Of a stretch of DNA of 64,000 nt, positions 1-64,000 are shown piece after piece (position 1 is the stretch's first letter; each line of letters starts with the position of its first letter). The stretch covers positions 138,467,875 through 138,531,874 of the forward strand of contig CM034546.1 in the NCBI GenBank assembly GCA_020055645.1. Direction: 5' to 3'. The notes under the pieces were generated by a model. The model was not told the DNA's origin, did no database searches, and was given only the letters and a program-made list of their open reading frames with translations. Made by a program: the position numbers and the translations under genes. The DNA is from Tomocerus qinae. Lineage: Eukaryota > Arthropoda > Collembola > Entomobryomorpha > Tomoceridae.

Positions 1-221
1 CAAATTTACCTATGTAGATTATACAAATGTCGATGCATATAATGCAACGACAAATGAGAAAACGCAACATAAAAGCAGCAACAATGTATATAATGCATTG
101 AATAGCAGATGATTGTTAAAAACTTCTTTCCGATTTTCGATATACTGCCCCCTTAACTCAGGACACTCCCCCCGAAGGTCAAAAAGGAAGGTTGCAACTA
201 ATCCGAAACTACTCGACCGAT

Positions 222-545
222 TTAGATGAATTTTTTTAAATTAAAGAAGACAATATTTCGGAGGGTGGATTTACACATTTTAGGAGGGAAAAGTGCAGGC
301 TTAGTAAAAGTACCAATCCAAGTTTTCTCAACATATTGTGTAAAATCATTTAGCACAGAAGGCATGTTTGCCACCAAATCTAAAAACCTGGGCCTAATGT
401 CAGATTCGATTACAAAGGCTAATGCAATTAAATCCCTTACATGCAAACTTATACCTGTATTCACATCAATGTACTCTTTTTGAAGACCAAGTTCTTGTAT
501 TTTTCTATAATAGCTCTGGCCGAAATGGACATGGTGGCAGTGCAA
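222..545 (-). pseudogene. MULE transposase fragment
   Basis: A 107-residue open frame carries the stretch YYRKIQELGL followed by a region ending in EKTWIG. The same arrangement (RKIQELGL ... VNTWID) occurs in the better preserved transposase-like gene at 29.4-30.8 kb. In MULE transposases this is the segment after the conserved C...H motif of the catalytic core. Neither the catalytic aspartates nor the zinc-finger region are present, so this is an internal fragment. It lies inside the foldback element occupying the first 1.7 kb. Confidence 0.6.
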
Positions 546-672
546 CGGACAAATAACAGCTTAAGCTAGCTTACCTTCAAAAAGGCATGCATATAGTGTC
601 ATCCATCAAGCTACTACTAATATTAATCCTAATCAATATAATCATTGTAGGAATTTTGGGCGTATTTGAATT

Positions 673-1058
673 ACCGTATTAATCGAATTAATTCTCCGGG
701 TTGTTATGTTTCATTGGTCCTTTTTTAGCTCTTGAAAACGAAGATAATCGAAATAGTTAACCAGGTGGTGAATTATTTCGATACGGAGAATTATTTTACA
801 AACCGTCAATTTTTATTGAAATCCGGGTACATAGAAAAGTAAATTTTTCCTCGACTGTCATATTCCCCATTATGGGGACTGGGGTTAAGTAAATACCTGA
901 CCTGACCTACTGAAACTTAGATTGGGATGGTGAATTATTTCGATACGGAGAATTATTTCTCAAAGGCTATTATTTTGCCCCTGAAAACGATAAAAATCGA
1001 AATAGTTACCCGGGGGGAGCACTATTTCAATACGGAGAATTAATTCGATTAATACAGT
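673..1058. repeat. Nested 386-bp MITE with ~26-bp TIRs
   Basis: The sequence at 676-698 (GTATTAATCGAATTAATTCT...) is repeated in reverse complement at 1033-1056. The interior contains two degenerate copies of a unit with CGATACGGAGAATTATTT and ATCGAAATAGTTA. No coding capacity is seen. It reads as a short non-autonomous element inside the larger foldback structure. Confidence 0.6.
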
Positions 1059-1061
1059 ATC

Positions 1062-1660
1062 TACCTATGTTTTTGCATTATCTACTTATGTTTTTGCATT
1101 ATCTACTTATGTTTTTGCATCATCTACTTATGTTTTTGCATCATCTACTTATGTTTTTGCATCATGTACTTATGTTTTTGCATCATCTACTTATGTTTTT
1201 GCATCATCTACTTATGTTTTTGCATCATCTACTTATGTTTTTGCATCATCTACTTATGTTTTTGCATCATCTACTTATGTTTTTGCATCATCTACTTATG
1301 TTTTTGCATCATCTACTTATGTTTTTGCATCATCTACTTATGTTTTTGCATTATCTACTTATGTTTTTGCATCATCTACTTGTGTTTTTGCATTATCTAC
1401 TTGTGTTTTTGCATTATATACTTAGGTCGTTGCATTATCTACTTAGGTCGTTGCATTATCTACTTAGGTCGTTGCATTATCTACTTAGGTCGTTGCATTA
1501 TCTACTTAGGTCGTTGCATTATCTACTTAGGTCGTTGCATTATCTCAAATGTCATTGCAATTATCTCAAATGTCATTGCAATTAACTCAAATGTCATTGC
1601 AATTATCTCAAATGTCATTGCAATTATCTCCTTTGTCGTTGTATTATATGCATCGACATT
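1062..1660. repeat. 21-bp tandem repeat array (three sub-types)
   Basis: About 28 tandem copies of a 21-bp unit. The first block is TCTACTTATGTTTTTGCATC-type, the second TCTACTTAGGTCGTTGCATT-type, the third TCTCAAATGTCATTGCAATT-type. The period is a multiple of three, so it yields long but meaningless periodic frames (MFLHHLL repeated). The ordered change of sub-type along the array points to local amplification of variant units. The last units merge into the right inverted arm. Confidence 0.9.
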
Positions 1661-1754
1661 TGCATAATCCACATAGGTAAATTTGGGTTTTCGTTTTAGG
1701 TGTTTTTACAGCCAACCCAGGTGACTGGGTTGGCGGGGACTTGGACAGCTGCTA

Positions 1755-1782
1755 ATTTTGCCCTGGTGTAATTCCGGCCCTG
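1755..1782. mobile_element. Possible hAT-type terminus
   Basis: Read on the minus strand the segment begins CAGGGCCGGAATTACACCAG, which resembles the terminus of the hAT-like element starting at 34750 (CAGGGCCGGATAATTGG). No partner terminus is visible to the left within the window, so this may be the right end of an element whose left end is off-window. Confidence 0.3.
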
Positions 1783-1954
1783 TCCACTGATATATTTGTA
1801 CAATATTGTATCATGCGACAACATGATTCTATATTAATTTTATTCGCCAACAAAATAAGTCATCAATCAAACAGATAACAAATAATCACAAGTAAGTCTG
1901 GATAAATTATGGAATGATAAGAAAGAGATTTTTTAGTATCACATTTGCCCATAA

Positions 1955-4573
<2,619 letters not shown>

Positions 4574-4647
4574 ACAGAATTAACTTATGCGTTGTATTAT
4601 CAGTAATAACACTACACTTACATAATACAGGGCAAACCAGATGTATC

Positions 4648-5020
4648 CTTACGTGGTCTATGCTCTCTAGCTCCTGAACGGAGACTGCTACGAAAATGAG
4701 GTGGCCACCATTGGAAAGAGGGCAACATTTCCAATCGAACTGAGTATAATAACTATTTTATCGGTTTCGTTTGATTGAATTACAAGCGGTTCAAAAAAAG
4801 AGTAAATCACAAAATCGTTACTAAGAGCCTAAGTTTTACATTGGATATATTGAAGCAAATTTTGGAAAATTTTGTTACGCTTCGAATTAGGTCTAACCCG
4901 GAACAGATAAAATAACTATTATACTCAGTTCGATTGGAAATTTTGTCCTCTTTCCAATGGTGGCCACCTCATTTCCGTAGCAGTCTCCGTTCAGGAGCTA
5001 GAGAGCATAGACCACGTAAG
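4648..5020. repeat. Inverted-repeat element (~110-bp arms) just 3' of amylase
   Basis: Arms 4648-~4758 and 4906-5020 are near-identical reverse complements (outer bases CTTACGTGGTCTATGCTCTC) separated by ~148 bp. No open frame. Probably a MITE inserted 75 bp after the amylase stop codon; transcribed read-through of the amylase 3' end would fold into a long hairpin. No clear target-site duplication was found. Confidence 0.75.
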
Positions 5021-5483
5021 CATACTTATGGATTGGGGTGTATATCTATTACCATGGCCATTTCATCAGTGACGCCTGGAAACGAATCTTACATTTTAAT
5101 TTTATCCTTTGTAGGCTAGGCTATAACATCATATCAACTACTTTCCCAAACAACAATAACCCAAATTACCTATTACAGGCAGCACAAAGTATAATAATAT
5201 TATTTGTATCTAGTAAGTGAAACTTCAAAATACCAAAAAATAATAAATAATTCCATTTCGGTTTTCATAGTAGACATTCGCATTGCGATTTAAAAATAAT
5301 ATTTTAATGAATTATTGTCACCAAAATATCATAAATTGATAAGGCCACAGAAAAATATTTTGGGGGTTTAAAGTGTTCATTTTTCTCGATTTCGGGGGGA
5401 TTTCATCCCGTAGAAATTGTGATACTATAATGTAAAATAGTCCGATGCATATTTATTGCATATTTATTGCTGTACCAACAAGG
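5021..5483. other. Intergenic gap between convergent amylase and M28 genes
   Basis: AT-rich sequence with no supportable gene, RNA or repeat. It should hold the 3' end signals of the minus-strand peptidase gene. Confidence 0.5.
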
Positions 5484-7021
5484 TTAGAAGGCTAGCTCCG
5501 CAAGTTCGATAGTATACCCCAATGCCAATTTAACAAATTCTTGGACTTGCACGAAATTAACTTGATCAATCGTATCTCGAGTTGTGTGCATATAGGGAAA
5601 TACAACGGCCTCATTAGGCATCGCGGCGGGGAATCCATTCCTATTCCAGGAGGCGTGATCGGAGCAGGCATAGCCGCAACGGTCATCTGTCCAGGTGAAT
5701 GTGAGATATTCTTCGACTACCAACCGGAGGAATGCATTTAGCCCTGCGTCGGTGTAGTCAGTGATGAAAGAGACTTTGTCAACGCCCACATTGTACCCCA
5801 CAACGTCATAGTTGACCATGGCCACCACATCCACTCCTTCGTTCTTGTAGGCTACGGCGATATCCTGCGACCCTCGGAGACCAACTTCTTCTGCCGCATA
5901 CCATTGGAACTCGATGGACTTCTTTGGAACAAACCCGCTCTCCAGAAGAACGAACAGGGTTTCCAGGAGGGCGACACTTCCGCTGGCATTGTCATCTGCG
6001 CCTGGAGCCCGTCCTGTCGGGTTACCGGAATTAATGGAATCCAAATGAGCTCCAAGGATGATGACTCCGCTCTCGGATCCCTGAATTCGAGCGATGACGC
6101 TGTTTTGAGGCCAAGTGTGGGTAAAAGGCCGCACAGTGGCGTTTCCTCGGTATCCGCTTTGGGCGATGCCCTCCTCGGCAAGAGAGAGAAGCCAATTGGA
6201 GGATTGGGCACCTAATTGGGAATTATAGTAACGATGATTGTAGGTGCTGAATTGGGTCACGAAGTCTGTCATCCAGGGAATGCTGATCTTGGGCAGGGCT
6301 TCCCTCACTACATTCTGAAACCGCATGGATGTTGGAAAGGCTGAAATACAGAAATTGTTAGTATTTGGGAATCACGAACAATTGAGGCGGTCAGATAATG
6401 CGTACATCGCGATGTACGATGCATCGTCTTGCTAGGTGTTACTGACATCCTTAGTTTGTAATTGGGCTATATGCCATACAATTACTATATGTTTGGCGTA
6501 TTATCTTGACTAGCGATTATTATGTAGTGTAACTATGATGAATCATCACTTCAACTATTGAGATTTAGGGAAATAAGTTAATAAATATGTAGTAAATTGA
6601 AGAGAATTATTTGCCTAGATGAAAATAATTTCTTAGTATTCCAAAGAAATCTACGTTGGCACTCCATATGGCTTTAAATAATCTCTTTAGTTTTCTTACT
6701 ACGCCCGATCATTTCTAATTTAAAGCTACAACTTTGACTCTGGTGTCGCTATATCAAGATTACTGAATGAGATATTTTTGGTTTACCAGTTGGGATAGGA
6801 TCTTTAGTCACCGTTGGGTAATTCCTGCCGGTAGTATCCATGAAATGAACCCTCTTATGGATCAGCAAGTGAATCTCGTCTGGACTTAGCCATTTTGCAG
6901 GTTCAGTCTCACTGACTTGGATAAGTCGTTTTCCTTCTTCTGTTGTAGACACAGATGGACGACCCGAAATTGATCCAGCTGACAACACCAACGCAAAAGT
7001 CAAAATTTTAAAATTCGACAT
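5484..7021 (-). CDS. Secreted M28 family metallo-aminopeptidase, two exons, complete
   Basis: Zinc aminopeptidase that removes N-terminal residues from peptides. Exon 1 is 7021-6787 and exon 2 is 6340-5484 (GT-AG intron, phase 1), giving 363 residues. The N-terminus MSNFKILTFALVLSAGSISG is a signal peptide, followed by a ~90-residue propeptide-like region. The dizinc site is complete: GAHLDS (His, Asp), GADDNASGS (bridging Asp), AAEEVG (catalytic Glu pair), NYDVVGY (Asp) and HTTRDT (last His). Layout and length resemble secreted fungal and bacterial leucine aminopeptidases (M28E) more than the large animal M28 proteins, which I recall rather than tested. It is convergent with the amylase and may be part of the same extracellular digestive set. 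Confidence 0.9.
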
Positions 7022-7146
7022 AATGGGACTTCGTTATCCTCCAATCCCCGTAAATAAAGATCAGCTTTGAAATGATTTTTCGTCTGTTTTATACAAATCA
7101 ACTTCCCAGTCAGACTGTCAGATATCCTAATGGCTTATCTTGCCAA

Positions 7147-7287
7147 CAGGGCCGCAGAAAGGGGGAGCGAGCCCCCCCCCTCGAAATCGAAGAAAAGAAA
7201 GAAATTTATACTTTAACATTTTAAAATTTTAACGAGACACGTTTTATTTGCGTACTCTCCCGAAATTTTTTTCTGGCTACGGCTCTG
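7147..7287. repeat. Possible short hAT-like MITE remnant
   Basis: Starts CAGGGCCGCAGAAAGGGGG and ends ...GGCTACGGCTCTG, giving imperfect CAGxGCCG termini. It has runs of G and C near the ends like the better-defined MITE at 59.3 kb. Flanks CTTGCCAA and CTTGGTGA agree only partly, so the target-site duplication is unproven. Confidence 0.3.
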
Positions 7288-7471
7288 CTTGGTGATGCTG
7301 ATTGTTTGGCGAGTATCATGGACCATGGATTATGATTACCAAATTAACGTTACCCTAATAATTAATTGCTGCACTTAACACTTTAATCCAGGAAAAACTT
7401 GCGACGCAAATACGACTTGGCCCATATCTATTGGACCCAAATGATAATGACCATATTGAATGATGTATCTA

Positions 7472-8500
7472 TGTGGTAGTCCAGAAGAGCAGGGGTGCCA
7501 GTAGAGCTAATGGCTAGTCCACAGGAGCACTGCTCTTGGGGCTTAGCCATAGGAGCTATCGACTTTAGTCCATAGGAGCAGTTCTGATTTCTTTGCATTA
7601 ACAGTACGCATTTATTAAAAATATTATTATTAGTCATCATATAATTAGTCAGTAGGTTAATAATACATGAAAATACTTAGAACACAGTAAAATTAATAAG
7701 TAACATCATTAAATTAACAAGTGAATCAGAGTAAAGGAGATTAATCGCAGTGAACATTAATACTTAGTGTTGCCTACATGACACTTGGTACTACAAGGTA
7801 CTTTATTTTTTCTGCATGCGCATATTCTAGTTCCACAACTAGTCTTACATTACAAATAGATTGACCATTGTGGGAAGTGAAGGACCTTAATACTCTTATG
7901 GATTTGATAGAAGTTAGCGGCCATTTTACCCATGAGTCTATGATTCCTTTACCACATTGTAATTGAAATTGTAATTGGTCCATTTGTACTCACTGTCACT
8001 TTTAGACCTCAAGTCGATTAGGTCAATTTGCACTCTGTTCATAGGACCGCTGGCATAAATTGGGCACCCAGTTATAGGCTTAGGTATCGGACGTCGAATA
8101 TTGCAAGTACAGCATATTTTAGAGACTTTGCAGTTGTGGAGCTAGAATATGCGCATGCAGAAAAAATAAAGTACCTTGTAGTACCAAGTGTCATGTAGAC
8201 AACACTAAGTATTAATGTTCACTGCGATTAATCTCCTTTACTCTGATTCACTTGTTAATTTAATGATGTTACTTATTAATTTTACTGTGTTCTAAGTATT
8301 TTCATGTATTATTAACCTACTGACTAATTATATGATGACTAATAATAATATTTTTAATAAATGCGTACTGTTAATGCAAAGAAATCAGAACTGCTCCTAT
8401 GGACTAAAGTCGATAGCTCCTATGGCTAAGCCCCAAGAGCAGTGCTCCTGTGGACTAGCCATTAGCTCTACTGGCACCCCTGCTCTTCTGGACTACCACA
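7472..8500. mobile_element. 1.03-kb TIR element with ~370-bp inverted arms
   Basis: Left arm 7472-7840 and right arm 8132-8500 are almost identical reverse complements (termini TGTGGTAGTCCAGAAGAGCA), leaving a ~290-bp unique centre. The outer ~110 bp of each arm holds three sub-repeats of the form TAGTCCAnAGGAGCA. A 4-bp TCTA borders both ends (7468-7471 and 8501-8504), a possible short target-site duplication. No transposase frame. The high arm identity suggests recent insertion or arm homogenisation. Confidence 0.8.
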
Positions 8501-9512
8501 TCTATAGATAACTTACATAAGCGTTAATAATTGGAGAGTGATTGATGGGGAAAAGTTATTTCATTGACTTTATGTCATTTATATATTTTAAAACATGCGT
8601 GGATTGCCATTGAAATGGAAAATACCAATATTCTCCAACCTCCTTCCTGTGTACACACAATATAAAATATAACAGGTTACAGGTATTGAACCAACTGAAA
8701 AGTTAATTATAAGTTATATAACTTTGATGATTAGTGATCAGTCCACAAATATGAATTATTTTCAAACAGATGTACAAATTAAATTTCATTCTAAAACAAC
8801 TTCGGTTTTGTGTTATACACCATGTGATATTTTTTTTTATTTTAAAAATTTCCAGGTTTAGTTTTTCTAGGTAGATTCGCACCAATAATGAAAGCTGTTA
8901 TGGATGCATGAAAATTACAGGCTGCAACTTTAACGGCAACCGATTACTCTTGACTTCAGACTTATTTTGTCAGTGGTGTTTAGACCCACCAGGCTTCCTA
9001 ACAAGATCAGAAATAATCCAATTTCCATAGTTGGTAGACGCTGCAAACCTATATATAATATGGTCTATATTATTATATGACATTTAACAAAAACAAAAAT
9101 GACTGCAATCGGTCAGTTATGTTGTAATATGAAGTGTCCTGGTTAGTTTGTATTAATATAAATATTAACTTCCTTTAAGCCTTATGTATACTTGTATCAA
9201 TAAATTGTAATTATTTACCACTAAGTGCATTTTTACCAATGTGATGGTAAAATAACCTATTACTCTATACTAAAATTTATTGTAATCCAAATGATTTCAA
9301 ATTCTATAACACTGTGGGCCGTGATTTCCATTGAAATTTCACTGAAAGCTTGAAATGCACTGAAAAGGACTTAAATTTAAAACGCAGCAGGGTATCTCCA
9401 TCCGTATCCATATAAATCTACTCTTATTACCAACAATAATAGGCATAAACTTAATTAAACTTTTTAATGCATTTGATACATTTATTCACTTTTACTCACT
9501 GCAGATAGCAAC
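8501..9512. other. Unassigned AT-rich stretch
   Basis: About 1 kb with no ORF, repeat or RNA gene that I can support. A TATA-like CCATATAAATC at ~9407 lies ~100 bp before the small ORF that follows. Confidence 0.4.
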
Positions 9513-9887
9513 ATGATTTCAAAGAAAGGAGATAATATGATTTCTGGTGTCAGCGTTAAGAAATCATTGCACTTTAAGTCATGCGAAATAAAATTTTATT
9601 TCCTGAGACGACGCAAGCAACAAATTTTGGCTGCAATTTTTATTTCCACAGCTATTATATATTTGTCTAATAGCTTTTTCATTCAATCAAACGAGTCATG
9701 TAGTGAGTACATGATCCCTTGCCTTTTAAAATCATACTCTCAAGCATTAGACAATATTGAGAAGGGTAAAACAAGAGTGGATATTGAAACAAATAAAATT
9801 GCAAGGAACACTTCTCATTTTTCCCATCTTCTAAGAAAGGATTCAAGACTTTCAGGAAACTCTTGTGCTAAATTCCCCACCTTATAG
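9513..9887 (+). CDS. Hypothetical single-pass membrane protein (or first exon)
   Basis: I do not recognise this 124-residue frame. It has a basic segment (FLRRRKQQ, residues ~28-36), one hydrophobic helix (ILAAIFISTAIIYLSNSFF, ~38-56) and a polar C-terminal part with two cysteines close after the helix. A basic stretch followed by one helix near the N-terminus is the plan of a type II membrane protein such as a Golgi glycosyltransferase stem, but no catalytic domain follows. It could be a first exon whose partners I cannot find, or a chance ORF. Confidence 0.35.
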   Translation: MISKKGDNMISGVSVKKSLHFKSCEIKFYFLRRRKQQILAAIFISTAIIYLSNSFFIQSNESCSEYMIPCLLKSYSQALDNIEKGKTRVDIETNKIARNTSHFSHLLRKDSRLSGNSCAKFPTL

Positions 9888-9953
9888 AAGTGATGAGAAC
9901 AATAGTTATAGGAACTTATACAATTAAGAGTGCATGCTAAGGAGAAGATAATA

Positions 9954-10646
9954 TATCGCACCTACAGGTATCAAAAGCGCAATATGCATTTTCAGATTGG
10001 TAGTGAAAATACGCAATATGCATTTTCAGATTGGTAGTGAAAATGCACAATATGCATTTTCAGGGTGGTAGGGAAAATGCGCAATTTGCATCGGCGGCAA
10101 TTTTACAGGAGAGAGCATGAGACACAAGTGATACAACATGCTTGGTGGAAAAGTTGATCTTACAAATTCACTAGCTCATCTATTTGCAGCTAAAAAAATA
10201 TAAAATTTGGCCATCGTACATATAATTTTATGCTTTCCCATTTTATCATAAAATCTCACCGTGTCCCCTGTTGCCATGATTATATTGTTTTATGCTTAAT
10301 TTGTCATTTTATTGGTTATTGCAAACAATGCCAGAAAAGTAGAGTCAGTCAGAGGAGTCAGAGACAAGAGAGCAGAAAGAATAGTGGCACAAGTTAGTCA
10401 CTGTCGAATTCTACTGAAAACTAGTGATTAATGTACTATGTTTATTGCTATTTACTGCTAATAAATGTTCAAAAATCTGCAAACTACCAAGCTTCAGTTT
10501 ATGCATGCTTTTATGAGACATTTCGGCACTAATACCCCCTATATGCATATTGCACATTTTCACTACCAGCCTGAAAATGCATATTGCGCATTTTCAATAC
10601 CAAAATGAAAATGCATATTGCGCTTTTGATACCTTAAGGTGCGATA
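9954..10646. mobile_element. 0.69-kb TIR element with subterminal tandem repeats
   Basis: Left end TATCGCACCTACAGGTATCA and right end (reverse complement) TATCGCACCTTAAGGTATCA match, and the match runs inward ~110 bp through two to three copies of a ~34-bp subterminal unit containing GCGCAATATGCATTTTCA. The centre has no open frame. Subterminal short repeats of this kind are commonly transposase-binding sites. No convincing target-site duplication. Confidence 0.75.
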
Positions 10647-13261
10647 TGCAAATATATAGTTGTTGAAACTGACTGTATGCTGATGCCTGAACCTTGCCTG
10701 ACAACTAACTACAGTTCTATCCCCTCTTGAGATTTCAGTTTTCTGTTCGATATGAATTTGCAATACTTCAGACTATGCTAACTTTACTAATAACAGTGTC
10801 GGGTTCTCTATTAATCTAGTTTATTCGACAGTAAATCAGAATCACAAATTAAACTTTAAAATTGATTAAGATTATTGTGGAATATCAAATGAACGTCCTC
10901 TCTCTCTGCTCTCTCGTTGCGGTCTGCTTGCTTTTCTTTCTTCCTCACCGCGTCCCTTCTCGAAAACCGCGTAGCACTCTCTTCCTCGTTTTCCATTGGC
11001 TCAAAACGTACGTGGCAATTTCTGGCTCTTTCTTTTAATCGGAGTGACAGTTGTAATGGTCACAATTTTTTTTTGTGCCAAGGAAATTTTTTACCCCATG
11101 TCTACAGCAACTTCTAAGTTCAAAATTTTTAAAATTAATTTTTTTTACTCTAAAAATATACTGTTTGCCAAAACCTCTCCGCTACTGGAACATAGTGCAG
11201 TGTAAAATTCCGTAGGTCGGTATGTATATCGGTATGTATTTACTATCGTGTGTTAATTTTCCACTCGGATAACGCAGCTTTATAAGCAGAACCCAGTCTT
11301 AAACTTTACCTACATGTGGCAAATCTCAACAAGTCGTTTATTTCATAACAAAGCAGTTCATGCATTCTGTATGCAAATATTTCCAGCTTTCAGTGTGCTT
11401 AAGGTTTCTATTATTTTATGTGCCGGAAAATTTAAAATTTGGCCATTTAAATTGTTTGCCCCAGAATACACACTAGCATTATAATAACAGGATCTAGGCC
11501 CTGTGACAGCTTAGTATAATATATTGACAATATAAAATCAGTTTTTGTTGCTTGCTGATTGAGTAATCTGATTCAGACATGTAAACATCCATTTAGCCAA
11601 CTCCGTGTCTTTGTTCCTCACTTCCTCTCTCCTCGTAAAGTGTTCAAAGTTATACAAATGTTATATAAACTGCGGTTTACTGTTTTTATACGGGGAGAAA
11701 CTGCAAAGCATTCAGCGCATTGCCCGAAGGGCAATGTGTGGTTTCACCACTATAATGCACTTCTCACGTTGGCTAAAAATTTTGAAGGGAGATTGCTCGT
11801 AAACTGGTAATTTCTGGGACATAATGCAAGATACCGAAAACGTAAAGCAGTCCTCTGCGGGGTGTGCGTTAATTCGAGTCAACTGTCCGGGTTCAACTTT
11901 AGCCGTAGGAACCGGAAGAATGAATTTTAAAATTGTTTGGTATCTCCTTGGCGACGTGGTACAATGCATCATAGTCATAGTCAATTGGTTACTGGATGGA
12001 TTGTATGGACTAGGAATACACATTGTAACTTTCAATTTCCTAATTCAATCTCCGTAGATACGGAGTACTGAGCACTGAATTGTCATATTGGCAGGCACCA
12101 ACGCAAGGCAGGCACCATCTCAATAATGATAATAATGTCGGACTTAAGAGTGCCCTTTTTCATGTTTTAAAATCATGTTCGACTAGGTCTCATACTCTGC
12201 AACGATTCTCAAAATCTACAATAGCTACAAATACGAATGATGGCTCAAAAAAAAAGCCAATCGCATTTGGGGGTTACTGACGTGGGGAATTTTCGAAATT
12301 TTATTTAGATCGCCAACTGTGAGGACACTTGCAAAGGTTATCTTCATGGCTTTCGTAAAACAGATATACAAAATCCGCCACATGAGTAACCAAGTCATTA
12401 GATTATCTTTTTTTTGACCTCTCGCATGACACCCTAGCTAATGTAGAATTGGCCCTGCATTGCAAATAAATTTCGAAAATAATTACATGTAAATATGTAC
12501 AATTAACTCGCTCTGTGAGTTCGATCATCCGTTCGTAGGTGCCTCAATGGTATGACCGTTAGAAATGACGTCAGATTGTGCGCGATATTATGAATGTATG
12601 TTATTGTTTCCTGACACTTACAAAACACAAACAAACCGTCTACCATCTAACATCGAGTTTGGCGGAGGAAGTAAATTGGACAAGTCAGTGACTATTAAGA
12701 AAGGATGCCAACTTCAAAAGTAGTAATAACAATAACATTATTGCCAATGCATTGATGGAAATGCTATTATAAGTCAGTATAGAAATCTTTATAATATAAT
12801 ACACTTCCCCAGTTCCCCGTTTCCTAGAATCTAGTTTTTTGGAATTGCGTTGACTTACGTTGCCCTCGGATTATCCATCAACAGCAATTAGGGTCAACCT
12901 CCATTGCATTTAAAATTCATCATAACATCTTTTCATCTGCTTCAATTTCTCTTCTGCTTCGGATTAGTCCGATTTTTATAGGACCTGCATTTTTGGAATC
13001 GTGGAGTGGACTATCCAGGGACAAAAGGGAGTTACTGGATTTTTGATATAGTTGCATTTAAAAAAATCTAATTCAATAATTTAAAAAAATTTAAGTCTAG
13101 AACCTGCCCCTCATTGAATTTCCCCGTATTTTGAACCACCCCTGAACCTTAATATGTGTAATCATTTTGAAATTCAGAATTAGTACTGTGGAGGCCTAGT
13201 GAAATAATAAACCATGTCCAAATGAATGTAAAAAAGTGGTGTGAAATTGCATAAAAAATTG
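10647..13261. other. Intergenic, no firm gene; possible LINE reverse-transcriptase debris
   Basis: At ~11605-11760 (+) the frame reads LLFLYGEKLQSIQRIARRAMCGF, which resembles the thumb region just after the catalytic core of non-LTR reverse transcriptases (usually LYG...IQ+RA+R...CG). It is short and surrounded by stops. Elsewhere the stretch is AT-rich with no supported feature. Confidence 0.3.
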
Positions 13262-13870
13262 AACTAATTATCTGACGTTTTTAGTGAATTTTTCCAATGA
13301 CCTTTGACCTTGACATGGCCTAACGAATAAAATTTTCGAACGAGCTATCCCATGACGTTCTACAATGTCAATAACTAAAGTTACACCAATTTTTAATTTT
13401 TGGACCACGCCCACAGGCAGGGGGTGTGTCTGATTTATTTTATTTTCTAACTCGACATTGCTTTTCATCCCTACATCACGCATAGTAAGGTTGAGTTAAT
13501 TATCTCAAACCGTTTTTGAGTTATCATCGTTTTTAGTGAATTTTTCCAATGACCTTTGACCTTTTTATAGGTGTGACTTGACCTTGACATGGCTTAACAA
13601 ATAACCTTTTCGAGCGAAATATCTCATGACGTTCTACATTGTCAATAACTAAAGTTACAACAATTTTAAATATTTGGATCATGCCCACAGGCAAGGGGTG
13701 TGTCCGATTTAGTCCATTTTCGAACTCGACCTCGCTTTTCATCCCTACATCACGTACAGTAAATTTGGGTTGATTATCCCAAACCGTGTTTGAGTTATCC
13801 GTGCTAACAGATAATCAGACGGACGGACAGAGAGACAGATCAGGCATTCCTATAAAGCGGTGTTGCACAC
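13262..13870 (-). repeat. Dispersed noncoding repeat, type A, two units
   Basis: Two ~265-bp units (13268-13500 and 13533-13760) share phrases such as CACAGGCAGGGGGTGTGTC and TGACGTTCTAC, followed by ACGGACGGACAGAGAGACAG and CTATAAAGCGGTG. The same family occurs in the other orientation at 44.69-45.24 kb. Each unit gives a periodic minus-strand frame (HPLPVGVVQKLKIGV...), but the frame shifts between units and copies, so it is not treated as coding. Confidence 0.75.
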
Positions 13871-13934
13871 CACTTAATAATAATGGAATGCAGGAAGTCT
13901 TGGTTTGATGAGGTGTGAAAACACACAAAACCCT

Positions 13935-14143
13935 CATCGTATAGCCCTATGTATTAAACCTGCCACCAGTCGTATCTGGATTTTTATAATGTTTGCGCGG
14001 GCCTATTCTATGGTGTAAAATCTTAATGGTTAAATGGGACGAAATTAACCTATAAGAATTTTCAACATGCAATGGACCCGCTCAAGCATTATAAAAATCC
14101 AGATACGACTGGTGGCAGATTTAATACATTGGGCTATACGATG
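13935..14143. repeat. Palindromic MITE (~65-bp arms)
   Basis: Arms 13935-14000 and ~14076-14143 are reverse complements (CATCGTATAGCCC outward; CCACCAGTCGTATCTGGATT inside), with a ~75-bp loop. The flanking ACACAC-rich sequence is also weakly inverted, so the true ends may lie ~20 bp further out. No coding capacity. Confidence 0.75.
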
Positions 14144-14576
14144 CGTGTTATGTGTGTGTGAAATGGCTTCACTTTGCCATTTCGTCTAATACAAACAAAT
14201 CAAATGTGGCTAGATTGTGTTGTATTCATATCGCGATATCGCACGGAGGAGTGGTGTGGTGGAGGACCAGAGCGAGGCCACAACAGTCCACACTTTCCTC
14301 CGGGGCAGGAGCTATATTTTTACGATCCTCCCGTACTCCAAACTCATTGACCCCATGCGCCATTTCGAGAGATTTCCGAACTTCTTGGAGAAGTTCAATC
14401 TCTGAGCTCTGCACTGTTAATCTACAATACGACACCTGGAAAATAATGCGGCAAGTCTGTAAAGACGGCCTCCTTAAAGATGCATTATTCCTGTTACGTA
14501 GTATTCCCATTCTCAATAATCCCAGTCACATTCACATCCCAATCCCAATGCAAATACGGAGTACCAAGAACAATTC
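14144..14576. other. Unassigned stretch with overlapping open frames
   Basis: Several overlapping frames of 60-146 codons lie on both strands here (for example 14152-14592 + and 14226-14516 -). None has a recognisable domain, signal peptide or splice context, so no gene is called. Confidence 0.3.
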
Positions 14577-14760
14577 CAGGGATGGAAAATAGATTAGGCT
14601 TGAGAGCACTGACAGGGGTTGTATAAAATTTAGAATAATGAAAATTTCAGGGATGGAAAATAGATTAGGCTTGAGGGCACTGACAGGGGTTGTAAAAAAT
14701 TTAGAATAATGAAAATTTCTGGGATGGAAAAAAATTAGCATTGAGGCATAGAAAATGACA
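14577..14760. repeat. 71-bp tandem repeat, ~2.5 copies
   Basis: Units begin at 14577, 14648 and 14719 with CAGGGATGGAAAATAGATTA (third copy diverged and truncated). Each carries GGCACTGACAGGGGTTGTA. No coding function seen. Confidence 0.85.
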
Positions 14761-15309
14761 AATTGTGATAGGCATGCATATCCGTAATGCTCATTACTGC
14801 TATACTAATACAAGCCTTTACGGTTTACTGGCTCGTGTTTTACTAACCACAAGGATAAGAAATATTCATCACCCCTCAAGCGGGGGTTTGGGGGCGGCAG
14901 CCTCCAATAAAATTAAAATTATCTTATTACATACATAATATATTATTAATAATTTTGCGAAAAAATCTAACTTTTAGGGATGTAGCTCGAATAACATAAT
15001 ATTTATCATTTTCCATAGATGTAAAATTTACATTATAAACCAGGAAGGGATGAACAATATTTAGGAAATGGGGACATGTTGAGTAGAAGTTTACTCGAAC
15101 ATTGTACATTACATTACTATTCCAATATTTACAAAAATTTGCGAAGACTGCGAATAATGTTTTACTTGTAACTTGTTTTTATTATCAATTTCTACAACTA
15201 TTATGATAGGTACCTATGTAAATAATTTCGAAATATTCATAATCTAGTTAAAATTTTTGTAGTTCGTAGATATATGATAGTTATAATTATAACCAGATAT
15301 ATCAAGAAA

Positions 15310-15470
15310 AACAATACAATAAAATTACAGGTGAAAACCCTAGAGAAATATACGGGGAGAAGGCCAGAAAAACTCGAAAACAAGATATAATTTAGATGCC
15401 AAGATATAATCAAACCTTGTAATTTTAAAATTTTCTTTAAATACATCTCCCCGTGCGTTTACAGTTAATT
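15310..15470. repeat. Inverted copy of the 16.3/16.7-kb repeat
   Basis: This segment is the reverse complement of ~16700-16845 (and, in part, ~16312-16380), sharing CGCACGGGGAGATGTATTTA and TTCTCCCCGTATATTTCTCT. Together with the right-hand copies it makes a wide inverted pair around 15.47-16.31 kb, possibly the outer arms of another TIR element. Confidence 0.7.
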
Positions 15471-16257
15471 CCTTGCAACAACCCTAAAACTTGCCTAAAA
15501 CATTAGATTCACACTACAGATACTACAGAATGTCTTGAATGAATTAATGAACTTACTATGTCAAGAAAGTAAGTATTCATAGGAAACCAGTATCCATAGT
15601 ACCCAGCCATAATTGTAAGCCAAGTCAATATCCAACTAGCATAGGTAGTCAGTAATAGTCAGTATCGAGCAGTGTATCCGTAAATCCATAATAGGGATAA
15701 ACAACTTGTAATAAATTAATAATAACAACAAACTTAATCCCTATTTGAGAGTTAGGATTATAGCCATAGAATAATGAAGTACAAACCTACTTGCTTGACA
15801 TACTGTATTATCAACTAGACTTTAAGTGCTAATAACTGCAAATATAAATTTCATGGAAATGAAATATTGAAACAAGATAATACTATTTCAAGACAAAAAA
15901 CTTTTCCGTATAAAAAGAAGAAAATACTAATTTCACAGTTACTTTGTACATTGTGGCAATTTCTTCACACTGCAACATTTTTATTGCACTTTGGACATTT
16001 AGTTGACAATTATGGCGCAGTCATATCTAATTATATTTTACTGTTAAATATTGTTAATATGGAAAAAATTATCATCTTAATTGTTGATTAATTACTACGG
16101 ATAAGACAATTAAACATGGATTTTGATTTTCAGAAAATAAGTTTAAGTCGTTATAATTACTGAGGGAACATGTTGTATGTACGAACACTAAATGGCAGCT
16201 TTGACTGGTGTTCCCATTGTCTAAAATATTTTCCATCCCTGCTTCAGGAGTTAATTG

Positions 16258-17322
16258 AATCATTGAATCACTATTGTATTTTTGTTCTCGAAGAGAGTTG
16301 CAAGTGAATTAGCGGTAAACGCACGGGGAGATGTATTTAAAGAAAATGTTAAAATTACGAGGTTTGATTATATCTTGGCATCATCTTGTTTTCGATTATA
16401 TTTCTTGTTTTCGATTTACGTGTACTGTTGTCATCTGGTCAAAAACGATTCTGATTGGTAGAAATTTTTTCGATTAGCCCATATGCTCCTTAGTTCTGTT
16501 TTCATGTGTCAAAAAATTCCCATTGAGTTTTCATTATCGGAAACTCATTTTACGCTGACATATTTTCGTTGCCTAACAAAGTGTTTTTTTATTATTTCGC
16601 AGTCTTGACTCAAATTCCTAATATCACTTTGCTAATCTATAAAAATCATTGAATCACTATTGTATTTTTGTTCTCGAAGAGAGTTGCAAGTGAATTAGCG
16701 GTAAACGCACGGGGAGATGTATTTAAAGAAAATGTTAAAATTACGAGGTTTGATTATATCTTGGCATCTAAATTATATCTTGTTTTCGAGTTTTTCTGGC
16801 CTTCTCCCCGTATATTTCTCTAGGGTTTTCACCTGTAATTTTTTGATTTACGTGTACTGTTGCCTAACAGTTTTCGTGAACTTTTTCAAATTCTGACCAC
16901 ACTCAAAAACGATTCTGATTGGTAGAAATTTTTTTCGATTAGCCAATGAAATTGCAGAGATTCATAATCAAATTCTATATGCTCCTTAGTTACTACCCCA
17001 AGGGGTAACATTTCATGAAACAATGCTCTCAATACTCAATAAATAGTATATAGCCTGTGCACTTATGGAAAGAAAATGTGAACTAGGAGTTTTTCATTAT
17101 CGGAAACTCATTTTACGCTGAAAAACATATTTTCGTAGACAGAGTGACAGAGAACCCAGCTTCGGAAGAGTATGATTCACAGCAACAAAGTGTTTTTTTA
17201 TTATTACACTCTAAATAGAGAAAACTGAATATGTTGTCTATCTTCTTATAACAACAAATACATACTAGCTTGACTCAAATTCCTCGCACTTGAGCGGAAT
17301 ATCACTTTGCTAATCTATAAAC
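16258..17322. repeat. Tandem duplication with one collapsed copy
   Basis: Copy 1 is 16258-16643 and copy 2 is 16644-17322; both start AATCATTGAATCACTATTGT and both end AATATCACTTTGCTAATCTA. The first ~125 bp are almost identical. After that copy 1 retains only scattered collinear pieces of copy 2 (for example TTTACGTGTACTGTTG, TCAAAAACGATTCTGATTGG, ATATGCTCCTTAGTT, CATTATCGGAAACTCATTTT, AACAAAGTGTTTTTTTATTA), with the stretches between them missing or replaced by a few odd bases. Confidence 0.75.
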
Positions 17323-17692
17323 CTAGTGTAGTCTATTTATGATTGTAATTGTTAGTGAAAAGTTAATTCACTATATAGATAGTAATATTTCAGAGAGAGT
17401 AATACTATACAGCAAGCTAAAATGTATGGCATTGTATCTAATGTGGTTTATTGAATGTAAAATTCTGAGTTTGCATTATCCTACCATAAGTGCACAGGTT
17501 ATTCACCATTGAGAGCATTGTTACATGAAATGTTACCCCTTGGGGTGGTAACTAGGGAGCATATAGAATTTGATTACGAATCCCTGCAATTTCATTGGCT
17601 AATCGAAAAACATTTCCACCAATCAGAATCGTTTTTGAGTGTGGTCAGAATTTGAAAAGGTTCACGAAAACTCTGAAGCAACAGTACGACGT
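16850..17692. mobile_element. 0.84-kb TIR element with ~215-bp arms
   Basis: Left arm 16850-17072 (ACGTGTACTGTTGCCTAACA...) is the reverse complement of 17478-17692. Shared inner blocks include CTACCCCAAGGGGTAACATT and GCCAATGAAATTGCAG. The left arm lies inside copy 2 of the tandem duplication, so the duplication includes the element's left part. No transposase frame and no target-site duplication found. Confidence 0.7.
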
Positions 17693-20600
17693 TAAAAATG
17701 TACAAACTAAGAAAGATAAGTCAGTATGAGGTAATAAAATCTATGGTTACCCTACACTTGACAAACGTATTATTTACAGATCATTCACCGTTCCATCCTA
17801 ATACCTTATGCGTCACAATTTCCCTACATTAAAAGGGAAGCCAAAGCAATAAGAAAATAAGAACCACTTACCAAAAACAGCTATATAATGTATAGCCTTA
17901 CATAAAAAAATGACCCGATATGCTTAAACGGAGTAAAAGCGATTTGAACAGAAATGACAGATGAAGCAGTTCAAATGTTTTGAACCTACAACAAAAAGAA
18001 TGATCTCTCAAAGTCACTATAGCCAAACTGACGTAGAACTGTCGCCGTCTTATCTGCCTTGCCACCGTCATCACCTCTCTTCACTGTCACTGGTGTCCCC
18101 TTCCTACTTATCTTCACTAGCGCCACAATCACCGTGTCATCTCATAGCTTACCTTGTAATGTTCCTTATGCTGCAGCACCTTAAATATTGCTAGGTAGTT
18201 TCAGGTAAGGCAGTATGAACATTGCAACAAATTATTTATTCAATCTGGTGATGTTGATGTTCGTATAATGAATGCAACATGCTACGCAGTACGAAAGAAA
18301 TTATTGTTTAAAAAAGGGCGGTAACATAGATGTATTTGTAGACCAGGAATCGGGAGGGGGTGTCAAAGGTCTCAAAAAGTTCAAGGTTCATACGGTGCAA
18401 AAAGACGCCAGTCAAGGACAATTGGAACAAACGAGGTCGATATATAGGGTTAGAAGTGAAAAGAAGTGACTAGAAGTCTAAATAAGCGACTAGCAGTCAA
18501 AAGAATTTATTCGAATTATTTTAGCCCTAAATAACTTACATCTGGTCAATGACTTTTAATGGAACTGGATGAAATCGGACAAAATTGAATGAAGTCGAAT
18601 GAACTCTTTTGAAGCCTAAAATAGACAGAAATTGGTTTGAAGGGTCCAAATTGATCTTTAAGGCTTTTATGGAATCAAGCATTCACTTTCCATTTGGTAC
18701 ACTGCTTAAATATACATATAGGTAATCTCCCACTGTCGTTTTTGACACAGGAAGTAGTATTTATCCACTTTTCGTTTGTTGCCCCACATAACTTATATCT
18801 GGTCAATTCCTGCTCCGAAAAGAAGCAAACTTACATAGATACACTTAACAAAAAAAGAGCTTTACATACGAATAAGAATATTGTCGAAAAACTTTAAATC
18901 GATTAGAATGGGTATGTAGTGAAAAGAGCTCTCTCCTTTCTTCGCATATAAATAACATAGTATGTTATTTATATTTTACTCAAAAGGGCAAGTATGGGTG
19001 TATCCGTCATTCATTTCACAAAAAGAACTTATACTTTTAATACATGTAAAGGAGGGAAGGTAAAATAAAATAGTTTGGCGGTGGACTTTATACTTCCACT
19101 TACTATTATTCACATTGATAAATTTACGTATTAATAAATAATTCCCTACATTGGTTTTCTCTTGGCTGGACTTTATTGTGCTTTTGCTTTTAGGAGTTTG
19201 GTTGACATTGAATTCGTATGACAGCTATAAGGCTACCCCGATCACGCACGTGAACAACCATTTTCGGTTTTTTGTTTTCAGCTACATTAAAATAGAAACA
19301 TACACACCCAATTATTTTTACAATATCAGTCGTCTTAAAAAACTTATTTAAGCAAAGTCACGATATTGAAGTTTAAAAACATACTTTTAATGTATACTTC
19401 AGAATTCAGTCTTAAAACTTATTAGTGCCAACTTTTCGCTACTTTTAAGTATTTTGACACCATCTTCTCCGAATATATTTTAAGTATTTCGTGCATTTAC
19501 TATTTAAGTACTTGTATCTGGAATAAAAAATTATTGCATACAGTTTTATACCAACTAAGTCATACTAATTTTAACATGGTTAAGATATAATGAAGGAGTT
19601 GACACTATTTTGGAAATATTTTGCAATATTTAATGCGTAATTTTGCAATTCTAAACATTTTTTTTTCTTTTGTGAAAGTGATTATTGTAATTTTAGCAGA
19701 TGGCGTTTGGTCATATATTTTACGTATATTCTTACTTACATATAATATTTACTATATTTTTAGTACGTGTATTAAACCGTAAATGCCGTAAATTGGGGGT
19801 AATTAATCATCAATTAAATCAGTCTCATTATGACATACTTAAAAACAGTTTCCTCTGGTTATTTAAGTTTATTTTCTAAAAATAGTTAAAGTCAGTGTTA
19901 AGTACACATTTTTCCGTTTCTTTGTTACATTTATAATTACGGATTTTCGGAAACATGTATTATTACTATGGAATTTAGAAAAAAATGCCGTGCTAACCTC
20001 CGACATGCGACAGAATGAAGACATCACAAGCCGTACGTGCCCAATGCGAAGGCAACCTTAATAGCGCTCATGCTCGATGGAATGTTTCTAGCCACATAAA
20101 ATGGATTTGGGTGAACTGTTATTTCAGGTCAGTCGTTAGTCGATTGGGCAATCTTGACTCTCTTCTCGCCATTCTGAACTCAGTATAGTTTATACTTTCA
20201 GTTTTCGTGCTAACAGTGCTGAGCTGACGTGTATTGATATTGCCAATATTTACTACTAGGCGGTCACAGGACCCAAGTCCTGTCGTACATGGGGCTAGTA
20301 CTTCTACAAACAATTTTGTAGGAACTGGTTTGCAGTAGGCCAATTACACCAGTATTCAGATGGATCCAATACTAATATGATGTATAGCCGGTCACAGGGC
20401 CCAGGCCCTGTTATAAATAAAGCTAATTAATGTTTATTCCGGGGGAAAAATTGTACGATAATTAGAATGCGTCTAACAGATACACAGAATTTTTATATTA
20501 ATTCCGATTGATCTTCGCACGGTTTCTCATTTGGTGGTACGGTAGGTAGAGATTTTACATTGATAGAGAGTCAAAAAGTATTCCAAAACCTAGACCTTAG

Positions 20601-22256
20601 TACGACCTAGAGTCAACTTTTTGTTTTGAAATATAATGGTATTGTGAGTACTGGCAACTTACTCCGGTCACCTACCATAATCACATGTTTGATTCGAGGT
20701 TTACGGTACTCAATCCAACCTTTGTACATACTGCCACTAATTGATAATGGACCATTTTGAGGTCAAGTTAGCCTTAATTGGCAATGTAGTGTCAAGTAGT
20801 CCAATAGAAAACGGAATAATTTACATTGTTACTTTTTGGTCCCATAAGAGAGTTTAAACTTTTATATTATAAGACTTTTCGAGCTGATCCCATTATTCTT
20901 GAGTTCCATTCCTGTCTCTGTGCTCTGCTGTTTTACAGAAACGAAAACAGACTCACTTTTTTGGAAATCTGACTTTTTTAAATCATTTAAAGTAGAGATA
21001 TCAGAAACCCAACCACCACATGTTGTTCGTAGATAGTCCACGATTCCATAATTGCAAGACCCATAAAAATCAAATACCTATTTTGGGAACAATTAAACCG
21101 TATGTAAAGACAAATTTTAAAATCAATGTAGGTTGACCCTAAATGTTAATCATGGAATATTCGAGCGCATAAGTGAACACAACGTAAATTAGAACTATAT
21201 TTTATTCATTTCGCTGCCAAATTTCTTCCCCTGAGGTAGTAAAATAGCCGGGCTGGTTAACTTGGGGTTTCTGCTTGAACAACAACTGAGTCATATTTCG
21301 GCAATAAATTTTGGAAATTATGGTTATTTTGTTAGCAACCAACTGTGATGATCGTCCTCAATTGAAAAAATGAAACAAAAATGTTGTACATATTGTCGTA
21401 TAAAAAGTGAAGTATTTTCAGACAATATTCCACAGTTCTAATTTTACAGTTTCCAACAAATATCTAGAACATATTTTGTTTCTTTATTTTATAATTAAAC
21501 TGTTGGTTGTGAAATTGAGAAATACCATATTTCAATGTAAATGGATCAATTATAAATTTTCCCGCACATGAAATAATGAGATCCTTGAGAGCACTCACTC
21601 AGCACTGAAAGTTGGAAAAATTTGCATACAGGATGCATGCAATAATTCTGTTATGAAACATTTGAATATTAGAAATAATATAATATTTCAACATTGTTAC
21701 ATTCAACGCGCATGAACCTGTCTACGTTTATCATATAGAGTAATGTTAGTTGAGCATTGTGTCAGTCAATTCTGGACAAAACAATTGACTCTAACGTGCG
21801 CAAAATTTTGCAACTTTCGAAACCAAATCAAATTTTGATACCTAAACGTTTCGAAATTATAGTAATGCAGTGGCACGAAAATCTCTTGATACAAACATAC
21901 AAACCTACACGGGTACACATACGGAATTATTTACGCGCATGTCCCACTTTGCTCTTATAAGAAGAGATTTAATTGATATTGCCAATATATTGCTACTGCC
22001 AGTATTAATCTAAAATGTAGTCACTAATATTCATATACTACAGTTAACTATTATACGGTTAGGTTATATAGCTAATCATGCTACGACGCTAAATTAATAA
22101 TCTCGGCCAATTTGTCTAGGGATGGTTAAAAATCAAACTTTTGAAACAAGGTCGGAAGACCCATCTGAATGTGCAGCTGAATTCGCTGAAAACGAATCCA
22201 CTATCTAAACTTTTTTGGAGTCCAAGGCAATTTTTTAGGTAAAATCACGGAATAAA
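17693..22256. other. Long gene-poor stretch
   Basis: No gene is supportable in 4.5 kb. Minor items: a perfect AT-rich palindrome around 18947-18971 (AAATAACATAGTATGTTATT), a GGTCACAGG(G/A)CCCA(G/A)G motif seen twice (~20263 and ~20390), and phrases shared with ~21970 (GATATTGCCAATAT). These suggest old repeats. Confidence 0.4.
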
Positions 22257-22888
22257 ATGGGAAATTTGGCATATCTGTTCATGATCATCACATTCTTGTT
22301 GCTGGTAAGGAACTTTCAGAGTCTCCCCTTCTTCTAATCCTGTGACAAAAAACAGTACATATAATTACTCTGCTTGTAAAGAACGTTGTTGCAACAAAAA
22401 TTCAATTAAAAAAATTCAGAAATTCAATAATAAAACAAAACAACTTTAATGTAAAATATTATTGTTTTCCCTACCCGTTTAAAATTGCCACAATTCTACT
22501 TCCGTCCAATATCTAATTGGAGAAAGTTTCGTAAGATTTAAAGTGTTAAGCAATTGCTCACTGTTTTGTTTTGTTGTACAGACACCTAAGCATTATCTAA
22601 ATCGTACATTTGCAAGTATGCTTGTGTATATAGGCTTTATGTTGTGTTGTGGCTGACATTTAAAATTTATAGCTTTAAAAATTTTCTGAAGATTTGTAAC
22701 ATTAATTTGTAACATTTTTTCTATTTTTTCAGGTGTTTCTGTTTCTTGCGTTTGTAACGTTTTGCTGCCAACTGAATAGGAATAAGCCAGAAAAGTCAGA
22801 TTTCGTGATTGGAGATGGAGGAGAAGATCAAAAGTGTACTGCCACCGTCTTTGCTATTTATGATTTGCATAACACCAATAATATCTAA
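22257..22888 (+). CDS. Small two-exon membrane protein, 67 residues
   Basis: I do not recognise a family. Exon 1 (22257-22304) reads MGNLAYLFMIITFLLL and ends exactly at a GTAAGG donor. Exon 2 (22733-22888) follows TTTTTTCTATTTTTTCAG and continues in frame as VFLFLAFVTFCCQLNR..., ending at TAA. Joined, the first ~29 residues form one long hydrophobic helix closed by CCQLNRNK. The remaining ~38 residues are hydrophilic and acidic with one more cysteine. The hydrophobic helix is only continuous after splicing across a strong polypyrimidine tract, which argues for a real gene. An AATAAA follows at 23004. It was missed by length-based ORF calling because neither exon is long. Confidence 0.55.
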
Positions 22889-23003
22889 TTGTTCAAAAAT
22901 TGGAGCTAAATACATAATTCTCGTGAAGTGTGTTATATATTTTTGTTTTTTAATGTGTCTATTCTGAATTGCATATTGAATCGGTTGTACCTTTCGATTT
23001 TAA

Positions 23004-23009
23004 AATAAA
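23004..23009 (+). promoter_or_regulatory. Polyadenylation signal AATAAA
   Basis: Canonical hexamer 116 bp after the stop codon of the small membrane-protein gene, with no other gene upstream on this strand for several kb. Confidence 0.45.
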
Positions 23010-23464
23010 TGAGAAATGAATTATTTTTTGGTGTTTTCGCAATTGTAAATCCTCCAAAAGCCACGGCCTATGTTGCGGGAAGGAGTTATTTTCAGTTATT
23101 AATTAGAGAGCCGGCGTGTGACCCGGTCTATCTATTTCCAGCAGTTCAATTCTCATTTAATTGACAAAGCGCAAGATGGCAGGCTAAACAGAAATCATGC
23201 CCTAAAATTATTCAACCTGCCCATTTATTTGTTTGAATTATGGTAAAAATCGTCTTACTATTACAATTATTTGATAGTTTGAATGCGTGGGTCTAGTACG
23301 CATGTGTATGTGATGACCCGCATTTTGACAATTTGACCGGTGACCGGGTCAAAATACAAAAAGTGGTCAACTGTACAACGCTAGACAATTTGACAAGAAA
23401 ACCCCCGCAAAGGTTATAGTGAAAAACATTCCATTTAAAGATGAATCAGCTTCATAAAGGCTAT

Positions 23465-23870
23465 TTATAGTGACGGGGTAATTAAAATAACACGTTTTAT
23501 TAAAGTGACGGGGTAATTAAAATAACACGTTTTATTAAAGTGACGGGGTAATTAAAATAACACGTTTATTTAAAGTGACGGGGTAATTAAAATAACACGT
23601 TTATTTAAAGTGACGGGGTAATTAAAATAACACGTTTATTTAAAGTGACGGGGTAATTAAAATAACACGTTTATTTAAAGTGACGGGGTAGATTAAAACT
23701 AAATAATGAGGACGATTAAAATGGCGGATTTAATTAAAATAACGGGGTAAATTAAAATAACGAGGTTATTTAAAATAACGGAAATGTTTAAAATAAAGAG
23801 ATTGTTTAAAATAACTGGATTATTGAAAATGACGGGGTTATTGAAAATTATGTTATGTCCATATAATATT
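23465..23870. repeat. 35-bp satellite (~6.5 copies) with degenerate tail
   Basis: The unit AGTGACGGGGTAATTAAAATAACACGTTTATTTAA recurs with period 35 from ~23471 to ~23690; early copies have TTTTATTAA instead of TTTATTTAA. A degraded 16-18-bp series (AAAATAACGGGG-like) follows to ~23870. The minus strand gives a meaningless periodic frame (ILNNLVIL...). Confidence 0.9.
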
Positions 23871-24189
23871 ATTAATGATATTATGAAAATCAGACCCTGA
23901 TGAAAGGACTTCAAACATTTACTTGGAAAAAATTTTCCTGTTTGGTTAAATGATCATGTTGAATTTGGTACACTATTATTATGTTGATTTGATAAGTACT
24001 GTATTTTGTTCCCCGTCCGTAGGACGGGCTTATTTCTAGTTTGAAATAAATGCGGTTTCTATCCCTAGAGTTGAAAATGTAAGACTCTTAGGGATTATTC
24101 ATGATTTTTGAAATTCCATCTGCACATTTATAGTATTTTAATTAATGCTTCAAAAAGATTGCTTATATTTCATAAGCTAAATTTCTTCG

Positions 24190-25180
24190 GTTTTTCTGTA
24201 AATATAAGAAATATGCGTATACCTCATATATTAGACCACTGTTAGAATATGCATCCCCTGTATGGGGTCCGTGTATCACAAAAAAATCATTGCTAAACTT
24301 GAAAACTTTCAAAAATGATGTTTTAGTCACAAAAACGTTTGTTAATCATACTAATTACGAAAATGTTCAATTGATCTAAATGTCAGCAAGCTAAGTGAGA
24401 GAACCAGTGAAGAACCAGTAAGTGAAGAGAGAAAACCATCTCATCAAATTCGGACATTCCATAAAAAATCCAGACCCCCTGCGCCCAATACTTCCACCCT
24501 TTAATACTAGATTATCCAATTTTAATTTAAAACTTAGAGGTAAAAAAAACTTATTTAAGCCTATTCTTTGTAGAAAATTACGTTGTGCTAATTCTTGTAT
24601 ACCTAAGCTAGGCAAATTACTTAAAATGACATTGAATATAATAAGCCACTTAATGGCAAACTTTTATATCTAAAATTCATGTATTTTAGTTAATTTTGAT
24701 AAAGGTAACCTGTAGTCATGCTTGGCTTTGTCACACGTAGGACGTCTAAAACTGAAAATAATCTTCTATTTTTACTATTTAGTTTGTGCATCAAACATCT
24801 AGATCATCTGTAATTACATTTTTTAATAGACTACATTAATAGACTAGAATACATTGAGAAATAGAATCTGGTATCAGGCTCCTGACACAAAAAATAGAGA
24901 CAGGGGAAGAAGAACACGCAGAAATCGTCAGCATAAACTCTGTAAACAAACCTAGATCAAACCGTAAAAAGACCAGACAAGGTATAAGAGTATAAGAGCA
25001 ATATAGAGTGTACTATATATAGATATAATTATAGTTTAGGTATATATAAGGTATATATAAGATTTTTAAGCTATGTATAATCTGTACTATGTTTGGTTTA
25101 ATGTATGTAACAATATTGTTAACTGGGGTCCATGGGCGAGAGCTCACAGGGACCGTCATAAATAAAAATAAATAAAATAA
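24190..25180 (+). mobile_element. 5'-truncated non-LTR retrotransposon (LINE)
   Basis: At ~24228-24280 the frame reads IRPLLEYASPVWGPCIT, the conserved block just after the reverse-transcriptase core in many LINEs. Interrupted C-terminal frames follow (for example LRGKKNLFKPILCRKLRCAN at ~24529). The copy ends with TGGGCGAGAGCTCACAGGGA and an A-rich AATAAAAATAAATAAAATAA tail near 25160-25185, as expected of a LINE 3' end. Stops and a missing 5' part show it is dead. Confidence 0.7.
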
Positions 25181-27689
25181 AAATAAACAACTATGAAACT
25201 AACTAATTACTTTTATCAGTTTTAATTTCAAAAGTATTTATTGACAAGATCATCGGCCATTTCAAGTGCTTTTGCCAAAATTTCAAAGCTAAGGAGTGTG
25301 GTAGCATAATACAATTACAATCCCTGTCTTCGTTGGATATTGCTAAACTTTTTATAAAAGCCTTGTTTCAAACACTTGGTGTTTACATTAGGGAAATATT
25401 CTGTATTCTCTTGATAAAATGTTTCTGCATCCTTGCTGATCTTTTGAAGCGAAATATCGAGTTTGTGGTTAATAAGTTGTAGATCGTCTTCATTGGCGTT
25501 AGTGCTGTAGTCCCCACGAATCCAGGAATAACTGCTGTAGACATTTTCTAGTTTCTATTTTTATATTCAAAACACTAATCAATTTAATTATTAATTGTAT
25601 ATTAACCGGTATAAATCGCCTGACCACATTGAGCGTTCGCCACAAACGAACGATCAATGTGGATTGAATGAAGTGTGTCGCGGAATTTATCATGATTAAT
25701 ATAAATTGTACTAGATTTTTCCACACAACCGTTTTGTAGGTTTGAGCTACGCGAAGGTCTCCCCAAAAATTTGACTTACAATTTAATAACAATTAATTAA
25801 TTTAATAATAGTTAGCTAATAGATCTGCTTACTCCGTTTGTCTGTTTTATAAACGCGACAGGATCGCCTTTCCTTGAGGTGGCGCAACAATACGGACGGA
25901 ATCGTTTTTTGGGTTGGGCAAACACTTCATAGTATATTAATTCATTCCAGCCGGGAATCCTGTGGACAGCAGATGTGTATTTGTGAACTTTGACCTGATC
26001 CAAAATGTTTTCCTCCTCTTCACTCAGCTCTACGATGCCTTGAACACTCGGAAGCAAAGGTGAAAACGCTAAAATCGTTTTAGAGAATTTTCGTTTTGCC
26101 CCATTTTCCAAAATAAATTACTTGATGATTGTTTTTTCTAGATATTCTGGTGACTTTGTGGTTGAGGAATATTTTGGAATCCAAAGACTGCCATTTTTTC
26201 TGAAAATTTGTTCAGACCATATAGAAAAATGCGGGTTTTTGGTTTGTGAGAAGATCGGCAAGTGTAGATTCACTAAAAATTGTAGAGCGTAGAGTGCAGG
26301 AACATCCTCCAATGCCCCATATCCTTCTATAGTCATTATCTACGTAAAAATCCCTTCCAGTCCTTTTTCAATTCTATGTTTCTTCATCCACGAGTACAAC
26401 GGCTCGAAAATCTCGTCCGTGGCATTTAAATAGCCAGCTGTCAGTTCCGGTTCGTGGAGTTTGACCAGTTGTCTGTATTTATTCACGGCAGCCGTGACTT
26501 CATTAATGTCTGGCTTAGGTGTATCCAAGGGGACCATATCGTGCAACGAGTAGCCTTTTCTCTCCTTCTCGTTCACCCAGACTCGTGTCAAATTAAATCT
26601 GTCGAAGTAGTCATTAAGTTTCTTCGCTTTCGGACCAAATAGCAGTGGACACATTTCCACTTGCAGATCAGCATCTTTCCGAAAGGTGTGGATTTTCCCT
26701 CCCACTCGATCGTTTTTTTCGAACAACTCAACACTGTAGCCTTTACTCTCCAGCATGGACGCCACTTCCATTCCACTAATACCTGCACCCACTACACAAA
26801 TGGGAAGCACATCACTACCAGGTTGATCAAGGACTACATCATTTTCTAGCAAAATAAAAAAAACTGATTGAATGCACAATGCACTAAAATCCCATTTAAT
26901 AATTTTTGAATTATTATTCTGCTTAACTGACCTTGATTTTTGTCTTCGCATCTGAAATTGTAGGGCTCGTCGGTGAAGTAAACGTGCAGGGAAGATATTC
27001 CATAGGATTCGTGCCTGCCAAAAATTGCATCACAATTAGTTAGTGCATACAAATAATTGATAATAAGTTAACGAGATTCATTGAGCCCTTTGCCTTTGAA
27101 ATACAGAAAATAACTTGGGCGAAAGTGTAACTCCTAAATTGCAATTGGATCCTAAATGTTTTCATGTTAATCGGTGCACAAATCTCTAGTATTTTCATGA
27201 CTAAAATATCGCACATTTTGAATGATAAACTTATCGGTGACCAGAATGAATTGTTTATATAATAGCTTACCCATAGATCTCAGGCAATTATTGATTTCCC
27301 AGTTGTTTTGAATAGCCGAAGTTTTATTCATTGGAATTTGCACGACATAATTCGGAGAAGGTCCATTTTGGATGCAAAAATCTGAAACAGTCCCTTCCTT
27401 CACCAATCGTTTGTGTGACCTTCCTTCTGTGCAAATCTTGTCTGAAATTGGTTACCACCAAGTTAAGATAATAAATATGGCCTTTAGGCAGTAATTTATT
27501 TTTTAAGTATAAAAACCTACAGCAAGCCGTAACAGAAGCTCGCCTGAGTAAAGGTTAACGTGTACACATTTTGGTAGACGAAAAGTACTCGCACGTAACA
27601 CAAAACCGAACGTGCGGATTTTGATCAAACTTTCAGAATTGAGTCTTTATATATGTAGCTACGACATATTAAAAATTCAGACATTGATA

Positions 27690-28370
27690 TTATGAGGAAA
27701 CGAAGCTATATTATTTGAAAAATCAACAAAAAATCAAAATTGATAATTGTTGATTAGGAAAATCAACAGAAAACTAAAATTAATAATAGTTGATTAAGAA
27801 AATCAACAGAAAATCAAAATTGATAATTGTTGATTGGGAAAATCAACAGAAAATCAAAATGGATAATTGTTGATTGGGAAAATCAACAGAAAGTCAAAAT
27901 TGATAATTGTTGATTAGGAAAATCAACAGAAAATTAAAATTGATTACTGTTGACTATGAAAATAAACAGAAAATCAAAACTAATTAATGTTGACTATGAA
28001 AATCCACAGAAAATTAAAATTGATTACTGTTGACTATGAAAATCAACAGAAAATCAAAACTGATTAATGTTGACTATTAAAATCAACAGAAATTTGATTA
28101 TCATAATCAATACAAAATCAAAATTTATTAATTTTGACTAAGGCATACATAATGAAAATATATTAATATTGAATATCAGAGTCAATGCATAATGAAAATA
28201 TATTAATATTGACTATTAAAGTCAATACATAATGAAAATATATTAATATTGACTATTAAAGTCAATACATAATGAAAATATATTAATATTGACTATTAAA
28301 GTCAATACATAATGAAAATATATTAATATTGACTGTTAAAATCAAGACAACTTGAAACAGATTCGTTATT
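27690..28370. repeat. 40-bp satellite in an intron of the FAD gene
   Basis: Period-40 units of the form AATCAACAGAAAATCAAAAT + TGATAATTGTTGATTGGGAA (for example at 27801, 27841 and 27881) drift through intermediate types into GTCAATACATAATGAAAATA + TATTAATATTGACTATTAAA by 28340. Each unit contains TTGAT/ATCAA inverted pairs. A fragment of the same repeat sits at ~41420-41510, next to the same type B repeat, so the two travel together. Confidence 0.85.
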
Positions 28371-28429
28371 TTACTTTTGAGTGTAATTTTCCGTTTTTGT
28401 TATTTTACTATCTAATTTCAATTTTAGTA

Positions 28430-28720
28430 GAAGCGGCATGATTTATTTTATACTATTATGCTAACAATCTATAGGAAACGGTATTACAATTTTCAATGCC
28501 CAATTTTCTCTTTGACTATCAAAATGAAGACAAAGTGAGCGCGCGGTATCTCAGCAATCAATGGACCGATTAACCCCAAAATCAATGGGGATCGTCAGTG
28601 GTCCATAGGCATTGTATCTGCCAAGTTTGGTTAATATCCGTTATTGCATTCGAAAGTTATCGTGGGTACGGACGGACGGACAGACTGTGCGGTTCTATAA
28701 GCTCGCTTCCTCAGGCGAGC
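28430..28720. repeat. Dispersed noncoding repeat, type B
   Basis: Shares long stretches with ~41600-41870: TAGAAGCGG, ATGCTAACAAT(C/T)TATAGGAAAC, GCGGTATCTCAGCAA, GTTATCGTGGGT, then GGACGGACAGACT. Type A and type B both carry CGGACGGACAG and a rule-like CTATAA(G/A) phrase, so they may be branches of one superfamily. Confidence 0.75.
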
Positions 28721-29446
28721 TAAAATTATAAAATTGCTGTATGAAAGTTGTATCGACATGCAAAAAAATTGGTAAATAGGAATCAACTAAAACTGTAGTA
28801 TATTATACAAAAAATCATTTACCTGGCCTTACAAAATAAGCGGTGATGTAAAAGTATGGAATGCCTTCAAAAGTAGTGACATTTTGCATCATCGGCTGTT
28901 CACTGTATTTGTAATTCTGGCCAGACGACAATACTTCATGATATGGCAGCTGAAATATCGGGTGTGTGTTGTTTTGCGAAAGCTTAAAGGATAGATCTAA
29001 AAATATTTTCTACCCACCGACCGCAGGTACTCGAAAGGCAATTTTGTTACCTGACCGTTGCACAGGGAGTAAGAAATCCTTACGTGCCCTTCTTGTGCTT
29101 AAGTATTTAGATAGTACTACTTTGCTTCTGCTTGCTTCTCTTTCACACGAAGGAACATCATGCATATAGAAGTAGCTGTACAGTTAGGCAATCATGTTGG
29201 TTGTTCACTATGAGTATATGTGTTCAGCATATTTTATCGCATGGCCATTGTAACGAATTATACCTTGCAAATATATTTAAATATATGAAGACTACCTAAT
29301 GTAAATTACTTAAGGCATAACTTAAATTTGCTGACAAGCATAATTTAAGCGGGATTTTTTAGCTTCCAGCTTGTTCTAGCAAATAAATTAATTGAATTTC
29401 TCCTAGATCAGTTAAAATAAGTCATTTTATGAAGGACAGTAAACAA

Positions 29447-30833
29447 TTTTACTTTTTAAGAGGAAGAAAAGGGGGCAGCTTGTTAGTTTTTAATAGCAGA
29501 ATATATCGAAACACAAAAACAGTTTGGCAGGAAATATGCGGTATTGGAAGTGCCAATCAGATTGTCAGGTTCATTTAATTACTGAAAATAATTTACTCAT
29601 AAGTGTAGGAGACCAAAGCCAACATACACATGGATCCGAAATAATAGAGATAGTAGTTTTACATTTTTTAAATCGGCTAAGAAATGCCATTGAAATGGAT
29701 CCGTCACAGTTATTAGAGAATCTATACAGGTAAGCAATTTTTAAACAAGCTTTAAATTAAGTATATGTACATGGTTTCACTTCACTTTACAACTTTAATA
29801 TAAGGAAAGAGCTTGAACTAGTTCCAGTTGAAATTCGTCCAGAAATGCCCCAATATGCATCGCTCCGTCATACATTGACATGCTATAGACGGAATGTGCT
29901 ACCGAAGTTGCCAAAAAATAGTTCCGAAATTGATCTTACTGATAACTTACGGCTAACTAAAGATGGAGAGAACTTCGTTTTGTGGGATGCCAACACGGAA
30001 AATCGCTTTTTGGTCAGCATTAAAGCAAATTAATTTTTTTTAAACCGTAATAATACACATATTATAATATACCTAATATTATTTGCCTGAATGAAGATTT
30101 TAGGAACTGAGGAAAATCTAAAGTTACTTTGCAAATGTGAAAAAATTTATATGGACGGAACTTTTCAGACAATTCCAAGGCCCTTGTTTTTTCAGATGTA
30201 CACTTTACATGGGGAGATAAAAAATAAAGTAATAATCAATAGATATAGTACATCGCGTCAAAAAACTAATTACATTAAATATTTAATTTCTGATAGATAT
30301 TCCCATTGCTTTTCTGCTTGTTATCAAATAAAACACAACAGACCTATGAAAGACTGCTGACAACGATAACTAATATAGCTGCACAAAGAGGACTTATTTT
30401 TCAGCCCAAGTGTTTCCAACTGGATTTTGAAAAAGCGGTTTTAATTGCAATAAATATTGTATTCCCTCTTGCAGAAATAAAAAGGTGTTATTTTCACTAT
30501 TGCCAAGCTATATGGAGGAAAATTCAAGAATTAGGATTAACAAAAATTTACAAAGACAACAAGGATATAAAAAGATGGTTTCGAATGTTGTTTATTCTTC
30601 CTTTAGTAAATCTTGATGATCTGGATGATGCTTGGCTGCTAATAATGTCCGAACGACCAAATGTCTTTCAAATCGATGAGTTGTTGGATTACTTGGTCAA
30701 TACATGGATTGATGATATGGCAGCCAATAATAGGTACTTGTGCAGCCACTATTATAGCGATACTAACTAAAATTTTGCAGATAGATGTAGATTTTCTCAT
30801 CTTTTCAAAAATATCTATTATTACATTTACTAA
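29447..30833 (+). CDS. FLYWCH / MULE transposase-like gene with introns, N-terminal frameshift
   Basis: The first part (29447-29521) reads FYFLRGRKGGSLLVFNSRIY, the start of a FLYWCH zinc finger. After a one-base frame change the finger continues MRYWKCQSDC ... HTH (29524-29729). Exons 29524-29729, 29805-30012, 30097-30228, 30297-30733 and 30785-30833 join by GT-AG with matching phases, giving LGTEENLKLLCKCEKIYMDG (first catalytic Asp), CFQLDFEKA (second), CYFHYCQAIWRKIQELGL and VNTWID. These are the MULE catalytic blocks. The C-terminal third of a normal transposase is missing. Four phase-consistent introns are unusual for decayed transposon debris, so it may be a domesticated or recently active gene, but the finger frameshift argues against full function. 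Confidence 0.65.
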
Positions 30834-31032
30834 TAAACGAGTTAAAAGATCAATAAATATAAAAAAATTAAAATCCACAAATTCGGACAAAAAAGATTTT
30901 CTAGTTCTTCTACCAAATAAAATTATGACTCCATTACGGGTTAAGCATTGAAATAAAAACTTTAGGAAACGAAGCTGTTGACTTTGAATCACAATCTTTA
31001 ATTCGAAATCAAAGGTTAATTAATTAGTTGGA

Positions 31033-32457
31033 TCACTTTTTGTTTTTCTTGCCACCCGCTCCACCTCCGCCACCCTTGGCCTTAGCAGTTTCGACACTAA
31101 GCAATTCCATGTCAAATATGAGAGTCGCATTCTTAGGGATCAGTCCTGCCTTTCCTGCTGCTCCATACGCCATTTCCGGTGGACATGTTATTCGAGCTCT
31201 TTGACCGACACTCATCTAAATGAATTAGTTTTTTATTTAGATTTACAATTTTAAATATGTAAAATTAAACTAAGATTACAATACATTTTTTCAAGGTATT
31301 GTTCCCCATGTAACCGAATGCAACTATTTATCTGTAATTTTTTAATGCTGATACTAAGGAAGACTATTTTTAAAAGTGAATTGATTTGCTTCAATTGGAC
31401 TGTCAATAAAGTATGCACATGTCTTCATTATCTGACTTTGTTATTTGTAATTATAGAGCTATTGAAAGCGCAGTACCAGTACCTATGTTCAAATAATAAA
31501 AATACTTACTTAAGTACATATATCTAGTAGACTGGGAGAGATACCTTTGGTCATAACTACATGATAATTACCAAACGTTAATAACTAGAGAGATGACTAA
31601 TGATTAGCACCATCGATTAACACTAGTCTAATTATCCTAGATTTGAAATCTTGTTAAGATCGGACGCCCCATTCAAAATATATCACATAAATTCATTTTT
31701 ACAAGTTTCGCTTTTATGTTTTATTGCAATACTAGTCCCTTTATACTCTTATTGAATTTCAAAATATTTGTGAGTCGATATTTGGTTTAATTTCAAAACC
31801 TCGCGCTTGCTCAGTTAGGCTTTTCCTACCAGACATACATAGATATATAGATAGGATAGGTTGGTAATTGCGTTACCTCAGATTGTGGTTATATACTGGA
31901 ATCTTTTAACTAGGATGTCTGATCTTAATAAGATTTCCAATCTATAGGATAATTAGACTACGTGTTAATCGATGGTGCTAGTATCATCTCTCTAGTTAAT
32001 AGCATTTGGTAATTATCATATATAATTATGAATATAGGTATCCCTCTCAGTCAGTTTGAGAGAGCATTACATCCATCCCAGTCTACTACTGGACATTTCA
32101 CCGATTTTTGATGACCCACCTGTGTAATGGCTTCTTCCCATCCTTTAATGACTTGGCCACCACCGACTTTGAATTTTAAGGGTTCGTTCCTGTCTCTTGA
32201 CGAGTCGAATTTCTTGCCGTCGGCACTGAGTGTCCCGGTGTAGTGGACAGACACTGTTTGGCCTTTCTCTGGGAATGTAGCTCCTAAAACATTTCAAAAT
32301 TTGACTAGAGTTAAGTTTACGTAAGATCAAAAATCCTATTTTTAATAACTGTGATAAATATGAGTTTATTAGTTAGTAAAATAAATACAATATCGAATGT
32401 TGAATGTCAAAATTGCCTACCATCTCCAGATTTTATATTTTCAAACTTGATGCCCAT
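31033..32457 (-). CDS. FKBP-type peptidyl-prolyl isomerase, three exons, complete
   Basis: Catalyses cis-trans isomerisation of Xaa-Pro bonds. Exons: 32457-32421 ([13 protein letters not shown]...), 32283-32120 and 31215-31033; phases 1 and 0 close, giving 127 residues. The FKBP12 fold residues are visible: VHYTGTL (Tyr), KFDSSRDR (Phe, Asp), [11 protein letters not shown] (Val, Ile, Trp of the pocket floor), EMAYGAAG (Tyr) and LIFDMELL (Phe). Compared with the usual 108-residue cytosolic FKBP12 it has an extra glycine- and lysine-rich tail ([13 protein letters not shown]), which could be a nucleic-acid or membrane-charge interaction tail. No signal peptide, so probably cytosolic. Confidence 0.93.
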
Positions 32458-32599
32458 ATTTACCACGTTTGAATTTTTAAGGTAATAAAGAAATGCTAAT
32501 TTCCAGATTCATTCAAAACTTTACTCGAAAAATAAAGTGTCTGTCAGTCTGCACTCTGCACGGCATGAATGAGAATGCAGGAATACTACAGGAACAGGA

Positions 32600-32702
32600 A
32601 TTAATGTTTTCAATAATGTACCCTAAAGCATACCTTCACCTTCATGTACTAAATTTAGCACATGAAGGTATGCGTTGAGGTATATTATTGAAAACATTAA
32701 TA
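32600..32702. repeat. ~100-bp palindrome (arms ~40 bp)
   Basis: 32600-32638 (TTAATGTTTTCAATAATGTA...) is the near-perfect reverse complement of 32662-32702, with a ~23-bp loop that itself has CTTCATGT / ACATGAAG pairing. It lies just upstream of the FKBP gene start on the opposite strand. Probably a short MITE. Confidence 0.7.
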
Positions 32703-33169
32703 TAAATATAAATAAACTGTTGGCAACAGGCGTATACGCAGGATCGAAGCGGGAGATTTAAAAAAAATTCTGATGGTCTGGTTGTCCTTCCGTAATAAAA
32801 TGCACGCATATTTTGGAACGACATAACTTGTTTCAAATCTTCTTTTTGCATATGGTAGCACATGTATTCAGCCACAATCAGTTATCATTAGAATCAAGGC
32901 AAATAGACAGATTCCCGCCCCTTCCTCCCCCTTCCCCTGCCCGTATCAGCTGGGTTCTGTAGAGAAAGTCCTATAAAATAGTTTGAAATTTTATATGGGA
33001 CTTTCTTTTGAATTAGTCCCATTCCGGATACCCATTCCTGTTCCAGACCAAACTGCTGGTAGTCATGAATATCCACCCTTCAGGAGTCAATTAACACCAA
33101 GCTAAATAGTGATATCTTGTCGATTTTGTAGATTCCACGATAAAATGTTTATTCCAAATAGTGGACTTC

Positions 33170-34080
33170 AATTCTTCACCATGTGTCAACATGCAGAACT
33201 CAATCAATTCTTAGTAGACTGTAAAGCTGGAAAGAATGGAATATGTCATTTAATAATGAGTAGGAATGCATTCGGCAAGTCAGCTGGAAATACAAATTCA
33301 ATATAGTAACGTGACTTAAACAATACCTAAATAGTAATATCTTGTTGATTTTGTAGATTCCACTCACTACGCCATCTAAAATCTAGGGTTATAGTAGGAG
33401 AGTCTTTGGTCCAACAGTCATATAAACAGCCATAACAACAGGGCGGGAGTTAATGGTATTGGTATTAGAGTATTCATATAAGTTTGGAGTCAACATGCAG
33501 AACTCAATCAATTCCGCACCAGGTGACTGTAAAGCTGGAAAGAATCGAGTATCACGATTAGGATTATACCCGATTAATAATTTTTTGGATTTCAATACAA
33601 ATTGAATATAGTATTGTGATTTAAACAATACCTAAATAATGATTTGTGACAACTGTAGTTAACTGCACTCAGCACTGATGAATCCCACACGTGTATTTAT
33701 AATGAAGTGACGATGGACGACCATTTCCGTTATATTTTGACAATTTTTGCGATAAAATGTTTCAAACTAATCACAACCAATCAATTCCGCACCAGGTGAC
33801 TGTAAAGCTGGAAAGAATCGAGTGTCACGATTAGGATTATACCCGATTAATAATTTTTTGGATTGCAATACAAATTGAATGTAGTATTGTGATTTAAACA
33901 ACACCTAAATAGTGATTTGTGATAATTGTAGTTAACTGCACTCACCACTGATTAATCCCACACGTGTATTTATAATGAAGTGAAGATGGACAACCATTTC
34001 CATTATATTTTGGCAATTTTCACGTTAAAATGTTTCAAACTCTTATATTTTGACAATTTTTACGATAAAATGTTTCAAAC
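33170..34080. repeat. ~272-bp tandem repeat, three degenerate copies
   Basis: The phrase AATCAATTC(C/T) ... GACTGTAAAGCTGGAAAGAAT occurs near 33200, 33506 and 33778, and each copy continues through TGATTTAAACAA(T/C)ACCTAAATA and CCCACACGTGTATTTATAAT (last two copies closest). On the minus strand one copy gives a frame with IGYNPNRDTRFFPALQSPGA, but the frame is not kept in all copies. Unassigned. Confidence 0.65.
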
Positions 34081-34713
34081 TGTATTTAACTAATCACAAT
34101 GGACAAAAATCCTCTTCTTTAGCCAATTTTCACTTTTGGGTTATAATGCATAGTGACAATATTGTTGCAATGAAACGAAAATTGTATTCAACTAATCGTT
34201 GCACTAAAGAGAAGCTATTTTATATTGCATTTGTCTCCCGCAGTTTCAGAGCATGTTAATACCAGCGCGGTGTGTAGTCAGTCCTCTATGCTACTACGCT
34301 GTCTGTCTCACCTGCCGTACTATTACTGCCTGCCTCACCTTCTGTATTTATATAATTTCCACAAACCAGGAGATGCATCAAATTTGAATTCTCATGATAA
34401 CTAGTTGCTCCTGAATATATGTGCTACCATATGCAAAAAACAGATTTGAAATAAGTTATGCCACTGCAAAGATATATTTGCTCCTTATTAATAGTGGACG
34501 ACCAGACGACCAGACAGCCAGACGATCGGACAGAGTGACGGCGACAAATTCATAAGGATACTAAGCAAAGCTTCGATCCTAATAAGTTGAAACTGTTGAA
34601 CAGGTGACAGACTCTTTTCCGGTTCACTATTCAAGTTCTGATTTCTCCCTGTCGCATGACTTAGCTTACAGGACAATGGACTTATGTGACAACAACGGCG
34701 AAGGATAATAGGC

Positions 34714-34722
34714 GTCCTTCCA
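34714..34722 (+). repeat. Left 9-bp target-site duplication GTCCTTCCA
   Basis: Matches 41288-41296 exactly. Nine base pairs is the hallmark length for Mutator-like elements. Confidence 0.85.
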
Positions 34723-34749
34723 AGGCGTGTTAAGTTAGACCCAAACCCA

Positions 34750-35807
34750 CAGGGCCGGATAATTGGGGGGGCAAAGACCTGTGGTGTTTATTTAATATGC
34801 ATTTTTATAGTATTGTACCGAACGTAAAATAACCTCTTCTAAAAATCCTAAAATAGATTTACTAGTAATAGTCACTTCAGAATATTTCTTCAAAATGAGT
34901 TTGAAATATTAGATATTTTTGCGCATTGGTAATCTGCCTATCTATTCGCCATTTAGTTAAATTCAAAATTTTCTTCTAATAACCAGTGTTTTAATTAGTA
35001 AGTGAAGTTGATAAAGTTTATCAATTCTGATATTTAGTTTTTTTGAATTAATTATTGTTTTTACCAAAATTTTCTTAAGCTCTGAGCAAATGTATATTTT
35101 AACATTCCATTAATTAAAAAATAAAACAAAAACAATGCAATTAGCATTGTACGATTCTGAGTTTGAAAATAATCCTCAAACGTGAGCACTAAGCTTCCTT
35201 CCAAGCCGTCTCCTCCCTAATAGAGTCAATTCAAACTATCATCATCCACACTGTTCCAACCCCAGCTTTCCCAACACTAACCGTGTCAATTCAAATCGTC
35301 TCAAACTAAACCATCTTGCACCAAACCGTCTCAACCTAAACCGTCTCAACCCAAATTGTTTTAAGTCAAACCTTCTCAATCCGAAATGTTTCAAAGCAAA
35401 CCATCTCAATTCAACCAGCATCTATTCCAGAGACGCATTGAGGTATGCAAATAGCAAAAAATTCGAGTTCCGCGGAATTGTTTTCAATTTTTAGGCTATT
35501 TTAGACTCATGCCAAAAATTTATACGCGCGAATATATACATTTAAGATATCTATATGAAATGTAAGCCCCCCTTCAAAACCCAAACCTGTAAACATTCTT
35601 GACGTACCCAAACCGTGTCAACACGAAAAGTCTCACCTAAATCTTCTCAGTCTTAAGTGCTATAGTATGAGCTTTAAATTTGGCTTTCTATTACTTACCC
35701 TATAGCCTATTTTAGTATAAGTATGTGGCACAATAATAGTAAGTTAGTATAAAGTGGGCATCAAAATAGCTTTTGCCCGGGCAGCATGAAAACTTTACCG
35801 GCCCTGT
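34750..35807. mobile_element. Nested 1.06-kb hAT-like element
   Basis: Inserted inside the left TIR of the foldback element. It starts CAGGGCCGGATAATTGG and ends ...CCGGCCCTGT, and is flanked by CAAACCCA at 34742-34749 and 35808-35815. Removing it and one flank copy restores the foldback TIR (CCCAAACCCAAATCCAG) exactly as in the right arm. An 8-bp duplication and CAGGG termini fit the hAT superfamily (a 7-bp reading with one extra A in the TIR is also possible). Inside are ~16-bp imperfect ACCGTCTCAAcccAAA repeats (~35280-35420) and no transposase. Confidence 0.8.
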
Positions 35808-35939
35808 CAAACCCAAATCCAGAATCTTGCCAAAGATGGGCAACACAAAATACAACATGAGGGGGGATATCAGAACCTATTACAAACGGTCAAACAAGGG
35901 TAGACGAGGCTTCCAGGAGGCTTCCAACACAAATTCCAA

Positions 35940-37180
35940 AGTGTGGCAGCATAAGTGGGAGACTTCCAAAACATACCCCAAAATGCTTCCACATGAGGGG
36001 AGATTTCAGAACTAATTCCAAAGTTGTTCCAAGGGTAGAGGAGGCTGCCAACACAATTTTCAAAACAGTGCAGCATAAGTGGGAGGCATCGAAAACATAT
36101 CCCAAAACGCTTCAACATGAGGGGGGATTTCAGAACTAATTCCAAAAGTCGTTCCAAGGGTAAAGGAGGCTTCCAACGCAAATCCAAAAACGTTGCACCA
36201 TAAGTGGGAGACTTCAAAAACATAACCCAAAACGCTTCTACATGAGGGGGGATTTCAGACCTAATTCCAAACGTTATTCCAAGTGTGGAGGAGGCATCCC
36301 ACACAAATTCCAAAACGGTGCAGCATAAGTGAGAGACTTCCAAAACATATCATAAAATGCTACTACATAAGGGGGGGGTTTCAGAACTAATTCCAAAAAG
36401 GTATCCAACACAAATCCCAAAACGGTGCAGCATAAGTGGGAGACTTCAAAAACATAACCCAAAATGCTTCTACATGAGGGGAGATTCCAGACCTAATTCA
36501 AAACGTTATTCCAAGTGTAGAGGAGGCATCCCACACAAATCCCAAAACAGTGCAGCATAAGTGGGAGACTTCCAAAACATATCATAAAATCCTACTACAT
36601 GAGGGGGGGTTTCAGAACTAATTCCAAAAAGGTATCCAACACAAATCCCAAAACGGTGCAGCATAAGTGGGAGACTTCAAAAACATAACCCAAAATGCTT
36701 CTACATGAGGTGGAATTTCAGACCTAATTCCAAAAGTCGTTCCAAGGTTTAAGGAGGCTTCCAACGCAAATCCCAAAACATTGCACCATAAGTGGGAGAC
36801 TTCAAAAACATAACCCAAAATGCGCTTACGTGAGGGGGGATTTCAGAACTAATTCCAAACGTTATTCCAAGGGTAGGGAAAGCTCCAAACACAAATTCCA
36901 AATCGGTGCGACATAAGTGGGAGACTTCGAAAATATATCCCAAAATGCTACTACTAATATCAAAACGATTCTATATAAAGGGGGATTTCAGAATTAAATC
37001 AAAACGATGTTCCAAGTGTAGAGGAGAGTTACAACACAATTTTCAAAACGGTGCAGCAATTCCTCGGTGGCTTCCAAAACATATCCCAAAATGTTTCTGC
37101 ATAAGGGAGATTTCAGAACTAATTCCAAACGTTATTCCAAGTGTAAAGGACACTTCTAACACTAATTTCAAACCGTTTAA
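35940..37180. repeat. ~124-bp satellite, left arm of foldback element
   Basis: About ten units with AACATAACCCAAAATGCTTC, TACATGAGGGGGGATTTCAG and GCAGCATAAGTGGGAGACTT, starting near 35967, 36091 and 36216. The units read as frames of the type PPHVEAFW...SPTYAA on the minus strand only because of the repeat. The mirrored array is at ~40250-41190. Confidence 0.9.
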
Positions 37181-38510
37181 TAGCTTCGATAAAAGCTATT
37201 TATATATTTGCTATTTCATTATTAGCAAAACTAAAAAACCGAATTTCATATTCCAAGGACCAAATAATTTGTGGGCCCTTGAATTGTTTCCAACAATTCT
37301 ATAGTTTCGATCAAAAATTATTTAAGTCTTAGTAAGAATTAGTACAATAGAATTTCATTTTAAAAGTACCAAAAATTTTGTGGGTCCTTAAAACTTTGCC
37401 ATTCAATCCAAATGAGAATTGGAGATGACTAATAGGACCAAGAGGTACTTATTAAAAACACTTTCAAACAGTTCTATAGTTTCGATCAAAAGTTATTTAA
37501 TTCTTAGTACAAGTAAGAACAATAGAATTTCATTTTCAAAGGACCACCATTTCTGTGGGCCCTTAAACCTTGCCATTCAATCGAAATAAGAATGGAGTGT
37601 GATTGATAGGACTAGTAGGTACTTAATAAAATGAGTATCAAACAATTCTATAGTTTCGATCAAAAATTATTTAAGTCTTAGTAAGACATAGTACAACAGA
37701 ATTTCATTTTCAAAGTACCAACAGTTTTGTGGGCCCTTAAACCTTGCCATTCAATCCAAATGAGAATTAGAGATGACTAATAGGACCAAGGGGTACTTAG
37801 TAAAAATACTTTCAAACAGTTCTATAGTTTCGATCAAAAGTTATTTAATTCTTAGTACAAGTAAGAACAATAGAATTTCATTTTCAAAGGACCACCATTT
37901 CTGTGGGCCCTTAAACCTTGCCATTCAATCGAAATAAGAATGGAGTGTGATTGATAGGACTAGTAGGCACTTAATAAATTTAGTTTCCAACAATTCTATA
38001 GTTTCGATCAAAAATTATTTAAGTCTTAGTAAGAAATATTACAACAGAATTTCATTTTCAAAGGACCAACATTTCTGTGGGCCCTTAAACCTTGCCATTC
38101 AATCCAAATGAGAATTAGAGATGACTAATAGGACCAAGGGGTACTTAGTAAAAATACTTTCAAACAGTTCTATAGTTTCGATCAAAAGTTATTTAATTCT
38201 TAGTACAAGTAAGAACAATAGAATTTCATTTGCAAAGGACCAACATTTCTGTGGGCCCTTAAGCCTTCCCATTCAATCGAAATAAGGATGGAGTGTGATT
38301 GATAGGACTAGTAGGCACTTAATAAATTTAGTTTCCAACAATTCTATAGTTTCGATCAAAAATTATTTAAGTCTTAGTAAGAAATATTACAACAGAATTT
38401 CATTTTCAAAGGACCAACATTTCTGTGGGCCCTTAAACCTTGCAATTCAATCCAAATGAGAATTAGAGATGACTAATAGGACCAAGGGGTACTTGTAGGT
38501 ATTGTTGGTT
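37180..38510. repeat. ~175-bp satellite, inner left arm
   Basis: Seven units marked by CTATAGTTTCGATCAAAA at ~37299, 37480, 37651, 37831, 37999, 38172 and 38345. Two alternating sub-types make a ~350-bp higher-order unit. The mirrored array occupies ~38555-40240. Confidence 0.9.
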
Positions 38511-38554
38511 CTTGAAAAATAGAATTCTGTTGTTCTAGTTTCCACTTAGAATTA

Positions 38555-40240
38555 AATAACTTTTGATCGAAACTATAGAACTGGTTGAAATTATTTTTAT
38601 CAAGTACCTACTAGTCCTATCATCCACATACAATCCTAACTTGGATTGAATGGCAAGGTTTAAGGACCCATAAAATTGTTGGTGCTTGAAAAATGAAATT
38701 CTGTTTTTCTAGTTTCCACTTAGAATTAAATAATTTTTGATCGAAACTATAAAACTGGTTGAAATTATTTTTATCAAGTACCTACTGGTCCTATCAATCA
38801 CCTACAATCCTCATTTGGATTGAAAGGTTAGGTTTAAGGGCCCACAAAATTGTTGGTGCTTGAAAAATAAAATTCTGTTGTTCTAGTTTCCACTTAGAAC
38901 TAAATAATTTTTGATCGAAACTATAGAACTGGTTGAAATTATTTTTATCAAGTACCTACTAGTCCTATCAAGCACATACAATCCTCATTTGGATTGAATG
39001 GTAAGTTTTAAGGGCCCACAAAATTGTTGGTGCTTGAAAAATAAAATTCTGTTGTTCTAGTTCCCACTTAGAAATAAATAACATTTGATCGAAACTATCG
39101 AACTGGTTGAAATTATTTTTATCAAGTACCTACTAGTCCTATCAAGCACATACAATCCTCATTTGGATTGAATGGTAAGTTTTAAGGGCCCACAAAATTG
39201 TTGGTGCTTGAAAAATAAAATTCTGTTGTTCTAGTTCCCACTTAGAAATAAATAACATTTGATCGAAACTATCGAACTGGTTGAAATTATTTTTATCACG
39301 TACCTACTAGTCCTATTAATCACCTACAATCCTCATTTGGATTGAATGGTAAGGTTTAAGGGCCCACAAAATTGTGGGTTCTTGAAAAATGGAATTCTGT
39401 TGTTCTAGATTCCACTTAGAATTAAATAATTTTTTATCGAAACTATAAAACTGTTTGAAATTATTTTTATCAAGTAGGTACTAGTCCTAATTATCACCTC
39501 CAAGCCTCATTTGGATTGAATGGCAAGGTTTAAGTGCCCACAAAATTGTTGTTCCTAGGAAAATGGAATTCTGTGTCATTTACGGCTAAGTATGAAATAA
39601 CTTTTGATCGAAACTATAGAACTGGATGAAACAATTTTTATCAAGTACCTACAAGACCTATCAATCACCTTCAATGCTAATTTGAGATGATTGGCAAGGT
39701 TTAAGTGCCCACAAAATTGTTGTTCCTAGGAAAATGGAATTCTGTGTCATTTACGGCTAAGTATGAAATAACTTTTGATCGAAACTATAGAACTGGATGA
39801 AACAATTTTTATCAAGTACCTACAAGACCTATCAATCACCTTCAATGCTAATTTGAGATGATTGGCAAGGTTTAAGGGCCCATAAAATGGTTGGTGCTTG
39901 AAAAATGAAATTCTGTTGTTCTAGTTTCCACTTAGACTTAAATAACTTTTGATCGAAATTATAGGACTGTTTGAAACTATTTTTATCAAGTAGCTACTAG
40001 TCCTAATTATGACCTCCAAGCCTCATTTGTATTGAAGGGCAAGGTTTAAGGGCCCACAAAATTGTTGGTACTGGGAAACTGATATTCCGTGTCATTTTCT
40101 TCTAAGTTTTAAATAACTTTTGATCGAAACTATAGAACTGGTTGAAAAGATTTTTATCAAGTAGTCCTATCAATCACCTTTAATCCTCATTTGGATTGAA
40201 TGGCAAAGTTTAAAATTATATAAAATTGTTGGTTCTAGGA
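38555..40240. repeat. ~175-bp satellite, inner right arm
   Basis: Reverse-complement counterpart of 37180-38510 with TTTTGATCGAAACTATA(G/A)AA and AAGGGCCCACAAAATTGTTG in each unit. Sub-types differ from the left arm in several fixed bases, so the arms have been evolving separately despite the mirrored layout. Confidence 0.88.
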
Positions 40241-40249
40241 AAATGAAAG

Positions 40250-41190
40250 GTTGGTCACAGGAGGTCGTTTTGGAATTTGCGTTGGAAGCCACCTCTATCC
40301 TTGCGTTTGTAATTGGTTTTAAAATCCCCCTTATGTAGTAACATTTAGGGACATGATTTAGAAATCTCCCACTTATGCTACATTGTTTTAGAATTTGCGT
40401 TGGAAGCCTTCTCTACCGTTGCATCACCGTTTGGAATTAGTTCTGAAATCCCCCCTCGTGTGGTAGCATTTTGGGATATGATTTGGAACTTTACCACTTA
40501 TGCTGCACCACTTTTGAATTTATGTTGGAAGCCTCCTCTACCCTTAGAACAACGTTTGGATATAGTTCTGAAATCCCCCCTCATGTAGTAGCATTTTGGG
40601 ATGTGATTTTGAAGTCTCCTACTTATGCTGCACTGTTTTTTGTATTTGCGTTGGAAGCCTCCTCTACCCTTGGAACAACTTTTGAATTAGTTCTGAAATC
40701 ACCCCTCATGTAGTAGTATTTTGGGATGGGATTAGGAAGTCTCCCATTTATGCTGCACCGTTTTTGAATTTGTGTTGAAAGCCTCCTCTACTCTTGGAAT
40801 AACGTTTATAATTAGTTCTGAAATCCCCCCTCATGTAGTAGTATTTTGGATATGATTTAGAAGTCTCCCACTTATGCTGCACCGTTTTTGAATTAGTGTT
40901 GGAAGCCTCCTCTACCTTTGGAACAATGTTTGGAATTAGTTCTGAAATCCCCCCTCATGTAGTAGCATTTTGGGATATGATTAGGAAGTCTCCCAATTAT
41001 GCTGCACCACTTTGGAATTTGTGTTGGAAGCCTCCTCTACCCTTGGAACAACGTTTGGAATTAGTTCTGAAATCCCCCCTCAAGTAGTAGCATTTTGGGA
41101 TGTTATTTGGAAGTCTCCCACTTATGCTGCACAACTTTGGAATTTGTGTTGGAAGCCTCTTGGAAGCCTTGTCAACCCTTGTTTCACCGT
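40250..41190. repeat. ~124-bp satellite, right arm of foldback element
   Basis: About eight units with CTGAAATCCCCCCTCATGTA and GAAGTCTCCCACTTATGCTG, the reverse complement of the 35.9-37.2-kb array. Short plus-strand frames seen here are repeat artefacts. Confidence 0.9.
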
Positions 41191-41287
41191 TTGCAATAGG
41201 TTCTGATATCTCCCCTCATGTTGCATTTTGTGTTGCCCATCTTTGGCAAGATTCTGGATTTGGGTTTGGGTCTAACTTAACACGCCT

Positions 41288-41296
41288 GTCCTTCCA
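41288..41296 (+). repeat. Right 9-bp target-site duplication GTCCTTCCA
   Basis: Exact copy of 34714-34722, directly after the right TIR ...CTTAACACGCCT. Confidence 0.85.
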
Positions 41297-41361
41297 TATT
41301 ACCGCATTCTAACGCAACGGCCCTGTACTTTATGAATAATTTAAATTATTTTGGTGGGAAC

Positions 41362-41414
41362 AGTGTCTCGGGTGTAGTTTTCTACTGTCTAGGATAAACT
41401 ACCCCCGAGACACT
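41362..41414. repeat. Hairpin, ~20-bp stem
   Basis: AGTGTCTCGGGTGTAGTTT pairs with AAACTACCCCCGAGACACT across a 15-base loop with one mismatch. It lies between the foldback element and the type B repeat. Confidence 0.7.
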
Positions 41415-41880
41415 ATGAATTGATTAATATTGTGTATTAAAATCAACAGAAAATCAAAATCGGTTAATACTGGCTATCAAAATAAAAAGGAATTCTAAAA
41501 ATGTAGATTTGGCTATCAATTTGAATATAAATGCGAAATAGACTTATTTCCGTCCCATAATGGTTATTTTCTGGTTTTATTTACGTTATTATAAAATCTT
41601 AAATTTTGTAGAAGCGGAGCTAAATATTTTATATTATAATGCTAACAATTTATAGGAAACACAATTGAAATGGCCCATTTTCTGTTTTGACTATCAAATA
41701 AAGACAAAGTGAGCCCGCGGTATCTCAGCAACCTTTGGACCGATTTTTTCCAAAATCAATAGATTCGTCACTCACAAGTCCATTGGCATTGTTTATGAAT
41801 TTGGTCAACTTCGGTCATGTGCTCGAAGGTTATCGTGGGTCCGGACGGACAGACTCTGTGGTACTTCATTGCTAGTAAAT
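41415..41880. repeat. Type B repeat with 40-bp satellite fragment
   Basis: Begins with ~90 bp of the 40-bp satellite (AAAATCAACAGAAAATCAAA) and continues collinearly with 28.38-28.70 kb through GCGGTATCTCAGCAAC and GTCCGGACGGACAGACTCTG. The shared order of satellite then unique part shows it is one mobile or transduced unit present at two places. Confidence 0.75.
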
Positions 41881-42530
41881 AGTTTTGATGTTTTTGTAGT
41901 TTTGATGCAGTAAATATTTCCCCTAGGAATGCTTTATGAAAATCATATAAAATTTTTAAATGAAATGCTGTGTTATGATTGGTCAATTTCAAAGATGCAT
42001 TGACCAATGAGAAGCGATATTTATTTCCGTTTAAATTTGAAAATTATCTCCCTTGGGTAATGCGGACAGTATTTATCAATTTGGAATCATTATTTGCGCC
42101 TCCAATAGTGTAGATAAATTCAAGACACATGGATCTTGCTGTTGTCATAGCTACAGCAGAATACGACGAATTAGAAAATTTTTAATTCTGGGGGAAGTTC
42201 CAAATAAATGCAATTACACTTTCGCAAAACGAGATTTGTGTAGAGTAGTCCCGTAACCCATATTTAAATACGAATGAATGAAGAATGAAATTTGAAATTA
42301 GATAAATTCATTTAGGTACGTCGATGTAAGCAGTTTTATAACCGATTAAACGAACTAAATGAAATTTTCCAATGTCAACTCAGTTTAATTTTATTAACAC
42401 AATTTTCTGGCAAAATAAATGCTAAAATCAGAACAAATAATGGCGGAATATAAAATAGATAATGGATGATCAGAGTCGAATGTAAGAACCTTTATACCTC
42501 TATGGTATGTCCATGATTACGACGCAATTG

Positions 42531-42687
42531 AAAGCCTCCATGCAGGAATGGGGGGGGGCTCAACAAAATATGTAAATATCAGTAAAATGATGGTATATTC
42601 GCGCGAAAAGTTTTAGGATTTTTAACCTTTTTTGACAAAAAAATCGTCTTTTTCTCCCCGGCCCCCCCCCCTCTGGATGCGTGCTTG
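42531..42687. repeat. Degenerate copy of the 59.3-kb hAT MITE
   Basis: Shares GGGGGGGGCTCAACAAAATAT, GGATTTTTAACCTTTTTTGA, CAAAAAAATCGT and the right end CTGGATGCGTGCTTG with the element at 59303-59473. The left TIR is decayed and no target-site duplication is seen. Confidence 0.7.
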
Positions 42688-43554
42688 ATGGGTACGAACA
42701 CTGAGGATTTCAATTAGCTGGGGATAAAACAGATATTTGTAAATGCCATAATTAATAAAGCAGGATTTATGAGTTGAGTTAATTAACTCAACACATAAAT
42801 CTCATCACCTTAAGGCTGCCTCAACTTCCAATTTCATGAATTCGTGAATATTTCATGTTATACATTTCTGTCATGAAAGTGATTTAACCTAGTCAATTTT
42901 AGCGCAATAGAATAGAAAAAGTACATTATGTAAGACTTTTTTTCGTGCGTTGTCAATTTTATCCTGGCGTAATACGTCATAGGCGCTTGCTCATTCGCTT
43001 TTCTCAATCCTTGTAATTGAAAAAGAAGTTTTCAAAATCCATATTTTAGATTTCAGGGAGACTAATTTTGGACGTTATACCTCCAGATCATAAAATTTAA
43101 TCAATTTTCCATTTTTTAGTACTGACAATTTATACTGCCTATACGCCCTCTGTACATAGTACATAGTATACATATGTCAAAAATCTATTGTCTATTTTAG
43201 CTATCTTTTTAATGCGCCCAAAAATTGAAAACGGGTTCTAAGTTAGAACTCGATTTCAATTTTTTTAAGTGCTGCCTCGGTGTTAAGTGTTAGAACTTCT
43301 AACCGATGAGGCAGCACTTTGAAATGCAAAAGAACACAATTTATCTTATTATTTATAAATTGTGTTTATATTTTGGTAATATTATATTGGTATCCGGAGA
43401 ATTCATCAGTTTTCGTTTATCTTTTATAACATAATATATTTAACACTTCAATGTTTCCAGCATAGCATTACACAAATAATGTCGAATCATCGAGTAATTC
43501 TGGAATATATTATTGCACGTTGGATGTCTTATAAAACTATGACTGTCAAGGCAT

Positions 43555-44471
43555 TCACTGTATTGAAATATCTGCACAGTTTCTGAAAACCTGTGAGATT
43601 GCTTCAGCATTCCAATGCCATTGTAGTACACAGCGAGTACAGGTGAGATGACTAGGCAGCTGGAGTTGGTGATGCACCAGTCTAGGTGACAGGTCATCAT
43701 TGTGGTAACGAGTTGTGCCACCAACAAACCGGAGAGGGTATTTCTGAAAGCAGTTTTCCGTCTCAACTCCGTTCTTACTGTAGTCACAGATTCGGAATTG
43801 CCAATTGCCTAAATGGCTGATGGACACGTAAATGCTGACCGGAATCGTCTAAAATCATTTATAATATATTTGCAATTGACAATTACAATTATGATTACAA
43901 ATGGATAATTTAAGTAGGTACCGCTCCCTTCGTGTAGTTACGGACTATGACACCCCGGTCCCAGATTCCTGAAAAATCAGAATTTTATTTGAGGGTGAAA
44001 TTTAAAACAAAAATGCGGTTTCAAATTTGACAATTTTGTCAAAAAAAAATTGTGAAAAAATTGTGGTGGATGAAATCCATGTTGATATTCTGTGCTTTTG
44101 AGTAATAATAAATAACTGATACTGATAAGTAATAACAACTAACAAGTAACCTCCAATTTCTGCATTTCTTGGTTTTGGGTCCAGGAAGCTGTCGCCACAC
44201 AATCCACACGCTCCATGGTATGAATTAGTTATCTATTTACCAAATCAAATCAATTATGCTGGAAATACATTGCTATTAAAAATCACAAAATTCTTACGGG
44301 AGGTCTTCCGCACCACAATTCTTCATCGTTTGGAGGTTTTTGAGGGTAAGTCCAATGCCATTGCGGATCCCTCCACAGGGATGCTCTTTGAATGGGATCC
44401 GTCATAAGACCGTGACCCTCGATTTGGACGAGAACCAAAGAGAAGAAGGAAAAGTAAGCGAGACAATTCAT
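43555..44471 (-). CDS. Lytic polysaccharide monooxygenase, AA15 family, four exons, complete
   Basis: Copper enzyme that oxidatively cleaves chitin or cellulose chains. Exons: 44471-44298, 44232-44151, 43968-43922, 43848-43555; all phases close, giving 198 residues. The signal peptide (MNCLAYFSFFSLVLVQIEG) ends exactly before HGLMTDP, so His20 becomes the N-terminal histidine of the copper brace. The second brace His is His113 in SISHLGNWQF. Other AA15 marks: ELWCG, GACGLCGD, LTCTRCVLQW and the closing FRNCADIS, whose Phe is in the axial position. Total length matches a single-domain AA15; no chitin-binding module follows. Probably secreted into the gut or onto cuticle for chitin or cellulose breakdown. 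Confidence 0.9.
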
Positions 44472-44689
44472 TGTAAACAGATAAGAATGCTTTAGATATT
44501 GTTTAAGAATACTTACGGATGCTGTAATTATGCTTCCCTTTTATACTCACCACTTATCGACTTGCCACTTTTTCAAATCTCTATCACGTATAAACATTTC
44601 CCTGATTATGTTAGGAACATCTATGTGTATAATTAAGTGACCTTGCATGAGCCAGTTTGTTATTTACCTGCACCATTTATTAAGTAGCG

Positions 44690-45240
44690 GAGCTGCTTTA
44701 TAGGAATGCCGGAATGCCTGATCTGTCTGTCTGTTAGCACGATAACTCAAGAACGGTTTGAGATAACCAATTCAAACTTTCTGAACATAATTTAGGGATA
44801 AAAACGGAGGTCGAGTTTGAATATGGTTAGCATCGGACGCACCCCCTGCCTGTGGGCGTGGTTCCAAAACTAAAAATTGGTGTAACTTTTGCTGTCGACA
44901 TTGTAAAACGTCATGAAATAGCTCATTCGAAAGGTTATTCGTTAACCTGCCTGTGGGCGTGGTTCAAAAACTAAAAAATGGTGTAAATTTTGCTGTCGAC
45001 ATTGCAAAACGTCATGAAATAGCTCATTCGAAAGGTTATTCGTTAAGTTTGAACATGGTTTACATCGGACACACTCCCTGTCTGTGGGCGTGGTTCAAAA
45101 ACTAAAAATTGGTGTAACTTTTGCTGTCGACATTGTAAAACGTCATGAAATAGCTCGTTCGAAAGGTTATTCGTTAGGCCAGATCAATGTCAAGTCAAAA
45201 GGTAAAGGTCATTGGAAAAATGTCAATTAACGTGGCAAAC
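44690..45240 (+). repeat. Dispersed repeat type A, three partial units
   Basis: Opposite orientation to 13.26-13.87 kb. Units around CCTGCCTGTGGGCGTGGTTC and AACGTCATGAAATAGCTC recur at ~44850, ~44950 and ~45080 (the middle one shorter), after the shared head GGAGCTGCTTTATAGGAATG and CTGTCTGTCTGTTAGCACGA. Confidence 0.8.
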
Positions 45241-45395
45241 CCTCTCCGCTACTTTTTTACATCCATTGGACATGGTTTATTAGATGATAAAATTTAAATA
45301 AGTCAAGCAAACAGTTTTGGATTAGAAATTGTATTACGTACTTTGAAATGTCACCGTATGCTTAACACTACTTTGGTGAAGTCATGCGTCCCCCA

Positions 45396-45430
45396 GGGCG
45401 GCCCTAGGGTGCACCTCCCTAGGGCCGCCC
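45396..45430. repeat. Perfect GC-rich hairpin (14-bp stem, 7-base loop)
   Basis: GGGCGGCCCTAGGG / CCCTAGGGCCGCCC around TGCACCT, far more GC-rich than its surroundings. Could be two fused element termini or a cruciform-prone site. Confidence 0.75.
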
Positions 45431-45904
45431 AAGGATATTTCATCGAACTAAAAATGCATTTATGTAATAAAACCGTGAAATATAAAAGATGTTTAATCCA
45501 AAGCAAAATATACTATGTTCCGCCCGAAGAGTAACATAATAATGATTGAGACAGTGCAGTGCAGCGTTATTTGGCAAAATAAAGTGATCGTCTGTCGCTT
45601 TATGTGTTATATTTGGTTGTATCTATTCTGATCTGAAACTTATTTCTTAATTAATAGTTCTGCATCACATTAGTGGAAGCATAACAGTATACATCAAGTA
45701 GTGAACTTCATTTGGTTGCCTGCTCGTGATCTCTATTAGTCTAAGATAATAAAGTTAGAGGTTAGAATAGTGAAGACATGACCTGAAATCATCAAAATAA
45801 GTGGAATTACCTTTGGCGTATTTCAACAAGGAGGAGGTCACTACTTTATCTTTGGGTCTCATTTAATAGCGCTAAAAAGATGGTTGGGAGGAACAAAATT
45901 ACTA

Positions 45905-45958
45905 AACAAGCCACGGAAGGTAATGCAAATGAGGTTGCATCACCTTCCGTGGCTTGTT
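45905..45958. repeat. 54-bp near-perfect hairpin
   Basis: AACAAGCCACGGAAGGT pairs with ACCTTCCGTGGCTTGTT, then one mismatch, then ATGCAA / TTGCAT, with a 6-base loop. The stem is shorter and more perfect than a typical animal pre-miRNA, so a collapsed MITE is as likely as an RNA gene. Confidence 0.7.
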
Positions 45959-46128
45959 AAAGTTATTTATCATTATTGACCGAATTGAGAACACATTCCC
46001 TATATCCTTTTTGAAACTAATTTCGAATTTTGACATCTAATTAGTTAATGTAAGGTTTCATTGCACCTATTCAAAATCTATTTCTAAATTCCATAGTCTA
46101 TATAATGTTCATGTTCACAATTCCTTAA

Positions 46129-46672
46129 GGCTATCTCGACGATGCGCAGAACAGTGATAACAATAACACGTCCCCGGTGGGGAATAGAAAGTTGTCTTAT
46201 TTTTTAAAACATGTACCACATATTTTCTGAGGGCTTGTCCCTCGGAAAATATTATATTTCTAGATTTCTGAGGGACTCCTCAGAAAATGTGGTAATCTTT
46301 AGGGAAAATCTTTCTGTCCCTTTCCTAATCTGTGCTTGTGTCCCTTTTTCCAAAAAGGCCCTGAATTTTCAAAATTAAATAGCTTTTGGAGAAAGGAGAA
46401 ATACATGTGAATTTGACAAACTCGTCTCGTTCTCTGTATATTTTGAGGTACTACATTTTGAAATCCTAAATTGGGTTTATCAATGTTTTGCGTTTTTCCA
46501 ACACCTTTCCTTACGATAACACTAGTCTGGGCCAATTTCTCCTAAGTGGAAGAAGGACGCCAATTTAAAATGACGTCACATTCTACTGCCTGGGTTTGCA
46601 TATTATCAAGCAGCCCGTAGTAAAATTACTCATTTCTGCTCGTCGCTAAGCAATTGTATCATCGAGGCAGCC
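46129..46672. mobile_element. 544-bp piggyBac-like MITE flanked by TTAA
   Basis: TTAA at 46125-46128 and 46673-46676 brackets termini GGCTATCTCGACGATG and (reverse complement) GGCTGCCTCGATGAT. TTAA target duplication and short TIRs are the piggyBac signature. The interior has a CTGAGGG(A/C) inverted pair near 46230-46290 but no transposase. A related terminus, TTAAGGCTGCCTCAACTT, is at 42812. Confidence 0.65.
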
Positions 46673-46676
46673 TTAA

Positions 46677-48090
46677 TTAGTAGTCATATTTTAGTTTGCA
46701 GCAGTTTATTTACATTACTTTCCATGCTGTGGAATTCCTATTTATAATGTTTTTATCACTATTAATACAAAAGATCCACTTTTGACCTCCTGGTTGATAT
46801 CTATATAACAAAGGCAACTCCACTTATTTTGAAGATCAGTATATTGATGATTCCAGGTCAACTGTCAGAGTACACTTGATGTAATAATGTACGTCTTATC
46901 GACTATACATATCAATTAAAATTGTCGAAAGGTTGTCTTTACTCAACTGAAATCATATCTTAGATTGATTGATGGATATGACGAGCAAGGCAACCAAATT
47001 AGTACCTAATATTATTATTATATACAGTAGTGTATTAATATGCATAATATTTTATTATAATGAGAATAATGTAAAGCATGCAGAATTAAAAAGGGTCAGC
47101 ACAGCCAGCGGACAACCAGCCATATGTAGAATTACTCATTGAGTCATTGATAATGTCGGGATCTTCTTTGCCATTTTATTTCATAAATTATTAAATAAAC
47201 TATAGTAATGTCGCATGAGAGTTTGCATTTTTTGCATTTCTTGCAAATAATTAAATTGTACAAGCATCGTTATGAGAAACTTGCACATGTATAACTGGAA
47301 TAATTCTTCGTTAGGTTGCCATATTATTGTATGTAAATAGGTTTACATGTCCTCGTAATGCATACCATCTTTTATATGTCCAAATACATGCAAATAAGTA
47401 ATCGCTGTACCATTAATATTATAAGTATACTTTTCATCTAGTTTGACATTAGAGTAATAATAAATTATTATCCCATTTTCCAGTAAAAATGCTGCCACTT
47501 GCCACTGAACCTTGTTACATGCTTCTAAAAAATGTAACATAATATTATTTGTAATTTTGCTGTCGAAAAGATGCGGCCTTGTCTTCAAACATTAGTGAAG
47601 ACTCCTTATTAATTTGAAAATGATTTTTAGTGGAGGATATAGTCAAATGTTACTTCATTGGTAAGCAATTGCAAAAAGGGTAACTGTGAGCTTACTAGTC
47701 GTGAGTCTACATACAGACGACAGCATACAACAATAATATTTGAATGGGCTAGACTTATTAGCCTGTCAGTGTCAATCTTGCACAAATTTTACACTACCTG
47801 TAAGAACTTAATAAACTATTAATATTTCTTAATTCCCTTTCTGCTATATTATACCAACTTAATTAGGTCAAGTCCATGTCTCCACTCTCTCCAGTTGAGA
47901 ATTATGCTTCTCAACTTCACAGGCAGATTGTTCCAGAATTCTAGTTTTATTTATAGTTACAGCCAATGCATTGTTGCTGTTTGAATTCATCTGTAGCTTA
48001 TACAGGGTTTAATGTGCCCTACATTTCCTTTATCGCCAGCAAAACTTTCACGGTTGACAGAGTGACATGGCAAATCAATAATTCGCGTGT
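46677..48090. other. Intergenic; one weak minus-strand ORF
   Basis: The frame 47343-47588 (-), 81 residues, contains HFLEACNKVQWQVAAFLLEN, which loosely recalls an ankyrin helix pair, but no second repeat or splice partner is found. Nothing else is supported here. Confidence 0.3.
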
Positions 48091-48492
48091 CTACTCCCAG
48101 GTCCCAGAATTCGCACATTTTCTAAGTGTGTAAACAAATCCGAGAATTTTTTTAATATCAAATGTGTTGGTGACATTTAATGATTCTGTACGTACGCAAC
48201 TTGTCGCACTGTGCACAATCTCGTCTGATATTTCTGTTTCAAGAACAACATTAAAGTCCAACAAGTAGCACGCCACAGCGATTTACGGTCATGTAATACT
48301 ATACAGAACTACTTCGTGCATTTCGGGGAGAACATTCTTCAACGTCTCACACAACTCCAACTCACTCGGCCAACCGGGACTTCTGTTAGTCACCGAAAAG
48401 CAAAACGCCAAGGAGCCAGAGACAGAGCTAGGACCATAATATACTGTATATCTCAGCCTTTTATGATCTTCTTCCCTATACTCTTTCTTCAT
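48091..48492 (-). pseudogene. Degenerate coding remnant of unknown family
   Basis: Two open segments in the same minus-strand frame, 48492-48289 (YTVYYGPSSVSGSLAFCFSV...) and 48276-48091 (EIVHSATSCVRTESLNVTNT...), are separated by TGA and TAA within 12 bases. The composition is protein-like and the frame is kept on both sides, suggesting a once continuous exon. I recognise no domain. It sits head-to-head with the membrane-protein gene beginning at 48548. Confidence 0.3.
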
Positions 48493-48547
48493 ATTATCAC
48501 ATCAGAAAGCAATTTCATTAGCTGTCCAATATATATAAATTATCGAC

Positions 48548-50004
48548 ATGGATAAACGTAAAATCTGCCAATTTGTTGCACTTATTGATTTGGTAAGTTT
48601 CTCTTAAGTACTAACAAAACTTTTATTTAATTCCATAAGAAGTATGAACAAATTTTTGATTTCCGATTTAGCAGGTAGATCGTGTTCATATTCATATAAA
48701 ATTAATCTTAAATAATTGTTAATCAAATAGCATTTTGTAAACTGTTTGCCAACCGACGATCAGTTGATACAATTAAAATACGGAGGTTATAAGTTCTCTA
48801 TTTCTGCATATTAGTTTTTAACATTCAGCTTTATGGTTTACTAATAATTGAGGTCAGGTCATATTATAAGAATAGCAAATCACTTGGAAGTAATTGGCAT
48901 CAATTATTAAGTTCCACATTATCATATTTATTTTTCTGAACCATTCCGTTTGAATAAAATGATAACAATTAAAATCCATCCTCGATATGAATTTAAATTA
49001 CAATCCAACAAATTCTGTACTTAATGTGTATGTCAAAACCTATATGTGATAATGATTTTAAAAATTTCAGTTTATTTCACTTCTGGGAGTACTTCTAATG
49101 CTTTTGCTTCTGCGGGTCCTATTCGTCTTCACCGTGGCAATGCCAGATGACGAAGTAATTCTTCGGTCCCAAGGAGTCGACAGTTGCATTTACCACAGTC
49201 TGAAATCAGCCGCATTCAACGTCAGCGGCCACCGAGATCACCAACCTCTTACGATGGACACCTTTATCAGTCGAGGTAAACCTAATTAAGCACTTATATT
49301 TTTTGTAAATCGGCGAGGAATTTACTTTTTAGAAACGTGAACCTGTCTTCTAAACTATTTAACCCTCGTCATTTAAATACTATGAAAGAGGCAAAAATTT
49401 TATTAAAAGCCTAATTTCTCAATTTTAAATTATTTCAGTTGGATGGATGTTTGTACTATATTGGGGTTTCGCAATAGTTTTCACCGTCACGCTTATAGCC
49501 AATATCTACGGAGCTTGGAAACTTTTCCGAGCAACAGAACTGGTACGAATAAATTATTTTTCTTCTCAAGTAAATGTCAAATTCAGTTCTGGGGGTGTAA
49601 TTTCTGTATATTGGTTTTAGGGCGTGGACCCGTTGGACGCAGTGATATTCATCCGTCCTTGGCGCATCATCATTTATATCTTGCTGGTTCTCCAAATAAT
49701 TTTCTGCGTCATCGAGAAATCTCTTTTTCTCGGTTTCCTCACTTTTGGTCTCAGGATGCTGGCCATGTACTTTGTGGACAATTTCGTCAAAGAAATAACC
49801 GGGAGACTCCCAAACACCTACGCCGCTGATTCCTCTGGCAATGCATATTTACTTGCAGAAGACACAAATCTAAGCGCCCATAATCTCCGATCCCCTTCAC
49901 CTCCCCCACTAGAGAAGGAACCCCCTCCGTTTGAAAAGGATCCTCCCCCGTTTGAAAAGGATCCTCCCGCATTTGAAAAGAATGGCGATTCACCCAAAAT
50001 TTAA
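48548..50004 (+). CDS. Multi-pass membrane protein, paralogue A, four exons
   Basis: Family not identified. Exons 48548-48592, 49071-49275, 49439-49542 and 49621-50004 join with phases 0, 1 and 0, giving 245 residues. Hydrophobic segments: one across the exon 1/2 junction (FISLLGVLLMLLLLRVLFVF), one in exon 3 (FVLYWGFAIVFTVTLIANIY), and one or two in exon 4 (IIIYILLVLQIIFCVIE; LFLGFLTFGLRMLAMYFV). An extracellular or lumenal loop with GVDSCIY follows the first. The C-terminus has four 7-residue units PPPLEKE, PPPFEKD, PPPFEKD and PPAFEKN. The overall plan, a four-helix protein of 200-250 residues in tandem copies, recalls uncharacterised arthropod 4-TM families, but this is only a resemblance of layout. 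Paralogue B lies 3.5 kb downstream. Confidence 0.85.
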
Positions 50005-50889
50005 AATGATTCCAAAACAGGTTTTTTATCTCCAGTATCAACTATACAGATAGCATAGGTTTTAAGCTTATTTTGACGAGGGATTTAGTTCATTTTATCG
50101 TATACTATTAAAAAAATGCAATTTAAAATTACACAATCTTTTATGTCTATTCCCAACGTATATATCTATACATTCGCTGTGTTATAAATAGTATGCAATG
50201 GAAACAAATTTCGGTTGGTGGGAACGCACGATTTTCAAAAATTCTCGTAATTAACTCCTAAAGTGACAACGTGATAGACATCACCCAAAAATATCAAACA
50301 TGGACTGCATCTATTTGGTGTTCATTAAGTGGGATAAGGAGCCAAGATTGGTTTTATGGAGGACAAAATTCGAATTGTAGCAATTACAGATGTAATTGTG
50401 GCTAACAACGAACACAATATTAACAGATAAGCGAATTTCTAGTTTTCTCCACAAAAAATGAAATTATCGTCAAGGCCGATCTCAAATACATGCACAACTT
50501 ATTGTACATAGTAACGGTGTCTGTATACCTATATGAAATGCACACATTTCATGTTCCTGTTACATTGCAGCTTTTTTAATCGTTCACTTTGACCTTCCAG
50601 TGATTTAGATACAAATCGAACAAAAAGAAAAAATACAAACGGTTACCAAAATTCCGAAATTGATCTCATTTTTTGTGCCCATTACAGCAATTGCTTGTCC
50701 AATCTGATATCAGTCTGTGAGTGCACTTAGTATTTACCATCGTAGATAAGTAAATAGACGTCGGTTCTATACAATCTCATTTGTTGAAATGTCAACAAAA
50801 TATGTGCTCTGCATCTTGCATCTCATTTTGCAATACAACTCCAAATACATTTTTGATAAATCACAAGTTTTCTTTCCGTGTGGCGACAA

Positions 50890-51629
50890 CAGGGTTGTGG
50901 GTCGGGTTTTTTATGGGTTGGGGTTTTTTGGGTTTTTTGGCAAAAAACCCACCCCACTTTACTTAAAAAACCCCGGGTTTATTGGGTTTTTTACAAAACA
51001 TACAAAAATTTGCACTACAGCTCCATCTAGATACGCAATACATATTAATTTCTATTCAAAAATGTAAACAAATGCATAATCAGGTGGAAACAAATATAGC
51101 TTTTACACTTCTACGCGTAATTAATGTATCGTAATGTGAGGACTATAATATTAGTTTTATGTATACTTTAGTCATTGCATTGTGAAGATTATGTTTATAA
51201 TATTGTTGTACACATAATTTCAATTTATCACTTACATATTCATTACTGTAATGCTTTACAATTAAAGCTTCAAATTAACAAAGGAATAATTTCATAAAGT
51301 CAATATAATCAGTAAAATATTATAATGCTTAATATTTCAGTTGTTGTTATCAAACAGTAATAATAATATAGGTGTTCACAAAAATACTGCCTTTGCTACG
51401 TTACAACATAATAAAATTAAACTTTTATGCTTTAATTTTTCTTTTCATTGACGTAAGTAATAGTAGTTGACACGGTTGTTGTTGTTGTCAGCTGTAGTTT
51501 TCATATATGGTATAGTATAGGCTTGTATTTATACCTATAGTTATATAAAAAAACCCTTAAACCCAAAAAACCCAAAAAACCCGGGGTCGAGGGTTTTTTC
51601 CTAAAAAACCCGGGTTTTTCGATACCTTG
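50890..51629. mobile_element. 740-bp hAT non-autonomous element with 8-bp target duplication
   Basis: GGCGACAA at 50882-50889 and 51630-51637 flanks termini CAGGGTTGTGGGTCGGG and (reverse complement) CAAGGTATCGAAAAACCCGGG. The subterminal parts are dense in GGGTTTTTT / AAAAAACCC blocks on both sides (50900-51000 and 51545-51620). The ~540-bp centre is AT-rich without a frame. Exact 8-bp duplication and CA(G/A)GGT ends mark hAT. It lies between the two membrane-protein paralogues. Confidence 0.88.
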
Positions 51630-51712
51630 GGCGACAAGCTCCAAATGTCGCGTCAATACGTAAAATTAAACATTGGCTGTCTTTTGTCTCCCTTACTAGC
51701 AGTAGCGAATTA

Positions 51713-51766
51713 ACTCGCCTTCAAAATTACCTCCAACTGAGGTAGTCGGAATTTTGAGGGCGAGTA
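51713..51766. repeat. Imperfect hairpin
   Basis: ACTCGCC-TCAAAATT-CCTC pairs with GAGG-AATTTTGA-GGGCGAGT around a short loop. The first of two hairpins within 200 bp. Confidence 0.6.
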
Positions 51767-51840
51767 ACGCCAGGCTGAGGCCGAGATTTCTACTTAATGC
51801 TATACATATAATAATAATAACAGTACATATATAGCAACAC

Positions 51841-51905
51841 AATGTTAAAAGAGTAGGGAGTACACTTCCTCCTTGGAGGAAATGTACTCAGTACTCTTTT
51901 ACATT
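51841..51905. repeat. 65-bp palindrome
   Basis: AATGTTAAAAGAGTA and TACTCTTTTACATT pair at the ends, with GGAGTACACTTCCTCC against GGAGGAAATGTACTC inside. Probably a small MITE. Confidence 0.7.
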
Positions 51906-52450
51906 GGTACCATGTGACTCATCGCTCATACACTATAGCAGATCCAACATCCAACTGCATAAAAAACCAAATTACAAAAATGTATAAATTGAGTCACTAA
52001 ATAATACTCGTCTGCCACTTCCATTGTCGTCTCTCTAGTCGTAGTCTCATTGTGTTTACGCATATGGCAAATACTATAATAATACATACTTATACGTTGT
52101 GTTTATTTCTGAAGCTCAATAAATTCAATCTTATCTACATCATTATATCTATAGCACAGCCTACGTATAATATTTATGTACTGTGTATATAAACGACGTA
52201 CTGAGTCTTAAATTTTGTACATGGAAGCTTTTAGCTTATTAGGTGCATTAAAGTCCAAAATAAGGAAATATTAGAGCTGTGGTTAATACGCACTCGGAGA
52301 ATGTCACAGGCTTCAGATCTCCATGTGATAGTGTTACATGTCGGACAACTTTAATGTTTGCATGCATGAACTACATATTTAAAGTTTCTATGTGATAAGT
52401 GATCTATACCATTATTTCACTGTGAACTTCTGTATCATAACAAGTGTAGC

Positions 52451-52523
52451 ATGGACTTAAATAAAATACCGGATTTTCCTAAATCTGTTGGCTATTCACC
52501 ATACGACGGATACGGATATATTG
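52451..52523 (+). CDS. Possible first exon of an unknown gene
   Basis: An ATG opens MDLNKIPDFPKSVGYSPYDG and the frame meets a GTAAAT donor at 52524. The composition is protein-like (YSPYDGYGYI) and no downstream exon could be joined with confidence. Recorded because it falls in the gap between the membrane-protein paralogues; it may be chance. Confidence 0.2.
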
Positions 52524-53518
52524 GTAAATACATATTTTTGGCTACTAATAAGCTCCCAAGACTCAGTATACGCGGTTCATGCCGCAAATAACCCATATGC
52601 AAATTTTTGTGCATATATTTTCACATATTTGCAAAACTTTATTCCTAAAAGAAAAGAAATCAAAATACTAAAAAGTTGTTAGCTTCTTCGAGCGATTGTA
52701 GATTTTTTTGGCAAGTTTCGGCAAAAAATTTAAATTTGACGATTCTTAGCCCATATTATGATTATGATGTCAAGTTTTTTACGTTTGTTTAGATAAATAA
52801 ATATCCGTCAGTCCTATGTTAATCACTGTAATACGCAAACCTTGTAAACCTATTTGAATAAGAATTTTCAAGATAGAAATGCTTTGACATAACCTTCACT
52901 TTACGATCACAATTTGTTATATTCTTTAGTAGATGTATTAAAGCCGAAAGTAAATGTTAATCAACTGCAAGAAGAAAATAAGTGTTGGCTTTTTAAATAC
53001 AACTAATTTAGGTCGAGTCAAAGTACAAAATTTTAAGATAGGTTAATGCCTGTGCTGGACATTTGATAACTTTCAAATTTAGATTAGTATCCACTATTAA
53101 GAAGTAAGTGCGTAGTCGGCTCTTTCTGCTGGGACATGCGACAGATTGTTTCAAGACTTGTTCACGTTTTATTATGTCACCCCTGAATTTCCTGCCAGAA
53201 TTAGATTAGGTGCCCTAGTTAACGCAGTCCAGACTCCCTGCGGCCACTGCTGAGAAATGATGATGGATCTTTGGATTAAATTTGCACGCAATATACAGCC
53301 AGTTTACTGTATAATGTGTCTACAGGTTTGCGTGTTTCTTAAATAATTTTTCACCGTCCAGCCTATCAGAAGGGCCTGGCGCACTGTTTGCTTACTTCCA
53401 CAACACTTTTAGTCTCCTAGAAGCTGGACTACAAGGTACAGTTTGGCTACAGCGAATATCAGTATATCTGTATCACTCCTAAATAAAATATTTACCATTC
53501 TACTCATCATCCGAAATT

Positions 53519-54967
53519 ATGGGCATGGAAAAGCGCAAAATTTGTCAATTTATTGCCCTTCTGGATTTGGTGAGTCTCATTTTCTTTTTGACTGTTATTT
53601 ACAAGGTATAAAAATTGTGATCTGGTGCACTTATCTTTGAGTGTTTGAAATCAGTGAAGTAATAATTTTGTCAATTTTAGGTATAGATTTCATAAGTAAT
53701 AATATAACTTTTTTATGTGCGTGGGATTTACTTATACTACTGCAGAGTTTTATTAAAAATCACAAGGTCTTCCTTTCGGACTTATTGTTAAGCAGTTACA
53801 AAAAATCCTTCAGTAACAAGGCTAGTTTCAGAAATAAAAAGCAAATGCTTGTAGAAGAAACTTTTAGGGACAGTGACATTCACAGTTTCAAATTGTTGAT
53901 TTGTTCCAATTATATTTCGAGATTTTGCCATTAAATAAACTCAACAATATTTTTAATTCCAATAATTATCTTAATCAAAAACGAAAATAGTTTTTTTCCG
54001 TGTTAGAGAATCTTTTAATTTACCTAAAACAAACTCATTTTTAAAATACTGAAAAGGAAATGAAAGTAACGAGTTATAGTTTAAGTATCTCAATAGCCTA
54101 TGGCAAAATTGATGCGAAAGTATTTGTACATTGCAACCATAATATTATTTCACGTTTCGGACATCTCAGTTAATTTGCGCATAATATTTTAAAATCTCTT
54201 ATGTTTAGTTTTTTTCTACCCTGGGAGTACTTGGGCTGTTGTTGCTGTTGCGCATTTTGTTCTTGTACACTGCAGCCTTACCTGACAACGATGTGATTCT
54301 TCGGCCTAAAGGAGTCGACAGTTGTATTTACCAAAGTCTGACACCAGCTGCGTTCAACGTGAGTGACTTCATGGAACAACAACGAGCTATCTTCAACCAA
54401 CAGCCCCTCACACTCAGCTCAATCATCAGCCGAGGTATTTCCCTCATTTCTGCTGTATAGATCATTATGGACAATTCTAATTACAACTTTTTATGTAGTT
54501 GGCTGGGTGTTTGTGGCTTACGGATGTTTCACAACTGTCTTCACAATTACTCTCATCGTCAACATTTACGGCTCGTGGAAACTCTTCAGAGGAACTGAAT
54601 TGGTAAAAAATGTTAAAGTATTCAAATGTATATTAAATAAATGCCATTAAATTATTTATAATAATATATTAAATGCCGTTTAGTGAATATAAAGAATTAA
54701 TTAGTAGAAATGGTGAATTTGCAGGGAGTGGGTCCTGAAGAAGCGATAAAATTCTGCCATCCATGGCGCATTATAAATTACATCCTCCTCGTTTCCCTTA
54801 TAATTGTTTGTGTCATCGAAAGAACTGTTCTTTTTGGGATTTTCTCTTTCGGACTACGCATGCTGGCAAAGTATTTTGTTGATCACTACGTCAAGGAACT
54901 TACTGCCATTCACATGGCCATTGTAGCTGCAAACACTGAAAACCGATGCTCCATGTATCACTGGTAG
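53519..54967 (+). CDS. Multi-pass membrane protein, paralogue B, four exons
   Basis: Same gene plan as the gene at 48.5 kb: exons 53519-53569, 54209-54434, 54499-54602 and 54725-54967, identical intron phases, exon 3 exactly 104 bp in both. It makes 207 residues. Shared blocks include KRKICQF, LLDLFFSTLGVL / LIDLFISLLGVL, GVDSCIY, AAFNVS, TLIVNIYGSWKLFR / TLIANIYGAWKLFR, PWRII, CVIE, FGLRMLAKYFVD and VKEL. It lacks the PPxFEKD tail of paralogue A and instead ends AANTENRCSMYHW. It has an eight-residue insertion in the exon 2 loop (around FMEQQRAIFNQ). An alternative start is the second ATG (53525). Function unknown; tandem duplication is clear. Confidence 0.85.
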
Positions 54968-57044
54968 ATGGACATGGACATGTATCATATTTTATGCATG
55001 CATAATATATAAATGTTTGAAGTAATTATTTATGTTATTCACGACTTTAAAAAAATTTCAATCCAAGTTAATTATTAATTGTTTGGTGTAATTATTTTTG
55101 TCAGTTTGTTTCTGAGCATCTTATCAAACATTTCTCACTCCCTTTAAAGCTATTAGAACAAGATCCGTGCTTTGTTTTTTATTTTTATATGATATATAAA
55201 AAGTGATGTGGCTGGTTCAAATTGTATAACAAATCGATATTACTAAACTGCACTTCTCAAGTAAATTAATTACGATTGGGTACCCAGTTGGTCTTTCTTT
55301 GTTTTCTGGTGGGAGGCTTGGCCACGCCTGCGACGCTTGGCCATGCGACCTGCTGTTGTTACTATACATTGTGTTGTCGATTAAAATATGATGTAATTAC
55401 ATTTACTTTATAGAAATAAAATGGAATCTCAAAGGTTTTGAATGTGTGAATTATTTACCATTTATGGGGTACTAACAAAACAGCCGTAACCAATTGCGAA
55501 TTTTGATGATGTAATCACTGCCACTATTTCTCAAGTCATTCTTGCTTAATCGTCAAAGATTTGTATAGTAATTATGTTTTCCATGTGTTTAAAGTTGAAA
55601 GTAACTTGGTAGAGAAGATCTAGTCAATTGGGGATTCCCAAAAAATGATGAAAGTGTAAAATGTTTTCTTATAAAGTTTGAAACTGACTAAATTTATTGG
55701 CCACATAATTTAGAGAATAGGTAAATATCGATCCGTTATCTGCAGAAAATAGATTATATTATAACATGACTATGATTATACACGAATTCAGCATTTTGTT
55801 TATTTTGAGCCCCTTTGTTCTCTTAAACAAAAATCCAAAGGGAAGTCAAATTAACGCTAAATAATGTTTTGTAAGATGACTTGTAACGTCAGTAGTTAAG
55901 TGAAAATAAATTTTCCCAGGCGTAATACTCTAGTACTCTACTTATTGCTTACATAGCTAATGCATAAGATTTTAGTTTTTAAAAGACCATTCCAGTGTAG
56001 AAGTGCGAATCCGTATGCATTTTTATGAAATAAGGGCTTTTGGAAGTCATGTCAGATTTTTATGTTGCACCATGCATTACCTTTTAAAATGCTTATACCA
56101 ATTTATCTGTAAATGAATATCTAATCCACCAAATAAGATTCTTAAGGCTTCCACAATTTCCTTAAACACCAAATCTAGTCTAATGACATTTTCCAATTGA
56201 AACTTTCTTTTTTAGTTTTTAGATTAGCATGAACATTCTTTGAGAACCTGTCTATATACTACGTTGTAGCTAAACTGTCAATGTGCTTATTACCCGAACG
56301 AATTGTAACGGAGACAATTATTTCTCGAGTGCACAAACTATCCATCAGACAGCCTTCAATCAATGTCTCTTATCTGAAGCACGAGGCAGAGTACAACAAG
56401 TCCCTCGTTTGTCCACGTTTGATATGGATGTTTTTTTGCAAGAGTGAATGTATTCTATACGTAAATATCAATATTTAGTATAGTCACAGTTGATATTAAA
56501 AGGTAATTGAGTCCATGGTTAAAAGATCGTTGTGACCTTTTACTAAGCAATAAAATTTCAATAATTACATTATATATAATCTCCAGTAACGGGTTCATTA
56601 CTATTTTTATTCATTATTTAACGTTTATGTAAGCATTATCTGACACGACTGATTCCCCAGTCAATGTGACAATGCACTGAAATTGAACTCAATTGCATTT
56701 GTATGTTTATATTCAGTAGTTCATCAAAGATTAATCGGCTGAGCCTTACATACCTGTATCCGTATAAGATATTCTCTATTAAAATGTCGTTACCTTGTCA
56801 GTGGGTTATGAGTTATGGCATAGTCACCCTACCTGACTGCCCTATTTCGTAACCCAGCCACTTTATTATCTTAAAAGCAAACAAAAATCCCCATCGGTTT
56901 TATCTGTTCTCGAATGTCCTTAATCAATTAATAAATCACACGAGTTGATCATTCGACACAATGTCCTTAGTCTATCGGAGAAGAGATTCCTTTAAAAGGC
57001 AAGAGCCAAGAGTATTTCGCCACAGTCCAATTCCTCTCAGCAAG
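54968..57044. other. Intergenic stretch without a supported gene
   Basis: Two kb of AT-rich DNA with no repeat or gene I can support. The short frame at 56281-56478 (+) has no family features. The last few hundred bases should hold the promoter of the protease gene. Confidence 0.4.
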
Positions 57045-58551
57045 ATGAAATTCGCTCTGGTCCTCCTCTTAGTGGGTGCAGCAATTGCTGCCCCACACTC
57101 CAAAATCGAGTCTCGGTTGGCCTCCTCCCTGGCTTCCCGTGGCTCTGCCAACGTCCTGGTGTCTTTCAAGGAGAGCACCGAGACTGCCCTGGCCACCCTG
57201 TCTACCAACACCTACGCCAACCGCACCGAACGTCTCTACTCCGTTGCCAACACCCTCCAGTCCTTCGCCGAAGCCTCCCAAAAGGCAGCCGTTGAAGTTC
57301 TGTCCTCCCTGAATGCCGACATTGATATTTTGTGGATCTCCAACCAGATCTACGTCCGTGGAGCTGACCAGAAAGTCGTTGACGCCCTGGCTGCTGTCGA
57401 CAACGTCTCCGACATCTCCGAAGAATTCGAAGTCACCCTTGACCCCGTCATTGAGAGCGACCCCTCTGCCCCTGGCATTCTTGCCGAGTGGGGAGTCGAG
57501 AAAATCGAAGCTCCAGCTGCATGGGCCCTTCCCGGAGGAAACAACGGAGCCGGCATCATCGTCGGATCCATCGACACCGGTGGTCTTTCCACCCACTCCG
57601 CCCTCAGCGCTAGCTTCGTCGGAAACAACTACGGATGGAGAGATTTCACCGCTGGGGCCACCAACACCGCCAGAGACAACAACGGCCACGGTACCCACAC
57701 TATTGGAACCATGGTAGGATCCGGCGGTATTGGTGTTGCTCCCGGAGCTAAGTGGATGGCCTGCAAGGCTTTGAATGCCCAAGGAAGTGGAACCAATGCT
57801 GGACTCATCAGCTGCGGACAATTCATGGCTTGCCCCACCCTCCCCAACGGAAATTCCCCCGACTGCTCCAAAGCTCCTCATGTCATCAACAACTCTTGGG
57901 GAGGTGGACAGGGTAACACTTTCTACAACACCGTCATCAACTCCTGGAAGGCCGCTGGAATCATCCCAGTCTTTGCTAATGGTAATAATTAAAAACCTTA
58001 TTTTTTTAAAATTCTACCCGGATTACTTAATAATTGAAATCAAAGTAAGTAAATATTCGTAACTCTAAAACTGATGTGAGTATATTTTGCGACAAGGAAA
58101 CTCTGGACCAGCCTGCACCACCGCCAACTCTCCAGCTGACTCCACCGCCGGAGTTATCGGAGTAGGAGCCACCGACAGCAGCAACGCCATGGCTTCCTTC
58201 TCCTCCAAAGGACCCACCACCGGAGGACGCCAGAAGCCCGACATCTCCGCCCCAGGAGCTTCCATCAGATCCGCCTGGCATACTGGAGCCAACGCTTTCA
58301 ATACCATCTCCGGAACCTCCATGGCCGCTCCCCACGTTGCTGGAGTCACCGCTCTCCTCCTCTCCAGAAACAGGAACTTGACCTACAACCAAGTCGTGTC
58401 CGCCCTCACTGGAACCACCACCAGAAACGTCACCCCAACCGGCAGAAACTGCGGAGGCATCAACGAATCCAACTACCCCAACATGGCTTCAGGATACGGT
58501 CTCATCAACGCCCGCAACGCCCTCCAGAACATCATTGGTGGAAAATACTAA
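57045..58551 (+). CDS. Secreted subtilisin-like serine protease (S8), two exons, complete
   Basis: Endoprotease made as a preproenzyme. Exons 57045-57981 and 58097-58551 (phase-1 intron inside ANGNSGP) give 463 residues. The ATG at 57045 is preferred to the in-frame one at 56961 because it begins a textbook signal peptide (MKFALVLLLVGAAIAA) directly. A propeptide (~residues 20-145, I9-like) precedes the catalytic domain. Triad: Asp177 (GSIDTGG), His215 (NNGHGTHTIG), Ser387 (SGTSMAAPHVAGV). The oxyanion Asn is in NNSWGGG. The domain resembles bacterial bacillopeptidase F and oomycete/fungal subtilases rather than animal furin-type enzymes (from recall). Codons end mostly in C or G and GC content is far above the surroundings, suggesting high expression or foreign origin. 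A polyadenylation signal follows. Confidence 0.93.
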
Positions 58552-58607
58552 TTAGCCCACTCTTTTTTAAAATTGTTTGATAATTGACATGTACATATAA
58601 TATATTT

Positions 58608-58613
58608 AATAAA
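58608..58613 (+). promoter_or_regulatory. Polyadenylation signal AATAAA
   Basis: Canonical hexamer 57 bp after the protease stop codon, followed by an A-rich stretch. Confidence 0.7.
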
Positions 58614-58974
58614 GTTGAAAACTTAAAACAGCAGTCTTGAAGCGCAAGTATACTTTATTAAATTAGAATACGGAATTAAGTTCTTACAACGCATGGCAAA
58701 TCAAGATTAGTCATTTATATACGAAAAACGAGTTCTTAATATTTTATTTTACACTACTAATTGTTACACAATTTTGTATTCTATTGTACAATTGTATACA
58801 ACACATTCATGTCAACAAAACCATAAACAGGACCAATTAATTTTGTTTGGCTTACTTTCTTCTTTGCTTTACCGTTTTACCAATGTAGGTATATATCTAT
58901 TGGAATTTTTTTGTTTATTTTGAACTATAAATTTTCAAAAGTTACTTTTAGAGTCATCTACGTATTAGTACATG

Positions 58975-59160
58975 GCGTTTAGACTATATGGCGTTTAGAC
59001 TATGGTGTTTAGGTTATTTTGTAAACAAAACAAAAAGTGGAGATAGGCTATTCACTATTCAGTACACAAAACAAAAAATGGATTTAGGCTATTCCGTAGA
59101 CAAAACAAAAAATGGATTTAGGATATTCCGTACACAAAACGAAAAGTGGTTTTAGGCTAA
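58975..59160. repeat. Short tandem repeats (~18 bp, then ~40 bp)
   Basis: First ATGGCGTTTAGACTAT-type units (58974-59010), then units with AAACAAAA(A/G)TGGATTTAGG and CTATTCCGTA(C/G)ACAAAAC to ~59160. Confidence 0.7.
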
Positions 59161-59179
59161 ATCCTTACGGGAAGATATT

Positions 59180-59550
59180 GAACCATATATAATTAATATA
59201 CGGTCATATATAGCTAATCTATGGCCATATATGGTTAATATACTGCCATGCATACTTAATATATGGCCGTACACACACTTAATATATGGCCATACACACT
59301 TACAAGCACGTATCCAGGAATTTGACCTAGGGGGGGGCCTACCAAAATATATTAGTAAAATTATGGCATATTCTTGCATAAAATTTTTTGGATTTTTAAC
59401 CTTTATTGACAAAAAAATCGTGTTTTTCTGGTAGCTTAGGGGGGGCCCGGCCCTCCCTCTGGATACGTGCTTGCACACTTAATATATGGCCACGCATACT
59501 TAATATATGGCCATACATACTTAATATGTAGCCATATATGCAGAGTTCAA
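59180..59550. repeat. ~21-bp tandem repeat (ATATGGCCATAC...CTTAAT), split by a MITE
   Basis: Units such as ACTTAATATATGGCCATACA recur before 59302 and again from 59474 to ~59545. The array was one block before the hAT MITE landed in it. Units vary in length by one or two bases. Confidence 0.8.
59303..59473. mobile_element. 171-bp hAT MITE with 15-bp perfect TIRs and 8-bp duplication
   Basis: Starts CAAGCACGTATCCAG and ends CTGGATACGTGCTTG, perfect inverted repeats. CACACTTA at 59295-59302 and 59474-59481 is the target duplication, though the surrounding tandem repeat makes part of the match less striking. Subterminal G8 and G7C3 runs frame an AT-rich core with GGATTTTTAACCTTTATTGA. A decayed relative is at 42531-42687. 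Confidence 0.85.
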
Positions 59551-59559
59551 CTAGCCGGT

Positions 59560-60825
59560 GGGTAGTAGCTAGGTGGCTAGGGGGCAAAAATGGCTAGTGG
59601 GCGGGCAAATTGCGAGGTGGCTATTGGGCAATAGGGGCAAAAGTCAAAATGGGACTAAATATTACAGTAAAGGATGTAAAAATTGGCGTAAATTTTTGAA
59701 TTTTGGTACTTTTGCCCCTTTTCCCCGGGTGGATGGGCAAAATGTAAAAAAGCCGGGTAAAATAGAACTCCGCATATAATATGTCTAATATAGACATCTA
59801 GTATTTATCTAAAAATTATATTTTTTATTGTTGGAACAAAATTTTAATATTTTAATTAACCATTTTCAATTATATGATTTTGTCTTTTTATGAATTTTGT
59901 TCGAAAATATTCAATTTTTGCCAAACTTTGAACGTCCATATCTCGGTCGTCCAAAAATTGCTCAGGGTGGAATAGATTTCATCTGTTTCGTCAGATTCCC
60001 GTAATGCCGATTCAAGTCAAACTTCTGTGGGGATTTTGATTTTGGGCCACGTTTGATATTCTCAGTTGATAAAAATTGTAAATTTTGATATGTTTTGAAA
60101 GAAACGAACAATGTAAAATAAAATTTGTTTCCATAATAATCTACAAGCTTGCACCGTTACTGAGATATAATCACCTCATTATTTAGTTATGCATAGTTTT
60201 CTACATTTTCTAGAAAGCCTCGAAAGGCAAATTTCCATCCCTTATGTCTTATTTTATTCTTGAAATAAAATGTGGGACAGAAAGAAAGAAAGAACTGTCT
60301 TTGACAATGTTGATTGATCGTGTGAAATTGTTATTGGAATCAAATAGAAATAATACCTATGTTTATTATTAAGTATTTTAAAGTAGTCATGTAGTTAAAC
60401 TAAGTTATTTATTTATTATTTATTAAATATGTGACTAGTGGCGAAAACAGTGAAAAGCGGTAGTAGACATGCTTGGCTCCATACCGATTTCAATTGGCGT
60501 TATTGATGGGCCTATGTTTGTCACTTGAATAAAGCTGAACTTAAATTTGAACTTAAACCTAATCCATCTATCTCGTCGATATTCACTCACATGAACGTAT
60601 ATTAGACTTGAGCAGTGGTTTTCAATCAACAGTCGTCATTGTCTGTAAGTAAATGATAAACTTTGATATTATAACGTTTATAACATTAAAAATTTCGAGA
60701 AATCTTCCATTTATTTAAACGTTTAATTTCATTTCCCATTTAAAAAATATTTCAAATAATTTGGTAGTACATGTTCAAATGACATAATAAAGAATCATTA
60801 TTTTCAGTTTTGTGGGCCAAAAGAA
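59560..60825. other. Intergenic, nothing firm
   Basis: GTGGCTAG(T/G)GGGC-type low-complexity sequence to ~59640, then AT-rich DNA with no gene. TTTGAACGTCCATATCTCGG and GTTACTGAGATATAATCACC (~59927 and ~60159) are reminiscent of the type A/B repeat style but do not align well. Confidence 0.4.
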
Positions 60826-62096
60826 TTACTGATCATAACGATCATACATTACAATTTTGTGTTCCTTTGGAACTAATATATTTGGCACGATTGTGTGATC
60901 TAAATCAGGCTTAGGAGAATTTGGGTCAAACTCAATTCGAAATCTCTGAAACAAAGCCGTTGAAAAGAGAAAGAGTTCGTCCCTTGCCAAAGACTCTCCC
61001 AAACAGACTCGTTTGCCGGTGGAGAAAGGGATGAATGCCTCGTGCCTGACGACGCTTTTTCCGTCTGCCGACAGAAATCTCTCCGGGCGAAAATTTTCAG
61101 GATCTCCCCAAACTTGTTTGTCGTGTAAGATGCCATATTGATTAGGAGAGACGAGAGTTCCTTTTGGAATTGTGTATCCATGAAACTCGACATCTTCGCT
61201 TGCCGTATGGCCAACTCCTAAAGCAACGATGGCACTGTATCGCAGAACTTCCATAATGACAGCTTCAGCATAGGGAATTCTGTAATAAAAAAAATCATTC
61301 GCTTAAAATATAAATATGTACTTGAAAATTAAGGAAATCATTCCCGCATTGGTTTGATTTTCTTTCTGCGATACCTGAGTGAAGGATAAGACAGTATGCA
61401 TATTCCCAAGGCTATTTGACAAAATTCGGCTATGTACAATATTACAATTTCCTTGGTTCACGATGAATTAAATTCTACTATACTATTCCTTGTGCATGAC
61501 ATTTAATCTAATTGATGCTGCTACCTCACCCACGTTGCGTTGTTATGGTTTATCAAGATTAATACCCTTAAAGATTGAAATCTTCTTACTTTGGTCTGTC
61601 CTCTAATGATGGAAGTCTCGACTGTCCTACGACCTCTTTGATCTTTTGATTAAGTTTGGATTGACATTCTGGGAAGTGGCAGAGAAGAAAACAGGTCCAG
61701 GTCAGAGTCGTGCTTGTAGTCTCAGCTCCGGCGAGAAACAAATCAAATACTCCATGCAGCATATTTTGATCTACAATTGTTACAATTGGTATCATTTTTT
61801 GGATAATGTTTTTAGAGATTATACATTTCATTTTTACGAATATTTTCGTACCTCCTGTATCTCCGAAGAAGCTGGACGAGTGTGGGGCTTTGCTGATTTC
61901 TTCTAAGAAGCAGTCGATCAGATCTCTATTAGATCCTTGCTGATATGATTTCTTGTGCGAATCTATTGACTCTTGAATGAAGTCATAAATGGGTCGGACA
62001 AGGCCTACTATGTAGTCATGGCCGTTAATTGATCTTGGAAGATTGTCAAGCCATGGAAGCATAAAAAGGTATTGTCCTCTTGTGGTTGACACATAA
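60826..62096 (-). CDS. Cytochrome P450, C-terminal ~290 residues (5' exons not found)
   Basis: Haem-thiolate monooxygenase. Exons 62096-61852, 61770-61590 and 61279-60826 join with matching phases. Visible P450 marks in order: DLFLAGAETTSTTL (I-helix oxygen-binding motif), MEVLRY (ExxR), FRPERF (PERF) and FSTGKRVCLGE (haem-binding Cys loop). The LPYAEA-like junction (RPK|IPYAEAVIMEVLRYS) and YQQGSNRDLIDCFLEE fit the CYP2 clan. The stop codon follows DRYDQ. About 200 N-terminal residues including the membrane anchor are missing; 62.1-64.0 kb holds no recognisable exon, so they lie beyond the window or are lost. Possible roles are detoxification or hormone metabolism; the sequence does not say which. 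Confidence 0.88.
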
Positions 62097-64000
62097 CTAA
62101 AAAAATTAAATACATTATTCGACACCCTTATTCTCACTCACTCAAGTCTACTAAACCTCCCTAAATAAATAGTAAAATATTCTGAGAGGTATGAATGGAT
62201 TTACCATAATGATTTTGGACTTAATTGGTCGCGAATGCAAGACGTCGATGTATTATAAATTTTAAGAGGAAACATTATAATTGGGTTGGAATGCGTGAAA
62301 GTTAGAGTCCAGGTTAGGTTGGTTTAGGGGGGTTGGGGAGGGTGGATACTCGACCTTTAGGTCATGCCCGATAAACATCCGATGAAACATTTGGGGGCCA
62401 TGTCTTAACTTTCTCACGCACCGTTTGCTACACTCTGACCCAAAATTGAAATTTATGTAAATGATTAACCAATACAGTACGTATATCTCATTAGAGCCTG
62501 TTACGGGTATTATCACGTCTGTCTAAACCGTGCAATGCCAACAGCAGTGCACAGACTGAGAAGGACCACCAACTTCAAATGATAACTCAATGCGGTGGAA
62601 CTCAGAAGGGAAAAAGCCATGCAGAACAACAGAACTCAATCAGTGAGCTCCAGCACTCCGAACTGTCACTACCATGGCAGTGCGCATACAACCAGCAGTG
62701 GGAACATTCTCCAGAAGACCTCCTCTCCTAATTACATAGTACTGACGACTGACATTATAATTTCTTGAATTGATATATTTCCTTTGAATTATCTTTCTCG
62801 CATCCTAACCGGTATTGTAATCAGATTCAGTGTGCAAATAAATCTCTATAACGGAATTACTACTAATCTCGGCTCGCAACACTCATCTTGGCACTGGACA
62901 CTTGAAACATAATAGTAAGGCAAGGACTCACCCTCAGATTAATCCTATCATACTAATCATCCGTAAATTTATCATACAATAATATTTATCATTAAATATC
63001 ACGGTTATTTTGGAAATATCTTATACTATCCAATCACATGTATGCATAATACATATAACATTCCATATAATCTGTGACATATGGCGCCCCACGTTGGGCG
63101 CCATATATTACTGGAGTAATATTTATCATACGTATATTATGTGAGAATAGTATGAATCAATGCCAATAAATATTATGTTAGTGTTTAGTTTGATAAATGA
63201 AATATGTTTTGCTATTATATTAATATGAATTCGGAGTGTGGTTCCTCGCCTTACTATATTCGATGATATGTCTGGTGCCACGGTGCCAGGTATTGAATGC
63301 TGCGTGCAATTTCCAATTGTTGCTTTTAACTTGGATTTAATTTATATTAATCACCAAATCAATACAGTACATGTCGAGTCTCAATCAAAGATACGATAGG
63401 AAAATCAAAGTATGAAAACTGAATTCAAAATTATGAGAAAGGGGAAATTGAAGTGTAAGAACAATTACAGTGAGTGAGATCTGGGAGTTGTTCTCCGTTG
63501 GGCCGATTAATGCGCACTGGCATGCTTCTTGGTTGTGCTTCGCTGTTTTCCTTTCCTCCGCATAGAGCTGTGTTTGGAAGTTGGTGGGACTTGTTTGGCT
63601 TGGATATTCTTGTCAGTACACTGTTTAGGCGTACTGACTTTAGCGCGTAACAAGCCGAGCTATGTTTTCATGGTTTTAGAATAGATGCAAAGGTGGCAGA
63701 AAGCATGTCTTTCATCACAAAATCAACAAAAATTAAGTTCAAAAAAATCCCAAAATCTATGGGTGGCTTCCACATGCTGGGGGCTCCCAACTTTGGATGC
63801 AGATTACAGACGAACCCTTTGAGCTACGAAGTCGAATTTTTTTCAAAAATAAGAGAAAACAAATCCTGACAGCGGCAAGAAACAAATTCACCACTATTTG
63901 AAACTTTTGGTGGGATTTTTAACGTCTGTAGTTGCTTAAGTTTTTGAAATATATCTGCCATATAAATTAAACTATTGATATTTTTGGATTCCAAATTTGT
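62097..64000. other. Unassigned flank upstream of the P450 exons
   Basis: No P450 exon or other gene is recognised. The 62.52-62.90-kb stretch (GTGCAATGCCAACAGCAGTG ... CTCTATAACGGAATTACTAC) has the look of a retroelement end but no paired copy. The minus-strand 84-codon frame at 62262-62516 has no family features. Confidence 0.35.
63079..63106. repeat. Perfect 10-bp-stem hairpin around a primer-binding-site-like motif
   Basis: ATATGGCGCC / GGCGCCATAT flank CCACGTTG. On the minus strand it contains TGGCGCCCAACGTGGGGC, similar to tRNA-primer binding sites of some LTR retrotransposons, but no LTR pair or gag-pol frame is seen. Confidence 0.4.

Follow-up and report, generated by a model that had tools for sequence, protein, structure and literature searches.

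A gene-less foldback transposon with mirrored satellite arms in Tomocerus qinae, very probably of a giant family nearest to Rehavkus

Introduction

The origin of new satellite DNAs is a long-standing question, and a 6.6-kb interval in the genome of the springtail Tomocerus qinae raises it at a single locus: two different satellites stand there in mirror order between inverted ends. Is this interval a mobile element, to which family does it belong, and did its satellites arise within it? An earlier note, made from the letters of the window (the whole 64,000-nt stretch analysed here), had described it as a complete foldback Mutator-like element (MULE). Our analysis indicates that the interval is very probably a non-autonomous, gene-less DNA transposon of a giant foldback family, nearest to Rehavkus of the MULE superfamily.

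Structure of the element in the window

The features on which the argument rests are, in window positions:

34707..34722, plus strand: end of the small host repeat that holds the insertion (left remnant, target included)
34714..34722, plus strand: left copy of the 9-bp target-site duplication GTCCTTCCA
34723..34749, plus strand: left outer terminus, 27 bp ahead of the nested insertion; the terminal homology continues past the insertion
34742..34749, plus strand: left copy of the 8-bp duplication CAAACCCA of the nested insertion
34750..35807, no strand assigned: nested hAT-like insertion, 1,058 bp, ends CAGGGCCGG / CCGGCCCTG(T), foreign to the element
35808..35815, plus strand: right copy of the 8-bp duplication CAAACCCA
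35816..37177, plus strand: left terminal domain and array of the ~125-bp satellite, some spacings 106-107 bp
37286..38499, plus strand: left inner array of the 174-bp satellite, ~7 units in 348-bp dimers
38475..38515, no strand assigned: centre, the head-to-head junction of the inner arrays, which aligns colinearly with that of the 20.8-kb copy at C1:30.99 Mb
38500..40248, minus strand: right inner array of the 174-bp satellite, ~10 units
40266..41159, minus strand: right array of the 125-bp satellite
41128..41231, minus strand: bases 57-160 of the terminus, numbered from the right end, which share homology with the 125-bp unit
41261..41287, minus strand: right outer terminus, 27 bp, identical inverted to the left one
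41288..41296, plus strand: right copy of the 9-bp duplication GTCCTTCCA
41297..41370, plus strand: continuation of the same small host repeat, right of the element

The exact 9-bp duplication named in the earlier note is present: the window holds exactly two copies of GTCCTTCCA (34714-34722 and 41288-41296), and its other strand has none. A 19-base terminal pattern likewise has two matches in the window at up to 3 mismatches, compared with 0.01 expected by chance. BLAST of the interval against the rest of the window at E 1e-5 gave no match, and Rfam and tRNA scans of the window gave no hits.

The outer ends are identical in inverted orientation over 27 bp, as had been claimed, but the terminal homology is longer and resumes behind a nested insertion that breaks the left terminus after these 27 bp. 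Behind it the left arm again carries right-arm sequence, with 95% identity over the first 149 aligned bases. The duplication that flanks the insertion can be counted as 8 exact bases or, with one mismatch allowed, as 9. An 8-bp duplication and ends of the CAGGG type mark hAT elements; the name hAT-like refers to the end type and the 8-bp duplication only. The element described as complete is a mobile element with both copies of its target-site duplication, and a second transposon interrupts its left end.

Without the insertion the arms measure about 2.7 and 2.8 kb, and both satellites lie in mirror order where the earlier note had placed them, the left 125-bp units proper spanning about 35862-37177. 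The description of the arms as mirrored holds for order and not for an exact copy: the arms are just 77.5% identical over 2,586 aligned bases, and identity is 45-56% in 150-column steps around the satellite switch. Unit means hinted that the arms might be a chimera of two subfamilies; this was rejected, as slice-by-slice best matches placed both inner arrays mostly nearest the same elements.

Copies and uninterrupted sites elsewhere in the genome

A search of the same genome with the terminus, at up to 3 mismatches, returned 31 matches that form 11 facing pairs, compared with none for the reversed control. In ten of these pairs the flanks are identical at 9 of 9 bases; all ten duplications differ, and 9-bp identity occurs in 0 of 110 pairings of non-partner flanks. 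The search that the earlier note had proposed therefore yields nine further places with 9-bp duplications, while the facing pair at C1:73.1 Mb has none (0 of 9 bases). The ends of the ten duplicated elements, the window's included, lie 3.6-43 kb apart, and eight elements measure 20.8-43.1 kb. Six others were read by pieces: all have 125-bp arrays at both ends, and five carry 173/174-bp arrays inside both arms in full mirror order, whereas the 3.6-kb copy has the inner repeat in its left arm only. In the larger copies the inner arrays reach 5-19 kb. Long inverted repeats, internal tandem repeats and variable length, the traits of the foldback class, are all present.

Empty sites, which the earlier note had also proposed to look for, were found as paralogous ones. 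With 3 mismatches allowed, the joined flanks have matches at four other loci, five places in all (control 0). These uninterrupted sites differ by 1-2 bases in the target, and alignments across the join show 78-95% identity. The host repeat ends to the left of the join, which limits the alignment on that side to 7-13 bases and the target.

The candidate transposase

Matches to a transposase exon lie in seven of the ten duplicated elements; the other three, the window copy among them, hold none. The window copy is a gene-less relative of elements of 20-43 kb that carry a transposase. The exon, which ends in a Ulp1-like domain, has 19 matches in the genome: 9 inside these seven elements, 5 at two loci for which one end was found, and 5 that are distant relatives. 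Its frame is open in five of the seven transposase-bearing copies. In exon 4, the copy at 75.66 Mb has 3 stops and that at 127.5 Mb is in pieces, with 4 stops in one piece; in another copy, exon 1 carries a stop and the frame changes in exon 2. The dN/dS ratio of exon 4 is 0.20-0.21 between subfamilies, where dS is near saturation, and 0.40-0.42 inside one subfamily; between the closest copies the values of 0.90-0.97 rest on 5-12 changes.

A PHD finger (PF00628) was recovered at E 6.6e-6 and 26.5 bits, against a cut-off of 24, from a 69-residue piece of one copy with two exons spliced by eye. The motifs LDSTG, CxxH and AVES were likewise seen by eye, the assignment of the second aspartate being uncertain; CxxH is present also in both distant relatives that cover this region, and the glutamate is invariant in six of six aligned proteins. 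The Pfam MULE domain PF10551 was reached by no exon scanned, and the Pfam hits of the pieces scanned include no THAP domain. The earlier assignment to the MULEs is plausible through traits that resemble Rehavkus (the 9-bp duplication, the PHD finger and the satellite in inverted ends), but it lacks a match to the superfamily's domain model in the scanned exons. The window also contains, at about 29761-30767, a separate fragment with a MULE domain, which was rejected as the source transposase, since no match to the family terminus lies nearby.

Alternative explanations

Long inverted arrays of satellite DNA are a classic source of assembly errors, so the interval could be an assembly join, or an immobile head-to-head junction of ordinary genomic satellites. 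We consider this extremely improbable and rejected it, given exact and different 9-bp duplications at ten loci, the paralogous empty sites and the placement of the satellite cores: 97 of the 100 places listed for the exact 174-bp core (of 799 found), and 44 of 47 for the 125-bp core, fall in loci with an element end. That the element is a foldback of another superfamily, of the P/Galileo type or a classical Phantom-type MULE, is improbable to a lesser degree. Foldback structure is described as having arisen in several superfamilies (PMC3169594), the exons do not hit the Pfam MULE model, and the window holds the separate MULE-domain fragment. This fragment, however, lacks the family terminus, which has no further match in the window, and the 9-bp duplications, PHD finger and satellite-bearing inverted ends agree with Rehavkus as far as it is described. 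Elements of the P superfamily (Galileo) have a THAP transposase and 7-8-bp duplications; here the duplications are of 9 bp and the scanned pieces contain no THAP domain.

The history of the Rehavkus-like element raises two further alternatives. The arms may have been captured from older genomic satellites instead of being born inside the element, and the inner 173/174-bp repeats, which resemble neither the terminus nor the 125-bp repeat above the level of shuffled controls, fit such a capture. In contrast, the 125-bp repeat shows homology to bases 57-160 of the terminus (78/106, score 74; null maximum 25) and so probably grew out of it, and among the places listed (100 of 799 for the 174-bp core) neither repeat was seen as a large free array; capture of the arms is therefore unlikely. 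Somewhat less likely again is a deletion of the gene domain in place, after insertion, with a gene-less palindrome that never moved. At any single locus such a deletion would look the same. Yet the window element and the gene-less 20.8-kb copy at C1:30.99 Mb, with different duplications, share one centre (336 of 381 positions identical); out of 1000 random-phase centres, 2 reach as good a score, and a pattern built from both centres finds no third place in the genome. Either the gene-less form moved, or two deletions occurred at nearly the same phases. Because the centre is common to both, the gene-less form probably moved in trans.

Proposed mechanism and significance

In the preferred reading, the transposase of full copies would recognise the outer terminus and perhaps also the 125-bp units in their repeats, cut the element out and paste it with a 9-bp stagger. 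Loss of the gene domain in an ancestor would have joined two inner arrays head to head, and the resulting palindrome would then have been moved in trans. Arm length may have changed in both directions through unequal exchange or slippage, and the hAT-like element would have entered the left terminus later.

More tentatively, we regard it as possible, at somewhat less than even chances, that these elements form a giant Rehavkus-like lineage with a transposase fused to a Ulp1/SENP-type protease, in which the arms serve as nurseries of satellite DNA: the 125-bp repeat on the outside would be conserved, the inner 173/174-bp one would be replaced from one subfamily to the next, and satellite palindromes without genes, up to 20 kb long, would be moved in trans. 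The element shows satellite-like DNA transported by a transposon. The earlier proposal had two parts, that satellite DNA is created and that it is moved by this route. The second is supported; the first, taken as creation of free satellite, is not, because nearly all listed core places lie in loci with an element end. Gene-bearing elements and their gene-less derivatives occur in one genome together with two inner-satellite subfamilies, exact insertion sites and a candidate transposase. Thus, the birth, turnover and transport of satellites within transposon arms can be traced stepwise.

Comparison with known systems

The repeat units of the Drosophila FB and FB4 elements are short. The window element shares with them long repetitive inverted ends and a non-autonomous nature; FB elements are described with TIRs of ~700 bp, 9-10-bp duplications and a transposase given as unknown (PMC8277862). 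Tm1 Mutator/Foldback elements of root-knot nematodes have composite TIRs with tandem repeats, mostly 9-bp duplications, and gene-bearing as well as gene-less forms, all as in the family here; as described, however, their repeats are of ~14 bp, the elements measure 1,080 and 2,593 bp, and the transposase is of the Phantom type with a FLYWCH domain (PMC3169594). Published ranges are 14-500 bp for the TIRs of MULEs (PMC6446971) and 1.4-10.0 kb for complete MULEs of arthropods (PMC13359780); eight of the ten duplicated elements exceed the latter.

Tetris of Drosophila virilis is also a satellite-armed foldback, with the satellite TIR-220 in its arms, a repeat apparently derived from the flanking terminal domain, and 8-10-bp duplications; its account gives TIRs of up to 1,735 bp, expanded arrays outside elements and no transposase found (PMC4079207). 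The Tomocerus family resembles it in having a repeat apparently derived from the terminus, and differs from Tetris, as reported there, in its two satellites, its candidate transposase and the lack of a large free array among the places listed.

Of the named groups, Rehavkus is closest. It is described with 9-bp duplications and a PHD finger in the transposase, and Rehavkus-1_TC of Tribolium, a 9.5-kb element, carries the 164-bp satellite TCsat23 in its inverted termini (PMC6446971, PMC10218199). The family here likewise has 9-bp duplications (10 of 11 facing pairs), a PHD finger (one copy tested) and satellite in inverted ends. In contrast to Rehavkus, it has two satellites, elements of up to 43 kb, a C-terminal Ulp1-like domain, and arms of ~2.7 kb (window element) to ~19 kb. 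Rehavkus TIRs are tabulated as 26-400 bp (PMC6446971), but this table may omit satellite arrays, and the two sets of lengths may therefore not be comparable. To call the element unusual was an overstatement, as Tetris, Tm1 and Rehavkus-1_TC are already known as satellite-armed foldbacks; what is new here is the size of the elements, the length of their inner arrays (5-19 kb) and the fusion to a Ulp1-like domain.

Structure of the window element

The element is delimited by two copies of a 9-bp sequence, and its left terminus is interrupted 27 bp in by a second, smaller insertion:

34723-41287: foldback element, between two copies of GTCCTTCCA
34750-35807: nested hAT-like insertion of 1,058 bp; its ends are CAGGGCCGG / CCGGCCCTG(T), its duplication is CAAACCCA

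The exact 9-bp target duplication described in the earlier note is present, since GTCCTTCCA occurs at the two element flanks and is absent from the rest of the window on both strands. The terminal 19 bases match twice in the window, once per element end (chance expectation 0.01), and a BLAST search revealed no second copy of any part of the element interval within the window. The nested insertion is called hAT-like because of its end type, which we take to be of that kind, and its 8-bp duplication. Behind it, the left arm resumes the right-arm sequence, and the proposed perfect TIRs of 27 bp are therefore merely the part outside the insertion: 27 bp do stand at the left end, but the terminal homology continues further inwards. 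The right end of the 37.3-kb copy (L029, C1:75.67 Mb) also seems to hold an insertion, of about 380 bp and about 25 bp inside the terminus, i.e. near the same position.

Going inwards, both arms pass from a terminal domain to an array of ~125-bp units and then to one of 174-bp units; the inner arrays join head to head near 38500. The mirror order of two satellites is thus as previously claimed, although identity between the arms is only 77.5% (2,586 aligned bases, 327 gap columns).

Other repeats were observed in the window. An inverted repeat at 7463-8509, whose 378-bp arms are 99% complementary and separated by 291 bp, may represent a foldback MITE of recent origin; a search for its duplication gave no convincing candidate. 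A 21-bp minisatellite of ~23 copies (96% match) lies at 1059-1545, and a 40-bp repeat array occupies 27719-28349 and 41378-41499, its unit recurring immediately right of the element.

Copies and empty sites in the genome

The 27-bp terminus was found at 31 places of the 334-Mb assembly with up to three mismatches (reversed control, 0). When every rightward match was paired with the leftward match following it, 11 facing pairs resulted, spaced 3.6-43 kb apart. In ten of these the 9-bp flanks are identical within the pair and different from all other pairs, while none of 110 non-partner pairings matched; further copies with the same terminus and 9-bp duplications hence exist. The flanks of the remaining pair (C1:73.1 Mb) agree at 0/9 bases. 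Nine matches are unpaired, and four of them (loci L016, L018, L023 and L027) diverge from the family soon past the terminus, as judged over 100 bases each.

According to match coordinates, the ten duplicated elements measure 37.2, 20.8, 20.8, 43.1, 37.3, 3.6, 37.2, 31.6, 36.6 and 6.6 kb, the last being the window copy. The anatomy of six of the nine others was read through in pieces: all six carry 125-bp arrays at both ends, and five contain long 173/174-bp arrays within both arms in mirror order. The remaining three were covered at their ends and in part of one gene, and each has the 125-bp core at both ends. The inner arrays reach ~15.7 and ~18.7 kb in the 43-kb copy, and ~7.0 and ~10.9 kb in the 30.99-Mb copy, where 4 bp and no gene lie between them. 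Only the left arm of the 3.6-kb copy (87.06 Mb) was found to hold the inner repeat; at the centre of this copy (L046:1859-2704) lies an open frame that is RNase H-like (PF00075, 2.4e-10) and perhaps a retrotransposon fragment.

Two subfamilies are distinguished at the terminus (AGGCGTG... versus AGGCGCG...). Their 125-bp consensus units agree at 113/124 positions, and their inner repeats have only a core in common (46/57 columns match; score 57 versus a null maximum of 32).

When the flanks of the window element were joined over a single duplication copy, five uninterrupted genome places were recovered with three mismatches each (control, 0). Four differ from the target by one base (GTCTTTCCA) and the fifth, on contig C7, by two. 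The places correspond to ends of a small repeat and align at 78-95% across the join; at C3:33.94 Mb, two of these ends face each other at a distance of ~200 bp. Left of the target the alignment covers only 7-13 bases, because the insertion point lies 7 bp inward of the repeat end. The five sites are paralogous and do not represent an empty allele.

Genomic distribution of the satellites

Allowing up to two mismatches, 799 places match a 22-base core from the 174-bp repeat (control, 0). Among the 100 places listed, all exact, 97 fall within seven loci that have an element end (19, 24, 21, 7, 16, 1 and 9 places), with one end found in three of these loci (C1:128.8 Mb, C32 and C34), and three are single matches elsewhere. 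With 100 of 799 places listed, free arrays of the repeat may exist. For the 125-bp repeat, a 32-base core was found at 47 places, of which 44 belong to loci that have an element end; the others are two at C1:29.945 Mb and one on C7. Within paired elements, its rightward matches are always in left arms and its leftward matches always in right arms.

The transposase gene

A genome search with exon 4 of the transposase gave 19 matches. Nine lie within seven of the ten duplicated elements and five within two one-end loci (C1:128.8 Mb and C32); the other five are distant relatives at 22-37% identity, which suggest further families in the same genome. Such relatives lie at C1:84.716 Mb, C1:84.734 Mb, C87:13575 and C1:128.862 Mb. 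The exon is open in five of the seven transposase-bearing elements, and identity among the query copy and two further ones is 99-100%. Three stops interrupt the exon in the 75.66-Mb copy, and the match in the 127.5-Mb copy is split into three pieces, one with four stops. In the 38.96-Mb copy exon 4 is open, but exon 1 contains a stop and exon 2 a frame change. Comparisons between subfamilies give dN/dS values of 0.20-0.21, dS being near saturation; the values are 0.40-0.42 within a single subfamily and 0.90-0.97 for near-identical copies, the latter from 5-12 changes.

Pfam identified a C-terminal Ulp1 protease domain, and its alignment with SENP1 retains the His, Asp and Cys columns, presumably the catalytic residues. 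Ulp1 genes are known from plant MULEs and from Ginger elements. A PHD finger lies upstream, across an intron (PF00628, 6.6e-6, in one copy with the piece spliced by eye). The Pfam search of the scanned transposase exons gave no MULE match; in our reading, the LDSTG, CxxH and AVES motifs would fit a MULE-type D-D-E enzyme, with the second aspartate placed tentatively. A MULE transposase of another type, broken or intron-split, is located at 29761-30767 of the window (PF10551, E 1e-11 for 30297-30767), and the family termini are absent from it.

Probable origin of the arms and of the gene-less form

The 125-bp repeat is similar to terminal bases 57-160 and shows no detectable relation to the outer 27, so that it likely grew from subterminal sequence; the same kind of growth has been proposed for Tetris (PMC4079207). 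Four elements yielded 334 inner units; for 249 of these the nearest neighbour lies within the same arm, as local turnover would produce. At their centres, the window copy and the 30.99-Mb copy can be aligned for 381 bases (88%, with a gap of 20 bp falling at the join), and only 2 of 1000 random-phase centres scored as well. This common centre favours a single ancestral loss of the gene domain, after which the gene-less form would have moved. No third genome place has this join, as searched with a pattern built from the two copies.

Comparison with known systems

Searches of open-licence papers gave no description of elements of such kind measuring 20-43 kb, or of an Ulp1 fusion in them. The closest named group is Rehavkus, for which 9-bp duplications, a PHD finger, a minisatellite and TIRs of 26-400 bp are reported (PMC6446971); the duplications, the tandem repeats and, in the one copy tested, a PHD finger are likewise features of the family in T. 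qinae. Tetris (PMC4079207), FB4 (PMC8277862) and Tm1 (PMC3169594) are further precedents. The principle of such an element is therefore already known, and an architecture of symmetric satellites is not as unusual as the earlier note had held.
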